From positions 337,409-397,658 of the forward strand of contig NZ_ML703253.1 in NCBI RefSeq assembly GCF_008520305.1: a DNA stretch of 60,250 bases. The letters run 5' to 3'. The notes beneath the pieces are model-generated. The model was not told the DNA's origin and did no database searches. It saw only the letters and a program-made list of their open reading frames with translations. Origin of the DNA: Mesorhizobium sp. SARCC-RB16n. GTDB taxonomy: Bacteria; Pseudomonadota; Alphaproteobacteria; Rhizobiales; Rhizobiaceae. The number at the start of each line of letters is the position of its first letter. Position 1 is the stretch's first letter. Position numbers and translations under genes: made by a program. This document shows, in pieces, positions 1-60,250 of the stretch.

Positions 1-51
1 CAGAAGCTTACAGCAGGTCGGGCGAATCCTATTCGCCACGACATGCTGTAG
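1..51. repeat. Dispersed palindromic repeat, copy A
   Basis: An imperfect inverted repeat with outer arms tacagca (9-15) and tgctgta (44-50) and inner arms ggcgaat/attcgcc. The same unit recurs at 46029-46078 with one inserted G and one substitution. It would fold into a long hairpin and looks like a dispersed intergenic palindromic element rather than a gene. Confidence 0.8.
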
Positions 52-57
52 AGCGTC

Positions 58-83
58 AGCGATTCAATGAACGATGAATCGCT
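58..83. repeat. Hairpin after the AraC gene
   Basis: Perfect 9-bp arms agcgattca (58-66) and tgaatcgct (75-83) with an 8-nt loop, immediately beyond the stop codon of the AraC-type gene. No T-run follows in either direction, so it is a 3' stem-loop that could protect or end the transcript, or part of the neighbouring repeat. Confidence 0.6.
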
Positions 84-1112
84 CTACCTGGCGCCGCTCG
101 GCGTCGAGCCGAAGCGGCGGCGGAAACAGCGGTTGAAATAGGAGACGTCGGAAAAGCCGCTCAAGAGCGCGATCTCGCTGACCCGCATGCGGTCGTTGCG
201 CCGGTCGCGCAGCATGCGATGGGCTCTCTGCAAGCGCAGTTCGAGAATATGCTCGGCGAAACTGGAGCCCGTTTCCTGCAAGAGATCATGGACGTAGCGC
301 GCGGAAAGCCGCAAATGCTGGGCGATGTGCTGGGCCGAGATGCCGGGATCGGCGAAATTGTCCCGCATCTTCTGCAAGATTGCTTGCAGCCTTGCCGCGC
401 GCAGGCCGCGCACGCCGGCCAGCTCGGCGATCTCGCCCTTGGCGCCCGTCGCCAGCCCGATAAGGTCGACGATCGTCTCGGTGGCGTGGGCGACAAGATC
501 GGGCGAGAGCAATGCCGGTCCCGCTTCCAGGAAGCCGCAATAGCGCTTGAGCATGTCGAGCGCTTCATTGTCGGCGCCGATGGTCAGCGCCAGGCGATCC
601 TCGACACGGGCGAAGGCATTTTCCAGGATTTCGCGGGGCACCACGACATTGGTCCAGACATTGCGGTCGCCGCCGGTCATTTCCAGCGCTTCCGAAGCCG
701 AGACCAGCGCGCCTTCGCCCCTGCCGATGCTGTAGTCGCGGCCGGTCTGCACGCCGCTCAGCCTGGTTTCGCCGTCGTTGACCAGCAGCAGATAGCCGTC
801 GCGGCCGTCATCGGCGATGTTGCGTGTCTTGCGGCTGGCATGCCTGATCGTCCCGGCCATCCGCCCGAGCACCAGCGGCCCGATGGCTGTGGCTTCGATA
901 TCCGCCTGGAACCGCACGTTGCCGGAGATGGCGTATTCGACCGACCATATCTCCGCCACATGGATGTCTTGCCAGAGCGCGAAGCGCGCGCGGTCGTCGA
1001 GATGCGGCGGCAGGTCGACCGATGAGAAGACGTTCTTTTTCAACGAGCAACCGGCCTCCCTGAAGCCGCACCGTATTGGACCGATTTGCCTCTTGTCCAG
1101 AGCCGGCGCCAT
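84..1112 (-). CDS. AraC-family transcriptional regulator
   Basis: The 342-residue reading frame has an N-terminal effector/oligomerisation region of the AraC-binding-like type (about residues 30-200) and a C-terminal double helix-turn-helix (about 240-342) ending in the typical run ALLSGFSDVSYFNRCFRRRF and a GSTPSG tail. Such proteins activate or repress nearby catabolic genes. The start is uncertain: the ATG at 1112 has a poor ribosome site, while a TTG at 1043 lies about 11 nt after GGGAGG and begins LKKNVFSS, so the true protein may be about 319 residues. The neighbour (VOC protein) is on the same strand upstream, about 315 bp away. The inducer cannot be read from sequence. Confidence 0.88.
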   Translation of the reverse strand: MAPALDKRQIGPIRCGFREAGCSLKKNVFSSVDLPPHLDDRARFALWQDIHVAEIWSVEYAISGNVRFQADIEATAIGPLVLGRMAGTIRHASRKTRNIADDGRDGYLLLVNDGETRLSGVQTGRDYSIGRGEGALVSASEALEMTGGDRNVWTNVVVPREILENAFARVEDRLALTIGADNEALDMLKRYCGFLEAGPALLSPDLVAHATETIVDLIGLATGAKGEIAELAGVRGLRAARLQAILQKMRDNFADPGISAQHIAQHLRLSARYVHDLLQETGSSFAEHILELRLQRAHRMLRDRRNDRMRVSEIALLSGFSDVSYFNRCFRRRFGSTPSGAR

Positions 1113-1427
1113 TCATGCCTTGCAGGACAATTTCAGTGCCGCCCAGGTCAAGAATCCGATCGGATACGCCGCCCCGGCGTGTGAATTTCCAAAATACCCG
1201 GAGTGCGGGATGGGAATCACCCGGCCTCGCCTGGCGCGGCAACCGCCGTCACGGCCCAGTGTGTGTTGAGGTTCAGGTCAGGCCGAGCCGGAGTCGAAGA
1301 CGGGCGCGAAGCGACCAAACTAGGCGGATTCCGAGAACCGGAGCGGAGCGTACGTTTGGGTATGTGAGCACCGGAAGCGCAGGAAGCCGGCATTTGCAGG
1401 CCGACCTCACCTGAAGATCAATACACC
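1113..1427. other. Intergenic region with loose inverted ends
   Basis: I see no credible gene here. From about 1266 to 1415 there is a block whose ends (ttcaggtcaggcc and ggccgacctcacctgaa) are loosely inverted copies of each other. It could be a repeat-derived or structured element. The part before 1266 holds nothing recognisable. Confidence 0.35.
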
Positions 1428-1856
1428 CTAGAACGTGATCTTCACGGAAGCCGCGCTGCGGTTGGCCGGGCCGTGGTGGACGGCCTCGATGTTGTTGCCG
1501 TCCGGGTCGAGCAGGAAGGCGGCATAATAGCCGGGATGATAGGGCCGCTCGCCCGGCGCGCCGTTGTCCGTGCCGCCGGCCGCCAGCCCGGCTTCGTAGA
1601 AGGCATCGACCATGGCGTGATCCCTGGCCTGAAAGGCCAGATGATGACGGCCGGTCAGCTTTCCCAGTGCGGCCCGGCTGTCGGCGCTGGAGATGAACAA
1701 TTCGTCGGCCCAGAAATAATCCTCGCCGATGCCCCCGATCGGGACACCAAGCACCTGGAAGAGCGCCTCGTAGAAACGCCGGCTGGCGGGAAGGTCCCTG
1801 ACCACGAGCTGGAGGTGGTCGATGAGCCGGCCGCGATGCAATTCCTGGGTTTCCAT
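1428..1856 (-). CDS. VOC (glyoxalase/bleomycin-resistance) family protein
   Basis: A 142-residue single-domain vicinal-oxygen-chelate protein. It shows LIDHLQLVVRDLPASRRFYE at the start of the first beta-alpha-beta-beta-beta module, HHLAFQARD in the middle, and AAFLLDPDGNNIEAVHH at the end, where the terminal EAVHH carries the usual metal-ligand Glu. Family members include glyoxalases, dioxygenases and antibiotic-binding proteins, and the substrate is unknown here. The ATG at 1856 was chosen because AGGAGGAG lies 5 nt upstream; the longer open frame upstream has no family similarity. Probably cytoplasmic and monocistronic. Confidence 0.88.
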   Translation of the reverse strand: METQELHRGRLIDHLQLVVRDLPASRRFYEALFQVLGVPIGGIGEDYFWADELFISSADSRAALGKLTGRHHLAFQARDHAMVDAFYEAGLAAGGTDNGAPGERPYHPGYYAAFLLDPDGNNIEAVHHGPANRSAASVKITF

Positions 1857-2006
1857 GAAGGCTCCTCCTCGCAAGGCCTCGAATTTAGGCCCGGGCGGCA
1901 GGGCGTCAACGCGGGGGCGTGCATCTGCTGACAACCAGCGACAATTTTTCGGGACCCGATGGAACTTTTCGGCTGACGGCAAGTTTGGTGGCGCGGCGGG
2001 AGGGAA

Positions 2007-2267
2007 TTGCGATTGGATTGTTTTCAGAGGCTTGAAGCGCTCGTCGACAGCGCCGATGCAGGCTGCATTGAAGAAGCGAACGCATTGCTGCTCCGGTTCA
2101 AGGACAGGTCCGAAAAGACGGCGCGGACCATCGACGAGTTCATGCTGGACTTCAAGACGTTGGTCTTCGTCATCGAGGCCGGCGAAGAAGGTTTCCAAAA
2201 ACCAGTCCGCAAGCTTGCCCGCGCCAGGCTTGCGAAGCTCAAGCAGTTGGTGAAGGTGCCGGCTTAG
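2007..2267 (+). CDS. Small hypothetical protein
   Basis: An 86-residue, charged, predicted all-helical protein (runs such as LEALVDSADAGCIEEANALL and KLARARLAKLKQL), with no signal peptide or membrane segment. It starts with TTG at 2007 or, better spaced from GGGAGGG, TTG at 2013. It ends 10 bp from the convergent aminotransferase gene. I do not recognise a family. The low-complexity helical character makes a structural or regulatory role possible, but that is a guess. Confidence 0.45.
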   Translation: MRLDCFQRLEALVDSADAGCIEEANALLLRFKDRSEKTARTIDEFMLDFKTLVFVIEAGEEGFQKPVRKLARARLAKLKQLVKVPA

Positions 2268-2276
2268 GCTGCGAGC

Positions 2277-3503
2277 CTAGCCCTTGAGCAGCGCCGCCAG
2301 CCGCGGGATGCCCTCGCTCACCGCGCGGCGGTCGGCCAGCGTGAAGGAGAGCCGCAGCGTGTTGCGGCCGGTGCCGTCGGCGTAGAAGGCATTGCCAGGC
2401 ACGAAAGCGACGCGCGCCTCCTTCACCGACCGTGCCAGGAGTTCCGTGGCATCAGCCCCTTCAGGTAGCGTCATCCAGACGAACATGCCGCCTTCCGGGT
2501 GGCTCCAGGTCACGCCCTTCGGCATGTTGGCCTCAAGCGCGCCAAGCAGGCCGTCGCGGCGCTCGCGATAGGCGCCGATGAGCTTTTCCACCTGGCCGTC
2601 GAACACGGATTCGGCGACGCGGTGCATCACCATCTGGTTGACCGACGGGCTGTGCAGGTCCGAAGCCTGCTTCATCAGCACCAGCTTTTCGATCACGTGG
2701 CGCGGCGCGCAGACCCAGCCGACGCGCATGCCCGGCGACAGGATTTTCGAGAACGAACCGCAATAGAGCGTGCGCGCCTTGTCGATGCCGCCGGACCTGA
2801 TGCAGTCGAGCGCCAGGATCGGCGGCACGCCTTCGCCGTCATAGCGTAGCGCGCGGTAGGCGGCGTCCTCGATGACGGCGATGTCGAGCTCGCCGGCAAG
2901 GTCGAGCACGGCCTCGCGCTGCTTTCGGTCCAGCGTGTTGCCGGTCGGATTGGCGAAATCGGGCACCAGATAGGCGAATTTCACCCTGCCGCTCTCTTTC
3001 GAAAAAGTGCTGGGGGTGGCGGCAGCGGCGCGATAGGCGTCGGGCGTCATGTTGCCGCCTTCGGGCCGCAGCCGGTCGTAGCGCGGTTCGTAGGCGTTGA
3101 AGGCCTGCAGCGCGCCGAGATAGGTCGGCCATGTCACCAGCGCGGTATCGCCCGGCGACAGGAACAGCTTGCCCAGATAATCCAGCGCCTGCTGCGAGCC
3201 GGAGGTGATGAAGATGTTGGCCTCGTCGCAGGCAATGCCGAGCTTGCCCATCTGTCCGGCAAGCCAGCGGCGCAGCGGCAGATAGCCTTCCGAGACCTGG
3301 TATTGCAGCGCCGCCCCGGCTTCCGCGCCACCGAGCACATCGGCATAGGCATCGCGGATGGCATCCGCCGGAAACAGCGCCGGGTCCGGGATGCCACCGG
3401 CAAACGAGATGATGTCGGGCTGGTCGAGCAGCTTCAACAGCTCGCGGATTTCAGAGGCCTTCATGCGCGACGAGCGCGAGGCCAGGAGGTTCAAAAGGCT
3501 CAA
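2277..3503 (-). CDS. PLP-dependent aminotransferase (class I/II, LysN/MocR-like fold)
   Basis: 408 residues of fold-type I aminotransferase without the DNA-binding domain of full MocR regulators. Visible marks are ISFAGGIPDPALFP near the N-terminus, SGSQQALDYLGK (101-112), PDFANPTGNT (181-190), the Asp of IEDAAYR and the PLP lysine in GSFSKILSPGMRVGW (K253). Close relatives transaminate 2-aminoadipate, aromatic or branched amino acids with 2-oxoglutarate. The start is TTG with GGGGAGG 6 nt upstream. A perfect palindrome about 30 bp upstream suggests control by a dimeric regulator not encoded next door. The gene stands alone, so the exact substrate is open. Confidence 0.92.
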   Translation of the reverse strand: MSLLNLLASRSSRMKASEIRELLKLLDQPDIISFAGGIPDPALFPADAIRDAYADVLGGAEAGAALQYQVSEGYLPLRRWLAGQMGKLGIACDEANIFITSGSQQALDYLGKLFLSPGDTALVTWPTYLGALQAFNAYEPRYDRLRPEGGNMTPDAYRAAAATPSTFSKESGRVKFAYLVPDFANPTGNTLDRKQREAVLDLAGELDIAVIEDAAYRALRYDGEGVPPILALDCIRSGGIDKARTLYCGSFSKILSPGMRVGWVCAPRHVIEKLVLMKQASDLHSPSVNQMVMHRVAESVFDGQVEKLIGAYRERRDGLLGALEANMPKGVTWSHPEGGMFVWMTLPEGADATELLARSVKEARVAFVPGNAFYADGTGRNTLRLSFTLADRRAVSEGIPRLAALLKG

Positions 3504-3529
3504 GACACGCCTCCCCAGACGTTTTTACA

Positions 3530-3552
3530 ATAGGTCAATCTAGCTGACCTAT
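3530..3552. promoter_or_regulatory. Candidate operator upstream of the aminotransferase
   Basis: Perfect 8-bp arms ATAGGTCA (3530-3537) and TGACCTAT (3545-3552) separated by 7 bp, 27 bp before the start codon. The size and placement fit a dimeric repressor or activator site. The cognate protein is not evident. Confidence 0.55.
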
Positions 3553-3768
3553 ATCCGCTTTGCCGGGCGATTTGAATAGTGCCTGAAAGGCTTCCGCTAT
3601 GCGCCAGTCGCCGCCAAGCCGCTTGGCGTCGCGGCTGACGCATAGGGGGAGAACTGTTACCTATGTATCCGGTCCATTCTGTTACCCACCTATCGGCTGG
3701 ACAGCTGTCGCAACCTCGGCGCCTATTCCGCGAAGCCGACATTGGCGAAATGGGTGATTACGGTATCT

Positions 3769-3825
3769 TTCTTCCCGTCACTATACGGGGAGAAATGTCC
3801 GGCAGGACAATGAGGGGCGGCGCAA
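3769..3825. repeat. Half copy of the palindromic intergenic repeat
   Basis: Contains the conserved blocks cccgtcactatacggggaga and gtccggcaggacaatgaggg, shared with 39181-39225 and 52922-52970. Only one arm is present. The rest of 3553-3835 shows no gene. Confidence 0.75.
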
Positions 3826-3835
3826 CGATCGAGAC

Positions 3836-4327
3836 TCAATCAGCATCAGCCGCCGGCTTAGCCTTGCCGCATTGCGCCAGCACCTTGCCGATGGCGCCGC
3901 TCGAGCCCTTCAGCGGAAAACTGACATCGCCATATTTGGCCGCGCTGACCGAGACCTCCCCCTTCGAGCGCAGGAGATCGAGCAGCGGGTCTGCCTTGCC
4001 CAGATCGACCACGAAATAATTGTACATCGCCTCCAGCTGCAGCGTTTTCGTCACCGTCTTGCCGTCGGCCTTGAAATCGAACGAACCGCTGATGCCCGGT
4101 TCCAGCTGCGGGCCGCTGGCACCCAGGTCGTAGCTCAGCACCGGATTGTCGAAACAGGTCAGCATCAGTTGCGCGTCGCCTTTCGGCCCGCCGCAGACGG
4201 AAGCCGTCAGCACCCTGCCGCCCTCGTCTTCTTCCATCTTCGCGCTCCAGCCGCAGGACGCGGCAAAAACCGGCTGCGCGCCGAGCAAAGCCGCCAAGGC
4301 ACCCGCGGCAACGACATATCTTCTCAT
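3836..4327 (-). CDS. Secreted hypothetical protein
   Basis: 163 residues with a clear Sec signal peptide (MRRYVVAAGALAALLGAQ, cleavage after the PVFA at residues 20-23). The mature part has four cysteines (in SCGW, SVCG, LTCFD and QCGK), compatible with two disulfides in the periplasm. No named domain is recognised; the mature chain looks beta-rich. The ATG at 4327 has GGAGGG 5 nt upstream; a longer frame would overlap the divergent gene. It is transcribed away from the DUF922 protein, and the two may share a regulatory region. Confidence 0.75.
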   Translation of the reverse strand: MRRYVVAAGALAALLGAQPVFAASCGWSAKMEEDEGGRVLTASVCGGPKGDAQLMLTCFDNPVLSYDLGASGPQLEPGISGSFDFKADGKTVTKTLQLEAMYNYFVVDLGKADPLLDLLRSKGEVSVSAAKYGDVSFPLKGSSGAIGKVLAQCGKAKPAADAD

Positions 4328-4425
4328 GACTTCCCTCCGGGCATTTGCAGCACTCGCCGCCAGCATATAGGAAAAGCCGTGGAATGGCATTGCATGTGCG
4401 GCAAGGCGGTGCCTCGGAGAGAGCG

Positions 4426-5022
4426 GTGTTGAGAGTTCGCCTGTGTCTTCTGACAACCGCGCTGGTGGCCTTGCCGCTCGCGGCGCACGCCGAGTGGAAG
4501 CCGGTCGAGAAGGTCGAGACCTACGCCATTTCAGGCCAGTCCGGGCTCGAGCTCTACCGATCGATCGGCCAGAACGGACCGAATGTCGGCATTGCCCACG
4601 CCATTGCGTTCACCAATTTCAAGCTGACCTGGGGGGTCAGGGACTACAAGCCCAGCGGCAAGGGCTGCGTGCTGACGGCGGCGAAGCCGAAACTGATCAT
4701 CACCTACACCTTGCCAAGCCCCTCCGCGCCGCTGCCGCCGGCCGTCCAGAAAAGCTGGGAGGTGTTCATCGCCGGCGTCAGTGCCCATGAAAAGGTCCAT
4801 GGCGCCAGTATGATACAAATGGTCCATGACATCGAGGCCGCGACAGACGGCCTGACCGTTGCCGACGATCCCAAATGCAGCAAGACCAGGGCCGAGGTAA
4901 TCCGTCGGCTCGACGCCATCTCGAAGGCGCGGGTGCAGGCAAGCCGCGATTTCGACCGCGTCGAACTCGGCCAGGGCGGCAATCTGCAGAAGCTCATTCT
5001 TGCGCTTGTGAATGGCGGCTGA
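4426..5022 (+). CDS. DUF922 family putative secreted Zn-dependent protease
   Basis: About 198 residues. A signal peptide (VRLCLLTTALVALPLAAHA) is followed by a DUF922-type domain with FTNFKLTWGVRDYKP and the zincin-like motif HEKVH in VSAHEKVHGASM, where HExxH would provide two zinc ligands and the catalytic Glu. DUF922 proteins are predicted, not proven, metalloproteases. The GTG at 4426 lies 6 nt after GGAG; TTG at 4429 is the alternative. It is divergent from the secreted protein at 3836-4327. A periplasmic location is likely and the substrate unknown. Confidence 0.8.
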   Translation: MLRVRLCLLTTALVALPLAAHAEWKPVEKVETYAISGQSGLELYRSIGQNGPNVGIAHAIAFTNFKLTWGVRDYKPSGKGCVLTAAKPKLIITYTLPSPSAPLPPAVQKSWEVFIAGVSAHEKVHGASMIQMVHDIEAATDGLTVADDPKCSKTRAEVIRRLDAISKARVQASRDFDRVELGQGGNLQKLILALVNGG

Positions 5023-5073
5023 GAAGGCCACCGCGCCCTGCGGCGCGGCGGCATGTCCGCGGTCCGCTCCGGC

Positions 5074-6606
5074 CTACCGGCTGAGGTCCAGCGCCGCGCT
5101 CAGATCCCCCATCGGCGGCTCGCCATTGGCGGCCAGCGCCTTGTCGCGGGCGACGATGCCGGTCAGCACCGGAAGATCGTAGCGCGCGGTAATGAAGCGC
5201 AGGATCGAGGTGGTGTCGTATTGCGTGTGGTCGACCGTGCCCATCTTCGCATAAGGCGAGACTATGAAGGCCGGGATGCGGTTGCCCGGGCCCCAGCGAT
5301 CGGCCTTGGGCGGCGCAACGTGATCCCAGAAGCCGCCATTCTCGTCATAGGTGAGGACCACCAGCATGTGGCTCCATTGCGGGCTTTTCTCCAGATGCGA
5401 GACGACGTCGGCCAGATGCTGGTCGCCGCTGGCCACGTCGGCATAGCCGCCATGCTCGTTGAGATTGCCTTGCGGCTTGTAGAAGGTGACGGCCGGCAGC
5501 TTGCCATCGTCGATCGCCTTGATGAATGCGGCGCCGTCCAGGCCACCGTCCCTGAGATGCTCGGTGCGCGCGGCGGTGCCCGGAGCGTAAGCCGCGAAAT
5601 AGTTGAACGGTTGGTGGTGGAACTGGAAATTCGGCACCGGCGTCGCGTTCTTGCCGTCGAGCGCCGTCTGCCAGGCGCCGGCGTACCAGGCCCAGTCGAC
5701 CCCCTTCAGCGACAGGAGATCGCCGATGGTGATGTCGTGCTGCGGCGGCAGCGTGGTCGGCGCGGCCGGGTCGGCGAGCGTCTTGTCGCCACCCTCGACC
5801 GGTTTGTTGGCGCTCGGCTGATAGGGCGGCTGCATGGTGTTGACGGCATGGAAGTCGGGCGTGATGGCGCCGTCATTGACGAATTTCGGCACGCCGCCAA
5901 GTGCGGAGCCCGGCGAATTGTCGGCAACCTTCAACGTCGTGCCGTCTGCCTCGACCACGGCGATCTGGCCCTTGATCGGACTGGTATCGGCATGCGGATA
6001 GACAGGCGTACAGGCACAGGCGAGCTGGAAATGGTTGAGGAAGGAGCCGCCGAAGGCGCCCTGGAAGAAATTGTCGGCCAGCACATACTTCTTCGCTACC
6101 TGCCACATCGGCAGGATCGAGCCGTCATAGTGACCCATGACCAAGCCGCCGGAATCGGCCCAGGCGACGAATTTGTCGTTCTTGCCGCCGTCGATCTGCA
6201 TCTGCTCCTGGTAGAAGCGGTGCCACAGATCGTGGGTGATGACGTTGGTGCCTTCGTTGAAGCCCTTGGGGTCGTCGATGGCGAAGGGGGCGTTGGCGAG
6301 ATGCGCGGTCTGCGCCTCGGTCACCGCGGGCGTGACGCCTTTTCCGGTCAGCCCGCCCCAGGCTGGCGGCAGCTCGGTGAGCGGCTTGGCGTCGCGGTCG
6401 AGCTGGCGCGCCTGGTCGGCCGAGACATTGGCGAGCCCATTGGCGCCGGGGAAGCCGCCATAGAGATTATCGAAGCTGCGGTTTTCGGCATAGATGACGA
6501 CGACGGTGTCGATCTTGTCGAAACCCGGAGGGGCGGCATTGGCCGCAACGGGAATCAAGGCCGAACCGGCCAGACAGAAGGAAGTGAGGAGCTTGAGCCT
6601 CGTCAT
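5074..6606 (-). CDS. Secreted phosphoesterase (phospholipase C / acid phosphatase AcpA family)
   Basis: 510 residues with a signal peptide ending in VAANA (about residue 24). The phosphoesterase-family metal site begins with ENRSFD (41-46). Further marks are the NFFQGAFGGSFLNH block and TYDENGGFWDHVAPP late in the chain. Relatives hydrolyse phospholipid head groups or phosphomonoesters in the periplasm or outside the cell, so a role in phosphate or lipid scavenging is plausible. It is divergently arranged with the di-haem peroxidase, with 174 bp between the start codons. No Pho box was convincingly identified. Confidence 0.9.
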   Translation of the reverse strand: MTRLKLLTSFCLAGSALIPVAANAAPPGFDKIDTVVVIYAENRSFDNLYGGFPGANGLANVSADQARQLDRDAKPLTELPPAWGGLTGKGVTPAVTEAQTAHLANAPFAIDDPKGFNEGTNVITHDLWHRFYQEQMQIDGGKNDKFVAWADSGGLVMGHYDGSILPMWQVAKKYVLADNFFQGAFGGSFLNHFQLACACTPVYPHADTSPIKGQIAVVEADGTTLKVADNSPGSALGGVPKFVNDGAITPDFHAVNTMQPPYQPSANKPVEGGDKTLADPAAPTTLPPQHDITIGDLLSLKGVDWAWYAGAWQTALDGKNATPVPNFQFHHQPFNYFAAYAPGTAARTEHLRDGGLDGAAFIKAIDDGKLPAVTFYKPQGNLNEHGGYADVASGDQHLADVVSHLEKSPQWSHMLVVLTYDENGGFWDHVAPPKADRWGPGNRIPAFIVSPYAKMGTVDHTQYDTTSILRFITARYDLPVLTGIVARDKALAANGEPPMGDLSAALDLSR

Positions 6607-6780
6607 GGGAAGACCTCGTGGCTTGACTGTGGCTAGAGGGGCTGTGGTGCAGCTAACGTGGATGCCTTGTCACCTTTGTGACATCTGCCGCCGCGGCGAA
6701 CACGGTTTCGTGAGCGCCCGAACCGGTCATCAATCCGTTGCACTCCATTCTTATTTCCCGGCCAAAGCGGACCATGCCCC

Positions 6781-8043
6781 ATGACCAGAAGACGATGGAA
6801 AAGCAGGGCGATCGCGATTGCCGCGATCTCGACCTTTGGCTTTGCCGCGCCCGCGAATACAGCGGACGGCGTCCATCCCGGGCCGCTATCGCGCGCGCAG
6901 GCGTTTGCGCGCGCCGAGGCGCTGACCGCTTTGGGGCGAAAAATGTTCTACGACCCGGCGCTGTCGGCCTCTGGCAAGCAGGCCTGCTCGTCCTGCCATG
7001 ATCCGCGCCATGCCTTCAGCCCGGCCTCGGCCTCGCCGGTCGAGATGGGCGGGCCGCATCTCGACCTGCCCGGCGTGCGCGCGGTGCCGTCGCTGCGCTA
7101 TCTCCAGGCCGCTCCCGCCTTCACCGAGCATTTCCATGATTCCGAGGACGAGGGCGACGAGAGCGTCGACAACGGACCAACCGGCGGCCTGACCTGGGAC
7201 GGCCGTGCCGACCACGGCAACGACCAGGCGAAAATCCCTCTGCTCTCGCCCTTCGAGATGGCAAACAAGGATGAAGCAGCCGTCTCCGCCTCCCTGCGCA
7301 AGACCGCCTATGCCGATGACTTCAAGGCCGTGTTCGGGCAGGATGTCTTCGACCGCCCGGGCGACGCCTTCGACGCCGCCGCCGAGGCGCTTGGCACATT
7401 CGAGCAGAGTGCCACCGATTTCTACCCCTATTCCAGCCGCTACGACGCCTTCCTCGCCGGCAAGGCGACGCTGTCGGCGCAGGAACTGCATGGCCGCGAA
7501 CTCTTCGAGGACGAGGCGAAAGGCAATTGCGCGTCGTGCCACCTCAGCGAACCGGCCAATGACGGCGAACCGCCGCAATTCACCGATTTCGGCCTGATCG
7601 CCATCGCGGTGCCGCGCAACCCGGCCATCCCCGCCAATGCCGACCCCGCCTATGCCGATCTCGGCCTGTGCGGCCCGCTACGCACCGATTTCCATGGCCG
7701 GAGCGACTATTGTGGCCTGTTCAAGACGCCGACGCTGCGCAATGTCGCGCTGCGCAAGAGCTTCTTCCACAACGGATATTTTCACACGCTGCGCGACGCC
7801 GTCGCCTTCTACGCCAGCCGCGACACCGACCCCGGCCGCTGGTATCCCAGGAACGCCGACGGCACGATCAGGCAATATGACGATCTGCCAAAGGCTTACT
7901 GGAGAAATCTCAACCAGGAACCGCCCTTCGACGGCAAGAAACCCGGCGACAAGCCGGCGCTGACCGACGCCGAAATCAACGACATCGTCGCGTTTCTGCA
8001 GACGCTCACCGATGCGGATCAGGTAGCGAAGCCGTCGCAGTGA
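6781..8043 (+). CDS. Di-haem cytochrome c peroxidase (CcpA/MauG family)
   Basis: 420 residues. An N-terminal export signal (RRRWKSRAIAIAAISTFG) is followed by two CxxCH haem c sites, CSSCHD (C69, C72, H73) and CASCHL (C250, C253, H254), typical of bacterial peroxidases that reduce H2O2 with electrons from cytochrome c, and of MauG-type oxidases. The block TPTLRNVALRKSFFHNG near residue 320 is a family hallmark. It would act in the periplasm. The divergent neighbour is the secreted phosphoesterase, and the pairing may be functional. Peroxidase versus MauG-like protein modification cannot be decided here. Confidence 0.93.
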   Translation: MTRRRWKSRAIAIAAISTFGFAAPANTADGVHPGPLSRAQAFARAEALTALGRKMFYDPALSASGKQACSSCHDPRHAFSPASASPVEMGGPHLDLPGVRAVPSLRYLQAAPAFTEHFHDSEDEGDESVDNGPTGGLTWDGRADHGNDQAKIPLLSPFEMANKDEAAVSASLRKTAYADDFKAVFGQDVFDRPGDAFDAAAEALGTFEQSATDFYPYSSRYDAFLAGKATLSAQELHGRELFEDEAKGNCASCHLSEPANDGEPPQFTDFGLIAIAVPRNPAIPANADPAYADLGLCGPLRTDFHGRSDYCGLFKTPTLRNVALRKSFFHNGYFHTLRDAVAFYASRDTDPGRWYPRNADGTIRQYDDLPKAYWRNLNQEPPFDGKKPGDKPALTDAEINDIVAFLQTLTDADQVAKPSQ

Positions 8044-8067
8044 ATGCGTGGCACGGATAACGCAGAG

Positions 8068-8319
8068 CTAGTTCTTAATAGCCAATTCCGAACGCAGCCG
8101 GGCCACTTCCGCGAGCAATGCCGGAATATCCTGCCGTGCCGCGGCAATGAAGTCTTGATCGGCGTTGGTGGCTCCCAACAATTCTATGTCGGCATCGCCT
8201 CCGGTTCCGATCATATTCGACCCCGAAGTGTGATCGCGACCCTCGATCCAGGACTTCCATGGCCCTGGTGTGGCACGTAAGCATCGCTCTGCAATTTCCT
8301 TGAGTTCCTGCTCTTCCAT
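8068..8319 (-). CDS. Small protein resembling phage Ead/Ea22-type proteins
   Basis: 83 residues with the pattern CLRATPGPW near the N-terminus and ATNADQDFIAAARQDIPALL near the C-terminus, which resembles small phage-borne Ead/Ea22-like proteins of unknown function. It lies 15 bp downstream of the zinc-ribbon-like gene at 8335-8784 on the same strand, so they may be cotranscribed. No phage structural genes surround them. The assignment rests on recalled family pattern only. Confidence 0.65.
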   Translation of the reverse strand: MEEQELKEIAERCLRATPGPWKSWIEGRDHTSGSNMIGTGGDADIELLGATNADQDFIAAARQDIPALLAEVARLRSELAIKN

Positions 8320-8334
8320 AATCCATCCCGGGCG

Positions 8335-8784
8335 TCAGAGGTGCTGCCAGATCACCTTCAGCGGTGAACCCATGGCTTGTTCAATCGTCCGCAACTGTTC
8401 ACTGCTTACGGAGTTCACGCCCGGACTGATGACCGTAAGCGCACAAACGCCAAACGCCGCCGGCCAGACGTAGCGCAGATCGTTCAGCGAGGTCGGTCTG
8501 TGGCAGCATGGCGTGGTGACCGAAAGGTCCTCGAAGCGCGACTCAGCCGCCTGGTTCATCGCGTCGCCCCACCATTCCTCGATATCGCTGCCGCAAAACG
8601 GACAATGGACGCTTTCCGTATTGGCTCCGGCGTCGAAGAAAGTCACCCCTTGCTCGTATTCGACAGCAATATGTCCTGCCACCGGGAACAGCCCGTGCGC
8701 AGCATTCACAGCCGCAGTCGCCGCGTGTTGAGCCGGATACCAGCGTGGATCATAGGGCACCAGTCGCAGGTAGTTGTCAGACAT
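8335..8784 (-). CDS. Hypothetical protein with zinc-ribbon-like cysteines
   Basis: 149 residues, no signal peptide. A CPFCGS pair and a later PCCHRP cluster (about residues 61-95) could bind one zinc. The rest (RYVWPAAFGVCALTVISPG, SSEQLRTIEQAMGSPLKVIW) shows no family I know. The ATG at 8784 is preceded by GAGGGAGAG. It is likely cotranscribed with the small gene downstream. Confidence 0.65.
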   Translation of the reverse strand: MSDNYLRLVPYDPRWYPAQHAATAAVNAAHGLFPVAGHIAVEYEQGVTFFDAGANTESVHCPFCGSDIEEWWGDAMNQAAESRFEDLSVTTPCCHRPTSLNDLRYVWPAAFGVCALTVISPGVNSVSSEQLRTIEQAMGSPLKVIWQHL

Positions 8785-8946
8785 TGCTCTCTCCCTCTCG
8801 GGCCCAAGGATGAGCGTTCAACCAATAGCATGCAACAGCCGCGAGACGGTTCAGGCTCGATAACGAGTCTCGTTCCTTGGCGGCCCCGCTGTCCCGGCGG
8901 CGTCTACAAAAATTTTGTGTCGCGATATTCGGCTTGAGCCCCTGCC

Positions 8947-9075
8947 GTCACAGCGCCCGGATGACGCCTCCATCCACTCGGATGTTCTGACCAGTGATAT
9001 AGCCAGCGCCCTCGGATGCCAGGAAGGCGATGTCGCGGCGATCTCCTCGCTCGTCCCGTAGCGCTGCATCGGGAC
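8947..9075 (-). pseudogene. Remnant of an SDR gene (C-terminal part, frameshifted)
   Basis: Reading the minus strand gives MQRYGTSEEIAAT and, after loss of one base, IAFLASEGAGYITG followed by RVDGGVIRAL and a stop. This matches the C-terminus of the intact SDR at 13357-14061, including the terminal residues. Only about 40 codons remain and the frameshift lies after the Ala-Ala-Thr codons near 9032. It abuts the 3' end of the SDR at 9100-9882. This is a decayed duplicate, not a functional gene. Confidence 0.85.
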
Positions 9076-9099
9076 CGTTGCCGCGGCGCCCTTCGGTCG

Positions 9100-9882
9100 C
9101 TACGCGGTGGGCACGGTCCCGCCGTCGATGACGTATTCCGTGCCGTGGATCGAGGCGGCGCGCGGGGACGCAAGAAAGGCGACGAGTTCGGCGACCTCCT
9201 CCGGCAAGGCGGGGCGGCCGATCGGGACGCCGCCGAGACTGGCCATAAGCGTCTGGCGGGCGCCCTCGAAATCGGTGCCGCTCCTGGCCGCCAGCGCCTC
9301 GATCAGACCGACCGCGCCTTCGGTCTGGACCCAGCCGGGCGCCACCCTGACCACGCGCACGCCCTTCGGCCCGACCTCCTTGGACAGGGCCTTGCTGTAG
9401 TTCGACAGCGCGGCCTTTGCCGCCGCGTAGGCAATGGTGGCTTCGGGGAGCGGCAATTGCCTCTGGATGGAGGTGATGTGGACGATGGCGCCGGAGCCTT
9501 GCCCGATCATCGATGGCAGCAGGCCGCGATCGATCCGCACCGCCGCCAGCAGGTTGATGTCGAGCGCCCGCTGCCAGATGCCGTCATCGAGAACCGCAAA
9601 GCCGCCCGCCGGCGCCGACGAACCACCGACCACGTGGACGATGATGTCGACGCCGCCGAGCCGGTCGAGCGTGGCCTGGACGACCGTCGCGCAGCCTTGC
9701 GCCGTGCCGATGTCGGCAGCCACGAACAGGGCCGGCGTGATCGGTTCGTCGGGGCGGGCGCGTGCCGTCACCAGGACCGTCGCACCGGCTCCGCGCAACC
9801 GATGCGTGACGGCCGCGCCTATGCCCCTTGTGCCGCCGGTGACAAGCACTCTCTTGCCGGCGAATTCCATCTCGTGCCGCAT
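9100..9882 (-). CDS. SDR family oxidoreductase
   Basis: 260 residues of a classical short-chain dehydrogenase/reductase: cofactor motif TGGTRGIG near the N-terminus, catalytic Ser in [16 protein letters not shown] (Tyr-x3-Lys) and a C-terminal [14 protein letters not shown]. It would use NAD(P)(H); the substrate is unknown. The ATG at 9882 was chosen because GGAGAG lies 6 nt upstream. It follows the SnoaL-like gene by 13 bp and the divergent HxlR regulator probably controls both. It differs clearly from the SDR at 13357, although both sit in SDR/SnoaL modules. Confidence 0.92.
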
Positions 9883-9895
9883 CGCTCGCTCTCCG

Positions 9896-10225
9896 TCAGC
9901 CGATTTCAAGCGCGCTGATCCGTCCCTGCCCATCCAGGCCGAAGCGGTAGGTCAGGACGACAGGGCTGCCTGGAAACGTGCCGGAAACCTTGGCCGAGAC
10001 CACCGTACGGTCGTGCTCCCGGCGCATGTCGAGCGGTTCGACGGCGACCTTGTATTTGGCGACCGTTTTCTCCTTCCAGGCGCGGATCGCCGCTCTCCCG
10101 ACGATGTCCTCATTCTCGTCGTGAACTCTGGCGTCGGGGGCGAAACAGGCGACCATGGCGTCGATGTCATGCGCGTTTTGCGCGGTGAAGTATCGGCTGA
10201 GCGTGGCTGGCAAAGCAGGCGTCAT
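9896..10225 (-). CDS. SnoaL-like / NTF2-fold protein
   Basis: 109 residues with the NTF2-like pattern [22 protein letters not shown] followed by [17 protein letters not shown], typical of SnoaL-type small polyketide cyclase or isomerase relatives and of many accessory proteins. It is the first gene of a two-gene unit with the SDR (13 bp gap), divergent from HxlR at 10283. The role is likely binding or isomerising a small organic substrate that the SDR reduces or oxidises. Confidence 0.88.
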
Positions 10226-10282
10226 CGGACTCTCCCGTCTGAGGATGTTTCCTGCTCCGGTATTTGATGGTAGCCTGTCGAT

Positions 10283-10648
10283 ATGGCAAGAACCGACAAA
10301 AAAGTAGGGTACTCACCTACAGGTAAGCTGGAGGATGTGACCCCAGACATGGCGGCGACCGGCGTCGAGGCGGCGTTGCGCATGCTGGAAGGCCGATGGA
10401 AGATGGTCATCATCTTCCATCTCTTCGATCGCGGCACCTTGCGTTTTTCGGAACTGGAACGCGCCATTCCGGCCGTCTCGCAGAAAATGCTGATCCAGCA
10501 GCTGCGCGAGCTCGAGCGCGACGGCATCGTCTCGCGGACGATCTATCCCGAAGTGCCTCCGAAAGTGGAATACAGCCTGACGCAGTGGGGCCAGGCGCTA
10601 TGCCCGGCGCTCGACATGCTGCTCGAATGGGCGGCGCTGAGGAAATGA
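10283..10648 (+). CDS. HxlR-family transcriptional regulator
   Basis: 121 residues with a winged helix: ALRMLEGRWKMVIIFHLFDR, LRFSELERAIPAVSQKMLIQ as recognition helix region, then LERDGIVSRTIYPEVPPKVEYSLT wing and a C-terminal dimerisation helix. HxlR proteins sense electrophiles, quinones or catabolites, often through a cysteine; the only Cys is in LCPALD near the end. It is divergent from the SnoaL-SDR pair with a 57-bp gap, the classical arrangement for direct control of that operon. Confidence 0.92.
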   Translation: MARTDKKVGYSPTGKLEDVTPDMAATGVEAALRMLEGRWKMVIIFHLFDRGTLRFSELERAIPAVSQKMLIQQLRELERDGIVSRTIYPEVPPKVEYSLTQWGQALCPALDMLLEWAALRK

Positions 10649-10672
10649 ACCGAGGCCTTCCCTTCCTCCACC

Positions 10673-10746
10673 TCACAACGCGCGGATCACGCCCCCGTCA
10701 ACGCGAATGTTCTGCCCGGTGATGTAACCCGCGCCATCCGAAGCAA
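10673..10746 (-). pseudogene. Second SDR 3'-end remnant
   Basis: The minus strand encodes ASDGAGYITG, QNIRVDGGVIRAL and a stop, the last 23 codons of the SDR at 13357-14061. By hand alignment 64 of 74 bases agree. Upstream of this the similarity stops. It is in the same orientation as the intact gene and lies just 5' of the cache-GGDEF-EAL gene, so that gene is bracketed by directly repeated SDR ends. Confidence 0.8.
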
Positions 10747-10838
10747 CCGCGCCCGGAAAAACGGCGAAAGAAGGACATCGTCATTAGGGCTTCCTAAACC
10801 GCTCTGGGGTATCCTTGCCAATCGATGGTAGGACGCCG

Positions 10839-13274
10839 ATGAACGCATTCGGGCGAGCAGTCGGATTTGTTGTGATCCTTGTCACCGGCGCAGCAATGCT
10901 GGTGGCTTTGCACATCGATGCCCAGCGGGATTACGCGCTTGCCAGGGAACGCTATCTGGAAAACTCCCGGGCGGCATCGCGCGCGACCGCCAAGACCGTC
11001 GAAGACGCCTTGCGATCCGTCTATGAAAATGTCCGGACCCTAACCTATCTGCCAAGCGTCAGGAACCTCGACCGGCACGGCACCAATCTGGGCGACGAAG
11101 GCCGTGCGACCATCCAGCAGATCTACAATAACCTCGCTAACAACGTCTCCATTTCCGAGGTCTACTTCCTGCCGCTGGATTTCGACCCGGACCGCTTCGA
11201 CGCCGTGACCGGCAAGCTCGAGGAGCCGATCCTCCAGTTCGACCAGTTGATCGTGAATGCCAGGGCAAGGTCAGACGCCGCCGCGGACACGAAGCCCGTC
11301 AAGCTGGATGACAATTCCCTGACCCGTCCGCCCGAAGAAGTTGAAACCTATGAATACCATGAGCTGGTCAAACAGCTTGCCTGGCTGAAGGCGAACTATC
11401 CCAATTCCAGCAACATCGACGGGCTGGATGTGCCGGTCATCGGCACGAAGGAACTCATCACCTGCGACAACACCGATTTCATCCATACCGGCAATGACGC
11501 GGATCGCTCCGGCTTCATTCTTTCGGTCCCGGTCTTCGGCCAGGATGGCAGACTGCGCGGCTCCGTCTCGGCGATCATGCTCACCTCGGCGTTGAGGAAA
11601 TTGTTGCCGAGCAGCGACTATGTCATCGTCAATTCAGGTTACGGGTTCGAATCCGACCAGCACAAGATGTCGACGGCCCTGGCGGCTGATTCCCACGCCT
11701 TCACGGCGGCGGACCCCAATCTGATCTATTCCGAAGTCCTCCCGCTCTCGCTCAACGATCCTAGAAGTGCCTGGCGCCTCTGGGCCGGTTTTCCCAACGG
11801 CAGATTCGACGACAACATGGACGCCCTCGCCGTGCGGGAATTCGAATTGGCCAGCTACGCGGCGGTCGCGGTCGTCACGCTGCTGGCGCTGGCCTGCTGG
11901 TATGCGATCGGGCGCACGATGACGATGCAGGCCGATGCCGCCGAGACCCTGGAGCGGCGAGTCGAGGAACGCACCATCGAGATCCAGCACCTAGCCACGC
12001 ACGACATCCTCACCGGCCTGCCCAACCGGGGTCTGTTGGCCGGCACGATGGACGAGGCGCTGAAAAGCCTCAGGGAGGGCGAGAAACTGGCCGTCCATTG
12101 CGTCGATCTCGACCGTTTCAAACCGGTCAATGACACGCTCGGCCATCCGATCGGCGACCGGCTCCTCAGTGAAGTGGCGAGGCGCCTGCAGCAGCAGGCC
12201 GGTGAGACCGCCATGGTGGCCAGAATCGGCGGCGACGAATTCGTCATTCTCCAGCTCTTGCTCGATGACAACGACGAGGCCGGCGTGCTGGCGAGCCGCG
12301 TAATTCACGCCCTGGCCGGCGAATTCTTGATTCAGGGCCACAAGATCAACATTGGCAGCAGCATCGGCATCGCCGTCTTCCCGGACGATGGGCAAAGTTC
12401 GGAAATCCTCATCCGCAATGCCGACCTTGCCTTGTACAAGGCCAAGATGGAAGGCCGCGGGACCTGCAGGTCATTCGAGGCAGGAATGGACGCAAGACTG
12501 CAGGAACGGCGCCAGCTCGAGTCCGAGCTCGCTCTCGGTGTTGCGAACGAGCAGTTCGTCTTGCACTATCAACCGCTACATGACGCACAGACCTCGGAAC
12601 TGACGGGCTTCGAAGCGCTGGTGCGATGGGAGCATCCGCGCCTCGGCCTGCTCCAACCATTGGAGTTTATCCAGATGGCCGAGGAAACGGGCGTCATCGA
12701 GGCGCTTGGCGAGTGGATCTTGAGGCGCGCCTGCACCGATGCCGCGAAGTGGCCCGCGACCATCAAGGTCGCGGTCAATCTCTCGCCGGCCCAGTTCAAA
12801 CAGCAGGCGCTGCCTCTTCAGGTTGCCTCGGCGCTCGCGGCCTCGGGCCTGCTGTCGTCACGGCTCGAGCTGGAAATCACCGAGTCGGTGCTGCTTGCGC
12901 ACAATGAAAACACGATAAAGACGCTCCACAGCCTGCGGGACCTGGGCATAAGCATAGCCATGGACGATTTCGGCACCGGCTATTCCTCGCTGAGCTATCT
13001 CAGGTCGTTCCCGTTCAACCGCATCAAGATCGACCGTAGCTTCGTCAGCCTGATGTGCGAGAGCAGCGAAAGCCGAGCGATCGTCAAGGCCGTTGCCGAA
13101 CTCGGCACGACGCTCGGCATGACCACGACCGCGGAAGGCGTCGAGACCGAGGACCAGTACAGGCTGGTCAAGGAAAATGGTTGCACGGATGTCCAAGGCT
13201 GGTTCTTCGGCCGCCCAATGCCGTGCTCCGAGGTTCATAGACTTTTCGAAAGGCAAAATGCCTTGAGCGCGTAG
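10839..13274 (+). CDS. Membrane diguanylate cyclase/phosphodiesterase with sensor domain
   Basis: 811 residues. TM1 (about 8-25) and TM2 (about 337-357) flank a periplasmic cache-like sensor domain. A short coiled linker (LERRVEERTIEIQHLATHD) leads to a GGDEF domain with intact GGDEF at 464-468 and then an EAL domain with FEALVRW (EAL 592-594), DDFGTGYSSLSYL and AEGVET. All hallmark catalytic motifs are present, so it could make and break cyclic di-GMP in response to an external ligand. No inhibitory RxxD site stands directly before GGDEF. The ATG at 10839 has AGGA 5 nt upstream. It lies between two direct SDR 3'-end copies. Confidence 0.95.
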   Translation: MNAFGRAVGFVVILVTGAAMLVALHIDAQRDYALARERYLENSRAASRATAKTVEDALRSVYENVRTLTYLPSVRNLDRHGTNLGDEGRATIQQIYNNLANNVSISEVYFLPLDFDPDRFDAVTGKLEEPILQFDQLIVNARARSDAAADTKPVKLDDNSLTRPPEEVETYEYHELVKQLAWLKANYPNSSNIDGLDVPVIGTKELITCDNTDFIHTGNDADRSGFILSVPVFGQDGRLRGSVSAIMLTSALRKLLPSSDYVIVNSGYGFESDQHKMSTALAADSHAFTAADPNLIYSEVLPLSLNDPRSAWRLWAGFPNGRFDDNMDALAVREFELASYAAVAVVTLLALACWYAIGRTMTMQADAAETLERRVEERTIEIQHLATHDILTGLPNRGLLAGTMDEALKSLREGEKLAVHCVDLDRFKPVNDTLGHPIGDRLLSEVARRLQQQAGETAMVARIGGDEFVILQLLLDDNDEAGVLASRVIHALAGEFLIQGHKINIGSSIGIAVFPDDGQSSEILIRNADLALYKAKMEGRGTCRSFEAGMDARLQERRQLESELALGVANEQFVLHYQPLHDAQTSELTGFEALVRWEHPRLGLLQPLEFIQMAEETGVIEALGEWILRRACTDAAKWPATIKVAVNLSPAQFKQQALPLQVASALAASGLLSSRLELEITESVLLAHNENTIKTLHSLRDLGISIAMDDFGTGYSSLSYLRSFPFNRIKIDRSFVSLMCESSESRAIVKAVAELGTTLGMTTTAEGVETEDQYRLVKENGCTDVQGWFFGRPMPCSEVHRLFERQNALSA

Positions 13275-13356
13275 GCGATGCGGCGCGCTTCTGGTCTGTC
13301 GATGCCCTTGATCGCGCCGAAGGAGCCAGTGCCGGCTCCCTCTCCCGGTCGAAGCC

Positions 13357-14061
13357 TCACAGCGCCCTGATAACCCCACCATCCACGCGGATGTTCTGCC
13401 CGGTGATGTAACCCGCGCCTTCCGAAGCCAGGAAGGCGATGGTGGCGGCAATCTCCTCGCTCGTCCCGTAGCGCTGCATCGGCACGTTGTCGCGACGCTC
13501 ATCCGTGGCGGGCAGGCTGTCGATCCAGCCGGGCAGCACATTGTTCATGCGCACATTGTCGGCCGCGTAGGTGTTGGCGAAAATCTTGGTGTAGGCGGCA
13601 AGGCCGGCGCGGAACACGGCCGAGGTCGGGAACATCGCGTTCGGCTCGGCCACCCAGGCCGTCGAGATGTTGATGATGGCGCCACCCTTCTGCTTGACCA
13701 TCAGCGGCGCCACGATACGCACCGGCCGGATGACGTTCATCAGGTAGACATCCATGCCGGTGTGCCACTGCTCGTCCGTGATGTCCAGGATCGGCGCGCG
13801 CGGCCCATGGCCACCGCTGTTGACCAGCACGTCGATGCGGCCATAGCGCTCCAGCGTCAAGTCGGCGAGACGCTGCAAATCGTCGTTCGACTGATTGGAG
13901 CCGGTGACACCGAGCCCGCCAAGCTCCTTGGCCAGCGCCTCCCCCTTGCCGGACGACGACAGGATCGCGACCTTGAACCCATCCACCGCCAGGCGCTTCG
14001 CCGCCGCCGCCCCCATGCCGCTGCCACCAGCGACGATGACGGCTGTCTTTTCTGAATTCAT
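13357..14061 (-). CDS. SDR family oxidoreductase
   Basis: 234 residues. A cofactor motif AGGSGMGAAAAKRLA replaces the usual TGxxxGxG, the active-site stretch is NISTAWVAEP, and a C-terminal GYITGQNIRVDGGVIRAL closes the fold. The expected catalytic Tyr-x3-Lys is not obvious: the aligned segment reads VFRAGLAAYTKIFAN, where Tyr-Thr-Lys is displaced, so catalysis may be altered. It is divergent from a SnoaL-like gene (14303). Two decayed copies of its 3' end lie at 8947-9075 and 10673-10746. The substrate is unknown. Confidence 0.9.
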   Translation of the reverse strand: MNSEKTAVIVAGGSGMGAAAAKRLAVDGFKVAILSSSGKGEALAKELGGLGVTGSNQSNDDLQRLADLTLERYGRIDVLVNSGGHGPRAPILDITDEQWHTGMDVYLMNVIRPVRIVAPLMVKQKGGAIINISTAWVAEPNAMFPTSAVFRAGLAAYTKIFANTYAADNVRMNNVLPGWIDSLPATDERRDNVPMQRYGTSEEIAATIAFLASEGAGYITGQNIRVDGGVIRAL

Positions 14062-14302
14062 TGGGTTTTCCTTTTTGGGTTCGGCAAAACTGCAACCGGC
14101 ATGGCCGACGCTGAGGCACCGTATAGCCGGTTTCCTCAGCCAGTTCGAACCGGAAAGGCTGAATCCAGGTTGCAGAAAAACTCAATGCGAGCCGCCGGCG
14201 CCCGGTCAGCCCGCAATGGCCGCCGCAACCGTTGTTGCTGATACAGCGGATCGCACTATCTCTGCTCTCGCCGATTTCCGAACTCACCCGGAGGACTGCG
14301 TG

Positions 14303-14704
14303 ATGAACGACGACGAAAAAGCCATCAGGCAAGTGGTCGACACCTGGATGACTGCCAGCAAAAGCGGCGATCTGGCGACCGTGCTTTCGCTCATGACCGA
14401 CGACGTGATCTTCACGGTTCCCGGCCAGGAGCCGTTCGGCAAGGCGGCCTTTGCCAAAGCGTCGCAAGGCATGGCTGACGCAAAGATCGACGGAACGAGC
14501 GAAATCCTCGAACTGCAACTGCTTGGAGACTGGGCCTTTATCCGCAACCGCATTGAAATGAGCGCCACCTCGCCGGATGGCAGCATCCATCGGTCGGGAT
14601 ATACGCTGACGCTCCTGCGCAAGGAGAAGGACGGCCAATGGCGGCTTGCGCGCGATGCAAACCTCGTTACGACGAAAAAAGAGGAGACGCAGGATCGGCA
14701 ATGA
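14303..14704 (+). CDS. SnoaL-like / DUF4440-type NTF2-fold protein
   Basis: 133 residues: DEKAIRQVVDTWMTASKSGD, LSLMTDDVIFTVPGQEPFGK, then SGYTLTLLRKEKDGQWRLARDANLV, the standard order of the small SgcJ/DUF4440 branch of NTF2-like proteins. The ATG at 14303 has GGAGG 8 nt upstream; the open frame extends further 5' but without similarity. It is divergent from the SDR at 13357, forming the second SDR/SnoaL module of the window. The function is unknown beyond small-molecule binding typical of the fold. Confidence 0.87.
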   Translation: MNDDEKAIRQVVDTWMTASKSGDLATVLSLMTDDVIFTVPGQEPFGKAAFAKASQGMADAKIDGTSEILELQLLGDWAFIRNRIEMSATSPDGSIHRSGYTLTLLRKEKDGQWRLARDANLVTTKKEETQDRQ

Positions 14705-14792
14705 GGCATCCGAGATCGATGGCGGGATCGCCTCCGGAAGGCATTGATAGCCACGCAAATTAGCGCCCGGCGTGCGACGGCGGCAATCGCCC

Positions 14793-15410
14793 CTACCCCT
14801 CGACCGTCTCCAGCACACTGAGCAGCGTGCCTTCCATGTCGGGCTCGTCGCCGGAGCAGACGCACAGCATCTCGGCGTCGCCCTCGCCGACCGAGAGATA
14901 GGCGTGGCCCATGGTGGAATCGATGTAGACGCTCTCGCCCTCCTTCAGCCGCACCGGGGCGTACTGGTCGGTGTGCAGTTCGATCTCGCCCTTAAGCACG
15001 ATCAGGAATTCCTCGCCGGCATGCCGGGTCAGCGGGCCGAATTCTTCCGGCGTGCGGGCGCGCGCATAAGCATGAATCGGCACCATGCGTTTGCGCACCA
15101 GGTCGGTGGCGAGATATCGGTAGTCGTAGTTGCGGGTGAGTTGGCGCAGCGTGTTGGATTGCGAAGTCACCGAGCGGCGGGTGCGCGCCGCCGGCTGCTT
15201 GCGGTCGCCGCTGAGCAGTTCCGTCACATGGATGCCGAGCCCTTCGCAGATCTGCAGGAGCTTGTCGTAGCTCAGCGACATCTGGTCATTCTCGACTTTG
15301 GACAGCGTCGACACCGCGACGCCGGTGAGCGTGCTGACCTCCTGCAAGGTCCAGCCATGGGTTTTTCTCAAGGCACGCAGACAATCACCGAGGTTCGGCT
15401 GCTCCGACAT
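14793..15410 (-). CDS. XRE-cupin transcriptional regulator
   Basis: 205 residues with an N-terminal Cro/C1-type HTH (LRALRKTHGWTLQEVSTLTG, VSTLSKVENDQ) and a C-terminal cupin (GEEFLIVLKGEIELHTDQ, LKEGESVYIDSTMGHAYLS), the PuuR/SutR-like layout. Cupins in these regulators bind small effectors such as amino acids or amines. The ATG at 15410 has GGAG 6 nt upstream; a longer start at 15449 is less well placed. It is divergent from the FAD oxidase and probably controls the oxidase-SBP-hydrolase run. Confidence 0.92.
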   Translation of the reverse strand: MSEQPNLGDCLRALRKTHGWTLQEVSTLTGVAVSTLSKVENDQMSLSYDKLLQICEGLGIHVTELLSGDRKQPAARTRRSVTSQSNTLRQLTRNYDYRYLATDLVRKRMVPIHAYARARTPEEFGPLTRHAGEEFLIVLKGEIELHTDQYAPVRLKEGESVYIDSTMGHAYLSVGEGDAEMLCVCSGDEPDMEGTLLSVLETVEG

Positions 15411-15511
15411 TGTCAGCTCCATGGCGCGGCGGTCGGGCCGCTTCTCCACTCTAGGTATTCGAACTCCCCGCCGTCATCAACAACACCAACAATTTTCTTA
15501 TACGCTAAATA

Positions 15512-15540
15512 TTGACTGGATACGAAATTATTTTTACGAC
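15512..15540 (+). promoter_or_regulatory. Sigma-70-like promoter; possible leaderless start
   Basis: TTGACT (15512-15517), 17-bp spacer, TACGAC (15535-15540). Seven bases further is A15547 of the oxidase ATG, which has no ribosome-binding site. The transcript may therefore be leaderless. The AT-rich tatacgctaaatattg just upstream is a possible site for the divergent XRE-cupin regulator. Confidence 0.5.
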
Positions 15541-15546
15541 TGATGG

Positions 15547-16680
15547 ATGCAGTCGAACTCTCCCACGAAGATCGTCGTCATCGGCGGCGGCATCGCCGGC
15601 CTCTCGCTTGCCGCCGAGGCAGCGGACTGGGCCAATGTCATCCTTATCGAGCGCGAGCCCCATCTCGGCTATCACGCCAGCGGCCGCTCGGCGGCTCTGT
15701 TCACCGAGACCTATGGCAACCGGCTGGTGCGCGGACTGACGCTGGCCAGCCGGCAGGCGATCGTCGAGGGCGGCTTCGTCGCCCATCGGCGTGGCGCGCT
15801 GCATGTCGGATGGACTGGGGACGACGACGCCATCGACCGGCTGGCCGGCGAATTGCAGGCGCTGGTGCCAAGTGTGCGCCGCCTGTCGGCGGCCGAACTC
15901 CATGCACTCGTTCCGGTCATTGCCAGCGAAAACACCTGCGGCGGCGTCTATGAGCCGGACGCGGTGGATGTCGACACGGGCAAGATGCTGGGGTCCAGCG
16001 CCTCGGCGCTCAAAGCCGGCGGCGGCATCATCCGCACCGGCGAGGCGGTCCGCGCCATCTCACGCGACGGCAGCGCTTTTCGGGTTGAAACGAGCGCTGG
16101 CGTCTATCCCGCCGACATCGTCGTCAACGCCGCCGGCGCCTGGGTCGATGTCGTCGCCGGCATGGCGGGGCTTCCGGGGCTCGGCTTCCAGCCGAAACGG
16201 CGCACCGCCTTCCTGTTCGATCCGCCCGCCGGCATGGACATCGCCAATTGGCCGCTGGTGGTCGACTTGCACGAACAATTCTACTTCAAGCCCGATGCCG
16301 GCAGGCTGATCGGCTCGCTCGCCGACGAGACGGATTCCGAGCCTTGCGACGCCTGGCCGGAAGACATCGACGTCGCCATCGCCGTCGACCGCATCGAACA
16401 GGCGACTTCGATGCGCATCGGCCGCCCGTCGACGCCATGGGCGGGCCTGCGCACCTTCGCGCCCGACCGCACGCCGGTCGCCGGCTTCGACCCGCGCCTG
16501 CCCGGCTTCTTCTGGCTCGGCGGCCAGGGCGGCTATGGCTTCCAGGTCTCGCTGACGCTGGCCAGGCTAAGCGCGGCCCTGATGCGCGGCCAGTCCATCC
16601 CCGGGGATGTCGCGGCACTCGGCGTCACCGCGGCGGCGCTGGCGCCGGACCGCTTCCTGGCCCCGGCGGCCGCCCCATGA
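15547..16680 (+). CDS. FAD-dependent oxidoreductase (D-amino acid/glycine oxidase family)
   Basis: 377 residues of the DAO family. It has the N-terminal FAD motif VVIGGGIAGLSLAAEA, then EREPHLGYHASGRSAALFTE, a central substrate domain with EPDAVDVDTGKML, and a C-terminal GFDPRLPGFFWLGGQGGYGF that closes the FAD site. Members oxidise D-amino acids, glycine, sarcosine or related amines to oxo acids. The ATG at 15547 follows a promoter at 15535-15540 with no Shine-Dalgarno. It is followed after 50 bp by a peptide-binding protein and then a serine hydrolase, which suggests use of D-amino-acid-containing peptides or similar amines. Confidence 0.92.
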   Translation: MQSNSPTKIVVIGGGIAGLSLAAEAADWANVILIEREPHLGYHASGRSAALFTETYGNRLVRGLTLASRQAIVEGGFVAHRRGALHVGWTGDDDAIDRLAGELQALVPSVRRLSAAELHALVPVIASENTCGGVYEPDAVDVDTGKMLGSSASALKAGGGIIRTGEAVRAISRDGSAFRVETSAGVYPADIVVNAAGAWVDVVAGMAGLPGLGFQPKRRTAFLFDPPAGMDIANWPLVVDLHEQFYFKPDAGRLIGSLADETDSEPCDAWPEDIDVAIAVDRIEQATSMRIGRPSTPWAGLRTFAPDRTPVAGFDPRLPGFFWLGGQGGYGFQVSLTLARLSAALMRGQSIPGDVAALGVTAAALAPDRFLAPAAAP

Positions 16681-16730
16681 ATTTCCGGCCCTTTCCTCAA
16701 ACCCGTAAAGTGTCATCAGGAGCGTTTGCG

Positions 16731-18335
16731 ATGAAATCCACCGTTCTGCGCACAGTGCTTGCCACATCCCTTCTGGCCTCATCCACCCTTCTCGGCGGGC
16801 AGGCCTTTGCCAAGACGCTGGTCTATTGCTCGGAGGCCAATCCCGAGACCTTCAACCCGGCGATCGGCATCGCCGATTCCACCATGGACGCCGCCGCCAA
16901 GACGATCTTCAACCGGCTGGTCGAGTTCAAGCCGGGCACCACCGAGGTCGGGCCGGCGCTGGCCGAAAGCTGGGATGTCTCTTCGGATGGCAAGACCTAC
17001 ACCTTCCATCTCAGGCATGGCGTGAAATTCCAGTCGAACGAGCATTTCACGCCCTCGCGCGACTTCGATGCCGACGACGTGCTCTACACCTTCAACCGCC
17101 AGCGCGACGCCAACAATCCCTATCACAAGCTCGGCGGCGGCGCTTACGAGTACTTCAACGCGCTCGGCATGGGCACGCTGATCGACAGAATTGAGAAGGT
17201 CGACGACTACACCGTACGCTTCACGCTGACGGCGCCCAACGTCACCTTCCTCGCCGGGCTGGCGCTCGACTATCTCTCGATCCTGTCGCTGGAGCAGACC
17301 GAAAAGATGGTCGCGGCCGGCACGCCGGAGCTGATCGACAGCATGCCGGTCGGCACCGGTCCGTTCGTGCTTCAGGCCTATGTGCCCGACAGCCAGGTCC
17401 GCTACGCCGCCAACAAGGATTACTGGCGCGGCGCGCCGAAGATCGACACGCTGGTCTTCGCCGTCACGCCCGAGCCGACCACCCGCGTCGAGCGCATCAA
17501 GGCCAATGAATGCCAGGTCGCCGCGCCGCCGCCGCCGAGTGCTGTCGCCGACCTGCGCAGCGATCCCGACATCACAGTGCTGGATCTCAAGGGCCAGAAC
17601 ATCGGCATCCTCGGCTTCAATGTCGAACACCAGCCGCTGGGCGACGTGCGCGTGCGCACGGCACTGGCCAAGGCCATCGATCGCAAGGCGATCGTCGATG
17701 CGGTCTATGCCGGCGCCGGCACGGTGGCCGGTAGCGTCGTGCCGCCGGCGCAACTCGGTGCCGTGACCGATGCCGGCATCGACTATGACCCCGATGGCGC
17801 GAAGAAACTGCTGAAGGAAGCCGGCCACGAAAGCGACCTCAAGGTCAGCCTGTGGGCGATGCCGGTGTCGCGTCCCTACAACCCCAACGCCAAGCGGATG
17901 GCCGAGATGATCCAGGCCGACTGGGCGAAGGTCGGCGTGCACTCAGAAATCGTCAGCTTCGAATGGGGCGAATATCTCAAGCGCACCGCGGCGGGCGAGC
18001 AGGACACCTTCCTGCTCGGCGGCAGCAGCGACAATGGTGATCCCGACAACATGCTGAGCTACCTCCTGTCATGCGACGGCGTGAAGGGCGGCTCCAACCG
18101 TTCGCGCTGGTGCGACAGGGATTTCGAGAAACTGCTGGACGAGGGCCGCGTCGCCGCCGACCCGAAGGAGCGCGCCGCGATCTACGGCAAGGCACAGGCG
18201 ATCCTGAAGGCAGAGGTGCCGGTGGCGCCGATCGCCCATTCGATGGTGGCGATCCCGATCCGCAAGAGCGTGCTCAACTACGTACTCGATCCCTTCGGCC
18301 GGCAGAATTTCGCCGCCGTCGACCTGGCGGAGTAG
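16731..18335 (+). CDS. Peptide-type ABC transporter substrate-binding protein (family 5)
   Basis: 534 residues with a signal peptide (STVLRTVLATSLLASSTLLG, cleavage near QAFA) and the DppA/OppA family layout: EANPETFNPAIGIADSTMDA, LAESWDVSSDGKTYTFHLR with GVKFQSN, and ADDVLYTFNRQRDANNPYH. It would bind di- or oligopeptides in the periplasm. The ATG at 16731 has AGGAG 8 nt upstream. No permease or ATPase genes follow, so it must dock to a transporter encoded elsewhere. It sits between the oxidase and a beta-lactamase-fold hydrolase, consistent with one peptide-use unit. Confidence 0.95.
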   Translation: MKSTVLRTVLATSLLASSTLLGGQAFAKTLVYCSEANPETFNPAIGIADSTMDAAAKTIFNRLVEFKPGTTEVGPALAESWDVSSDGKTYTFHLRHGVKFQSNEHFTPSRDFDADDVLYTFNRQRDANNPYHKLGGGAYEYFNALGMGTLIDRIEKVDDYTVRFTLTAPNVTFLAGLALDYLSILSLEQTEKMVAAGTPELIDSMPVGTGPFVLQAYVPDSQVRYAANKDYWRGAPKIDTLVFAVTPEPTTRVERIKANECQVAAPPPPSAVADLRSDPDITVLDLKGQNIGILGFNVEHQPLGDVRVRTALAKAIDRKAIVDAVYAGAGTVAGSVVPPAQLGAVTDAGIDYDPDGAKKLLKEAGHESDLKVSLWAMPVSRPYNPNAKRMAEMIQADWAKVGVHSEIVSFEWGEYLKRTAAGEQDTFLLGGSSDNGDPDNMLSYLLSCDGVKGGSNRSRWCDRDFEKLLDEGRVAADPKERAAIYGKAQAILKAEVPVAPIAHSMVAIPIRKSVLNYVLDPFGRQNFAAVDLAE

Positions 18336-18350
18336 AGCGGAGCGCCGCCC

Positions 18351-18379
18351 TTCCCTTCTCCCCTTGTCGGAGAAGGGAA
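18351..18379. repeat. Strong hairpin between SBP and hydrolase genes
   Basis: 11-bp perfect arms ttcccttctcc (18351-18361) and ggagaagggaa (18369-18379) with a 7-nt loop, about 15 bp after the SBP stop. No U-tract follows. This could stabilise the SBP mRNA or reduce read-through, giving more SBP than hydrolase. Confidence 0.65.
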
Positions 18380-18405
18380 GAACGAAGCGACAAAGCGAGA
18401 CCACC

Positions 18406-19503
18406 ATGCCAAAAGACCTGAAAACTCTCCTCGACACCTACCTCGCCGATGGCGCGGTTGGTGCTTCGCTCGCCTACTCGACAGGCGCCACACCAACCGC
18501 CCTCACCGCGGGCCTCGCCGACCGCGCGCATGGCACATCAGTCACGTCGGACCAGTTGTTCAAGATCGGCAGCTGCACCAAGACCTTCGTCGCCGCCGCG
18601 CTGGTGAAGCTCGCCGAAACCGGCAAGCTCGATCTCGGCGCGCCGATCTCCTCCTGGTTCCCGGACCTGCCGGGCGCCAGGGATATTTCGGTGCGCCAGC
18701 TCATCAATCATCGCAGTGGGCTGCCGGAATTCGAATATTACATCTCGATGGACCCGGGCCGGCAATGGACGCCCCAGCAGCTGGTCGACATTGCCTTCGC
18801 TTCCGACAAGCAGAAGGTGCCGGGCGGACCCGCCGTCTACAACAACACCGGCTATGTCCTGGCCGGCATGGTGATCGAGGCCGTCACTGGCCAGTCGCTG
18901 GGCGCCTATGTCAGAAGCGCGGTCCTTGAGCCGCTCGGGCTGAAGAATACCTGGTCGCCTGCCACCGAAGTCTTTCCGGAAAAATCGATGGTGCGCGGCT
19001 ATTACCACCGGCCGCCGCCGGCGCCGAACGCCCCCACCGACATCGCCTCGGGCGGCGAGATGTGGCGCATGGACGGCGTGCTGTCCTATTCCGATGAGCT
19101 GCAGGACTCCTCGGACTCCTTCCCGTTCGGCGCCGCCTATGGCTGCGGCGACATGGTGTCGACGCCATCCGACATGCTGGGTTTCATGCGCGGCCTGTTT
19201 TCTGGGAAGCTATTGTCATCGCCGTTCTTCGCCGAGATGTTCGAACACCGTGTGCCGGCGAGTTTTCCAGGCACCCGCATGCGGGAAACCGGCGCGGGCA
19301 TGTTCCAGAGCGCCTATGCCGACCGCGCCTTCTATGGGCACCAGGGCAGCATTCCGGGCTACGTCGCCGTCATGCTGCACGACCCGGAGGCGGACCTGAC
19401 CATCGCCATGACCAGCAATGTCGGCTCTGGCAATCGCCTCTCCTTCCAGGCCAGCGGCCTGCACCCGGTGGTCGATCAGGCGATCCGGATCATTCTCGAT
19501 TGA
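18406..19503 (+). CDS. Serine hydrolase of the beta-lactamase / D-aminopeptidase fold
   Basis: 365 residues of the class C beta-lactamase/D-alanyl-D-alanine carboxypeptidase superfamily: SxxK in GSCTKTF (nucleophile Ser), the YxN motif in VYNNTGYVLAG, and YGHQGSIPGY as the third, KTG-like HxG box. No signal peptide is visible, so it is probably cytoplasmic and closer to D-aminopeptidase or esterase relatives than to cell-wall enzymes. Its position after a peptide-binding protein and a D-amino-acid-oxidase-type gene suggests release of D-amino acids from imported peptides; this is inference. The ATG at 18406 has only a weak ribosome site. Confidence 0.9.
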   Translation: MPKDLKTLLDTYLADGAVGASLAYSTGATPTALTAGLADRAHGTSVTSDQLFKIGSCTKTFVAAALVKLAETGKLDLGAPISSWFPDLPGARDISVRQLINHRSGLPEFEYYISMDPGRQWTPQQLVDIAFASDKQKVPGGPAVYNNTGYVLAGMVIEAVTGQSLGAYVRSAVLEPLGLKNTWSPATEVFPEKSMVRGYYHRPPPAPNAPTDIASGGEMWRMDGVLSYSDELQDSSDSFPFGAAYGCGDMVSTPSDMLGFMRGLFSGKLLSSPFFAEMFEHRVPASFPGTRMRETGAGMFQSAYADRAFYGHQGSIPGYVAVMLHDPEADLTIAMTSNVGSGNRLSFQASGLHPVVDQAIRIILD

Positions 19504-19509
19504 CCGCGT

Positions 19510-20073
19510 TCAGCCGCCCTGTCCGGACGATGGATCGGGCAGGCCCGGCAGCATCTGGCTCAGCACGCGGTCGCGAAGGAAGACGTGATGGAAGATGGCT
19601 GCGGCCGCGTGCAGGCCGGCGAGCCACATGATGACATCGCCAAGCTTACCATGGATGTCAGCCAGTGGAGCGCCCCAGGTGCCCGAGAACGGACCGATGG
19701 CGCCAAGGCCGTACACCGTGACCGGATGCCCGCCAAACCATGCGCCGAGCATGGCGGTCGCCGGGACGGCGAACAGCAGGGCGTAGAGCGCCCAGTGCGT
19801 TGCCTTCGAAGCAACCTCCATCCAGGTGGGCATGGCCGGCGCGTCGGGAATGCGATCGAAAAGGCGCCAGACCAGGCGAATGACCAGCAGACAGAAAACC
19901 GAGAAGCCAAGCGATTCGTGCAGCAGCAATGTCGATGCCCTGGCCGTCGAGTAGACGCGTTCGGGCGGACCGCCGGCGGATACGAGGAAAGCGGCGAGCA
20001 CCAGCAACGCCGTCAGCCAATGGAGAGCCTGGGCAACGCGCCCATAGCGGGTTGTGGTACCGGACAATGACAT
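19510..20073 (-). CDS. Cytochrome b561 family protein
   Basis: 187 residues with four hydrophobic segments and the histidines expected to hold b-type haems: ALHWLTALLVL, LLLHESLGF, VASKATHWALYALLF and LAGLHAAAAIFHHVFLRD. Prokaryotic b561 proteins shuttle electrons from quinol to periplasmic acceptors or oxidants in the inner membrane. The start at 20073 has GGAG in the upstream gctctcgc region only weakly. It is a single gene convergent with the serine hydrolase (6 bp between the stops). Confidence 0.93.
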   Translation of the reverse strand: MSLSGTTTRYGRVAQALHWLTALLVLAAFLVSAGGPPERVYSTARASTLLLHESLGFSVFCLLVIRLVWRLFDRIPDAPAMPTWMEVASKATHWALYALLFAVPATAMLGAWFGGHPVTVYGLGAIGPFSGTWGAPLADIHGKLGDVIMWLAGLHAAAAIFHHVFLRDRVLSQMLPGLPDPSSGQGG

Positions 20074-20213
20074 GCGAGAGCTCCAAAACGGCAGGACATC
20101 TCCCCTCGCCCTCGAATGTGGCCTTATTTCAGCTGGTCCTCAAGTCACATGGGTTTGCTGAGCGGCGGGCATTGCTGTGTTCGCTGGCGGCGCTGCCTGA
20201 CGGGAACTAACTC

Positions 20214-20705
20214 CTAGCCTTGCTCCGTCCAGACCAGACGCAGCAGGCGAAGCAGCGTTGCCCGCTCCTTGGCTGTCAGCCGATGCAGGAACCGGTCTTC
20301 ATGCCGGCGAACCTGGCGCCGCCATCCGGGCATGGCTTTCCTCGCGGCCGGTGTCAGGGTCAGCACCTGCACGCGCTTGTCGTCCGCATGGTCGTCGCGC
20401 TCGACCAGCCCCCGCCCTTCGAGCTCGGCAAGCAGCGGCGCCATGTTGGCGCTCTTCATGCCAAGCTGGCGGCAGAGTTCGGCGGCACGGATGCCGGGTT
20501 GTTCGTCGATCAGCGCCAGCATGCCGTAGGTGACCGGGCGCAGCGCCGCGTCGGCGAGCTCGACGGCGAAATCGCTCAAGGCCAAAGTCGAGGCACGCCT
20601 GAGATTGTAGCCGATCTGCGCGTCGAGCGCGTCTTCGGCCATCGCCCCTGATGCACTGGGATCGGGCTGCGCACTGGGATCGGCGTCAATTTCGGTCTCA
20701 TCCAT
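20214..20705 (-). CDS. MarR-family regulator, probable hydroxycinnamate-CoA-responsive repressor
   Basis: 163 residues. A winged HTH is formed by RPVTYGMLALIDEQPGIRAA, LCRQLGMKSANMAPLLAELE and the wing GLVERDDHADDKRVQVLTLT. It is divergent from the hydratase-lyase and CoA ligase. In the known FerC/FerR and CouR systems a MarR protein in exactly this position represses until feruloyl- or p-coumaroyl-CoA binds. Two CTAT-N5-ATAG sites lie between the genes. The start at 20705 (MDETEID) is preferred, because the longer frame would run across the operators. Confidence 0.88.
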   Translation of the reverse strand: MDETEIDADPSAQPDPSASGAMAEDALDAQIGYNLRRASTLALSDFAVELADAALRPVTYGMLALIDEQPGIRAAELCRQLGMKSANMAPLLAELEGRGLVERDDHADDKRVQVLTLTPAARKAMPGWRRQVRRHEDRFLHRLTAKERATLLRLLRLVWTEQG

Positions 20706-20751
20706 GCTTGAACCGATCGCCGCGATCAAAGCCCTTGTCAAGAGAAAAATA

Positions 20752-20789
20752 CTATGCGACATAGCAAAGTAGATAGCTATATCGCATAG
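20752..20789. promoter_or_regulatory. Paired MarR operators of the hydroxycinnamate operon
   Basis: Two near-identical dyads, CTATGCGACATAG (20752-20764) and CTATATCGCATAG (20777-20789), inverted relative to each other and 25 bp centre to centre. They lie between the divergent MarR gene and the hydratase-lyase gene, 40 to 77 bp before the latter's ATG. This fits two MarR dimers on one face of the helix. Confidence 0.75.
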
Positions 20790-20828
20790 CAATTTTCGCA
20801 GATATCAAGCCGAGGGAGGACACAGACC

Positions 20829-21644
20829 ATGACCGACGAGCCCGTTGCCTTCGATGTCGAGAACGGCATCGCCTGGGTGCGCTTCAACCGGCCGGACAAG
20901 CGCAATTGCATGAACCCGGCGCTCAACCGGCGCATGATGGAGGTTCTGGACGAACTCGAATTCCGCGACGATGTCGGCGTGCTAGTGCTGTCGGGCGAAG
21001 GCAGCGCCTGGTCGGCGGGCATGGACCTCAAGGAGTATTTCCGCGAGACCGAGGCCAAGGGCCTCGGCGCCGTCCGCAAGGCGCAGTCCGAAGCCTATGG
21101 CTGGTGGCGGCGCCTGCGCTGGTATGGCAAGCCGACCATTGCCATGGTCAATGGCTGGTGTTTCGGCGGCGGTTATGGCCCGCTCTTCGCTTGCGATCTC
21201 GCTTTCGCCGCCGATGAGGCACAGTTCGCTTTGTCCGAGATCAACTGGGGCATACTGCCCGGCGGCGGCGCCACCAAGGTGGTGGTCGATCTGCTCTCGA
21301 TGCGCGACGCCATGTACCACGCGCTGACCGGCGAACTCATCGACGGCAGGAAGGCCGCCGCCTGGAAGTTGGTCAATGAAAGCCTGCCGCTGGCCGAGCT
21401 GAAGACGCGTGTCGCCGCGGTCGCGAACATCCTTTTGAAGAAGAACCCGATCGCCCTGAAGGCGACCAAGGACGCGATCCGCCGCGTCGCCGAGATGACC
21501 TATGACAATGCCGAGGACTATCTCGTGCGGGCGCAGGAAGCGGCCAACTCCCATGACAATGAGGGCCGCAAGGAAGGCATCCGCCAGTTCATCGACGAGA
21601 AGAGCTACAAGCCGGGTCTTGGCGCCTACGACAAGGCCAGATGA
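20829..21644 (+). CDS. ech: p-Hydroxycinnamoyl-CoA hydratase/lyase (feruloyl-CoA hydratase/lyase)
   Basis: 271 residues of the crotonase fold with the features special to hydroxycinnamoyl-CoA hydratase-lyase: WSAGMDLKEYFRE, KPTIAMVNGWCFGGGYGPLF (oxyanion hole) and ALSEINWG with the catalytic Glu at E137, plus a C-terminal GRKEGIRQFIDEKSYKPGL. It would convert feruloyl-, caffeoyl- or p-coumaroyl-CoA to the aromatic aldehyde (such as vanillin) and acetyl-CoA. The usual IPPGN that follows the Glu motif is ILPGGG here, a small departure. It is first in an operon with the CoA ligase (38 bp gap) under the divergent MarR. Confidence 0.93.
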   Translation: MTDEPVAFDVENGIAWVRFNRPDKRNCMNPALNRRMMEVLDELEFRDDVGVLVLSGEGSAWSAGMDLKEYFRETEAKGLGAVRKAQSEAYGWWRRLRWYGKPTIAMVNGWCFGGGYGPLFACDLAFAADEAQFALSEINWGILPGGGATKVVVDLLSMRDAMYHALTGELIDGRKAAAWKLVNESLPLAELKTRVAAVANILLKKNPIALKATKDAIRRVAEMTYDNAEDYLVRAQEAANSHDNEGRKEGIRQFIDEKSYKPGLGAYDKAR

Positions 21645-21682
21645 CGCCATAAACCATCGACGCAATCTGGGAGGAGATGCGA

Positions 21683-23197
21683 ATGCCGGCCTGGACGACA
21701 TCGGATCCCGTGGCCTTGCACACCGGGACGCAGCCGGATCGTCTTGCCTGCGTCGACCTGGCATCTGGCCGGCGCTGGACTTATGCCGCGCTCGACCGGG
21801 CCATCCAGCGCGCCGTCGGCGTCCTCGAAACCGCCTATGGCATCGAACGGGGGCAACGGATCGCCACGCTTGCCCGCAACAGCGCCGACCTGCTTGTCCT
21901 GCAGCAGGCCGCCATGCGGCTCGGCGCCATTTTCGTGCCGCTCAACTGGCGGCTCGCCGGCGCCGAACGGCAGGCGATCCTGGCCGATTGCAGCCCGGTG
22001 TTGCTGCTGCATGACGCAGCACTCGAAATGGTGCTGCCCGACGGCTGCATGTCAGTAGACGTCGCGGCCTTCGCCAAGGCGGTCGAGGCCCAGGCACCGG
22101 CGCCGCGCCGTCCCTTGCCGGAGAGCGATACGCCGTCGATCATCCTCTACACATCGGGCACGTCGGGCCGGCCGAAAGGCGTCGTCGTCACCGAGCGCAA
22201 TGCCTTGGCGACCGCGGTCAATTTCGGCGTGCTGGGGCGCGTCGGCAATGCCAGCGTCTTCCTCTGCGATGCACCGATGTTCCATGTCATCGGTCTCATC
22301 ACCAACCTGCGTCCACCGCTGCTGCAAGGCGGCACGGTGCTGATCTCGCCCGGTTTCGATGCCGGTGCCACCAACCGCCGCCTGGCCGACCCCACACTGG
22401 GCGTCACCCATTATTTCTGCGTGCCGCAGATGGCCAGGATGCTGCGCGAACATCCCGACTTCGCGCCGGCGCGCTGGACCTCCCTCACCGCCATCTTCAC
22501 CGGCGGCGCGCCGAATCCGGCCCCCGATATCGAATGGTGGCTGGCACAAGGCATCCGCATGGTCGACGGCTTCGGTATGACGGAAGCCGGCACCGTGCTT
22601 GGCATGCCGGTCGAGGCCGAGCGGATCGCCCGCAAGGCCGGCTCGGCCGGCCTGCCGGCGCCGACGATCGGCCTGCGTATCGTCGACGACGACGGCCAAG
22701 ACGTCGCCGCCGGCCGACCGGGCGAGATATGGCTGTCCGGCCCCTCGATCACGCCGGGCTACTGGAACCGGCCGGAAGAGACTGCCCGTGCCTTCACCGA
22801 CGATGGCTGGTTCCGCACCGGCGACATCGCGCGACGCGATGACGAAGGCTTCGTCACCCTCGTCGATCGTCGCAAGGACATGTTCATCTCCGGTGGCGAG
22901 AACGTCTATCCCGTCGAAATCGAGATGGTGCTGCTCGACCATCCCGACATCGCCGAAGCGGCCGTGATCGGCATCGCCGACGAGCGCTGGGGCGAAGTCG
23001 GCCGCGCCTTCATCGTCGTCAAATCCGGCCGGATCCTGGATCCGGCCGCTCTCGCAGGTCACTGCGGCGCCCGCATCGCCCGTTACAAGGTGCCGAAAGA
23101 GTTTTTGCTCACCGAGGCACTGCCGCGCACCGCGTCCGGCAAGATCCAGAAACACATTTTGCGCGGGTGGACGGCACCGGAGGGCGGGCAAGCCTGA
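21683..23197 (+). CDS. fcs: Acyl-CoA synthetase, probable feruloyl-CoA synthetase
   Basis: 504 residues of the ANL adenylate-forming family: P-loop TSGTSGRPKG (157-166), DGFGMTEAG, WFRTGDIARRDDEGF and the C-terminal catalytic lysine in PRTASGKIQKHIL. It would activate ferulate, p-coumarate or caffeate with ATP and CoA to supply the neighbouring hydratase-lyase. The ATG at 21683 lies about 6 nt after GGGAGGAG, better than the ATG at 21677. No vanillin dehydrogenase gene follows, so aldehyde oxidation must be encoded elsewhere. Specificity is inferred from the operon. Confidence 0.92.
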   Translation: MPAWTTSDPVALHTGTQPDRLACVDLASGRRWTYAALDRAIQRAVGVLETAYGIERGQRIATLARNSADLLVLQQAAMRLGAIFVPLNWRLAGAERQAILADCSPVLLLHDAALEMVLPDGCMSVDVAAFAKAVEAQAPAPRRPLPESDTPSIILYTSGTSGRPKGVVVTERNALATAVNFGVLGRVGNASVFLCDAPMFHVIGLITNLRPPLLQGGTVLISPGFDAGATNRRLADPTLGVTHYFCVPQMARMLREHPDFAPARWTSLTAIFTGGAPNPAPDIEWWLAQGIRMVDGFGMTEAGTVLGMPVEAERIARKAGSAGLPAPTIGLRIVDDDGQDVAAGRPGEIWLSGPSITPGYWNRPEETARAFTDDGWFRTGDIARRDDEGFVTLVDRRKDMFISGGENVYPVEIEMVLLDHPDIAEAAVIGIADERWGEVGRAFIVVKSGRILDPAALAGHCGARIARYKVPKEFLLTEALPRTASGKIQKHILRGWTAPEGGQA

Positions 23198-23209
23198 GAT
23201 GGCCGCGGT

Positions 23210-23935
23210 TTAGCGTATACCCATGGACTGGAATATCGCGGCGGCAGCGGCCACGATCTCCGCATTGTCCCTGGCCACCGTTCCATCGGCGAGCGTCTTG
23301 CCGTCCTCCAGCCCGACCCGTGTCGACCAGCGCTTTTGCCGCGCAAGGTCCACGAACGGCCAGACTGTGCCGTCGACGCCATGCAGCAGGATTGGCCGCC
23401 GCACGCCTGCGCGTTCGAGAACGGCGGCGATCCCGTGCGCCTCGTCGAGGGCTGGGGGCAGGTCCGGTATGTCGATCTCGATCAGGATGCGCAGCACGCG
23501 GCCGTGATCGGCAAGCGCCACGAAGCGCTCGGCATCAGCCGTCGTGGCAAGCCCCGCCTCGATGCCGACGCCCTGCTTGCGCAACAGCTCCATCACATCG
23601 GGTGCGTCGGCCTCCGAGAGATTGACCGAGGCATAGTCGGGCAGCTCGCGCCAGGCGGCGATCGCCGCGCGGGTCCGCGCCACATCGTTCTCGATCCAGG
23701 CGCCGGTCGACACGCCGATCAATGTGCCCGGACAGGCCCGGCGCACGGCAAGGACCGTCGCATCCACCGCGGCCAGGCTCTCGCGCCCGTCGGCGCCACG
23801 CGGATGGATGTGCAGTTCGGCGGCACCCGCGGCGACGCAGGCCGCGGCATCGCCGGCCATCGCTTGTGCCGTCAGCGGCAGCCCGGGATGGAAATCGCGC
23901 GAACGCGCGCCGTTGATGCAGGCCTGGACGATCAT
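23210..23935 (-). CDS. BKACE family 3-keto-acid cleavage enzyme (DUF849)
   Basis: 241 residues with the BKACE pattern: VQACINGARSRDFHPGLPLT, AAELHIHPRG carrying the zinc-binding His-x-His, and DGTVARDNAEIVAAA at the C-terminus. Enzymes of this family (3-keto-5-aminohexanoate cleavage enzyme is the type) cleave beta-keto acids with acetyl-CoA. It is shorter than the usual 270-310 residues. The ATG at 23935 has GAGGTG 6 nt upstream. It converges on the CoA ligase gene (12 bp between stops), so it need not belong to the ferulate pathway. Confidence 0.85.
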   Translation of the reverse strand: MIVQACINGARSRDFHPGLPLTAQAMAGDAAACVAAGAAELHIHPRGADGRESLAAVDATVLAVRRACPGTLIGVSTGAWIENDVARTRAAIAAWRELPDYASVNLSEADAPDVMELLRKQGVGIEAGLATTADAERFVALADHGRVLRILIEIDIPDLPPALDEAHGIAAVLERAGVRRPILLHGVDGTVWPFVDLARQKRWSTRVGLEDGKTLADGTVARDNAEIVAAAAAIFQSMGIR

Positions 23936-24122
23936 CGATTTCACCTCGGACAAAAGCGCGCACTCTAGCCGCGCCGCCACGCCGCGCAAGGCCGCGGCCC
24001 GCCACTCCTGACACGACGGCGCCACGCCTCTTCATGGCATCCGGCGGCATTTGAATAAAAGGCGCCTGTGGATATTTACCCCGCGTTGCGGCAGGCCGGC
24101 CAAGATACATTAGGGCGGGATC

Positions 24123-24329
24123 ATGGAGGGACCATTGACCAGCGATTTTTCAGCCGCCCGTCTCCATCTCGAACGCGCCTACCACTATCTGCGCGGCAAT
24201 GACGAGACGAGCCGTTCGACATGCGAGGCCCTCGACCTGTTGATCGAGATGGTGGCGGAAGCACAGCACAGGAAGCCGGAACCCGGGGTGCTGGAATTTC
24301 CGCGCGCGGCAGCGCGCCGGCACGGTTGA
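24123..24329 (+). CDS. Small hypothetical protein
   Basis: 68 residues, helix-rich (SDFSAARLHLERAYHYLRG, CEALDLLIEMVAEAQ), with a basic C-terminus (RAAARRHG). No signal or membrane segment. It looks like a short conserved rhizobial protein, but I recognise no family. The ATG at 24123 follows GGGCGGGATC with a usable ribosome site. It is followed by a perfect hairpin. Confidence 0.6.
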   Translation: MEGPLTSDFSAARLHLERAYHYLRGNDETSRSTCEALDLLIEMVAEAQHRKPEPGVLEFPRAAARRHG

Positions 24330-24396
24330 ACAAAACGCGCCGCGTTCAACGGATTCAGGCTGCGCGCATCAAGTCTTCGTCTTCACGCATGTCGCT

Positions 24397-24425
24397 ATGC
24401 ATGTCGCTTTTGGAGCGACATGCAT
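24397..24425. repeat. Perfect ATGCATGTCG-type hairpin
   Basis: Perfect 12-bp arms atgcatgtcgct (24397-24408) and agcgacatgcat (24414-24425) with a 5-nt loop. The same atgcatgtcg/cgacatgcat arms occur at 45976-46023, so this is a dispersed palindrome family. It lies between convergent genes and could act as a bidirectional 3' stem-loop. Confidence 0.8.
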
Positions 24426-24434
24426 TTTGTCCTG

Positions 24435-26540
24435 TCAGGACGCCCTGCGTCTCGATGCGTCGTCGGCCATTGGTGCCGCGCGCGCCACGATCCGCTCCAG
24501 CGGTTCGGGCCGGTGCAGCAGGAAGCCTTGGCCGAACTCGACGCCGATGTCGCCCAGCATGGCCACCGTGTCCTGCCGCTCGATCTTCTCGGCCACGACC
24601 GCGCAGCCGAGGCTGCGGGCGATGCTCGTGATGGCCAGCACGATCTCGCGGTCGAAGCGGCTTTCCGTGATATGCTCGATGAAGGAGCCGTCGATCTTGA
24701 TGGCATCGACCGGAAAGCGCCTGAGATATTCGAACGAACTCATGCCGGCGCCGAAATCGTCTAGGCTGACCCTGCAGCGCCGCTCGCGCGCCTTGCGCAC
24801 GAAGGTTTCGGCGGCATCGAAATTGGTGACGGCGGCGGTTTCGGTGATCTCGAAGCCGATGCCGGAATGCGGCGCCCCGGTTTCCTCGATGATGCTGTCG
24901 ACGAAGTCCCACAGCCCGGGATCGCTCAGCGTCTGCGCCGACAGGTTGAAGCCGAGCGTGATCACGCCGGATTTCATCGCCGCGCTGTGCTGCGACAGCG
25001 CGGTGCGGATGATCCAACGATCGAGCCGGGCGGCAATGCCGAAGCGCTCCGCCGCCGGTATGAACTCGCCGGGCGGGATCAGCCGGCCGCCCTTTCCGGC
25101 AAGCCGCGCCAGCACCTCGACATGGCGGTTCTCTTCCCAGGGCCTGCCCAGCCGGTGGATCTCTTGGCCGAACAGTTTCAGCCTGCCGTCATCCATGGCG
25201 TCCACCGTGTCGGCGGCGAGCCGTGCCGCGTTGAGGCCGCCCGAACCCGAGATGGCATCGGTCGAAAACAGCGCGAAGCGATCACGCCCGGCGGCCTTGG
25301 CGGCGTAGCAGGCATCGTCTGCGCAGGCCAGCGCGTCGGCAACCGTGGTGACATGGTCGCGGACGATGGCGATGCCGATGCTGGCCGCCAGCCGGCGCGA
25401 CGTCGCGGCAAGGCCAAGATCGGCGTCGCGCACGGCCGCCAGGATGGCGCCGGCCAGCCGCTCGGCTTGCACGGCGTCGCAATCGGGCACCATCAGCGCG
25501 AACTCGTCGCCGCCGAGCCGCGCGGCATGCGCCGATGGCGGCAGGCAGCGGCCAATCCCCGCCGCGACGCTCTTCAGCGCCAGATCGCCCGCGGCATGGC
25601 CGGCGAAATCGTTGAGCGCCTTGAAGTAATCGAGGTCGATGTAGAACACCGCAAGCGGCACGCCCGTGGCGATATGGTGGGCGAGCAGCCTGTCGAAGGC
25701 GGCGCGGTTCCACAGGCCGGTCAGCGCGTCATGACGGGCGGCGAAGGCAAGCTCCTGTTCGCGCAGCTTGTCCTCGGTGATGTCGCGCAGGGTGCCGAGA
25801 ACCAGGCCGGCCGCGCCCGCCGCGGCGACGAAGCGCACCAGCGACTCGACATGGCGGATGGCGCCGTCGCGCCTGATGATGCGGTATTGCGAGGCGGTAA
25901 CCCTGTCCGAGCCGGGTGTCGGCAAATGCGCCTGCTCGGTGGCGTCCTTGTCGTCGGGATGCAGGTAGGTATGCCAGAGGTCGCCCGACACTTCGTCGGT
26001 GTCGGCAACCAGGCCGAATATGTCCCGGGTGCGGGCGTCCCAATAGCTCTTGTTGGTGGCCAGGTCATAATGCCAGATGCCGGTGCCGCTGGCGGCGAGC
26101 GCCAAGCGGAAGCGCACATTGACCTGTTCGAGCGCGGCCTCGGCCGCCTTCTGCTTCGAGATGTCGGTCTGTACGCCCATTAGCCGGAGGGGCTTGCCGT
26201 CGGCGTCGCGCTCGACGATGCCGCCGCGGTCGAGCACCCATATCCAATGGCCCTTCTTGTGCTTGAGCCTGAGTTCGGTCTCGATGGCGTCGGTCAGCCC
26301 GGCAATATGGCGGTCGCCGCTGGCCAGCGCCCGCTCGCGGTCATCGGGATGGGTCAGTTGCAGCCACAGGTCGCTGGTGGCGGCAAGCTCGTTCTCCTCA
26401 TAGCCCAGCATCCGGGCCCAGGTCGCCGAATAGAAGCAGTCGCCGGTGCTGAGATTCCAGTCCCAGACGCCAAGATGGGCACTCTCCAGGGCCTTGGCCC
26501 AGAACCCTCCGTTGCGACTTTTCTTACCCTGACGCGCCAT
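24435..26540 (-). CDS. PAS-PAS-GGDEF-EAL protein with altered EAL motif
   Basis: 701 residues, no membrane segment. PAS1 (about 15-130) and PAS2 (about 145-260) are followed by a GGDEF domain with intact RLGGDEF (GGDEF 343-347) and an EAL-type domain. The EAL signature reads EVL (475-477), while NLSAQT, FEITET, DDFGAGMSS and IKIDGSF are kept. The AEGVE block is AEKIE. Cyclase activity looks possible; phosphodiesterase activity may be lowered or lost. The PAS domains would sense redox, oxygen or a ligand. The ATG at 26540 (MARQGKKS) was chosen because upstream sequence is unlike the family. It is one of three cyclic-di-GMP proteins in the window. Confidence 0.92.
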   Translation of the reverse strand: MARQGKKSRNGGFWAKALESAHLGVWDWNLSTGDCFYSATWARMLGYEENELAATSDLWLQLTHPDDRERALASGDRHIAGLTDAIETELRLKHKKGHWIWVLDRGGIVERDADGKPLRLMGVQTDISKQKAAEAALEQVNVRFRLALAASGTGIWHYDLATNKSYWDARTRDIFGLVADTDEVSGDLWHTYLHPDDKDATEQAHLPTPGSDRVTASQYRIIRRDGAIRHVESLVRFVAAAGAAGLVLGTLRDITEDKLREQELAFAARHDALTGLWNRAAFDRLLAHHIATGVPLAVFYIDLDYFKALNDFAGHAAGDLALKSVAAGIGRCLPPSAHAARLGGDEFALMVPDCDAVQAERLAGAILAAVRDADLGLAATSRRLAASIGIAIVRDHVTTVADALACADDACYAAKAAGRDRFALFSTDAISGSGGLNAARLAADTVDAMDDGRLKLFGQEIHRLGRPWEENRHVEVLARLAGKGGRLIPPGEFIPAAERFGIAARLDRWIIRTALSQHSAAMKSGVITLGFNLSAQTLSDPGLWDFVDSIIEETGAPHSGIGFEITETAAVTNFDAAETFVRKARERRCRVSLDDFGAGMSSFEYLRRFPVDAIKIDGSFIEHITESRFDREIVLAITSIARSLGCAVVAEKIERQDTVAMLGDIGVEFGQGFLLHRPEPLERIVARAAPMADDASRRRAS

Positions 26541-26770
26541 TGTCCGTTTCTTCTGCCCCACCCCGCGGGCAATCTGCGACAAAACCAGAGAAGAAACAGT
26601 TACCGGGCAGCGGAAGGGGCGCAATGTCTGCTCTCCCGGCGACAATCGTGACTTCAGCCTTTCGATTGGCCGGCAAGAACCGGAGTTTTGTGATGGTCCG
26701 ATCGTCCTAGGGATGCCCCGGATCATCGACATGGGTGATCCCCAAGCCAGACAAGAAGAGGACGCTCCCT

Positions 26771-27220
26771 ATGACCAAGCAAGAAGACAACAAGGCCGTC
26801 GTCGTCAGATGGTTCACCGACTTCTGGGGTGAAACCTGCGACCTGTCCGTCGTCGACGACCTTGCCGCGCCCGACATGCTGCTCAAATATTCCTTGCATG
26901 AGCCGCGCCGGGGCCGCGACGACATCAAGGCCTTCATGACCGATTTCCGCACCGCTTTCCCGGATCTCAACTTCTGGGCCACCGCCGACCTCATCGCCGA
27001 GGATGACTATGTCGTCGGCCAATGGGAAGGTGGCGGGACGCATACCGGTCCGGCCTTCGGTGATTTCCTCGCCGGCTCGCTGCCCGCCGCCACCGGCCGC
27101 ACCATACGCTTCACCGGCACAACGGTGCTGAAGGTGATCGACGGCAGGATCGTCGAGGAAATCGGCCTCGACGACGGCGTCGCCGCCCTCACCCAGCTCG
27201 GCCTGATCAAGGCCGCCTGA
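26771..27220 (+). CDS. SnoaL-like ester cyclase family protein
   Basis: 149 residues with the NTF2-like SnoaL-type order: VVRWFTDFWGETCDLSVVDD, then AFMTDFRTAFPDLNFWATAD, WEGGGTHTGPAFG and a C-terminal KVIDGRIVEEIGLDDGVAAL. Family members include polyketide cyclases and many proteins of unknown role. The start at 26771 follows GAGGACGCTCCCT; a frame beginning at 26735 is less likely. It stands alone, divergent from the PAS-GGDEF-EAL gene by 230 bp. The substrate is unknown. Confidence 0.88.
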   Translation: MTKQEDNKAVVVRWFTDFWGETCDLSVVDDLAAPDMLLKYSLHEPRRGRDDIKAFMTDFRTAFPDLNFWATADLIAEDDYVVGQWEGGGTHTGPAFGDFLAGSLPAATGRTIRFTGTTVLKVIDGRIVEEIGLDDGVAALTQLGLIKAA

Positions 27221-27491
27221 GCGAGCCCACTTGAGCGAAGGGGGCGATCGCCTGGACAGCGATGCCCTCTTCGATCGCGGCGGAGGCGCGGCAGCGTTTC
27301 CGGGGAACCGGCAATCATCGATACTGCCGCATTTCATCGACGTCTTCGTTAAAAACTCCTTGAGGAAAAGGGAAGAATCATATCCGCGCGATGTTTGAAA
27401 TATCCTTTCTCCAAAAGTGTAACCTGGCAGTAATACTTCCCGTCATAGACAAGATTCGGAAATCTTGGGGCAGTTGGCGGGACGTCTTTCG

Positions 27492-28562
27492 ATGAGTGCG
27501 TACACCGGGCGCCGGGCTGGCGATCGCCGCTCGTTTGCCGTTCTTGACCTGGACATCGCGACGACCAGAAGCGGCTGGCTGCTGACGGCCATGTGCCTGG
27601 CTTACGCCCTGGCCGCGCTCTGCATCGCGCCGTACCGGTACCTGCACCTGGCCCAGTCCTACGCCCAGCCGTTCGCCTTCTTCCTGCCCGCGCTGCTTGC
27701 GGCCGGTCTGGGCCTGGTGGCGCTGACATTCTCCAGGCAAAACCCGACCAGGTTCATGCTCGACACGATCAGGCAGCGTTGGCTGGGCGCCGCACCGGTG
27801 ATCCTCCTGTTCTTTCTCGGCATCACAGCCTTCACCACCTTCAAGATCTCCATGTCCGACTTCGTGCCATTCTATGCCGACGGCATGCTGGCGGAGCTTG
27901 ATCTTGGATTGCATGGCGCCGACCCCTGGACATGGGCGCACAGCGTCGTTCCCGAATCCGTCTCGGCGGTCGTTTTCTTCGGCTACGGATATGGCTGGCA
28001 CGTGCAATGGTTCGGCACTTTGCTGTTCGTCGCCTTCTGGAACAACCCGGCAGGGCGTCTGCGCTATCTCTGGGCGCTGGCGCTGACCACGATTCTGTGC
28101 GGCACGGTTCTGGCCACGTTGTTGTCGTCCACGGGTCCGATATTCCACGACCAGTTCTATGGCGGCGACCGATTTGGCGCACTGCGGGACGCTCTGGCGC
28201 AGAACGGCTATGCCGCGCCGGTTCATACCTATGCCAATTATCTGCTTGCCGCTTTCGAAAGCAAGCGGCCGGAACTTGGCGGCGGCATTTCCGCCATGCC
28301 AAGCATGCATGTCGCCTTCGCCACGCTCAACGCGTTCTTTCTGAGCGGTTTCGGTCGCCGGTGGGCGTTTGCCGCCTGGTCCTTCGCGGCATTTATCCTG
28401 TTCGGTTCGGTCTACACCGGCTGGCACTATGCGGTGGACGGCTACCTTTCCGTCCTCGTCGTGTCTGTGCTCTGGTACCTGACCGGACGTTTCGTTCTGC
28501 CGCGGGCCAGCCGCGACGCCGCCGGGATGGAACTGCCGCTGCCCGAACCGGCATCGCAATGA
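27492..28562 (+). CDS. PAP2-family membrane phosphatase / lipid phosphotransferase
   Basis: 356 residues with at least six hydrophobic segments (for example LLTAMCLAYALAALCI, PALLAAGLGLVALTF, APVILLFFLGITAF). The PAP2 acid-phosphatase site is split into GGGISAMPSMHVAFA (with the active His) and GWHYAVDGYLS (second His and Asp). Bacterial and fungal inositol-phosphoceramide synthase relatives share this late PAP2 arrangement, so it may transfer or hydrolyse a lipid phosphate in the inner membrane. The ATG at 27492 has a fair upstream site; TTG at 27465 is the alternative. It converges on a secreted protein gene. Confidence 0.88.
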   Translation: MSAYTGRRAGDRRSFAVLDLDIATTRSGWLLTAMCLAYALAALCIAPYRYLHLAQSYAQPFAFFLPALLAAGLGLVALTFSRQNPTRFMLDTIRQRWLGAAPVILLFFLGITAFTTFKISMSDFVPFYADGMLAELDLGLHGADPWTWAHSVVPESVSAVVFFGYGYGWHVQWFGTLLFVAFWNNPAGRLRYLWALALTTILCGTVLATLLSSTGPIFHDQFYGGDRFGALRDALAQNGYAAPVHTYANYLLAAFESKRPELGGGISAMPSMHVAFATLNAFFLSGFGRRWAFAAWSFAAFILFGSVYTGWHYAVDGYLSVLVVSVLWYLTGRFVLPRASRDAAGMELPLPEPASQ

Positions 28563-28653
28563 TCAGCCTGCCTGGCTTCGTCGGAGGCAGCAAGAGCCGT
28601 CTGCTACGCCCGCATCGCTGATTCCATGGGGTCGACGGGAACTTCGGGACAAT

Positions 28654-28681
28654 GGCCAGGCGGCGTCGGCGCCGCCTGGCC
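28654..28681. terminator. Perfect hairpin between convergent genes
   Basis: 12-bp perfect stem ggccaggcggcg (28654-28665) and cgccgcctggcc (28670-28681) with a TCGG tetraloop, between the convergent PAP2 and secreted-protein genes. No U-run follows, so it is a terminator-like or mRNA-stabilising element shared by both transcripts. Confidence 0.6.
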
Positions 28682-28688
28682 GTGCCGG

Positions 28689-29225
28689 TTACTGGCTCGG
28701 CGCCATCGCGTGCTCGCACGACACTTTGGGGTTCATGTCGGCGAACGTGCCGGTCGGGTTGCCTTTCCAGGCCCAGACGTGCAGTTCGTAGAACTCACCC
28801 AGGCCATAGCGGTTGGGCGCGCTGTTGAAGTTGAACAACTGCCCTTCGAGCGAGGCCGGCCCCTTCGAGGTGATGTATTCGACCGCCACCAGCTTCAGCG
28901 TGCCGTCGGCCATCGGCTCGTACATCACCGCTTCGGGACGGGCGATGTCGATCTTGTCGTCCTTCAGATACCCGCCATTGACATAGTGGATGCCCATGGC
29001 GCCGCCGGTGATGCCGCTGGCGCAGGGAATGGGCGCATAGCCTTCTGCTGTCGCGGCGTTGACGTCGAGAAACCGGCTGTTGGCGGCCCGCACCTTTTCA
29101 GCCAGCGGACTGGCATCCGGCGCGCCCGCTGCCGCCTCCTGATGCGCCTCAGCAAAGGTCGTGCAGACGACCAGCATTGCCCCCGCCATGAGAAGCCTGT
29201 TGCGAGAGTTTGATTTCATATCCAT
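28689..29225 (-). CDS. Secreted hypothetical protein
   Basis: About 178 residues. A signal peptide (SRNRLLMAGAMLVVCTTF, cleavage after EAHQ or AEA) is followed by a mature domain with DVNAATAEGYAPIPCASGIT and GGAMGIHYVNGGYL, a block MYEPMADGTLKLVAVEYI and a tail FYELHVWAWKGNPTGTFADM with a final SCEHAM. The two Cys could form a disulfide. I recognise the pattern of a widespread exported hypothetical protein but no function. The start could be ATG 29225 or 29219; AGGA favours the former. Confidence 0.75.
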   Translation of the reverse strand: MDMKSNSRNRLLMAGAMLVVCTTFAEAHQEAAAGAPDASPLAEKVRAANSRFLDVNAATAEGYAPIPCASGITGGAMGIHYVNGGYLKDDKIDIARPEAVMYEPMADGTLKLVAVEYITSKGPASLEGQLFNFNSAPNRYGLGEFYELHVWAWKGNPTGTFADMNPKVSCEHAMAPSQ

Positions 29226-29340
29226 TCCATTCCTGTTGAAAACGCATGGCTGGCCGGCCGCCGACAATACGGCGGCACGACAGGCAAGCGCCGTGGCTGT
29301 TGCTGTTTGGAGGTACCGAAAACGACGCGGCGAATGCCGG

Positions 29341-29667
29341 TCATCCCTTCGGCAGATACGGGATCGTTCCGGCCAGATCGGTGTCGTCGATCAGCTGGAA
29401 ACGGCTGTCGCTGCCGCCCTGGCGGGCCGAAACGAAAGGCGCGTAGGCCGGATCATTGGTGAAGGCGCGCGCCGCGGCTTCCGACGGGAAAGCCATCAGG
29501 GCGATCAGCGTCGTGTCGAGCGGCTTGCCTTCCAGCGTCTTCACATTGCCGCTGCGCGACAGATATTTGCCGCCATGCTTGTGGACGAGGTCATGCACCG
29601 ACGCGGCATAGGCCGGGACCCATTTCGGGTCCTTCATCTTGATGTCCGCGATAACGTAAGCAGTCAT
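29341..29667 (-). CDS. DUF1330 domain protein
   Basis: 108 residues of the ferredoxin-like alpha/beta-barrel DUF1330 type: AYVIADIKMKDPKWVPAYAA, KYLSRSGNVKTLEGK, TTLIALMAFPSEAAARAF. Relatives are dimeric small proteins of unknown catalytic role related to antibiotic-biosynthesis monooxygenase folds. It is divergent from the HxlR regulator at 29843, with a perfect palindrome between them, so it is probably that regulator's target. Cytoplasmic. Confidence 0.9.
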   Translation of the reverse strand: MTAYVIADIKMKDPKWVPAYAASVHDLVHKHGGKYLSRSGNVKTLEGKPLDTTLIALMAFPSEAAARAFTNDPAYAPFVSARQGGSDSRFQLIDDTDLAGTIPYLPKG

Positions 29668-29755
29668 TGTGGTCTCCTAGTTGCGGCGCACAGGGGTATC
29701 CCGTGCACCGGCCAAAGGGCTCGCATGGCAAGGCCTACGCCAGCCAGTCCGCGAT

Positions 29756-29783
29756 CTGTACCGGGCCGGTACAGTTTCTGTAC
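29756..29783. promoter_or_regulatory. Palindromic operator of the HxlR/DUF1330 pair
   Basis: CTGTACCGG and CCGGTACAG around one central base (29756-29774), followed by a further CTGTAC half-site (29778-29783). It is in the gap between the divergent DUF1330 and HxlR genes, 60 to 90 bp from each start, and is the best candidate for HxlR binding. Confidence 0.7.
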
Positions 29784-29842
29784 TCGCCGCCTCAATCATG
29801 AAGGGCTAATGTTCTCGCAAGGTTCGAGGGAGAGGCACAGTC

Positions 29843-30535
29843 ATGACGCAGCACGGATACAAACAGTTCTGCCCGCTATCGATGGCCGCCGAGGTGCTGT
29901 GCACCCGCTGGACGATGGTGCTGATGCGCGAGCTGGTGGCGGGGTCGACCCGCTTCAATGACCTGCGCCGCGGCGTGCCCAAAATGTCGCCGACCCTTCT
30001 GTCGCAACGGCTGAAGGAGCTTGAGCTGGCGGGGATCGTCGAGCGCAAGGAGGTCCAGGGAGAAAGAGGGATTTTCGACTACCGGCTGACCGAGGCCGGC
30101 CGCGATCTGCGCCCGGTCGTCGAGGCGATGGGCTTCTGGGGCCAGAAATGGGTCGAATCCCGGTTGTCCCTCAAGAACCTCGATCCGTCGCTGCTGATGT
30201 GGGACATGCGGCGCAACCTGAATCCCTCGCCGCTGCCCGAAGGGCGCACGGTGATACAATTTCTGTACCAGGAACTCCCCGCCTCCAAACGCTCGTGGTG
30301 GCTGATCGTCGAAAAGCACGGCGAGGTCGACCTGTGCTGGTACGATCCGGGCTTCGACGTCGACCTCTATGTCTCGACCGACCTGCACACGATGACGGCG
30401 ATCTGGATGGGATTGCTGACCGTCGAGAAGGCCGGCGCGAAGGTCACCCTGACCGGCGACCAGTCCATCGGCAGGAAGATGCAGGCCTGGCTTGGCCTCA
30501 GCCCGTTCGCGGTGGAACCCAAACGCGCGGCGTAG
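29843..30535 (+). CDS. HxlR-family regulator with C-terminal ligand-binding-like domain
   Basis: 230 residues. An HxlR winged helix occupies the first ~100 residues (CPLSMAAEVLCTRWTMVLMR, LSQRLKELELAGIVERKEV). The C-terminal ~110 residues (ASKRSWWLIVEKHGEVDLCW, DLYVSTDLHTMTAIWMGLLT) look like an SCP2/sterol-carrier-like sensor, so the protein is about twice the usual HxlR length. The conserved Cys10 and Cys20 could sense electrophiles. It is divergent from DUF1330 with a palindromic operator between them. Confidence 0.9.
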   Translation: MTQHGYKQFCPLSMAAEVLCTRWTMVLMRELVAGSTRFNDLRRGVPKMSPTLLSQRLKELELAGIVERKEVQGERGIFDYRLTEAGRDLRPVVEAMGFWGQKWVESRLSLKNLDPSLLMWDMRRNLNPSPLPEGRTVIQFLYQELPASKRSWWLIVEKHGEVDLCWYDPGFDVDLYVSTDLHTMTAIWMGLLTVEKAGAKVTLTGDQSIGRKMQAWLGLSPFAVEPKRAA

Positions 30536-30568
30536 GAGCAGGTGCCGTCGGCAAGCCCGTGGTGAAGC

Positions 30569-30970
30569 TTAGGCGCGCTTGCCGCCCCTTTCATTTGCGA
30601 GGTGATAGGGTCGCACGAGGATTTCGGCGGGAATGTTCCATTCCTTGTTCAGTTTGAAGATCATGTCGAGGGTAAGGGCGCGCTTTCTGTTCAGGACCTC
30701 GGTTGCCCGAGGCGACGATCCGATCACTTCGGCCAAAGCCTTTCGCGACAGGTTGAACAATTTCATGTGCGAATGAATGGCTTCAACGGGATCGGGTGCT
30801 TCAATCGGATAGTGCTTATCCTCATAAGCCTCGATCAGGGTTGCGAGAACGTCAAAGCGATCGCCGTCGGGAGAGCCTATCTCCGGCTCATTCTCGAAGT
30901 ATTTGGTGATTTCGGCGATCGCCCAATCGTAATCGGCTTCGGTCTTAATGGGTCGAATGTCTTCCATCAT
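30569..30970 (-). CDS. higA: HigA-type antitoxin
   Basis: 133 residues. An acidic N-terminal region (TEADYDWAIAEITKYFENEP) precedes a Xre-type HTH (FNLSRKALAEVIGSSPRATE, VLNRKRALTLDMIFKLNKEW). This is the longer HigA form, with the DNA-binding domain at the C-terminal side. It neutralises the HigB nuclease and represses the operon. The start overlaps the toxin's stop by 4 bp (ATGA), so the toxin is first and translation is coupled, as is typical for higBA. Confidence 0.92.
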   Translation of the reverse strand: MMEDIRPIKTEADYDWAIAEITKYFENEPEIGSPDGDRFDVLATLIEAYEDKHYPIEAPDPVEAIHSHMKLFNLSRKALAEVIGSSPRATEVLNRKRALTLDMIFKLNKEWNIPAEILVRPYHLANERGGKRA

Positions 30971-31263
30971 ACCTTCTCCGGATCAATCTTGTCATATTCT
31001 TTATGTGTCCCGACGAATTTGATCAGGACCCGGTGAAATTTGTAGGCGACGTGGACGATCAGGCGGTACTTGTTGCCGCCAATATCGAAAATGACGCGGT
31101 TGTCGCCCACGAAATCGACGGTCGTTCCGAATGCATCCTTGATGTCGGCCGGAGTCTTCCAATCGGCACTGCCGACAGCAACATACCAAGCCGTCAGAGG
31201 CGCTTCCGCCTGATGGTGCTTGGCCCAAAAGTCCTTCAGCGCTTTCTTGGCGATGATTTGCAT
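30967..31263 (-). CDS. higB: HigB-type mRNA interferase toxin
   Basis: 98 residues of the RelE/HigB fold: KKALKDFWAKHHQAEAPLTA, then DFVGDNRVIFDIGGNKYRLI, and a C-terminal FVGTHKEYDKIDPEKV with the usual His-x-x-Tyr-Asp. HigB cleaves ribosome-bound mRNA. The ATG at 31263 is directly preceded by AAGGTG; a GTG at 31266 would add one residue. Two palindromic operators and a promoter lie upstream. It is next to the Ada gene, which is transcribed in the opposite direction. Confidence 0.92.
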   Translation of the reverse strand: MQIIAKKALKDFWAKHHQAEAPLTAWYVAVGSADWKTPADIKDAFGTTVDFVGDNRVIFDIGGNKYRLIVHVAYKFHRVLIKFVGTHKEYDKIDPEKV

Positions 31264-31268
31264 CACCT

Positions 31269-31318
31269 TATATAGCGAATTCCCAAACCGGGAACAAGCG
31301 AAATTCCCAAATTGGGAA
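31269..31318 (-). promoter_or_regulatory. higBA promoter with two HigA operators
   Basis: On the minus strand TTGTTC (31292-31297) and TATATA (31269-31274) are spaced by 17 bp, with the start codon only about 6 nt after TATATA, so the transcript may be nearly leaderless. Two dyads, TTCCCAAACCGGGAA (31280-31294) and TTCCCAAATTGGGAA (31304-31318), lie 24 bp apart. The first lies in the spacer and overlaps the TTGTTC box; the second is upstream of the promoter. Together they fit HigA autorepression. Confidence 0.7.
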
Positions 31319-31422
31319 GGATTGCATTAGATGCAGCATCTTGACCTCAACCACGCTTGCACCTCCTGACAGTTGGCAGGAAACGGGTGGCGGGATCGGC
31401 TTTTGGCGGCTTCAATGCGCTT

Positions 31423-32544
31423 ATGTTCATCACCCTGGCCAAACGTCTGCAACCCGCGCCGCTGCCGGTGGCCGACGACCCGCGCTGGGCGCGCATCGTG
31501 GCGCGTGACAAGTCGGCCGACGGGAAATTCTGGTATTCGGTGGCGACGACCGGCGTCTATTGCCGGCCCTCCTGCCCGTCGCGGCGCGCCAACCCCGCCA
31601 ATGTCCAGTTGCACGACACTTTACAACAGGCGAAGGCGACAGGCTTTCGCCCATGCCGGCGCTGCAATCCGGACGGCCCTTCGCTCGAGGCCGCCAACGC
31701 CGCGATGGTCGCCAATGCCTGCCGCAGGATCGAGGAAAGCGAGGAGGAACCCTCGCTCGCCGAACTGGCCGGTGCCGCCGGCCGCAGCCCCGGCTATTTC
31801 CACCGCGTCTTCAAGGCGACCACCGGGCTGACGCCGAAGGATTATGCAGCGGCCCGGCGTGCCGCCCGGGTCCGCCAGGGCCTGGAAGACGGCGTCAGCG
31901 TGACATCGGCGATCTACGATGCGGGCTTCAATTCGAGCGGGCGCTTCTACGAAAAATCGACCGGCATGCTCGGCATGACGCCGACGCGCTATCGCGCCGG
32001 CGGCGCCAATGAGGAGATCCGCTTCGCGGTCGGCGAAACTTCGCTCGGCACCATCCTGGTCGCCTCGAGCCGGAAGGGCGTCGCCTCGATCCTGCTCGGC
32101 CAGGATCCCGACGCGCTGGTGCGCGACCTGCAGGACCGTTTCCCCAAGGCACGGCTGGTCGGCGGCGACAGCGACTACGAGGCGCTGGTCGCGCAGGTCG
32201 TCGGCTTCGTCGAGGCGCCGGCGCTCGGTCTCGACCTGCCGCTCGACGTGCGCGGCACTGCGTTCCAGCAGCGCGTCTGGCAGACCTTGCGGGACATCCC
32301 GGCCGGCCGCACCGTCTCCTACGCCGAGATCGCCCAGCGTATTGGCGCGCCGAAGGCGACCCGCGCCATCGCCGCCGCCTGCGCCGCCAACGCCCTTGCG
32401 GTGGCCATTCCATGCCACCGCGTGATCAGGAAGGACGGCGCCCTGTCCGGCTATGCCTGGGGCGCGGAGCGCAAACGCGCGCTGCTCGACCGCGAGGCCG
32501 GCGCGCCGGTGAAGTCACCCGACAACGGGCTCTCTCAGGCCTGA
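31423..32544 (+). CDS. ada: Ada: bifunctional regulator / O6-methylguanine-DNA methyltransferase
   Basis: 373 residues with the full Ada plan: zinc/methyl-phosphotriester domain (C47, C51, C78, C81 in VYCRPSC and FRPCRRC), AraC-type HTH (PSLAELAGAAGRSPGYFHRV) and a C-terminal methyltransferase with IPCHRVIRKDG (active Cys C331). It repairs methylphosphotriesters at the N-terminal zinc site and O6-methylguanine in the C-terminal domain, then activates adaptive genes. The ATG at 31423 was chosen because the longer frame adds no family sequence. Ogt-like and 2OG-oxygenase genes follow at 33070 and 33618, probable targets. Confidence 0.95.
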   Translation: MFITLAKRLQPAPLPVADDPRWARIVARDKSADGKFWYSVATTGVYCRPSCPSRRANPANVQLHDTLQQAKATGFRPCRRCNPDGPSLEAANAAMVANACRRIEESEEEPSLAELAGAAGRSPGYFHRVFKATTGLTPKDYAAARRAARVRQGLEDGVSVTSAIYDAGFNSSGRFYEKSTGMLGMTPTRYRAGGANEEIRFAVGETSLGTILVASSRKGVASILLGQDPDALVRDLQDRFPKARLVGGDSDYEALVAQVVGFVEAPALGLDLPLDVRGTAFQQRVWQTLRDIPAGRTVSYAEIAQRIGAPKATRAIAAACAANALAVAIPCHRVIRKDGALSGYAWGAERKRALLDREAGAPVKSPDNGLSQA

Positions 32545-32557
32545 CGAGGACCCGGCA

Positions 32558-32785
32558 ATGCGTGCGATGGCCAGGTCCTCCATCACCGGTGCGAACAGCC
32601 AGATCGCCAACGGCGCCGCCGTCAACCGAGAGGACGCGAAGACGCTGGTGATGGCTGCCATTGGCACGCTTGTCGAGGATGGCAAGGCCGAGTGGAGCCG
32701 AACCGCGACCGGCGAGATCGAACTGCGGCTGTTATCAGGCGAGGTGTTCTTGCTCGGCGAGGTCTGTGTCACGCGTGTCGCCTAA
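32558..32785 (+). CDS. Small hypothetical protein downstream of ada
   Basis: 75 residues starting at ATG 32558, 7 nt after GAGGA and 13 bp after the ada stop, so likely cotranscribed. The central stretch ANGAAVNREDAKTLVMAAIG resembles no family I recognise; the C-terminal half (GEIELRLLSGEVFLLGEVCV) looks beta-stranded. No DNA-repair motif is visible. The role is unknown, but the position invites testing as part of the alkylation response. Confidence 0.6.
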   Translation: MRAMARSSITGANSQIANGAAVNREDAKTLVMAAIGTLVEDGKAEWSRTATGEIELRLLSGEVFLLGEVCVTRVA

Positions 32786-32795
32786 GTACACCTTA

Positions 32796-32960
32796 GCACT
32801 CTACGGCGCCCCCCTCTGTCCTGCCGGACATCTCCCCCACTTGTGGGGAGATTAGCTGTCATCACGGCCTTCGCCAATCTCCAACGTTGCCGGACGAGGG
32901 CCGGCGCCGAAAATCTCCCTCCTTGTGGGGGAGATGTCCGGCAGGACAGAGGGGGGCGCC
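32796..32960. repeat. Palindromic repeat with perfect 36-bp arms
   Basis: The arms 32805-32840 and 32925-32960 are exact reverse complements over 36 bp and read ggcgcccccctctgtcctgc… inward; an 84-bp core lies between them. A second copy is at 55541-55720. It lies between the ada-linked small gene and ogt and fills most of the 285-bp gap. Confidence 0.95.
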
Positions 32961-33069
32961 ACAGAACTCGGCCATCCACAAGTTGGCAATTTGAATTTGA
33001 AAGCAAGCACCGGAGTGAGGAACAGCCGGCACGTGGCTAGAGTTCAGGCACACAGAAGGAGTGAAGGCA

Positions 33070-33621
33070 ATGAACCTCATGCAGACCCATATGCCGGCGA
33101 CAGCCGCCGGCGTCGCCCTCGACACCATCGCCTATGCCATCGGCCGGTCCGCGCTTGGGAACATCCTCGTGGCGCGCAGCCCCATCGGCGTCTGCGCCAT
33201 CCTGATCGGCTCCGACGCCAAGGCGCTTGAACAAGACTTCGCCAACCGCTTCCCCGACAGGGTGCTACGCGAAGACGAGACCGGCTTGCGCGACGATCTC
33301 GCGGCGATAGCGCGCTTCATTGAAATGCCGGGCGCCGGTCTCGACCTGCCGCTCGACATGCGCCACGGCACGCCCTTCCAGCAGCGGGTGTGGGAGGTGC
33401 TGCGGACTATCCCGTGCGGCGCCACCATCACCTACACGGCCCTTGCCCGGCGCCTCGGCATGCCGGACGGCGCCCGCGCCGTGGCGACGGCCTGTGCCGC
33501 CAACGCCATCGCGCTCGGCATTCCCTGCCACCGCGTGCTGCGCGCTGACGGCTCGCTGTCCGGCTATCGCTGGGGGATCGAACGCAAGCGCGCCTTGCTG
33601 GACGGGGAGGCCGCGATATGA
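33070..33621 (+). CDS. Methylated-DNA-[protein]-cysteine S-methyltransferase (Ogt-like)
   Basis: 183 residues: an N-terminal domain resembling the ribonuclease-like part of MGMT and a C-terminal domain with FQQRVWEVLRTIPCGATITY, the Asn-hinge region ACAANAIALG and the active site IPCHRV (C153). It removes methyl groups from O6-alkylguanine by suicide transfer. It is closely similar in layout to the C-terminal half of the neighbouring Ada, so it may be a duplicate. Its stop overlaps the oxygenase start by 4 bp (ATGA), a translational couple. The ATG at 33070 has GGAG 8 nt upstream. Confidence 0.93.
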   Translation: MNLMQTHMPATAAGVALDTIAYAIGRSALGNILVARSPIGVCAILIGSDAKALEQDFANRFPDRVLREDETGLRDDLAAIARFIEMPGAGLDLPLDMRHGTPFQQRVWEVLRTIPCGATITYTALARRLGMPDGARAVATACAANAIALGIPCHRVLRADGSLSGYRWGIERKRALLDGEAAI

Positions 33622-34361
33622 ACGCCAACGCCAGGGTTGCCCCATCATTGATCGAAGCTGCCGAGACACGCGTCGACGCCTACGACTGGTCGGCGCTCAC
33701 CGCCGAGCTCGACGGCTTCGGCTGCGCGGTGATGGAAAAGCTGCTGTCGCCGCAGGAGTGCCGGCAGATCGCCGGCCTCTATTCTGAGGAGCAGCATTTC
33801 CGCAGCCACATCCACATGGCCAGGCATGGCTTCGGCAAGGGCGAATACCGCTATTTCCGCTATCCCTTGCCCGATCTCATCGGCGGCCTGCGCAGCGCGC
33901 TCTATCCCAGGCTGGCCGAGGTCGCCAACCGGTGGAACGAGCGCATGGGGATTGCCATGCGCTACCCCAGCACGCATGCGGAGTTTCTAGACCAGTGCCA
34001 TGCCGCCGGCCAGGTCAGGCCGACACCGCTATTGCTGCAATATGTGCCTGGCGACTTCAACTGCCTGCACCAGGACCTCTATGGCGACCTGGCCTTTCCC
34101 CTGCAGGTAGCGACCCTGCTTTCCGAGCCCGGCCAGGATTTCACCGGCGGCGAATTCGCGCTGACCGAACAGCGGCCGCGCATGCAGAGCCGGGTCGAGG
34201 TGGTGCCCTTGCGCCAGGGCGATGCGGTGGCCTTCGCCGTCCACAACCGGCCGGTACAGGGAACGAAGGGCAATTACCGCGTCAATCTGCGCCACGGCGT
34301 CAGCCGCCTGCGCTCAGGCATGCGCCACACCGTCGGCATTATTTTTCACGATGCGAAGTGA
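33618..34361 (+). CDS. 2OG-Fe(II) oxygenase, candidate dealkylase
   Basis: 247 residues of the double-stranded beta-helix oxygenase superfamily. Metal and co-substrate residues are visible: HQD (H151, D153) in FNCLHQDLYGDLA, the distal His in NLRHGV (H226) and Arg in GMRHTVGII (R236), the usual 2-oxoglutarate anchor ten residues on. A block PLQVATLLSEPGQDFTGGEF precedes these. It is translationally coupled to an O6-alkylguanine transferase and lies downstream of Ada, so nucleic-acid dealkylation is plausible although it is not a canonical AlkB by eye. The 3' end overlaps that of the opposite ECF gene by 23 bp. Confidence 0.88.
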   Translation: MNANARVAPSLIEAAETRVDAYDWSALTAELDGFGCAVMEKLLSPQECRQIAGLYSEEQHFRSHIHMARHGFGKGEYRYFRYPLPDLIGGLRSALYPRLAEVANRWNERMGIAMRYPSTHAEFLDQCHAAGQVRPTPLLLQYVPGDFNCLHQDLYGDLAFPLQVATLLSEPGQDFTGGEFALTEQRPRMQSRVEVVPLRQGDAVAFAVHNRPVQGTKGNYRVNLRHGVSRLRSGMRHTVGIIFHDAK

Positions 34362-35313
34362 GGTATTGAGGCCGTCGGGAGCCTGCATCAGCGGACACCA
34401 TCTCCAGGATCCAGGGACACGCGTAATAATCGGCAATGCTTTTGATGACCCCGCCATCGGCACGGACCCGCACCAGATAGGCCGGCCGCCAGACTTCGCC
34501 ATATTCCCGGTCGACGACCAGCACGATCTCCCCTTCGAACGCGCCTGGCCGTATGCGCCAGGGCAGCTCGCTGCGCTCATATTCGACGAAGTAGGGCGAA
34601 GCCGAGAGCAGGCCGCTGTAGCAGTCCGACACCTTCAGGCGTGCATCGGCACTGGTCAGCGCGCGCACGCCGTCCCAGTCCCTGACGTTGAAGAGCGCGA
34701 CATAGCGGCCAAGCAATTGCTCCAGTTCAGGATCGTGTGGCGGCGCCGCGACCGGTTGCGCTGGCAGTGCGGCGAGCTTGGCACGGCCGCGATTGAGCGC
34801 CGACTTGACGCCGCCTGGGGTCGAGCCGACCAGGTCGGCGATCTCTTCCAGCGAATGGTCGAAGACATCCTTGAGCAGCACGCAGGCGCGCTCCTTCGGC
34901 GGCAGATGCACGACCAGCCGCTCGATGGCGCGGCCGGCGCCCGGACCGGCCGGTTCGACCGGCAGCACGATGTCGTCGTCGGCATAGAAAGCTTCGGCCG
35001 CGTGCCGCGTGCGTTGGTTGCGGATGAAATCGATGCACCTGTTATGCGCGATGCGGAAAAGCCACGGCCGCAGCGCCTGCGCATCGTCGAGCAGCTCGAT
35101 CTTGCGATAGGCCTCGAACAGCGCCTCCTGCATGATGTCCTCGCCATCCAGCGCCGAGCCGGTCATGCGAGCACAATAGCGATGCAGCCTGGCGCGCAGA
35201 TGCGAAACCGTCTCGAGGAACGCGGCATAGCGCAGGTCGAACACGCGGTCGGGCTCAAGCCAGGCCCGCATGCCTTGCGCCGTGTCGTGGGATTTGCGGA
35301 TCTGCTGGTTCAT
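34339..35313 (-). CDS. ECF sigma factor with C-terminal SnoaL-like domain
   Basis: 324 residues. Sigma region 2 is RARLHRYCARMTGSALDGED followed by LRPWLFRIAHNRCIDFIRNQ. Region 4 is LPPKERACVLLKDVFDHSLE and GSTPGGVKSALNRGRAKLAA. A SnoaL-like extension follows (about 190-324: YVALFNVRDWDGVRALTSAD onward). Sigma factors of this build often have no anti-sigma factor and are controlled by the extension. The DGGGK and NPDKL marks of the ECF41 group are not seen, so I assign it only to a related SnoaL-ECF type. Its start overlaps the DHFR-like gene by 4 bp. Confidence 0.9.
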   Translation of the reverse strand: MNQQIRKSHDTAQGMRAWLEPDRVFDLRYAAFLETVSHLRARLHRYCARMTGSALDGEDIMQEALFEAYRKIELLDDAQALRPWLFRIAHNRCIDFIRNQRTRHAAEAFYADDDIVLPVEPAGPGAGRAIERLVVHLPPKERACVLLKDVFDHSLEEIADLVGSTPGGVKSALNRGRAKLAALPAQPVAAPPHDPELEQLLGRYVALFNVRDWDGVRALTSADARLKVSDCYSGLLSASPYFVEYERSELPWRIRPGAFEGEIVLVVDREYGEVWRPAYLVRVRADGGVIKSIADYYACPWILEMVSADAGSRRPQYLTSHREK

Positions 35314-35843
35314 CGCGGCACATAGGTCAAGGTCACCACGCCATTGGCGAAACGATTGATGTCGACCAGCTCGAGATCGACCGGTCCGACGTCGTCGAAG
35401 GCGCGCTTGCCGTGCCCGACCCATGTCGGCACGATCGACAGATGATACTCGTCCACCAGCCCAGCGGAAAGCAAGGTGCGGTCGAGCTGCGACACCCCAT
35501 ATTTCAGGATGTCGCCGCCCGGCTGGCGTTTCAGCGCCGCGAGCGCCTCGGCGACGTCGCCTTCGATCAGCGCGGCATTCCACGACACCGTCTCCAGCGT
35601 CGTCGAGGCGACCAGCTTCTTCAGGCCGTTGATGCGGTCCATGTAGGGGTTGTCCCTGATCCCGGGCCAGCGCGCGAAGAACATCTCGTAGGTGACGCGG
35701 CCAAGCAGGAAGAATTCGACGTTCGAAAGCGCCTGCAAGGCATGGTCCACATTCTCCTCGACGAAGAATGGCGAGGCCCATGTCATCGGCCCCTCGATGA
35801 CGCCATCCAGCGAGACGAAACTCGACACGATCAGCCGCCGCAT
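35310..35843 (-). CDS. Dihydrofolate-reductase-family (RibD C-terminal-like) protein
   Basis: 177 residues with VSSFVSLDGVIEGPMTW at the N-terminus, GRVTYEMFFARWPG (the signature G-R-x-T-Y), LKRQPGGDILKYGVSQL and a C-terminal VDINRFANGVVTLTYVPR. Such RibD_C-type proteins bind NAD(P)H-like cofactors; many have unknown substrates. The stop overlaps the ECF start and the gene begins 2 bp after the hydrolase stop, so hydrolase, this gene and the sigma factor form one operon on the minus strand. Confidence 0.92.
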   Translation of the reverse strand: MRRLIVSSFVSLDGVIEGPMTWASPFFVEENVDHALQALSNVEFFLLGRVTYEMFFARWPGIRDNPYMDRINGLKKLVASTTLETVSWNAALIEGDVAEALAALKRQPGGDILKYGVSQLDRTLLSAGLVDEYHLSIVPTWVGHGKRAFDDVGPVDLELVDINRFANGVVTLTYVPR

Positions 35844-35845
35844 GC

Positions 35846-36783
35846 TTACGCCGCCTTCTCGCTGGTTTTCTCACCGGCTGCCGGCAGCCCCAGTCTCGGC
35901 CGTACCCAGGCGGCGAAGCGGACAATGGCATCGTCGGCCTCCGGCGCCCGCCCCGCCATCATCTGGAAGGAATGCAGCATGCCGTCGAAGACGTCGAGCC
36001 GTGTCTCCACACCGGCCTGCCTTGCCCGTTCGGCGAACACGCGGCTTTCGTCGACCAGCGTCTCGTCCGCGCCGGCCTGCAGGAAGACGGGTGGAAAGCC
36101 GGAGAGGTCGGCGTAGAGCGGGCTGACCTCGGGATCGCGCCGATCCGCATCGCCGATGAAATTGGCCGCCAGCCAGTCGACGCCGGCCTTGGCGAAGGCC
36201 GGATCTTTTTCGCGGTTGGTCTCGTAGCTGGCAGCGGTCATCGCCATGTCGAACCAGCCGGAGATGATCAGCGTGGCGACGGGCAGCGGCCGCCGCTGCG
36301 CGCGCAGCCGCTGCAGGACGCCATAGGTCAGCACCGCGCCGCAGGAGTCGCCGGCGATCACGATCCGCCCGGGGTCGAAGCCCTGGTCGACAAGCCAGTT
36401 CCAGGCTGCCATCGCCGCCTCGAGTTGGGCCGGATGCTTGGCCTGATGCGCCAGCGGATAATCGTAGAGCAGCGCCCGGCAGCCGACGGCCTTGGCGAGG
36501 TGGCCGACCAGCTTGCGGTGGGTGTAGATCGAGCCGCCGATGAAGCCGCCGCCATGTGCATAAAACAGCACCCGCTGCTCGTCGGCACCTTTGGGCACGA
36601 CCCACATCGCGGCACGCCGCCGGCATTGGCCTCGATATAGTCGACACCGCGCGGCTCGCCGGTCAGCGCCGTCCAGTGGATATCGTTGTGGTCGATGATC
36701 GCCTGCGGGCTGGTCAACTTGCCCGCATTGGCCGCCATAACAGCGTAATGGTTCCTGTTTGCCTCGCTCTCGATGCTCGCCAT
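35846..36783 (-). pseudogene. Alpha/beta hydrolase (HSL-like), frameshifted
   Basis: The N-terminal part (MASIESEANRNHYAVMAANA) reads from ATG 36783, which has AGGAG 6 nt upstream, and stays in frame until YIEANAGGVP. Then the frame shifts: the remainder is AMWVVPKGADEQRVLFYAHG, with HGGGF oxyanion motif, GDSCGAV nucleophile (Ser) and terminal EADDAIVRFAAWVRP, reading in a second frame from about 36612. One base is missing at the CCG/CGATG junction (36608-36613). If real, the gene is broken; if a sequencing error, it is an intact hormone-sensitive-lipase-like esterase of about 312 residues. Confidence 0.85.
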
Positions 36784-36891
36784 GATATTCTCCTGGGGTT
36801 GCGGATCGCGGAAGGCGCGACCTTCGAAGGCAGAGACGTACGGGCAGGCAAAAAGGATACGCGGCGGCGGGCGCTTTTTTTGCGGACACGC

Positions 36892-37767
36892 TCAGCCGCC
36901 AAACATCGCGGCATGCCGCCGCGCGAATTCGACGAACGGCGTCGGCCGCACACCGAACATCTCATGCGTGGCCAGATGCACCCGCGATTTCGGCCGCCGC
37001 CGCCGCTCCGCCAATTGCTCGTCCAGCGCGTCGGCGAAGTCGGCAGGGACGCCGGCGGCCAGCAGATTGCGCCGGCGCTCCCGCGGGCTGATATCGACAT
37101 AGCGGACCGGCTTGGCGATCCCTTGCGAAATCCGCGCCGCGATGTCGCTCATGGTCAGCGCCTCGGGTCCGGTCATGTCCAGGCTCTCGCCTTCGTGGCC
37201 GCCATCGCGCAGCAGCCGGACGGCGACTTTGGCGATGTCCTCGACATCGACCGGCGACAGTTCGGTATCGCCGAGCGCGAGATAAAAAGCGCCTTCCGTG
37301 GCGATGGTCGGCGCGTCGCGCAGATAGACCTGCATGAACTGGCTGGGGCGAAGGTGGGTCCACGCCATTCCGGCTCCCTCCAGATAGCGCTCGACCTCCT
37401 CATGCATACGCGTGAAGCGGAACCTCGTCGCGTCATAGCCGATATTGGATTCGGCACCGGAAAACTTCACCACATGCGCGACGCCGGCTTGCTTGCAGGC
37501 GTCGATGAAACGACATTGCGTCTCGACCATGTCTTGCGCGGCGGTCGAAATCATCAGCACGCGATCGATGCCATCGAGGGCTGCACCAAGCGTCTCGGCC
37601 CGGCGCATATCGCCTTCGATCAGTTCGACGCCGGCAAGTCCACCGAGCCCTGCCGCGGATGCCCGGCCCAGATCGCGAACCAGCGCCCTCATTTGATGCT
37701 TCTGCCGCGCGAACTCGCGCACGATCGCCTTGCCGTTCAGGCCGGTGGCGCCTGTCACCAGGATCAT
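36892..37767 (-). CDS. NmrA-like NAD(P)-binding oxidoreductase
   Basis: 291 residues. N-terminal Rossmann motif LVTGATGLNGKAIVREFARQ, then ELIEGDMRRAETLGAALDGI and a C-terminal family tail HLATHEMFGVRPTPFVEFAR. NmrA-type proteins sense redox by binding NADP or reduce quinones. The lack of a typical SDR Tyr-x3-Lys supports a sensor or a quinone-oxidoreductase role. It precedes the hydrolase gene by 108 bp on the same strand, so it may start the operon that ends with the ECF sigma factor. Confidence 0.88.
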   Translation of the reverse strand: MILVTGATGLNGKAIVREFARQKHQMRALVRDLGRASAAGLGGLAGVELIEGDMRRAETLGAALDGIDRVLMISTAAQDMVETQCRFIDACKQAGVAHVVKFSGAESNIGYDATRFRFTRMHEEVERYLEGAGMAWTHLRPSQFMQVYLRDAPTIATEGAFYLALGDTELSPVDVEDIAKVAVRLLRDGGHEGESLDMTGPEALTMSDIAARISQGIAKPVRYVDISPRERRRNLLAAGVPADFADALDEQLAERRRRPKSRVHLATHEMFGVRPTPFVEFARRHAAMFGG

Positions 37768-37885
37768 GGTCTATCTCTCCATTCAGCATTGATGCGATCG
37801 CCATTCCGACGAACGCACCTTGAAGACGAAGAGAAGAGGACAAAGGATTCCGGCCAAAGGTTTTTATCGGCCTACACGCCGGCGA

Positions 37886-38473
37886 TCAGCCTGCCGGCGC
37901 ATAGCGGCCGACCACCATCCCGCACACATAGGCCTTCGAGCCGAGCAGCCGCAGGTCTCGGAACCCGCCTTGGTCGAAGATACGGCGTCCGGCACCCAGC
38001 ACGGCAGGATTGACGAACAGCTGAAACTCGTCGACCAGCCCGGCCGCGATCAGCGCCGAGGCGAAGCCGGCGCCGCCGAAGACGGCTATGTCGCCGCCCT
38101 CGCCTGCCTTCAGCGCGTTGACTTCGCGCGGCAGGTCGCCGCTCACCCCCGCCGTGCGCTCCCAACGCGAGGCCTCGAGCCTGTCGCTCGGCACCACCTT
38201 GCGCGCGTCGACGATGCGCTGCGCGAAGGCATAGAACGGATCGGCCGGATATTTCCTCGCCGCATTGCCCCAATGGGTGAGATAGCCCTCCTCGGCCATC
38301 TTGCGGCTCAAGAGGATGGTGTCGATGCCGGCGAACACGGCGTTGAAATCCTGTCTCAGCTCGGCATCCCAGCCATTGTCGTCGCCCCATTCCCAGAGCT
38401 GCCAAGAATGATCCGCATCGCCGCCGACGAAACCGTCGACCGACATTTGCATCTGAAGGATGAGCTTTTTCAT
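37886..38473 (-). CDS. Second DHFR/RibD-C-family protein
   Basis: 195 residues: KKLILQMQMSVDGFVGGDAD at the start, LLSRKMAEEGYLTHW, GGDIAVFGGAGFASALIAAG and LLGSKAYVCGMVVGRYAP. It is clearly related to the 35310-35843 protein but quite diverged. It is divergent from HxlR at 38584, separated by a dyad at 38507-38557, so it is probably repressed by that regulator. Start ATG 38473 has GAGGACAACCCG upstream; a longer frame is unlikely. Confidence 0.9.
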   Translation of the reverse strand: MKKLILQMQMSVDGFVGGDADHSWQLWEWGDDNGWDAELRQDFNAVFAGIDTILLSRKMAEEGYLTHWGNAARKYPADPFYAFAQRIVDARKVVPSDRLEASRWERTAGVSGDLPREVNALKAGEGGDIAVFGGAGFASALIAAGLVDEFQLFVNPAVLGAGRRIFDQGGFRDLRLLGSKAYVCGMVVGRYAPAG

Positions 38474-38506
38474 CGGGTTGTCCTCGTCAGGTTTAGCCGG
38501 AAACGA

Positions 38507-38557
38507 TTTACTTTCGCAACCATTTGACCTGCTGAAAAAAATGGTGTCAATAGTAAA
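38507..38557. promoter_or_regulatory. Dyad between the DHFR-like and HxlR genes
   Basis: Two 19-bp arms, 38507-38525 and 38539-38557, are inverted with TTTACT and ACCATTT conserved in both (13 of 19 positions). It lies in the 110-bp divergent gap and is a candidate HxlR operator. No clear -10/-35 was separated from it. Confidence 0.5.
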
Positions 38558-38583
38558 GTGATTTAAAAATGGAACCATAGAGA

Positions 38584-39000
38584 ATGTCGACGCGCGAAAA
38601 ATCCGGTTGCCCGATCAACCTGTCGCTGGAACTGCTCGGCGACCGCTGGACGCTGCTCATCATCCGTGACCTGATCTTCGCCGGCAAAAAGCATTTTCGC
38701 GAGTTCCTGCAATCCGATGAAGGCATCTCCTCGCGCACATTGGCCGAGCGGCTGCAGACGCTGCAGGATGAAGGCATTCTCACCCGCAGCGACGACCCGA
38801 GCCACGGGCTGAAGGCGATCTACCGGCTGACCGAACCCGGCATCGACCTCTTGCCGGTGCTGGCCACGCTCGGCGCCTGGGGCAGCAGGCACCGCAAGGC
38901 CGACGGCGAACTTGCCCGCACCGCCGACGAGCTGGCGGCCGGCGGCGAGCCGGCGCTGGAGCGGATGAAGATGGCGCTGCGGGCGGAGCATGTTGTTTAG
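38584..39000 (+). CDS. HxlR-family transcriptional regulator
   Basis: 138 residues: GCPINLSLELLGDRWTLLII (conserved Cys near the start, residue 9), HFREFLQSDEGISSRTLAER, QDEGILTRSDDPSHGLKAIY and a C-terminal dimer helix. It is divergent from the second DHFR-like gene and probably represses it. The Cys9 position is that used by thiol-based HxlR sensors of quinones or aldehydes. Confidence 0.92.
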   Translation: MSTREKSGCPINLSLELLGDRWTLLIIRDLIFAGKKHFREFLQSDEGISSRTLAERLQTLQDEGILTRSDDPSHGLKAIYRLTEPGIDLLPVLATLGAWGSRHRKADGELARTADELAAGGEPALERMKMALRAEHVV

Positions 39001-39041
39001 GCGGGTGCGCTGTTCTAAGGGCGAAGCAGCTTCGTTGAAAG

Positions 39042-39230
39042 TCGGCGCCGCCCCTCACCTGCCTGCCGGCATCCTCTCCCCGTATAGTGACGGGGAGAGG
39101 GACAACTCGCACCAACGATTTCGCCAATCGTCAGCGTGGCAGAGAGGGGCGCCGGCGGAGCCGCCGCCCTTTCTCCCCGTCACTATACGGGGAGAAATGC
39201 CCGGCAGGGCAATGAGGGGCAGCACTGCCG
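39042..39230. repeat. Palindromic intergenic repeat, ctctccccgt type
   Basis: Two inverted halves, each with an inner hairpin (ctctccccgt/acggggagag), carrying the blocks gcctgccggcat and gcccggcagggc. It matches 52829-52973 and, in part, 3769-3825. It fills most of the 370-bp gap between HxlR and dinB. Confidence 0.9.
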
Positions 39231-39302
39231 CCTCGGTAGCCAGTCGAAGCATTTGAACTAGGTCACACCCCCAACGAGATGCCTCCACAACCCGCCTCCC
39301 AT

Positions 39303-39336
39303 TTGACAATGATCCTCATTTGTTCTCTATATGTTC
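39303..39336 (+). promoter_or_regulatory. dinB promoter with LexA (SOS) box
   Basis: TTGACA (39303-39308), 17 bp, TCTATA (39326-39331). The alphaproteobacterial LexA site GTTC-N7-GTTC is at 39322-39336 and overlaps the -10 region, so LexA would block RNA polymerase. dinB starts at 39371. Confidence 0.85.
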
Positions 39337-39370
39337 CAGTCTATCAGCAATCGCGGATGAGCGGAACAGG

Positions 39371-40618
39371 ATGGAAACGACGGCCACCATCCTGCATGCC
39401 GATCTCGACGCCTTCTATGCCTCGGTCGAGCAGTTGCTCGACCCCACGCTGCACGGCAAGCCGATCGCGGTTGGCGGCGGCGTGGTGCTCGCTGCCTCCT
39501 ATGAGGCGCGCGCCTTCGGCGTGCGCGGCGGTATGCCGGGGCGCAGGGCGCGTGAGCTTTGCCCGCAATTGATCTTCGTCGGCGGCAATTTCAGCCACTA
39601 CCAGCGGCTGGGCGACGCGGCGATCAAGGTGCTCGACGATTTCACACCGGTGGTCGAGCGCATCTCCATCGACGAGGCCTTCGCCGATGTCGCCGGCTGC
39701 ACGCATCTGTTCGGCTCCCCCCGGGAGATCGCCACAGCGATCCGCCGCCGTGTGCGGGCAGAGCTCGGCCTGCCGATCTCGATCGGCGTGGCGCGCACCA
39801 AGCATCTGGCCAAGATCGCCTCGCAGGTCGCCAAGCCCGACGGGCTGGTGGTGGTCGACCCCGGCACCGAGCTTGCCTTCCTGCACGATTTGCCGGTCTC
39901 GCTGATGTGGGGCGTCGGGCCGGCAACCAGGGCGCGGCTGGCCGAGATCGGCGTCGAGACCATCGGCGAGCTGGCCCGGACGCACAGCGGCGCGCTGACG
40001 CGGCTGCTCGGCCCCGCCGCCGGCGAAAAGCTCGCGGCCCTGTCATGGAACCGCGACCCGCGCAAGCTGGAGACGAAGCGCCGGGCGCACTCGGCCGGCG
40101 CGCAATCGGCGCTCGGGCAAAAACCGGCCGTGGCGCGGGTGATTGTGCCGACACTGCTGCATCTGGCCGACCGCGTCGCCAGCCGGCTGCGCGCCAAGAA
40201 CCGCCCCGGCCGCACGGTGACGGTGCGCGTGCGCTTTGGCGATCTCAGCGCCGTCACGCGCTCGATCACGCTGGAGCAGCCGATCTCGGCGACCATCATG
40301 CTGGCCGAGATCGCAGGGGATTTGGTGCGGGGCGTGCTCGCCGATCATCCACGGGAGAAGACGATCTCGCTGCTGGCGATCTCGGTCTCGCACCTGGAAG
40401 AGAGCGTCGAGCTGCAGCTCGACCTGCCGCTCGGCCTCGCCGACGAGAAGCGCCGCCCGGGCAGCCAAAAAGGCCTGGCGCGCTTCGGCGCCGACCGTGC
40501 CATCGACAAGATCCGCGAACGCTTCGGCAAACAGGCGGTCGGCTACGGCACGGTGGCGCTGGAGGCGGCGCGTTCGGTGCCCGACGAATTCAGGGAATTG
40601 GCGGAAAAGGACCTATGA
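39371..40618 (+). CDS. dinB: DNA polymerase IV
   Basis: 415 residues of the Y-family: HADLDAFYASVEQ with the metal-binding Asp (D11), ERISIDEAFADV with D101 and E102, the helix-hairpin-helix in LMWGVGPATRARLAEIGVET, and a C-terminal little-finger domain. It is an error-prone translesion polymerase induced by DNA damage. The ATG at 39371 is 35 bp after a LexA box. Its alkylation- and SOS-repair theme fits the Ada block 7 kb away. Confidence 0.95.
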   Translation: METTATILHADLDAFYASVEQLLDPTLHGKPIAVGGGVVLAASYEARAFGVRGGMPGRRARELCPQLIFVGGNFSHYQRLGDAAIKVLDDFTPVVERISIDEAFADVAGCTHLFGSPREIATAIRRRVRAELGLPISIGVARTKHLAKIASQVAKPDGLVVVDPGTELAFLHDLPVSLMWGVGPATRARLAEIGVETIGELARTHSGALTRLLGPAAGEKLAALSWNRDPRKLETKRRAHSAGAQSALGQKPAVARVIVPTLLHLADRVASRLRAKNRPGRTVTVRVRFGDLSAVTRSITLEQPISATIMLAEIAGDLVRGVLADHPREKTISLLAISVSHLEESVELQLDLPLGLADEKRRPGSQKGLARFGADRAIDKIRERFGKQAVGYGTVALEAARSVPDEFRELAEKDL

Positions 40619-40813
40619 GCGGAGGTGCCTCAGCCTCTCGCCGTCACACCTTCCGGATCAACGCCCGGAACCAACAGGCGCGGCGGTCACGGTGGACAGC
40701 AGCTCGCGCTTCACCAGCACCGGCTTTTGATAAATCTTCTTCACGGCAATTCCCCCACACCAAAACGTCTGCCGGCAAGCACGGCTTGTCAACAAAATGC
40801 AGAATAACGCCTC

Positions 40814-41347
40814 TTAGAGCCGCGCGGTGCCGAACACCCGATCCCAGAATATCGACGTCACGCCGAAATTGGCATTGTCGTCGATATGGTGGTGTACAGC
40901 GTGGCGGCGCTTGAGCGTATAGAGATAGCTCGGATGGGCCGGATGCCAGTGATGGATCGCGTGATGGATGCTGACGTACCAGAGATAGCCCAGCATAAGC
41001 CCGCAGCTCACCGCGCTGGCGGTCGCGAAACCGGAGATCATCCAGACAGGCAGGAACGCCACCAGCGCATGCACGCCCAGGCTGAGCCAGGTGGGCGTGC
41101 CCACCGGACTGCGCTCCTCGACATGGTGACGGTCATGCAGATCCCGGATCCAGGGAACGTGATGCAGCACGAACCGGTGCAGGACGTATTCGAGCAGCGT
41201 CCAAAGGCCGAGGCAGATCAGCACCGTGCCGATCCAGTCCGGTGCCCCCTCCTCTCCGGCCTCGATCAGCCCGGCCACGCCCAGTAAGGCGATCACCAGG
41301 GGATAGACCACGAAGTCGCTGTAATAGCCGATCAGACTCAGCTGCAT
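40814..41347 (-). CDS. Sterol desaturase / fatty acid hydroxylase family protein
   Basis: 177 residues, mostly hydrophobic, with the histidine boxes of the diiron membrane hydroxylases: LHRFVLHHVP, LHDRHHVEE, HHAIHHWHP and RRHAVHHHID. It would hydroxylate or desaturate a lipid in the inner membrane; carotenoid or hopanoid-type roles are possible. It is a single gene. The 195-bp gap after dinB holds nothing I can interpret. Confidence 0.9.
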   Translation of the reverse strand: MQLSLIGYYSDFVVYPLVIALLGVAGLIEAGEEGAPDWIGTVLICLGLWTLLEYVLHRFVLHHVPWIRDLHDRHHVEERSPVGTPTWLSLGVHALVAFLPVWMISGFATASAVSCGLMLGYLWYVSIHHAIHHWHPAHPSYLYTLKRRHAVHHHIDDNANFGVTSIFWDRVFGTARL

Positions 41348-41527
41348 TCGGACGCCTCACCTGACTTTCGACGCCGCCCCAAACGATTCTCTCAGATTGC
41401 CGGACTAGCGCGGGAGGTGCAATGCGGACGTGCCTGACATAGCGTCGCAATTTCCCGGTGCAAGGTCGGCGGTGATCGACGCAGGATCGGCCGACTTCGC
41501 ACCAGTGTCGCAAACGGACATGCAAAC

Positions 41528-41992
41528 ATGGCAAAACGCAGCGCGGGCCTGCTGATCTATCACCCCAGCGGTGGTGACATCCAGGTGCTTCTGGTGCATC
41601 CCGGGGGACCGTTCTGGGCGAAAAAGGACGATGGCGCCTGGTCGATCCCAAAGGGCCTTGTCGAGGAGGGTGAGGACGAACTGGCGGCGGCACGACGCGA
41701 GACCGAGGAAGAGCTCGGCATGAAGGTCGAAGGCCCCTTCGCTCGCCTTGGCGACTACCGGCAACCGGGCGGCAAGATCGTCACGGCCTGGTCCGTCGAG
41801 GCCGACATCGATGTCGCCGCCATCAGGAGCAACACCTTCACCATGGAATGGCCGCCGAGGTCCGGATCGATGAAGGAATTCCCGGAGGTCGACAGGGCCG
41901 GCTGGTTCACCTTGCCGGAGGCCGAGGTCAAGATGCTTGCGGGGCAACGCCCGATGGTGGCGGATTTGGCGGAACGGCTGGGGGCGGCTTGA
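41528..41992 (+). CDS. Nudix hydrolase
   Basis: 154 residues. The Nudix box reads [20 protein letters not shown] and is followed by LG, matching GX5EX7REUXEEXG. The N-terminal [20 protein letters not shown] and the downstream [16 protein letters not shown] are typical of nucleotide-diphosphate hydrolases of the MutT/DATP-type. It cleaves X-linked nucleoside diphosphates. It has a good start; the substrate is not readable. It lies in a gap-rich area without an operon. Confidence 0.92.
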
Positions 41993-42243
41993 TGCGGTCG
42001 CGATAAAGCTGCCAACCACCCCTGGGAGCGGGGCAATTGGCTGACGTTCCTCAAACTTCGTCGTCGTCCACGCCCCATCCCAGTGCGCCATCGGCATGCG
42101 GGATACCTACCGGCGTAAGTGGCGCCGGGCACCGAATCTGCGATGACCGCGCCAGTTACCCCTGCCAGTTGTGACACGTCGCAAGACCCTGGGATTGACG
42201 TGCACGCCCACTCACTGCAATCTATGTTAACCAGCTGTTTACC

Positions 42244-43131
42244 ATGCCGCGGCTGAGATGGGGGGACAGTTTGGAACCGTTCATAGACGCGAACCTCCTG
42301 AATTGGGACGATCGGGCCGAACTGCACGCGACCGACAGGACCGGCAGCTATCGTATCGAGAACGTGCTGGCTGGTGGATCCAATCTCTACGAGTTGGAAA
42401 CGCGCGAGATCGGTGACTTATTCGGCAAGGACATCGTCCATCTGCAGTGCCACATCGGGCTCGACACGATCAGCCTCAGGAATCTCGGCGCGGGCAGTGT
42501 GACCGGCCTGGACTTTTCACCAAGGGCGATCGCCGCGGCGCGAGGTTTCGCCTCCAAGGCGGGCAGCGACGTTCGCTTCGTGGAAGCGCCACTATACGAG
42601 GCGGTCGAGGCGGTCGGCCGGAGCTTTGATATCGTCTACGTTACCTGGGGGTCGGTGAACTGGCTTGACGATGTCTTCCGTTGGGCTCGGGTGGTCGCCG
42701 ATCTTCTGCGGCCCGGCGGCCGGCTCTATATGGCCGAGGGCCATCCCTTGATGTTCCAGTGCAATCGCAAGGCTGCTGCGCTCGAATTGAAGGACGATTG
42801 GCGAACGCCGGTAGCGCGACCGCTCGTCTGGAACGAGGAGCTGACCTATACCGGCGACGAGCGCACCTTGAAGCATCCTCGCTACTATGAGTGGATCCAT
42901 CCGATCAGCGACGTCGTGAACGCCTTGATCGCGGCGGGGCTGACCCTCGATTTTCTCAACGAGCACGACACCGTTTCCTGGAAGCATTTTTCATTTGCGG
43001 TAAGGGCCGGCAAGGATATGTACGGCCTGCCGGAAAACGCTCCCAAGATTCCAATGGCCTATTCAATCGGGGCAACCAAGCGCGGCGTCGGAACATATCG
43101 GATCGTCCAGAAGAAGGTCGATAGCCACTAG
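42244..43131 (+). CDS. Class I SAM-dependent methyltransferase
   Basis: 295 residues. The SAM fold is shown by VHLQCHIGLDTISLRNLGAG, VTGLDFSPRAIAAARGF and DIVYVTWGSVNWLDD with RPGGRLYMAEGHPL. No substrate domain stands out. The ATG at 42244 lacks a clear ribosome site; a TTG at 42271, 5 nt after a GGGGG run, could be the real start (about 286 residues). Cytoplasmic. The 250-bp upstream gap shows no recognisable site. Confidence 0.88.
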   Translation: MPRLRWGDSLEPFIDANLLNWDDRAELHATDRTGSYRIENVLAGGSNLYELETREIGDLFGKDIVHLQCHIGLDTISLRNLGAGSVTGLDFSPRAIAAARGFASKAGSDVRFVEAPLYEAVEAVGRSFDIVYVTWGSVNWLDDVFRWARVVADLLRPGGRLYMAEGHPLMFQCNRKAAALELKDDWRTPVARPLVWNEELTYTGDERTLKHPRYYEWIHPISDVVNALIAAGLTLDFLNEHDTVSWKHFSFAVRAGKDMYGLPENAPKIPMAYSIGATKRGVGTYRIVQKKVDSH

Positions 43132-43286
43132 TTTCGCCATGTGGCGAATTCTGGTGCGGTCCGCGCGCAGTGTCCGCAGGCGAAAAAATTTTAAGGACTG
43201 TGAAGGCTAAAATTAAGTTATAGCGAACTAATATTCCCTTGATGAGGCTTCCCAGAGAGCCTGACTAGCACAGGGAATCTCGCTTA

Positions 43287-45938
43287 TTGGCTGTTTTCGC
43301 CGACATGTTCGGCCGCTTGAAGGCGGCTGTCTCTTCGCCGGCGAGGATTCCGGTGGCGATCGCGGTTGTGGTCATTGCCGTTTGCGCGGCGTTCGCTGAC
43401 CATCAAAACAAAGTCGTTTCGGACCAGGCTGCCCGGGCGGATGTCCTCGCCGAAGTCAATGTCGTTCGCGCCAGGCTCGAAGGAAACATCAACGGCAACC
43501 TCCAACTGGCGCGAGGACTGGTCGCGGCAGTCACGACCGAACCCTATATGGGACAGCAACGTTTCGCTGAGCTTGCCAGCAGATTGTTCAACGAAGAGTC
43601 TCAACTTCGCAATATTGCCGGCGCGCCCGACCTAGTCATTTCCTTGATGTACCCGATGGCCGGCAACGAGAAAGCCATTGGTCTCGATTACCGCAACAAC
43701 GACCAGCAGCGTGCGGCTGCCTTGCGTGCGCGCGACGAGCGCAAGCTTGTTCTCGCGGGCCCGGTCGATCTGCAGCAGGGAGGACAGGGCTTCATCGGCC
43801 GGTTTCCGGTATTCGTAAAGAGTGCGGGAAATACCGACCGGTTCTGGGGAATCGTTTCCGCGGTCGTCGACGTGCAACGCCTCTACCAGGCGAGCGGACT
43901 GCTCGACAAGAATCTCGGAATTGAGGTCGCGCTCATCGGCGATGACGCCCCCGGAGCAAAGGGAGTCCGGTTCTTCGGTGACGAACGTGTCGTCAACGGC
44001 GATCCGGTGACGGTCGACGTTCTTGTCCCGTCAGGCTCCTGGCGGATCGCGGCGATCCCCAAGGGCGGTTGGCCGAGCACCCCCGCCAACGCCTGGCTGC
44101 TGCGAGCTATCATGACGGCGGCGGCCGCGCTGATCTTGTCCCCTTTTCTGCTGGCAGGCCGTCTCGTTGACGAAAGGCAGCGGAATTACTGGGAACTGCA
44201 TCGGCTTTCGCAACGACTGGAACTTGCTCTGGAAGCATCCGCCATCGGAGTGTGGGAGCACAACCTCGAAACCAACTCTCTCGCGTGGGACAATCGCGTC
44301 AACGAAATATACGGTAAGGAGCCCGGAGGGCCACGCGGATATCCGGATTGGGCCGGTGCCATTCATCCGGCCGATCTGCCCCGTGCGCTTGCGGATTTCG
44401 ACGAAGCCGTGGCCCGACGGGGCACCTATTCATCCGAATACCGGATCGTTCGTCCAGACGGCGAAATTCGCCATGTCCGGTCCAGGGCGATCATTTACGA
44501 GACCGCGAACAATTCGCCGCGAATGGTGGGGGCCGAATGGGACGTCACATCCGATGTAATGCTGAACACCGATCTGGTTCGCGCAAAACAGCTGGCCGAG
44601 TCGAAAAATGCGGAACTCGAAGCTGCCAAGGCGCGCACGGAACACGTCGCCATGCACGATTCGCTGACGGATTTGCCCAATCGGCGCTACCTGGATCAGG
44701 TACTGGATGATTACGCGGCAAAGGCCAGGCTGAACGGCGGCCGTGCCGCGCTGCTTCACGTCGATTTGGACCGCTTCAAGCACATCAACGATACGCTCGG
44801 CCACGCGGCGGGCGACGCGATGCTGGTGCATGCGGCATCCGTTCTCAAGTCCAACGCCGGCGATCGAGGTTTCGTCGCTCGGGTCGGAGGAGACGAATTC
44901 GTCGTGCTCTGCACGATGGACGATGGCGATGCCCAGGCGGCCGCGCTCGCGGACCGCATTATCGAAGAGATGCGCAGGCCCGTTTATTACAACGGTCACC
45001 AGTGCCGTTTTGGCGTCAGCGTCGGGATTGCAATCGACGATGGTACGAGCGCCGATACCAGGCAGTTGCTGGTAAATGGCGATATCGCCCTCTACCGGGC
45101 AAAGAGACGTGGCCGCAACCGGCACGAATTCTTCAGCGGCGAGTTGCAAAGCGAAATCGTCAACACGAAGAGAATTGCCGACGAAATTCTCGCCGGCCTC
45201 GAACGAAATCAATTCATCGCATTCTACCAGCCTCAATTTAGCGCCAGGACGCGGGAGATCGTGGGAGTTGAAGCGCTGGCGCGATGGAACCACCCTGAGA
45301 AGGGCATTCTGACACCCGACGTTTTCCTGAAGACCGCCGAAGAATTGAACGTCGTCTCGATAATAGACCAGAAAATCCTCCAGCAATCGCTTTTGGACTT
45401 CGAAGCATGGTCCGCGCGGAAGATTGGCGTTCCGCGCGTGTCAGTCAACGTTTCGGCACGGCGCCTTCACGATGAGCAACTCATAGCGAGTTTGCGAGAT
45501 CTGAACATCAGGAAGGGAACGTTCTCGTTTGAGCTCGTCGAATCCATCTTCCTCGACGACAACGATGACCTGGCCACATGGAACGTCGAGCAGATCAAGC
45601 AACTCGGCATCGACATCGAAATCGACGATTTCGGCACCGGCTACGCCTCGATCGTCAGTTTGCTCAAATTGCAGCCTCGCCGCCTGAAGATAGACCGCCA
45701 GTTGGTCGATCCGATCGTGAATTCGCCCCAGCAGAGGCAAGTCGTGTCTTCGATCATCGAAATCGGCAAATCCCTCGGCATCGAGATCGTAGCTGAAGGT
45801 GTCGAGACGATGGAGCATGCCCGTCTGCTTAAAGCGCTTGGCTGCGACATTCTGCAAGGCTACGCCTTCGGGCAGCCCTTGGATTCCGACGGGCTGGAAA
45901 GATTCGTTCGATCTCGTCGGTTGTCCGTCGCCGGCTAA
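43287..45938 (+). CDS. CHASE-PAS-GGDEF-EAL membrane signalling protein
   Basis: 883 residues. TM1 (about 21-37) and TM2 (about 270-291) enclose a periplasmic CHASE-like domain. A PAS/PAC region (about 305-425) precedes a GGDEF domain (GGDEF 534-538) and an EAL domain (EAL 662-664, DDFG 780-783, AEGVET). All motifs are intact, so both cyclic-di-GMP synthesis and breakdown are possible. Start TTG at 43287 is preceded by CAGGGA; ATG 43305 is the alternative. The stop codon lies within a 20-bp tandem duplication. Confidence 0.95.
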   Translation: MAVFADMFGRLKAAVSSPARIPVAIAVVVIAVCAAFADHQNKVVSDQAARADVLAEVNVVRARLEGNINGNLQLARGLVAAVTTEPYMGQQRFAELASRLFNEESQLRNIAGAPDLVISLMYPMAGNEKAIGLDYRNNDQQRAAALRARDERKLVLAGPVDLQQGGQGFIGRFPVFVKSAGNTDRFWGIVSAVVDVQRLYQASGLLDKNLGIEVALIGDDAPGAKGVRFFGDERVVNGDPVTVDVLVPSGSWRIAAIPKGGWPSTPANAWLLRAIMTAAAALILSPFLLAGRLVDERQRNYWELHRLSQRLELALEASAIGVWEHNLETNSLAWDNRVNEIYGKEPGGPRGYPDWAGAIHPADLPRALADFDEAVARRGTYSSEYRIVRPDGEIRHVRSRAIIYETANNSPRMVGAEWDVTSDVMLNTDLVRAKQLAESKNAELEAAKARTEHVAMHDSLTDLPNRRYLDQVLDDYAAKARLNGGRAALLHVDLDRFKHINDTLGHAAGDAMLVHAASVLKSNAGDRGFVARVGGDEFVVLCTMDDGDAQAAALADRIIEEMRRPVYYNGHQCRFGVSVGIAIDDGTSADTRQLLVNGDIALYRAKRRGRNRHEFFSGELQSEIVNTKRIADEILAGLERNQFIAFYQPQFSARTREIVGVEALARWNHPEKGILTPDVFLKTAEELNVVSIIDQKILQQSLLDFEAWSARKIGVPRVSVNVSARRLHDEQLIASLRDLNIRKGTFSFELVESIFLDDNDDLATWNVEQIKQLGIDIEIDDFGTGYASIVSLLKLQPRRLKIDRQLVDPIVNSPQQRQVVSSIIEIGKSLGIEIVAEGVETMEHARLLKALGCDILQGYAFGQPLDSDGLERFVRSRRLSVAG

Positions 45939-45974
45939 TTCCGTTCGAATTCCTCTAATTCCGTTCGAATTCCT
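45935..45974. repeat. 20-bp tandem duplication over a stop codon
   Basis: ctaattccgttcgaattcct is present twice in exact tandem (45935-45954 and 45955-45974). The first copy contains the stop codon of the CHASE-GGDEF-EAL gene (45936-45938). This is a recent slippage or duplication. Confidence 0.9.
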
Positions 45975-45975
45975 A

Positions 45976-46023
45976 ATGCATGTCGCCCGGAAGTGTCCTC
46001 GGTTCCGGGATAACGACATGCAT
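45976..46023. repeat. ATGCATGTCG palindrome
   Basis: Arms atgcatgtcg (45976-45985) and cgacatgcat (46014-46023) with an inner stem cccggaa/ttccggg. It shares its arms with 24397-24425 and sits next to the second palindrome family at 46029-46078. Confidence 0.85.
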
Positions 46024-46028
46024 GAAAT

Positions 46029-46078
46029 CAGAAGCTTACAGCAGTCGGGCGAATCCTATTCGCCGCGACATGCTGTAG
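46029..46078. repeat. Dispersed palindromic repeat, copy B
   Basis: The same unit as at 1-51, one base shorter and with one substitution. The inverted arms are tacagca (46037-46043) and tgctgta (46071-46077). It ends shortly before the Gfo/Idh gene stop and could serve as its 3' stem-loop. Confidence 0.85.
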
Positions 46079-46091
46079 GCTTGGCGTGACC

Positions 46092-47276
46092 TCACCTGAA
46101 CAGGGCAGCCGTCCACGCGCCGCCGGACGCATTCGACTCCACCGCCGCGGCGACGAACTTCACGCCGCGCGCGCCGTCGACCACGTCGGGCACCTGCGCC
46201 GCGCGGGCTGGATCGACCGCGCCGCCGGAACGGTGGGCGCGGATGATGTCGGCGGCGTCGCGGTAGAAATTGGCGAAGGCCTCGATATAGCCCTCCGGAT
46301 GCGCCGCCGGCATGCGCGACACGCGGCGCGCTTCCGCCGTCGAGCCGTGACCGCCGCGTACCAGCGTGCGGGTTTCCTCGCCATGGACGGAAAAGCGCAG
46401 TTCCTCCGGCCGCCCGCCCGACCATTCGAGCCCAGCTCTGTCGCCATAGATGCGCACGGACAGGTCGTTGTAATGGCCGGGCGATGTCTGGCTGGCCAGG
46501 ATCGTGCCGCGCGCGCCGTCGCTCCAGCGCACCAGCACATGCGCATTGTCGTCGAGCCGGCGTCCGGGCACCGCGGTGAACAGGTCGGCCGACACAGCCT
46601 CGGCCTCGCGGCCGGAAATGAAGCTTGCCAGGTTGAAGGCATGCACGCCGATATCGGCCAGCACCGCCGACTGCCCTGCCCTCGCCGGATCGGTGCGCCA
46701 CTCGGCCTGCTTCTGGCCGTCGGCGTCGATCGGTTTGGTCAGCCAGTCCTGGATATAGGCGCCATGCACCGACACGATCCGGCCAAGCTCGCCCGCCATC
46801 ACCATCTCGCGCGCCTGCCGCACCATGGCGTAGCCGGTGTTGTTGAGCGTGACGACGAAGCGGCGCTTTTTCGCGCGCGCCAGCGCCACCAGCGCTTCGG
46901 CATCACCCAGCGTCGTCGACAGCGGCTTGTCGCAGATCACGTCGATGCCGGCTTCGAGGAAGGCGGTGGCGATCGGCGCGTGCAGATGGTTTGGCGTGAC
47001 GATGACCACCGCCTCGATGCCGTCCGGCCGCGCGGCTTCGGCCTTTGCCATGGCGCGGTAGTCGGCATAGCTGCGCTCCGGTGCAATGCCGATCTCGGCG
47101 GCCGAGGCGGCGGCATTGTCCGGATCGGACGACAGCGCGCCGGCGACCAGCGCGATCTGGTCGTCGAGGCGCATGGCCAGCCGATGCACGGCGCCGATGA
47201 AGGCATTGCGGCCGCCACCGACCATGCCGACGCGCAGACGCTGGTGCGTCGATCCATCCGATGTTGCGTAGACCAT
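46092..47276 (-). CDS. Gfo/Idh/MocA family NAD(P)-dependent oxidoreductase
   Basis: 394 residues. N-terminal Rossmann motif VGMVGGGRNAFIGAVHRLA, IVTPNHLHAPIATAFLEAG and CDKPLSTTLGDAEALVALAR, with the catalytic-type Lys of CDKP. The C-terminal beta domain starts near RIVSVHGAYIQDW. Members oxidise or reduce sugars, inositols or their acids. Start ATG 47276 has GAGGAG 5 nt upstream. It is divergent from the RpiR regulator and faces the sugar/polyol locus, so a carbohydrate substrate is likely. Confidence 0.93.
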   Translation of the reverse strand: MVYATSDGSTHQRLRVGMVGGGRNAFIGAVHRLAMRLDDQIALVAGALSSDPDNAAASAAEIGIAPERSYADYRAMAKAEAARPDGIEAVVIVTPNHLHAPIATAFLEAGIDVICDKPLSTTLGDAEALVALARAKKRRFVVTLNNTGYAMVRQAREMVMAGELGRIVSVHGAYIQDWLTKPIDADGQKQAEWRTDPARAGQSAVLADIGVHAFNLASFISGREAEAVSADLFTAVPGRRLDDNAHVLVRWSDGARGTILASQTSPGHYNDLSVRIYGDRAGLEWSGGRPEELRFSVHGEETRTLVRGGHGSTAEARRVSRMPAAHPEGYIEAFANFYRDAADIIRAHRSGGAVDPARAAQVPDVVDGARGVKFVAAAVESNASGGAWTAALFR

Positions 47277-47327
47277 GTTTTCTCCTCGGGGCTGACTGTT
47301 TTAAGGGGCTGATCCCGATGCCGAGTT

Positions 47328-47353
47328 CTACGGCGCCCCCCGTAGAGTGCCAT
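47328..47353. repeat. Collapsed palindromic repeat end
   Basis: ctacggcgccccc joined to cgtagagtgccat. Both parts match the outer ends of the large repeats (32796-32960 and 55541-55720) with the middle missing, so it looks like a deletion derivative of that element. Confidence 0.65.
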
Positions 47354-47406
47354 CTTTGAACGGTTTGCATCCCTCTCTAAGGCATCCAAGCGAACACCAT
47401 TTCCAA

Positions 47407-47422
47407 TTTCCATATTGCGAAA
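47407..47422. promoter_or_regulatory. TTTC-N8-GAAA site before the RpiR gene
   Basis: TTTCCATATTGCGAAA, 26 bp before the RpiR start. A second TTTC-N8-GAAA site is at 48386-48401 before the SDR, and TTCCATATT occurs in both neighbourhoods. A shared candidate RpiR operator. Confidence 0.5.
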
Positions 47423-47448
47423 CGATCGTATCGCGCTAGCCTGAATTC

Positions 47449-48342
47449 ATGAGCGGGGCGAGAAAACCATCCGGACGATCCAGTGCCGACGAGGCGGCGA
47501 CGCGCAAGCGCGGACGTTCGCTGGCGGCACTTGGCTATATACAGCCGCGGAACTATGAGGAGCTGCGCGCCGTGCTGTCGTCCGGCACGGTGCATTTTCC
47601 CAAGCGCCTGCGCCAGGTGGCGATCTTCCTGTGGCAGCATCCGAGCGAGGTGGCGCTCGGCACCATCGCTCAGGTGGCGGCACAGGCCGGCGTGCAGCCT
47701 TCGACGCTGGTGCGCTTTGCCCAGATCTTCGGCTATTCCGGCTTTTCCGATTTCCAGGGCCTGTTCAAGGACCACATCAAGGGATCCTGGCCGGAAGGCC
47801 GCGGCGAGCAGCGCGCCGAGGCCGAATCCAACGCCGCCCTGCATTTCCTGCACGGCATGGTCGGCGCCTCGCAGGCCTCGCTCGGTCGTATCGAAAGCGG
47901 CTTCGATGTCGACAGTTTCGAGAAGATGGTGACGCTGCTGGCCGAAGCGGATCTGATCTACGTCATCGGCTCCAAGCGCGCCTTCCCCGTTACCACCTAT
48001 CTGTCGCTGACGCTCTCGCAGCAAGGCGTGCGCAATGTGCTGGTCGACAATGTCGGCTCGACCGCGCTCGACCAGGTCGGCTGCATCGGCGCCCGCGACG
48101 CGGTGCTGGCGGTGTCCTTCAGCCCCTACAATTCGATCACGCCGGATCTGGTGGCGGTGGCGCATGAGCGCAAGGCCCGCATCGTCACCATCACCGACAG
48201 CACCTTCTCCCCGCTGATCCGGCTGTCGGACAGCTGGCTGGAAGTGGTGGAATCGGACTTCGCCGGCTTCCGCTCGCTGGCGGCATCGTTGGCCGTCGGC
48301 ATGGCGCTGGTCCAAGGCGTCGCCGCGCGCCGCGGCACATGA
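47449..48342 (+). CDS. MurR/RpiR-family transcriptional regulator
   Basis: 297 residues. The N-terminal HTH_6 domain includes LGTIAQVAAQAGVQPSTLVR and FAQIFGYSGFSDFQGLFK. The SIS sugar-phosphate-binding domain (about 135-275) has LIYVIGSKRAFPVTTYLSLT and AVSFSPYNSITPDLVAVAHE. RpiR proteins respond to phosphosugars and control nearby carbohydrate genes. It precedes the SDR by 78 bp and is divergent from the Gfo/Idh gene. A conserved TTTC-N8-GAAA site lies upstream of both the regulator and the SDR. Confidence 0.94.
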   Translation: MSGARKPSGRSSADEAATRKRGRSLAALGYIQPRNYEELRAVLSSGTVHFPKRLRQVAIFLWQHPSEVALGTIAQVAAQAGVQPSTLVRFAQIFGYSGFSDFQGLFKDHIKGSWPEGRGEQRAEAESNAALHFLHGMVGASQASLGRIESGFDVDSFEKMVTLLAEADLIYVIGSKRAFPVTTYLSLTLSQQGVRNVLVDNVGSTALDQVGCIGARDAVLAVSFSPYNSITPDLVAVAHERKARIVTITDSTFSPLIRLSDSWLEVVESDFAGFRSLAASLAVGMALVQGVAARRGT

Positions 48343-48385
48343 GGCGCCGCTGGCACAATTGACTATCGGGAATTTACATTCCATA

Positions 48386-48401
48386 TTTCCAAAAATAGAA
48401 A
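48386..48401. promoter_or_regulatory. TTTC-N8-GAAA site before the SDR
   Basis: TTTCCAAAAATAGAAA, about 20 bp before the SDR start and overlapping an AT-rich promoter region, in the same configuration as the site at 47407-47422. It suggests RpiR control of the structural genes independently of its own. Confidence 0.5.
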
Positions 48402-48420
48402 CTTTGTTCCGGGAGGAGGA

Positions 48421-49203
48421 ATGGAGATCAAGCTCGACGGCAAGGTGATATTGGTCACCGGGTCGACGCAAGGCATCGGCCGCGCCATTGCCGAGACGCT
48501 GGCGCGTTCCGGCGCTGCTGGCTTGCTGGTCACCGGGCGCGATAGCAAGCGCGGCGAGGCGGTGGCGGCGGAGCTTTCGCAATTAGGTCCGCCGACACTC
48601 TTTGTCGCCGCCGACCTCGGAGATCCGGCAGCCCCCGCCCTTTTGGCGCAGGCCTGTATCGAGCGCTTCGGCCGCATCGACGGCCTCGTCAACGCCGCCG
48701 GCATGACCGACCGCGCTTCCTTCCTCGACGCGACGCCGGACGACTGGGCGGCGCTGTTCGCGGTCAACGCGCGCGCACCGTTCTTCCTGATGCAAGCGGC
48801 GATCGCCGACATGAAGAAACGCGGCCAGGGCGGTGCGATCGTCAACATCCTTTCCATCAACGCCCATTGCGGCTCGCCGGAACTCGCCGTCTATTCCGCC
48901 ACCAAGGGCGCGCTGGCGACGCTGACCAAGAACGCCGCCAACGCCCACCGCTTCGACCGCATCCGCGTCAACGGCATCAATGTCGGCTGGACCGACACGC
49001 CGGCCGAGCGGGTGATGCAGGCCGAGACGCTGGGCAACGGCCCGGGCTGGCTCGACGCCGCCAATGCCGCGCAGCCCTTCGGCCGGCTGCTTAAGCCGGA
49101 CGATATCGCGAACCTCGCCGTCTTCCTGCTTTCCGACGCGGCCGGGCCGATGACCGGCGCGGTGATCGACCAGGAGCAGGCGGTGATCGGGGCGAACCGG
49201 TGA
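48421..49203 (+). CDS. SDR family oxidoreductase of the sugar/polyol locus
   Basis: 260 residues: cofactor motif LVTGSTQGIGRAIAETLARS, NAAGMTD, Ser-containing NILSINAHCG and YSATKGAL (Tyr-x3-Lys). The C-terminal GAVIDQEQAVIGANR is typical of polyol or 3-oxoacyl reductases. ATG 48421 follows GGGAGGAGGA. It overlaps the start of the mannitol-dehydrogenase gene by 4 bp, so the two are translationally coupled and probably act on consecutive intermediates. Confidence 0.94.
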   Translation: MEIKLDGKVILVTGSTQGIGRAIAETLARSGAAGLLVTGRDSKRGEAVAAELSQLGPPTLFVAADLGDPAAPALLAQACIERFGRIDGLVNAAGMTDRASFLDATPDDWAALFAVNARAPFFLMQAAIADMKKRGQGGAIVNILSINAHCGSPELAVYSATKGALATLTKNAANAHRFDRIRVNGINVGWTDTPAERVMQAETLGNGPGWLDAANAAQPFGRLLKPDDIANLAVFLLSDAAGPMTGAVIDQEQAVIGANR

Positions 49204-50732
49204 ACACCATCGAAACGCTCGGGCCCAGGCTGCTGGAGAGGCTCCCCGCCGCCGTGCAAAGGCCGTCCTATGACCGTGCGTCACTGGCTCCGGGCATGGC
49301 CCATCTTGGCGTCGGGGCCTTCCACCGCTGCCATCAGGCCGAATACACGGATGATCTGCTTGCTCTGCAGTTCGACCGCTGGGGGATCGTCGGCATCAAC
49401 ATCCGCCCGCCCACCCTCGCCGACACGCTCGGCAGGCAGGGCGGCCTCTACACCAGGCTGACCCGCGAGAACGACCATGTCGAGGCACGCGTCATCGGCA
49501 GCATCGTGAAGGTGGTCGACAGCCAGGACAGCCCCGATCCGGCGCTCGCCGTGCTCGCCTCGCCCGACATCGAACTGGTGACGATGACGGTGACGGAAAA
49601 AGGCTATTGCCATATCCCGTCGACCGGCGCGCTCGACCTCGGCCATCCCGACATCATCCATGACCTCGCCAATCCGGACGCACCGCGTAGCGTGCCAGGC
49701 ATCCTCACACGGGCTCTGGAGCAGCGTAGGGTCACTCATGGACGGAAGCTGACGCTGCTCTCCTGCGACAACATTCCGACCAACGGCGTCATCCTGGAAA
49801 ATGTCGTGCGGGCGTTTGCCGAACGGCGCGGCGACGGGCTGGCCGACTGGATCGCGGCAAACGCCGCCTTCCCCTCCGCCATGGTCGACCGCATCGCCCC
49901 GGCGGTGACACAGGATGATCTCGACAGCGTCGAGCGATGGTTCGGCTACCGCGATACAGCCGTCGCCGTGGGCGAACCGTTCCGGCAATGGGTGATCGAG
50001 CAGAAATTCGCCGGCCGCATACCAAGCTGGGACCTGGCCGGCGCGACTTTCGTTGACGACGTCACGCCCTTCGAGCATCTCAAGATGCGGGTGCTGAACG
50101 GCGCGCAAACGACGCTCGCCACGCTCGGCGTGCAGGCCGGTCTGGAACACACATTCGATGCCGTCGCCGACCCGCTGCTTTCGGTTTTCGTCAGGCGCAT
50201 GCTGGTCGAGGAAACGCTGCCGACGCTGATGCCGGTGCCCGGCATTGAGCCACTGGCTTATGTCGAGCAGAGCCTTGGCCGGTTGAAGAACACCGCGATT
50301 CGCCACCGCAACCACCAGATCGCCACCGACGGCTCGCAGAAGATCGTCCAGCGCTTGCTCAACCCGATTCGCGACTGCTTGGAGCGCGGCACAAGCATCG
50401 GCCTGCTGTCGGTGCCGGTCGCCGGCTGGATGGCCTATCTGATCCTGGCCTCGGCCCGCTTCGGCAAACGCTGGCCGGTATCGGATCCCTATGCCGGCAG
50501 GATCGCCGCGATTGCCGACGAAACCGGACGCGATGCGCAAGCACTGGCTTCCGCCATCCTTGCCATCGACACGATTTTCGACCCCGGCCTTGCCGCGAAC
50601 GAGATATTCCGCGCGGCCGTCACATCAGCGCTGGGCGAGTTGCTCTCGGACGATCCGATGGCGGCCGTCCGTCACAGTCTCGAACAAGATCAGGTCGCGA
50701 GGTTGAAGCGATCCAAACAATCGGCATTATAG
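49200..50732 (+). CDS. Mannitol/fructuronate dehydrogenase family protein
   Basis: 510 residues of the long-chain mannitol dehydrogenase family: LAPGMAHLGVGAFHRCHQAE, IVGINIRPPTLADTLGRQGG, FVDDVTPFEHLKMRVLNGAQ (with the catalytic Lys of the K-x-N-x-x-H region) and a tail DPMAAVRHSLEQDQ. Members interconvert a polyol or aldonate (mannitol, arabinitol, altronate, mannonate) and a ketose with NAD. It is coupled to the SDR by 4 bp overlap and followed by a TIM-barrel isomerase. The substrate is not determinable. Confidence 0.94.
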   Translation: MNTIETLGPRLLERLPAAVQRPSYDRASLAPGMAHLGVGAFHRCHQAEYTDDLLALQFDRWGIVGINIRPPTLADTLGRQGGLYTRLTRENDHVEARVIGSIVKVVDSQDSPDPALAVLASPDIELVTMTVTEKGYCHIPSTGALDLGHPDIIHDLANPDAPRSVPGILTRALEQRRVTHGRKLTLLSCDNIPTNGVILENVVRAFAERRGDGLADWIAANAAFPSAMVDRIAPAVTQDDLDSVERWFGYRDTAVAVGEPFRQWVIEQKFAGRIPSWDLAGATFVDDVTPFEHLKMRVLNGAQTTLATLGVQAGLEHTFDAVADPLLSVFVRRMLVEETLPTLMPVPGIEPLAYVEQSLGRLKNTAIRHRNHQIATDGSQKIVQRLLNPIRDCLERGTSIGLLSVPVAGWMAYLILASARFGKRWPVSDPYAGRIAAIADETGRDAQALASAILAIDTIFDPGLAANEIFRAAVTSALGELLSDDPMAAVRHSLEQDQVARLKRSKQSAL

Positions 50733-50767
50733 GTATCGATCGCGGGTTCGCGGTCAGGGGAGGCACA

Positions 50768-51682
50768 ATGAAACTTGGACTGCTCACCGCACCGTTCGCG
50801 GAGACGCCGCTTGGCGAGGTCGCCGGCTGGGCAAGCTCTGTCGGCTTCGAGGCGCTGGAAATCGCCTGCTGGCCGAAAACCTCCGGCGCGACCCGACGCT
50901 ATGCCGGCACCAGCCATATCGACGCTGACGGCACATCGGCCTCGCAGGCAAAAGAGATTGCCGCCGCGCTGGCGGAAAAGAACATTTCCATCTCCGGCCT
51001 CGGCTACTACCCCAACCCGCTGCATCCTGATCCCGCCCACCGCGAGGCGGTCATCGGCCACCTGAAGAAGGTCATCGTGCTGGCCGCCAATATGGGCGTT
51101 CCCGTGGTCAACACCTTCTGCGGCGGCGATGCTTCGAAGACCGTCGACGTCAACTGGCAGGACGCGCTGAAAATCTGGCCCGAGATCGTCGCTTTCGCGC
51201 GCGGCCACGGGGTAAAACTCGCTTTCGAGAACTGCCCGATGATCTTCAGCTATGACGAGTGGCCGGGCGGGCACAACATCGCCTATTCGCCGCAGGTGTG
51301 GCGCCGCATCCTCGAAACCTGGGGCGGCGAGGTCGGCATGAATTTCGACCCCTCGCATCTGGTCTGGCAGATGATCGACCAGGCCCGCTTCATCAGGGAA
51401 TTCGGCCCCTACATGCTGCATGTCCACGCCAAGGACCTGATGATTGATCATGATGGTTTGTATGAGCGCGGAATTCTTTCGGCCGGGATAGGCTGGCAGG
51501 TGCCGCGCATGCCGGGGCTGGGCGATGTCGACTGGAGCGGCTTCTTCTCCGGCCTCTACCGCGCCGGTTATGACGGCTCCATCATCATCGAACATGAGGA
51601 CAGGCGATTTGAAGGCAGCGACGATCAGGTGAAGCGGGGTTTTTTGCTCGCCCGCGACGTGCTGCGTCCCTTCGTCAAGTGA
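50768..51682 (+). CDS. Sugar phosphate isomerase/epimerase (TIM barrel)
   Basis: 304 residues of the AP-endonuclease-2/xylose-isomerase-like TIM-barrel fold: ASSVGFEALEIACWPKTSGA, LGYYPNPLHPDPAHREAVIG, LAFENCPMI (metal-binding Glu), GGEVGMNFDPSHLVWQM and a C-terminal YDGSIIIEHEDRRF. It isomerises or epimerises a ketose or its phosphate. It follows the dehydrogenase by 35 bp. ATG 50768 has GGGGAGG 5 nt upstream. Confidence 0.93.
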   Translation: MKLGLLTAPFAETPLGEVAGWASSVGFEALEIACWPKTSGATRRYAGTSHIDADGTSASQAKEIAAALAEKNISISGLGYYPNPLHPDPAHREAVIGHLKKVIVLAANMGVPVVNTFCGGDASKTVDVNWQDALKIWPEIVAFARGHGVKLAFENCPMIFSYDEWPGGHNIAYSPQVWRRILETWGGEVGMNFDPSHLVWQMIDQARFIREFGPYMLHVHAKDLMIDHDGLYERGILSAGIGWQVPRMPGLGDVDWSGFFSGLYRAGYDGSIIIEHEDRRFEGSDDQVKRGFLLARDVLRPFVK

Positions 51683-51772
51683 ATCGGAGCGTGCCGCATG
51701 ACTGACCTTGTCAGCGGCGTGCTTTAACGGGTTGGAATTGAAACTGAAAAACAATGTGGAGGAAGTACTGAA

Positions 51773-52807
51773 ATGAAGACATATCTGACCATGGTTCCGC
51801 TGCTTGCCAGCGCGGCGCTGCTGGCCTCGGTGGGCGTCTCGTCCGCAGCCGGCAAATACACGATCGGCATCTCCAACACCGTGCAGGGCAATGGCTGGCG
51901 CGAGGAGATGGTGTGCGCCATGAAGGCGCAGGCGCTGGCCTCGGGCGAAGTGACCAAGCTCAACATCGCCCATCGCAACACCGATGCCGCCGGGCAGCTC
52001 GAGGACATCCGCAACCTGATCAGCGCCAAGGTCGACGCCATCGTCGTCAACCCAGCCGATCCGGCCGGCATCAAGGCGGGCCTCGAGGAAGCCACCAAGG
52101 CCGGCATCGTCGTGGTCGCCGTCGACCAGGCGGTCACCGAACCGTCGGCCTACATCATCTCCAACAACCAGGAACAATATGCCTATCTCGGCGCCAAATG
52201 GCTGTTCCAGCAGATGGGCGGCAAGGGCGAGGTGTTTTACATGCGCGGAGCGGCCGGCGCCTCGGCCGATAGCGATCGCGACAAAGGCTTCAAGAAGGCG
52301 CTGGCCGAATTCCCCGACGTGAAGGTCGCACAGGAAGTCTTCACCGGCTGGCAGCAGGACCAGGCCAAGCAGCAGATGCTGTCGTTCCTGGCCACCGGCA
52401 CGCCGTTCAACGGCGTGTGGACCTCCGGCATCGACAACGTCATCGTCGACGCGCTGGTCGAATCGCAGGCGCCGCTGGTGCCCGTCGTCGGCGCCGACAA
52501 TGCCGGCTTCGTCGGCCAGCTGAGCTCGGTCAAGGGTCTCGTCGGTGCCGCGGTCACCAACCCCGGCTCGATCGGCGGTGCGGGTGTGACGCTCGCCCTG
52601 CAGATCCTCGACGGCAAGAAGCCGGCACAGCAGACTGTGCTGGTCGACCCGCAGCTATGGGACAACGCCACCGAGGAAGGCAAGGCCAAGCTGAAGGCCG
52701 CCGCCGACCCGTCGCTCAGCCCCGAATGGCCGGTCTCGATCATGATCCCGGGCTGGACGACCTACACCAAGGACCAGATCGTGGCGTGCAAGGGACCGGG
52801 GGAATAA
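51773..52807 (+). CDS. CUT2-type sugar ABC transporter substrate-binding protein
   Basis: 344 residues. A signal peptide (VPLLASAALLASVGVSSAA) is followed by the ribose-binding-protein fold: YTIGISNTVQGNGWREEMVC, LISAKVDAIVVNPADPAGIK, YMRGAAGASADSDRDKGFKK and VVGADNAGFVGQL. The cargo is likely a monosaccharide or polyol. ATG 51773 is preceded by GGAGGAAG. It is followed by a palindromic repeat before the ATPase. Confidence 0.95.
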   Translation: MKTYLTMVPLLASAALLASVGVSSAAGKYTIGISNTVQGNGWREEMVCAMKAQALASGEVTKLNIAHRNTDAAGQLEDIRNLISAKVDAIVVNPADPAGIKAGLEEATKAGIVVVAVDQAVTEPSAYIISNNQEQYAYLGAKWLFQQMGGKGEVFYMRGAAGASADSDRDKGFKKALAEFPDVKVAQEVFTGWQQDQAKQQMLSFLATGTPFNGVWTSGIDNVIVDALVESQAPLVPVVGADNAGFVGQLSSVKGLVGAAVTNPGSIGGAGVTLALQILDGKKPAQQTVLVDPQLWDNATEEGKAKLKAAADPSLSPEWPVSIMIPGWTTYTKDQIVACKGPGE

Positions 52808-52828
52808 GCAGAGGCTTCGCTGACTAGC

Positions 52829-52973
52829 GTCGGCGCTGCCCCTCACTGTCCTGCCGGACATCTCTCCCCGTGAACGGGGAGAGAGAAGCTGGCCGCAACG
52901 CCGGCGACAAGCCCCCTCTCCCCGTCACTATACGGGGAGAGGATGCCGGCAGGCAGGTGAGGGGCGGCGCCGA
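52829..52973. repeat. Palindromic repeat between SBP and ATPase genes
   Basis: Inverted outer arms (cggcgctgcccctcac and gtgaggggcggcgccg) with inner ctctccccgt hairpins. It matches 39042-39230. In this position it could limit transcription from the highly expressed SBP gene into the ATPase, which often needs fewer copies. Confidence 0.9.
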
Positions 52974-52987
52974 CATTCGCAGTTTAT

Positions 52988-54556
52988 TTGAACACACAAC
53001 CCCGAGAACCACACGATTTGACCACCAGCCCCCTCCTCGACGCGTCAGGCGTCGCCAAGAACTACGGAGCGGTTGCCGCCCTTCGAAACGCGTCGCTCTC
53101 CGTGCTGCCGGGTGAGGTTCACGCGCTGATGGGCGCCAATGGTGCCGGCAAGTCGACACTGGTGAAGATCCTGACCGGGGCCATCCAGGCCAATGCCGGC
53201 CGCATCCTTATCCGTGGCGAGGCCCGTGACATACGCTCGCCCGCGGCCGCGCGCCGAGCCGGGCTTTTGCCCGTCTACCAGGAGCCGTCGCTGATCCCCG
53301 ATCTCGACGTTCTGTCCAATCTGCGGCTGACCGGCACGCCGGTCGAGCCGTTCCGCGCCTGGGTGCGCGAACTCGGGATTCCCGACCTCGACCTGCGCGA
53401 CACCGCGCGCGACATTCCGCTGGCCGTGCTGCGCGTGCTGGACCTCGCCCGTGCGCTCGCCGTCGAGCCCGACGTGCTGCTGCTCGACGAGATGACGGCG
53501 GCACTGCCAGCCAACCTTGCCGAAAAAGTGCTGGAGGTGGTGCGCCGCCAGGGTGACGCCGGCCGCGCCGTGATCTTCATCTCGCACCGCTTCGTCGAAA
53601 TCGCGGCGCTATGCGACCGCGCCACCGTGCTGCGCGACGGAGAGACCGTCGGCGTCGTCGACATCGTGCCGGGGATCGAGGAAAAGATCGTCGAGCTGAT
53701 GCTCGGCACCCGCATCGTCAAGACCCAGGTCGCCCGCAGCGCCAGCGAGAAGGCAGCGGTCACCCCTGCCCGCCCGCGCATCACCGTGCACAGCCTGCGC
53801 GTCGGCACCAAGCTCAGCGACATCTCCTTCGACCTCTGGGATGGCGAGGTCGCCGGCGTGGTGGCGCTGGAAGGCCAGGGCCAGGACGAACTGTTCGCAG
53901 CCCTTGCCGGCTCGATCAAGCCATCGGGCGGCACCATCGAAGTCGACGGCAGCCCAGTGAAATTCGCACATCCCATCGATGCCATCCGCGCCGGCATCGC
54001 CTATGTGCCGGGCGACCGGTCCGAGGCACTCGCCATGCAGCGCTCGGTGCGCGAGAACATTGCGCTTCCCTTCAGCGCCGCGCTGCGCAACTGGGGCCCG
54101 ATTGCCATGCGCAAGGAGCGCGCCACGGTGGCGAGCGCCATCCAGCGCCTGCAGATCGACACCCGCGCCCAGGGCGAGGTGCAGCGCCTGTCCGGCGGCA
54201 ACCAGCAGAAGGTGACGATCGCGCGCTGGATCGCGGCGGACGCCCGCACCATCCTGTGCTTCGACCCGACGCGCGGCATCGACGTCGGCACCAAGCAGGA
54301 AATCTACAAGCTGCTGCGCGAACTTGCCGGCCACGGCAAGTCGGTGCTGTTCTACACCTCGGAACTGGAGGAGGTGCAGCGCGTCTGCGACCGCGTCATC
54401 GTCATCTTCGGCGGCCGCCTCGTCGATATCTTCCCAGTCGAGGAAGCGGACGAACCGGCGCTGATGCGCGCCGCCTACGGCCTGCCGCGCGGCGCCAAGG
54501 CCGATGTCGGCATCCTGGCCGATCCCCAGTCCCCGTCTTCGGGGACGATACCATGA
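52988..54556 (+). CDS. Sugar ABC transporter ATP-binding protein (two fused NBDs)
   Basis: 522 residues. NBD1 has a good Walker A, MGANGAGKSTL, and Walker B VLLLDEMTAALP, but the signature motif LSGGQ is absent: the place reads DIPLAVLRVLDLARALAVEP. NBD2 has signature LSGGNQQKVTIARW and Walker B-like TILCFDPTRGIDVG, but its Walker A is VALEGQGQDELFAAL, a degenerate form common to RbsA-type second domains. The TTG start at 52988 has no strong site; a start at TTG 53018 is possible. It overlaps the permease gene by 4 bp (ATGA). Confidence 0.92.
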   Translation: MNTQPREPHDLTTSPLLDASGVAKNYGAVAALRNASLSVLPGEVHALMGANGAGKSTLVKILTGAIQANAGRILIRGEARDIRSPAAARRAGLLPVYQEPSLIPDLDVLSNLRLTGTPVEPFRAWVRELGIPDLDLRDTARDIPLAVLRVLDLARALAVEPDVLLLDEMTAALPANLAEKVLEVVRRQGDAGRAVIFISHRFVEIAALCDRATVLRDGETVGVVDIVPGIEEKIVELMLGTRIVKTQVARSASEKAAVTPARPRITVHSLRVGTKLSDISFDLWDGEVAGVVALEGQGQDELFAALAGSIKPSGGTIEVDGSPVKFAHPIDAIRAGIAYVPGDRSEALAMQRSVRENIALPFSAALRNWGPIAMRKERATVASAIQRLQIDTRAQGEVQRLSGGNQQKVTIARWIAADARTILCFDPTRGIDVGTKQEIYKLLRELAGHGKSVLFYTSELEEVQRVCDRVIVIFGGRLVDIFPVEEADEPALMRAAYGLPRGAKADVGILADPQSPSSGTIP

Positions 54557-55524
54557 GCCATTTCCTGCGCCGCCAGGGCTGGGTAACAGGCCTGTTCGCC
54601 CTGCTGATCGTTCTGTTCATTGCGACAAAACTGATCCAGCCCGGCTATGGCAGCGGCGATTTCGGCTCTCTGGCGCGGGCGGTGCTGCCTTACGCCTTTG
54701 CCGTCGCCGCGCAGACCGTCGTCGTCATCGCCGGTGGCATCGACCTCTCGGTCGCCGCCATGATGGCGCTGACCAGCGTCACCGCCGCTTCGATGATGGC
54801 GGGTGCCAGCGAGGAATACGCGCTGTTCGTGGTGCCCTTCGTGCTCGCCATGGGTTTTGTCCTCGGCGCGCTCAACGGTCTGCTCATCGTCGTCACCCGC
54901 GTGCCGGACATTGTCGTTACGCTCGCCATGCTGTTCGTGCTGCAGGGCGCTGCCCTGCTGGTGCTCGGCGCGCCTGGCGGCGGCGCCGCCGAATGGCTGA
55001 AGGCGATGATCTCGGGCACCGTGCCGATACCGGGCCTGCCTGATACTATCGACGCCTGGCTGCCCAAGGCGCTGCTGGTGCTGGTCGTCTGCCTCTGCAT
55101 CGTCTGGATCCCGCTTCGGCGCTCGCGCCTCGGCCTCTCCATCTACGCCATCGGCTCGAGCGAACTGGCGGCGTTCCGCAGCGGCGTGCCTGTCGCCCGC
55201 ACGAGGATCATCGCCTACGCGCTGTCGGGGCTCTTCGCCGCCATGGGCGGGCTGGCGCTGACCATGAGCACCGGCATCGGCGCGCCCATCCCCGGCCCCT
55301 ATCTCTTAGCCAGCGTCGCCGCGGTCGTACTGGGCGGTGTGGCGCTCGGTGGCGGCAAGGGCGGCCTGCTCGGCCCCATCGTCGCCGTCTTCGTGCTGCG
55401 CCTTGTGCGCACCGACCTCACCCTGCTCGCCATCGACCCCAACGTCACCGCCATCATCGAAGGCCTGATCATGGTCGCCGTGGTGATGTTCGGCGCCTTC
55501 ATCACCATGCGGGGGCGGCAGTGA
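54553..55524 (+). CDS. CUT2-type ABC transporter permease 1
   Basis: 323 residues, about eight to ten hydrophobic segments, with the RbsC family marks VVIAGGIDLSVAAMMALTSV, GALNGLLIVVTRVPDIVVTL, LSGLFAAMGGLALTMSTGIG and YLLASVAAVVLGGVALGGGK. The EAA-loop-like AAVVLGG region couples to the ATPase. Coupled to the ATPase by overlap. The partner permease is at 55769 after a palindromic repeat, so the transporter has two different membrane subunits. Confidence 0.94.
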   Translation: MSHFLRRQGWVTGLFALLIVLFIATKLIQPGYGSGDFGSLARAVLPYAFAVAAQTVVVIAGGIDLSVAAMMALTSVTAASMMAGASEEYALFVVPFVLAMGFVLGALNGLLIVVTRVPDIVVTLAMLFVLQGAALLVLGAPGGGAAEWLKAMISGTVPIPGLPDTIDAWLPKALLVLVVCLCIVWIPLRRSRLGLSIYAIGSSELAAFRSGVPVARTRIIAYALSGLFAAMGGLALTMSTGIGAPIPGPYLLASVAAVVLGGVALGGGKGGLLGPIVAVFVLRLVRTDLTLLAIDPNVTAIIEGLIMVAVVMFGAFITMRGRQ

Positions 55525-55540
55525 TGAAATTCACGCACAC

Positions 55541-55720
55541 CGCTCTGCGGCGCCCCCCTCTGTCCTGCCGGACATCTCCCCCACGAGGGGGGAGATTGGC
55601 AGCCTTGGCGCCTCTCCCTCTTCTGCAACGGTGGAGATTGGCGAAAGCCGCGAAGACAGCCAATCTCCCCACCTGTGGGGGAGATGGCCGGCAGGCCAGA
55701 GGGGGGCGTCGTAGAGCGCC
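55541..55720. repeat. Palindromic repeat between the two permease genes
   Basis: The left arm 55549-55584 is identical over 36 bp to the arm at 32805-32840. The right arm 55675-55710 differs from that consensus at three positions. It fills most of the 244-bp gap between the permease genes. Confidence 0.93.
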
Positions 55721-55768
55721 ATCCTTCCAGAACACCAAGCCCATCCCATCGCGAGCAGGAGCCGCCCC

Positions 55769-56755
55769 ATGAGCAGCACCGCGATCACGCCTGCGCCTGT
55801 CCCCCTCGGCCGCCGCCTAAAACGCTTCATGGCCGACCGGCCGCTCATCCCGCTGGTCATCCTGCTCGTTATCCTGGTGGTGATCCTGCAGATCCTGCGC
55901 CCCGGCATCGTCAACGAGCGCTGGATCGCCAACACCATCAAATTCGCCATACCGCTGGCGATCCTCGCCGGCTGCCAGACCATGACCATGCTGACCGGCG
56001 GCATCGACCTCTCGGTCGGCACGGTGGCGACGATGAGCGCCTTCATCATGGCCACGCAAGTGGTGAACCAGGACCCGGCGGTGGCGTTCCTGCTGGCGAT
56101 GATGCCGGCGGTGCTGATCGGCCTCGTCAACGGCATCGGCGTCGGCGTCTTCCGCGTCCATCCGCTGATCATGACGCTGGGCACTAGCCTGATCGGCACC
56201 GGCTGCCTGCAGGTCTACCAGCGCACGGTGATCGCGTCGGGCGCCAAAATCCCCGACTTCCTCGCCTGGCTGGGTACTGGTGTCACTTATGGCTTCCCCA
56301 ACGCGTTGCTGCTGTTCGTGCCCTTGGCGGCACTCATAATCTTCACGCTCGCCCGTACTGGCTTCGGCCGGCTCCTCTACGCCGTCGGCGACAATGAGCG
56401 CGCGACGCGTCTCTCGGGCGTACAATACTGGCAGGTCATCACCGCGCTCTACATCACCTCGAGCGTACTCGCCGGTATCACCGGCTTGCTCTATATCGGC
56501 TTGATCAAGGCGCCTTCGCTGTCGCTCGCCGAACCGCTGGTGCTGCCCTCGGTGGCGGCAGCGGTCATCGGCGGCACCTCCATCTTCGGCGGCCGCGGCG
56601 GCTACACCGGAACCATCATCGGCGCGCTGATCCTGACGGTGCTGACAACGCTGCTGACGATTTTGCAGATGCCGGAAGGCGCGAGAAGGATCTTGTTCGG
56701 GCTCATCGTGCTGTTCGTGACGGCCGCTTATTTGCGGATCGTCGAGGAGCGGTAG
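55769..56755 (+). CDS. CUT2-type ABC transporter permease 2
   Basis: 328 residues: IPLVILLVILVVILQILRPG, TMLTGGIDLSVGTVATMSAF, VNGIGVGVFRVHPLIMTLGT, LYAVGDNERATRLSGVQYWQ and VAAAVIGGTSIFGGRGGYTG, the standard RbsC pattern. It would pair with permease 1 to form the channel. The ATG at 55769 has GCAGGAG upstream. It is followed after 56 bp by the nucleoside hydrolase. Confidence 0.95.
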   Translation: MSSTAITPAPVPLGRRLKRFMADRPLIPLVILLVILVVILQILRPGIVNERWIANTIKFAIPLAILAGCQTMTMLTGGIDLSVGTVATMSAFIMATQVVNQDPAVAFLLAMMPAVLIGLVNGIGVGVFRVHPLIMTLGTSLIGTGCLQVYQRTVIASGAKIPDFLAWLGTGVTYGFPNALLLFVPLAALIIFTLARTGFGRLLYAVGDNERATRLSGVQYWQVITALYITSSVLAGITGLLYIGLIKAPSLSLAEPLVLPSVAAAVIGGTSIFGGRGGYTGTIIGALILTVLTTLLTILQMPEGARRILFGLIVLFVTAAYLRIVEER

Positions 56756-56811
56756 CGGCACATCCGGGCCGCTCGACAATAAGCGCCGCAGGCGACAAGG
56801 GAGATGACATC

Positions 56812-57786
56812 ATGGAAAAGATCATCCTGGACTGCGATCCCGGGCACGACGACGCCATCGCCATCCTGCTCGCTGCGGGGAACCCGAATATCGACCTTCT
56901 CGGCATCACCACGGTCTCGGGAAACCACAATGTCGAGAACACCACGCGCAATGCGCTGGCCGTATGCACCGCCTACGGCATCAAGGTGCCGGTGGCGAAG
57001 GGCTCCCCCGGCCCGCTGATCAGCGAACAGGTACTGGCCGTCGAGATCCACGGCGATACCGGGCTCGACGGGCCGGAACTGCCGCCGGCGTCGTTCGAGC
57101 TCGACAAGCGGCATGCCGTCGATTTCATCATCGACATGGTCATGGCGCATGAGCCGAAAACCATCACGCTCGTGCCGGTCGGTCCCTATACCAACATCGC
57201 GATCGCCATCCGCAAGGATCCACGCATCATCGGGCGGGTGAAGAGGGTCGTGGCGATGGGCGGAGCCTACACGCGCGGCAACATCACGCCCGCGGCTGAG
57301 TTCAACGTCTATGGAGACCCGGAGGCCGCCGACGTCGTGTTCCGTGCCGATTGGGACGTCACCATGGTCGGCCTCGACCTCACGCACCAGGCGCTGGCCA
57401 CTCCGGACCTGCAAAACAGGGTGCGCGCCGTTGGTGGCCCGATCGCCAAGTTCATCCTCGATATCTGGGAGTTCATAGCGACCACGCATGGAGGCCTCCT
57501 GCAGATCGAGTATCCCGCCATCCATGACGCCTGCTGCGTCGCGGCCATGATCGACCCAACCGTCTTCACCACCGAGAAGGCCGATATCCGCGTCGAGATT
57601 GCCGGCCGGTGGACCAAGGGCATGACGGTCTGCAATTTCGAGAAGATGGGCGGCATGCACCATTTCGGTGGCACGGCGAGCGGGCAGGTCGACTTCCGCC
57701 ACACCGTCGCGATGAAGCTCGACCATCCGAAGTTCTGCGACCTGATCGTCGACGCGCTGGAGCGCCTGACCCGCGGCAAGGCATGA
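56812..57786 (+). CDS. Nucleoside hydrolase (IunH/inosine-uridine preferring family)
   Basis: 324 residues. The calcium-binding signature DCDPGHDDAIAILLAAGNPN is at the N-terminus, followed by VSGNHNVENTTRNALAVC and VPVGPYTNIAIAIRKDPRII, with AMGGAYTRGNITPAAEFNVY and the C-terminal LLQIEYPAIHDACCVAAM carrying the Asp. It splits ribonucleosides into base and ribose. Its place at the end of a ribose-type transporter set suggests that the imported substrate is a nucleoside or that ribose is released and used. It is the last gene before the minus-strand terminator. Confidence 0.94.
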   Translation: MEKIILDCDPGHDDAIAILLAAGNPNIDLLGITTVSGNHNVENTTRNALAVCTAYGIKVPVAKGSPGPLISEQVLAVEIHGDTGLDGPELPPASFELDKRHAVDFIIDMVMAHEPKTITLVPVGPYTNIAIAIRKDPRIIGRVKRVVAMGGAYTRGNITPAAEFNVYGDPEAADVVFRADWDVTMVGLDLTHQALATPDLQNRVRAVGGPIAKFILDIWEFIATTHGGLLQIEYPAIHDACCVAAMIDPTVFTTEKADIRVEIAGRWTKGMTVCNFEKMGGMHHFGGTASGQVDFRHTVAMKLDHPKFCDLIVDALERLTRGKA

Positions 57787-57871
57787 CGCCTCGCGTTGCC
57801 CGCGCGACCTGGGCGGGAACAGGATCGCCCTGGCGATCGCACGCATGGTCAATCCGGAGAAGCCCAAACCG

Positions 57872-57909
57872 AAAAAAAAGAACCCGCCCCGGCGTTAACC
57901 GAAGGCGGG
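57872..57909 (-). terminator. Intrinsic terminator of the minus-strand operon
   Basis: Read on the minus strand: stem CCCGCC (57904-57909) and GGCGGG (57883-57888), a loop with a TTCGG start, then TTCTTTTTTTT (57872-57882). It lies about 160 bp downstream of the cupin gene. The rest of 57787-58064 shows no clear gene. Confidence 0.75.
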
Positions 57910-58064
57910 CGCTCTCCGTTTACCAGTTCAATGAAGCAATCGACGGCTACCAACCTCCAAGGGCCGAGAGCGTTCCACCGACATGACGACTGTTGCGTCC
58001 CCGGGCATTCGTGCCGAGGCAGGGCTTGCGCCGGTAAGCTTTGCCCTCCTGCCCTTGGCGAAAC

Positions 58065-58667
58065 TCAGTCTTTCTTCCACGCCGCGAGCAGCGGGCCTTT
58101 GCTTCCATAGACGGGGTCCTTGCCCGGTCGGCCGACCTTGGGGATCGTCACCAGCGCCTTGGCGTGATCGGCGGTGGTCGTGCATTCGTCATAGGTGCCG
58201 GACGGCGGATAGGCGCCAACCACGAGAAAGTCGTCGGAGGCGGAGATGCGCTGGTGCCCCGTGCCGGCCGGAAGAACCGCGACATCGCCGGCCTTCAGCG
58301 CCAGCGTTCGACCCTTCTTGCCGCCGAACCGGACTTTCGCGGTGCCGCGCGCCACGCCGAGCACTTCCTGGATGCGCGAATGGTAGTGGACATAGTCGTA
58401 GATGCCGTTGCGCCAGCTGTCCCCCCAGCCATTGGCCGAGAAAAGCTCCTCCATGACGGCCGCGGGATCGAAGTCCTCCGGCAGCGTGACGGCACCGCGG
58501 TAGACCACCAGCGGCCAGGACGGATGATTGGGTACCAGCCCATCATCCCCAAACCTGAACTCGTTCGCTTTTCGTGACCTGACAAGATCGACCGCCTGTT
58601 GTCTGTTCGGTCTGGCGGCACCGGTCACCTGTTCGGCTGCTTTCTTGATGCTTTGCAAAATGCTCAT
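58065..58667 (-). CDS. Cupin-domain protein
   Basis: 200 residues: the cupin motifs are YDYVHYHSRIQEVLGVARGT (histidines and Glu) and LALKAGDVAVLPAGTGHQRI with the second His. The N-terminal SILQSIKKAAEQVTGAARPN is helical. Metal-binding cupins of this sort are enzymes or sensors of unknown substrate. It is the last of four minus-strand genes after groEL. A terminator lies 160 bp downstream. Start at 58667 has GAGGCGGC upstream. Confidence 0.88.
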   Translation of the reverse strand: MSILQSIKKAAEQVTGAARPNRQQAVDLVRSRKANEFRFGDDGLVPNHPSWPLVVYRGAVTLPEDFDPAAVMEELFSANGWGDSWRNGIYDYVHYHSRIQEVLGVARGTAKVRFGGKKGRTLALKAGDVAVLPAGTGHQRISASDDFLVVGAYPPSGTYDECTTTADHAKALVTIPKVGRPGKDPVYGSKGPLLAAWKKD

Positions 58668-58681
58668 GACGCCGCCTCGCC

Positions 58682-59005
58682 TCAGGGACCCGACGCTGAT
58701 TCAACCTGCGTGGCCGTCCCCGCATGCATCTCATTGCCCATCGCCGCGGCCGGCGAAACCATGTCCGGCAGCAATATGTCGTTGCGGCGCCCGAAGGTGA
58801 CCAGCGTCGCTCGCACCGTATCCGGGTCGATCTCACCGGCGATGCCCGCCTTGCAGGCATTGAGGGCGACGGCATGGGCGCCGTTGCGGCTGGCGGCGGG
58901 CCAGTCCTGCAACAGCACGTAGGCGTCCATCACGCTTTCGATCTTCCTTGGAAATCCCATTCCGACCAGAAGGGTGATCGGTTCTTCGAACTGCCCGCGA
59001 TTCAT
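58682..59005 (-). CDS. DUF982 family protein
   Basis: 107 residues: FEEPITLLVGMGFPRKIESV, MDAYVLLQDWPAASRNGAHA and VALNACKAGIAGEIDPDTVR. DUF982 proteins are small and mostly rhizobial, with unknown function. The ATG at 59005 has GAGGAGG about 7 nt upstream. It is 15 bp from the cupin gene, so they are cotranscribed. Confidence 0.9.
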   Translation of the reverse strand: MNRGQFEEPITLLVGMGFPRKIESVMDAYVLLQDWPAASRNGAHAVALNACKAGIAGEIDPDTVRATLVTFGRRNDILLPDMVSPAAAMGNEMHAGTATQVESASGP

Positions 59006-59100
59006 GGCTTTGCCTCCTCTCGATTGTGCAGGGCCCGCGCCGGACCGGACACCGGAAAGCGCGGTCGCCGCGGATAGGATCAATGTGATTGGACCTCTTT

Positions 59101-59331
59101 TCAGCGTTCAGTCGCCGGCCGTGCCTCGGACGCGTCCGACACCTGTTGCGCGGCCAGGAACATCAGCGCCGAGGCTGCGGTCCGCCGCTTCCAGCCGGCG
59201 GCTTCGGCCATGTCGAGCAGTCCCGCCAGCAGCGGCTTCAGCACGCCGCGACATTCGGTTTCATAGGCCAGGAACTCCTTTGCCTGATGTGTCGGCGCGG
59301 GTACGGGCCCAAGATCCGCCATTGCATCCAT
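59101..59331 (-). CDS. Small hypothetical protein after groEL
   Basis: 76 residues, helix-rich: LAYETECRGVLKPLLAGLLD and RRTAASALMFLAAQQVSDAS. No signal or membrane span, no family known to me. It is preceded by GGGAGAGA and lies 66 bp from the groEL stop and 95 bp before the DUF982 gene. It may belong to the same transcript. Confidence 0.65.
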   Translation of the reverse strand: MDAMADLGPVPAPTHQAKEFLAYETECRGVLKPLLAGLLDMAEAAGWKRRTAASALMFLAAQQVSDASEARPATER

Positions 59332-59396
59332 GTCTCTCTCCCTTCAACTGATGCCCGCTCCCTGTCCGGGGGAGCGGGCGGACACTGACCGGGACC

Positions 59397-60250
<854 letters not shown>

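Follow-up and report, generated by a model that had tools for sequence, protein, structure and literature searches.

A predicted two-unit adaptive-response block with Ada, an Ogt-like methyltransferase and a PF09859 oxygenase in Mesorhizobium

The window, the whole 60,250-nucleotide stretch of the soil bacterium Mesorhizobium sp. SARCC-RB16n that we analysed, carries a group of repair genes beside a HigBA-like gene pair (Table 1). Open reading frame positions and profile matches agreed with the original prediction of an alkylation-damage block in which genes for Ada, a 75-residue protein (u75), an Ogt-like methyltransferase and an oxygenase follow one another on the plus strand, and the predicted ATGA overlap of the last two genes was found as letters common to both at 33618-33621. 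This gene order, for which conservation elsewhere had been proposed as a check, recurs in related Mesorhizobium loci, and of the 29 related loci with an ogt gene, 28 showed the overlap (L044, without ogt, was left out of the denominator). The closest named loci are Mesorhizobium, with oxygenase identity up to 93% among the best 80 of 564 loci. The ada gene most likely begins at ATG 31423 and not at TTG 31357 of a longer open reading frame, because the TTG-started frame would contain the conserved promoter box described below; ogt most likely begins at ATG 33070, which is preceded by AGAAGGAG at 33054-33061, rather than at GTG 33061. A single ada-u75-ogt-oxygenase operon was considered and set aside: the four genes are probably not one transcription unit, because a 284-bp gap containing a 54-nt inverted repeat and a separate conserved promoter part u75 from ogt.

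Table 1. Features of the repair block and its HigBA neighbour (positions in the window)
Feature	Position	Strand	Profile match or remark
HigA-like antitoxin gene, neighbour outside the repair block	30569..30970	-	weak HTH_3 (0.0087) and TIGR02607 (0.0016)
HigB-like toxin gene, neighbour	30967..31263	-	PF09907 (2.2e-29); start 31263
Two palindromic HigBA operators, TTCCCAAACCGGGAA and TTCCCAAATTGGGAA	31280-31294 and 31304-31318		17-55 bp from higB start
Predicted Cada2-type box GCAGGAAACGGGTGGCG, ada promoter	31376..31392	+	15-letter form conserved
ada, E. coli-type sensor and methyltransferase, 373 aa	31423..32544	+	PF02805, HTH_18, PF01035
u75, 75-residue ORF accompanying the block	32558..32785	+	no Pfam match
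54-nt inverted repeat, an interspersed repeat	32800..32965 (arms 32800-32853 and 32912-32965)		
Predicted EcAda-type box AATTTGAAAGCAAGCACCGG, ogt promoter	32994..33013	+	
-10-like stretch GCTAGAGTTC	33036..33045	+	conserved, read by eye
ogt-like O6-methylguanine methyltransferase gene	33070..33621	+	PF01035 (2.4e-33)
PF09859 Fe(II)/2OG oxygenase gene	33618..34361	+	PF09859 (8.5e-86); ATGA overlap with ogt

HigB was identified by PF09907 at 102 bits (cut-off 27). For HigA, TIGR02607 scored 18.2 bits versus a cut-off of 47.7, HTH_3 was also below its cut-off, and the PADLOC profile PD-Lambda-2_B matched residues 2-122 at 2.3e-37 (positions 1-121 of 402); by its position and the operators, HigA is a candidate antitoxin that works like one. 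The two operators do lie within 150 bp of the ada start, as predicted, being 143 and 119 bp before the ATG. This proximity and the divergent arrangement of HigBA and ada would suit a single stress unit in which the HigBA operators also governed ada, a reading that we consider very improbable, as the distance of the operators from higB is that of self-control and the pair is patchy in occurrence. Among the 29 related loci besides the window, HigBA is intact in six, nine have HigA remnants only and none was detected in 14; the operators were found only in the six loci with intact HigBA, and the ada box occurs with or without HigBA. The suggested link with a growth-arrest module was thus not borne out, and HigBA was rejected as part of the repair unit. 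Because of this restriction of intact HigBA and of the operators to six loci, HigBA looks like a bystander of the repair block, and like an old neighbour in decay.

An EcAda-like regulator combines three domains in one chain with a set of key residues, and Ada has both. The chain consists of Ada_Zn, AraC-type HTH and methyltransferase domains and scores 425 bits with the NCBIfam Ada equivalog (cut-off 345); alignment to E. coli Ada in 1wpk showed that equivalents of Cys38, Cys42, Arg45, Cys69, Arg71 and Cys72 are retained, with Cys47 corresponding to Cys38. In the E. coli protein, Arg45 and Arg71 act at the A box (PMC4437013). The Ogt-like protein retains PCHRV; across 169 aa it shares 54% identity with the C-terminal half of Ada.

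The oxygenase is a full-length match to PF09859 (286.3 bits, cut-off 26.2; positions 1-172 of 172). It had been described as showing HxD...H...R without being a clear AlkB, and we found both to be so: HQD at 151-153 is followed by H209 and R221, with H151, D153, H209 and R221 invariant across 50 aligned oxygenase sequences, and the profile search gave PF09859 and no match to PF13532 (AlkB) at E up to 0.1. The signature of AlkB is RxxxxxR behind the distal histidine. This signature is missing from the oxygenase, where position +6 from R221 is the invariant G227; R230 and R236 have the RxxxxxR spacing but are more distant from H209. The oxygenase shares with AlkB the Fe(II)/2OG superfamily, HxD...H...R and linkage to Ada genes, whereas AlkB belongs to PF13532 and the oxygenase of the block to PF09859. 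Pfam titles this family Oxygenase-NA, for oxidative action on damaged DNA. No characterised member was found in literature under the PF09859 name, and a search of the PDB gave no relative of the oxygenase by sequence. The modelled fold aligned best with prolyl hydroxylases, and AlkB-type folds were not among the 50 structure matches listed, a result that still allows for an AlkB-like fold. The oxygenase could be a hydroxylase of proteins or small molecules that is simply induced alongside the repair genes, acting for example on the translation machinery under alkylation stress. We regard this as rather unlikely, as the predicted model is of middling confidence (pLDDT 69) and PF09859 genes are recurrently linked to AlkB, Ada and methyltransferase genes.

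This linkage was counted in 398 evenly drawn Pseudomonadota genomes, a fairer sample than the named loci, with at most eight candidates per genome scored in the first pass and with matches below cut-off (PF09859 in G117 and G170, AlkB in G226) left out before counting. PF09859 exceeded its cut-off in 42 of the genomes, giving 44 genes, 20 of which were supplied by two families. Twenty-seven of the 44 had a methyltransferase, Ada or AlkB domain encoded on the same strand within 3 kb, where the densities of methyltransferase and AlkB domains would predict 0.22, and 17 had no repair gene linked in this way. The partner domains were methyltransferase (14), AlkB (15) and Ada_Zn (12), and linkage was seen in 8 of 15 families. 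Arrangements included ogt-oxygenase-alkB with ada downstream (G226), oxygenase-alkB-ada (G186), a short Ada-like gene ahead of oxygenase-alkB (G069), and, in family f27, oxygenase-alkB for 10 of 11 genes. PF13532 was also present in 39 of the 42 PF09859 genomes and, since alkB is often its immediate neighbour, the oxygenase probably does not just stand in for AlkB. This broad linkage is evidence for a place of PF09859 in alkylation repair beside AlkB; dealkylation as the activity of the oxygenase seems to us about evenly poised, and protein hydroxylation improbable. Among the named loci, the best 80 of 564 and a set biased towards the window, a methyltransferase gene lies directly upstream of the oxygenase in 43 and is absent there in 37. 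On a tree of 72 oxygenases this context changed 13 times, compared with a mean of 22 after shuffling, and at least 4 of the 13 changes were forced by well-supported branches; judged from the tree, the methyltransferase context is clustered, yet has been gained or lost repeatedly.

PF09859 was found in one of 14 control genomes, only that of C. vibrioides. In Caulobacter, MMS induces no gene more strongly than ccna_00745, which encodes a predicted 2OG-Fe dioxygenase and is co-operonic with ccna_00746, for an Ada-like methyltransferase (PMC10957082); ccna_00745 is likely the PF09859 gene of C. vibrioides. Because this pair has been published (PMC10957082), the coupling of suicide and oxidative demethylation is not new, contrary to what had been supposed. 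Caulobacter also has alkB (CC0009) and an ada with an internal deletion, CC0709 (PMC1839093). The Mesorhizobium block and the Caulobacter Cada2 regulon are alike in having an Ada-like methyltransferase gene co-operonic with a 2OG-Fe dioxygenase gene and a Cada2-type regulator and box; induction is methylation-specific in Caulobacter and is predicted to be so for the block. Unlike Caulobacter, the block has a full EcAda-type gene and an Ogt-like gene beside the oxygenase, and two promoter units. HigBA aside, it is a known kind of repair block and largely a standard anti-methylation toolkit.

Sequence conservation predicts two promoters for the block, and with them two adjoining transcription units. 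Before ada, 29 of 30 promoters (window included) carry an island [GT]CARGWWWCGGGTGG at a distance of 46-48 bp from the ATG, and 22 of the 30 boxes begin with G and fit the strict 11-letter form. The Caulobacter regulator Cada2 binds a GCAA B-box and a CGG X-box with a 3-bp spacer (PMC10957082). The ada box, GCAG-GAAA-CGG, follows the Cada2-type plan of GCAA, short AT-rich spacer and CGG, with a spacer one base longer than in the published box (four versus 3 bp) and GCAG instead of GCAA; AAT-N6-GCAA, the A and B box of EcAda, was absent from all 30 ada promoters, that of the window among them. Before ogt, a conserved island AATTTGAAAGCAAGCAYCGGAGTGAG stands amid variable surroundings, and AAT-N6-GCAA-N4-CGG was present in 27 of 29 promoters (window included), the boxes of L032 and L034 being one base off each. 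In a genome-wide search, each of five genomes with the block contained one copy of this EcAda-type box without mismatch, and four genomes lacking the block had no such copy; three weaker matches had 3 mismatches each. The E. coli Ada regulon comprises ada-alkB, alkA and aidB (PMC4437013); the block is like it in its EcAda-type sensor, its AAT and GCAA boxes and an oxygenase made with repair genes, and unlike it in lacking the A box before ada in these Mesorhizobium-type loci and in having a PF09859 oxygenase, not AlkB. In 22 further loci with an Ada gene, for which gene starts were extrapolated, the ada box was EcAda-type in seven (L001, L083, L102, L155, L158, L163, L166), Cada2-type in five (Rhizobium L061, L062, L073 and L077 and Bosea L109) and of neither strict form in 10.

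Cada2 is encoded in all five block-bearing genomes, and RLHD, a mark of Cada2 (PMC10957082), is present in all 12 HTH-methyltransferase genes fetched. The 15-letter pattern GCARGWWWCGGGTGG was built from ada and cada2 promoters and therefore matches there by construction, whereas its other sites are independent of that construction. Without mismatch it gave 20 sites in nine Mesorhizobium genomes: eight before cada2, four before ada, two before a solo oxygenase (G016, G227), three before DUF1203 genes, two before SDR genes and one in a cada2-promoter-like copy. In G031 the contig ends at the cada2 promoter, and the similar promoter copy on another contig is the ninth cada2-type site; the ada box of G001 has one mismatch to the pattern. 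We relied on these 20 sites because, with up to one mismatch, the pattern matched 8-16 times per genome and also 3-8 times in the control. The 11-letter GCARGAAWCGG, with 16-30 matches per genome and 15-28 in the control, was rejected as a specific marker. Before PF09859 genes the loose form GCAR-N3/4-CGG was mildly enriched (20 of 43 versus 290 of 2001 background windows) and the strict form was found before 6 of 43 versus 4 of 2001. Among the named loci, all 19 solo-oxygenase boxes found by the 11-letter form extend to CGGGTGG, and of the 37 loci in which no methyltransferase gene lies upstream, 18 lacked the strict box; in G250 and G253 the oxygenase box (GCAAGAAACGG) cannot be extended to the 15-letter form, even when one mismatch is allowed.

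The form of the Mesorhizobium ada promoter implies an order of Cada2, then Ada, then ogt-oxygenase. A Cada2-type sensor, presumably encoded elsewhere in the genome of this strain as in its relatives, would become methylated and, acting at the box at 31376-31392, switch on ada-u75; methylation of Cys47 would then enable Ada to activate ogt-oxygenase from the AAT-N6-GCAA box at 32994-33013. Ogt would remove O6-methylguanine by suicide transfer, and the oxygenase made with it would oxidise alkyl groups by Fe(II)/2OG chemistry, most likely on lesions outside the range of AlkB. To this reading as a whole, a two-unit adaptive-response block with a relay from Cada2 through Ada to Ogt and the oxygenase and with HigBA as a bystander, we give an even chance; that two methylation sensors act in series, Cada2 through its C-terminal methyl-acceptor cysteine on ada and Ada through its zinc-site cysteine on ogt and the oxygenase, we propose tentatively, at slightly less than even. 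Cada2 might bind the ogt box too, because that box also contains CGG, and could then drive both promoters alone, as in Caulobacter, with Ada serving as a repair protein or acting in parallel. This arrangement without a relay would fit with the GCAR-N4-CGG common to the ada and ogt boxes and with the second conserved stretch, about 33-35 bp after the box start, that was seen by eye in both promoters and in four promoter classes in all; moreover, EcAda could not substitute for Cada2 in Caulobacter, nor Cada2 for EcAda (PMC10957082), and the two are therefore separable. We nevertheless think it unlikely, because AAT is placed in the ogt box with EcAda spacing, neither the AT-rich spacer nor the GGGTGG end is present there, and the box is similar to the EcAda-type boxes before ada in the seven other loci listed above.

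About 7% of genomes carry both EcAda and Cada2, with autoregulation and cross-regulation, and every EcAda organism in the set of that paper has E. coli-type promoter features (PMC10957082), a statement from which the Mesorhizobium ada promoters depart; neither Mesorhizobium nor any word beginning with Rhizobi occurs in that paper. We found no description of the two-step wiring in the literature searched, and it may be the new part of this block. A swap of the box in front of ada would have given rise to it, because EcAda-type ada promoters exist in other lineages. Additional candidates for new parts of the alkylation response are the DUF1203 gene and u75, which among 16 genomes searched was present in all five Mesorhizobium with the block, absent from the four without it and present in one of seven of family f27 (G342, within an alkylation cluster). 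How two bacterial sensors for methylated DNA are combined in one cell could be tested exactly and cheaply with this block; if the relay from Cada2 to Ada is true, the cell would commit its second repair layer only after sensing two different kinds of methyl lesion.

The second gene of the block, u75, encodes a conserved protein of 75 residues for which a profile search gave no Pfam match and whose occurrence, in the 16 genomes searched, was confined to alkylation-repair clusters. An interspersed palindromic repeat around GTCCTGCCGGACATCTCCC is present in the window, with 6 matches at three or fewer mismatches relative to 0.01 expected; one inverted pair of this repeat stands between u75 and ogt, the Ogt-like methyltransferase gene. 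The HigB-like and HigA-like proteins of the adjoining toxin-antitoxin pair matched proteins A and B of the PADLOC defence system PD-Lambda-2 (HigB-like to A, 2.5e-35; HigA-like to B, 2.3e-37, with B covered over 121 of its 402 positions only).

Positions of the repeat, u75 and the toxin-antitoxin pair in the window
Feature	Positions
Palindromic repeat around GTCCTGCCGGACATCTCCC	3790-3808; 32800-32965; 52848-52866; 55562-55697
u75	32558-32785
HigB-like and HigA-like proteins	30569-31263

In ten loci of f27, a family in the Pseudomonadota sample (L139-L143, L146-L149, and L151), a domain of AlkB, the PF13532 oxygenase family, begins 79-88 bp after the PF09859 domain on the same strand, and therefore the two oxygenases of these loci are probably co-produced. 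In genome G252 (L167), an AlkB gene lies between two PF09859 genes, all on one strand.

Outside the block, the Cada2-type box, a predicted regulator box of the ada-promoter kind, was found as GCAGGTATCGGGTGG adjoining the start of a short-chain dehydrogenase gene in two genomes (L188 and L193; G329 and G031). A mismatch-free Cada2-type box also occurred 5' of a DUF1203 gene in three Mesorhizobium genomes (L189, L190, and L191; G329, G031, and G253); this gene is a candidate new member of the response.
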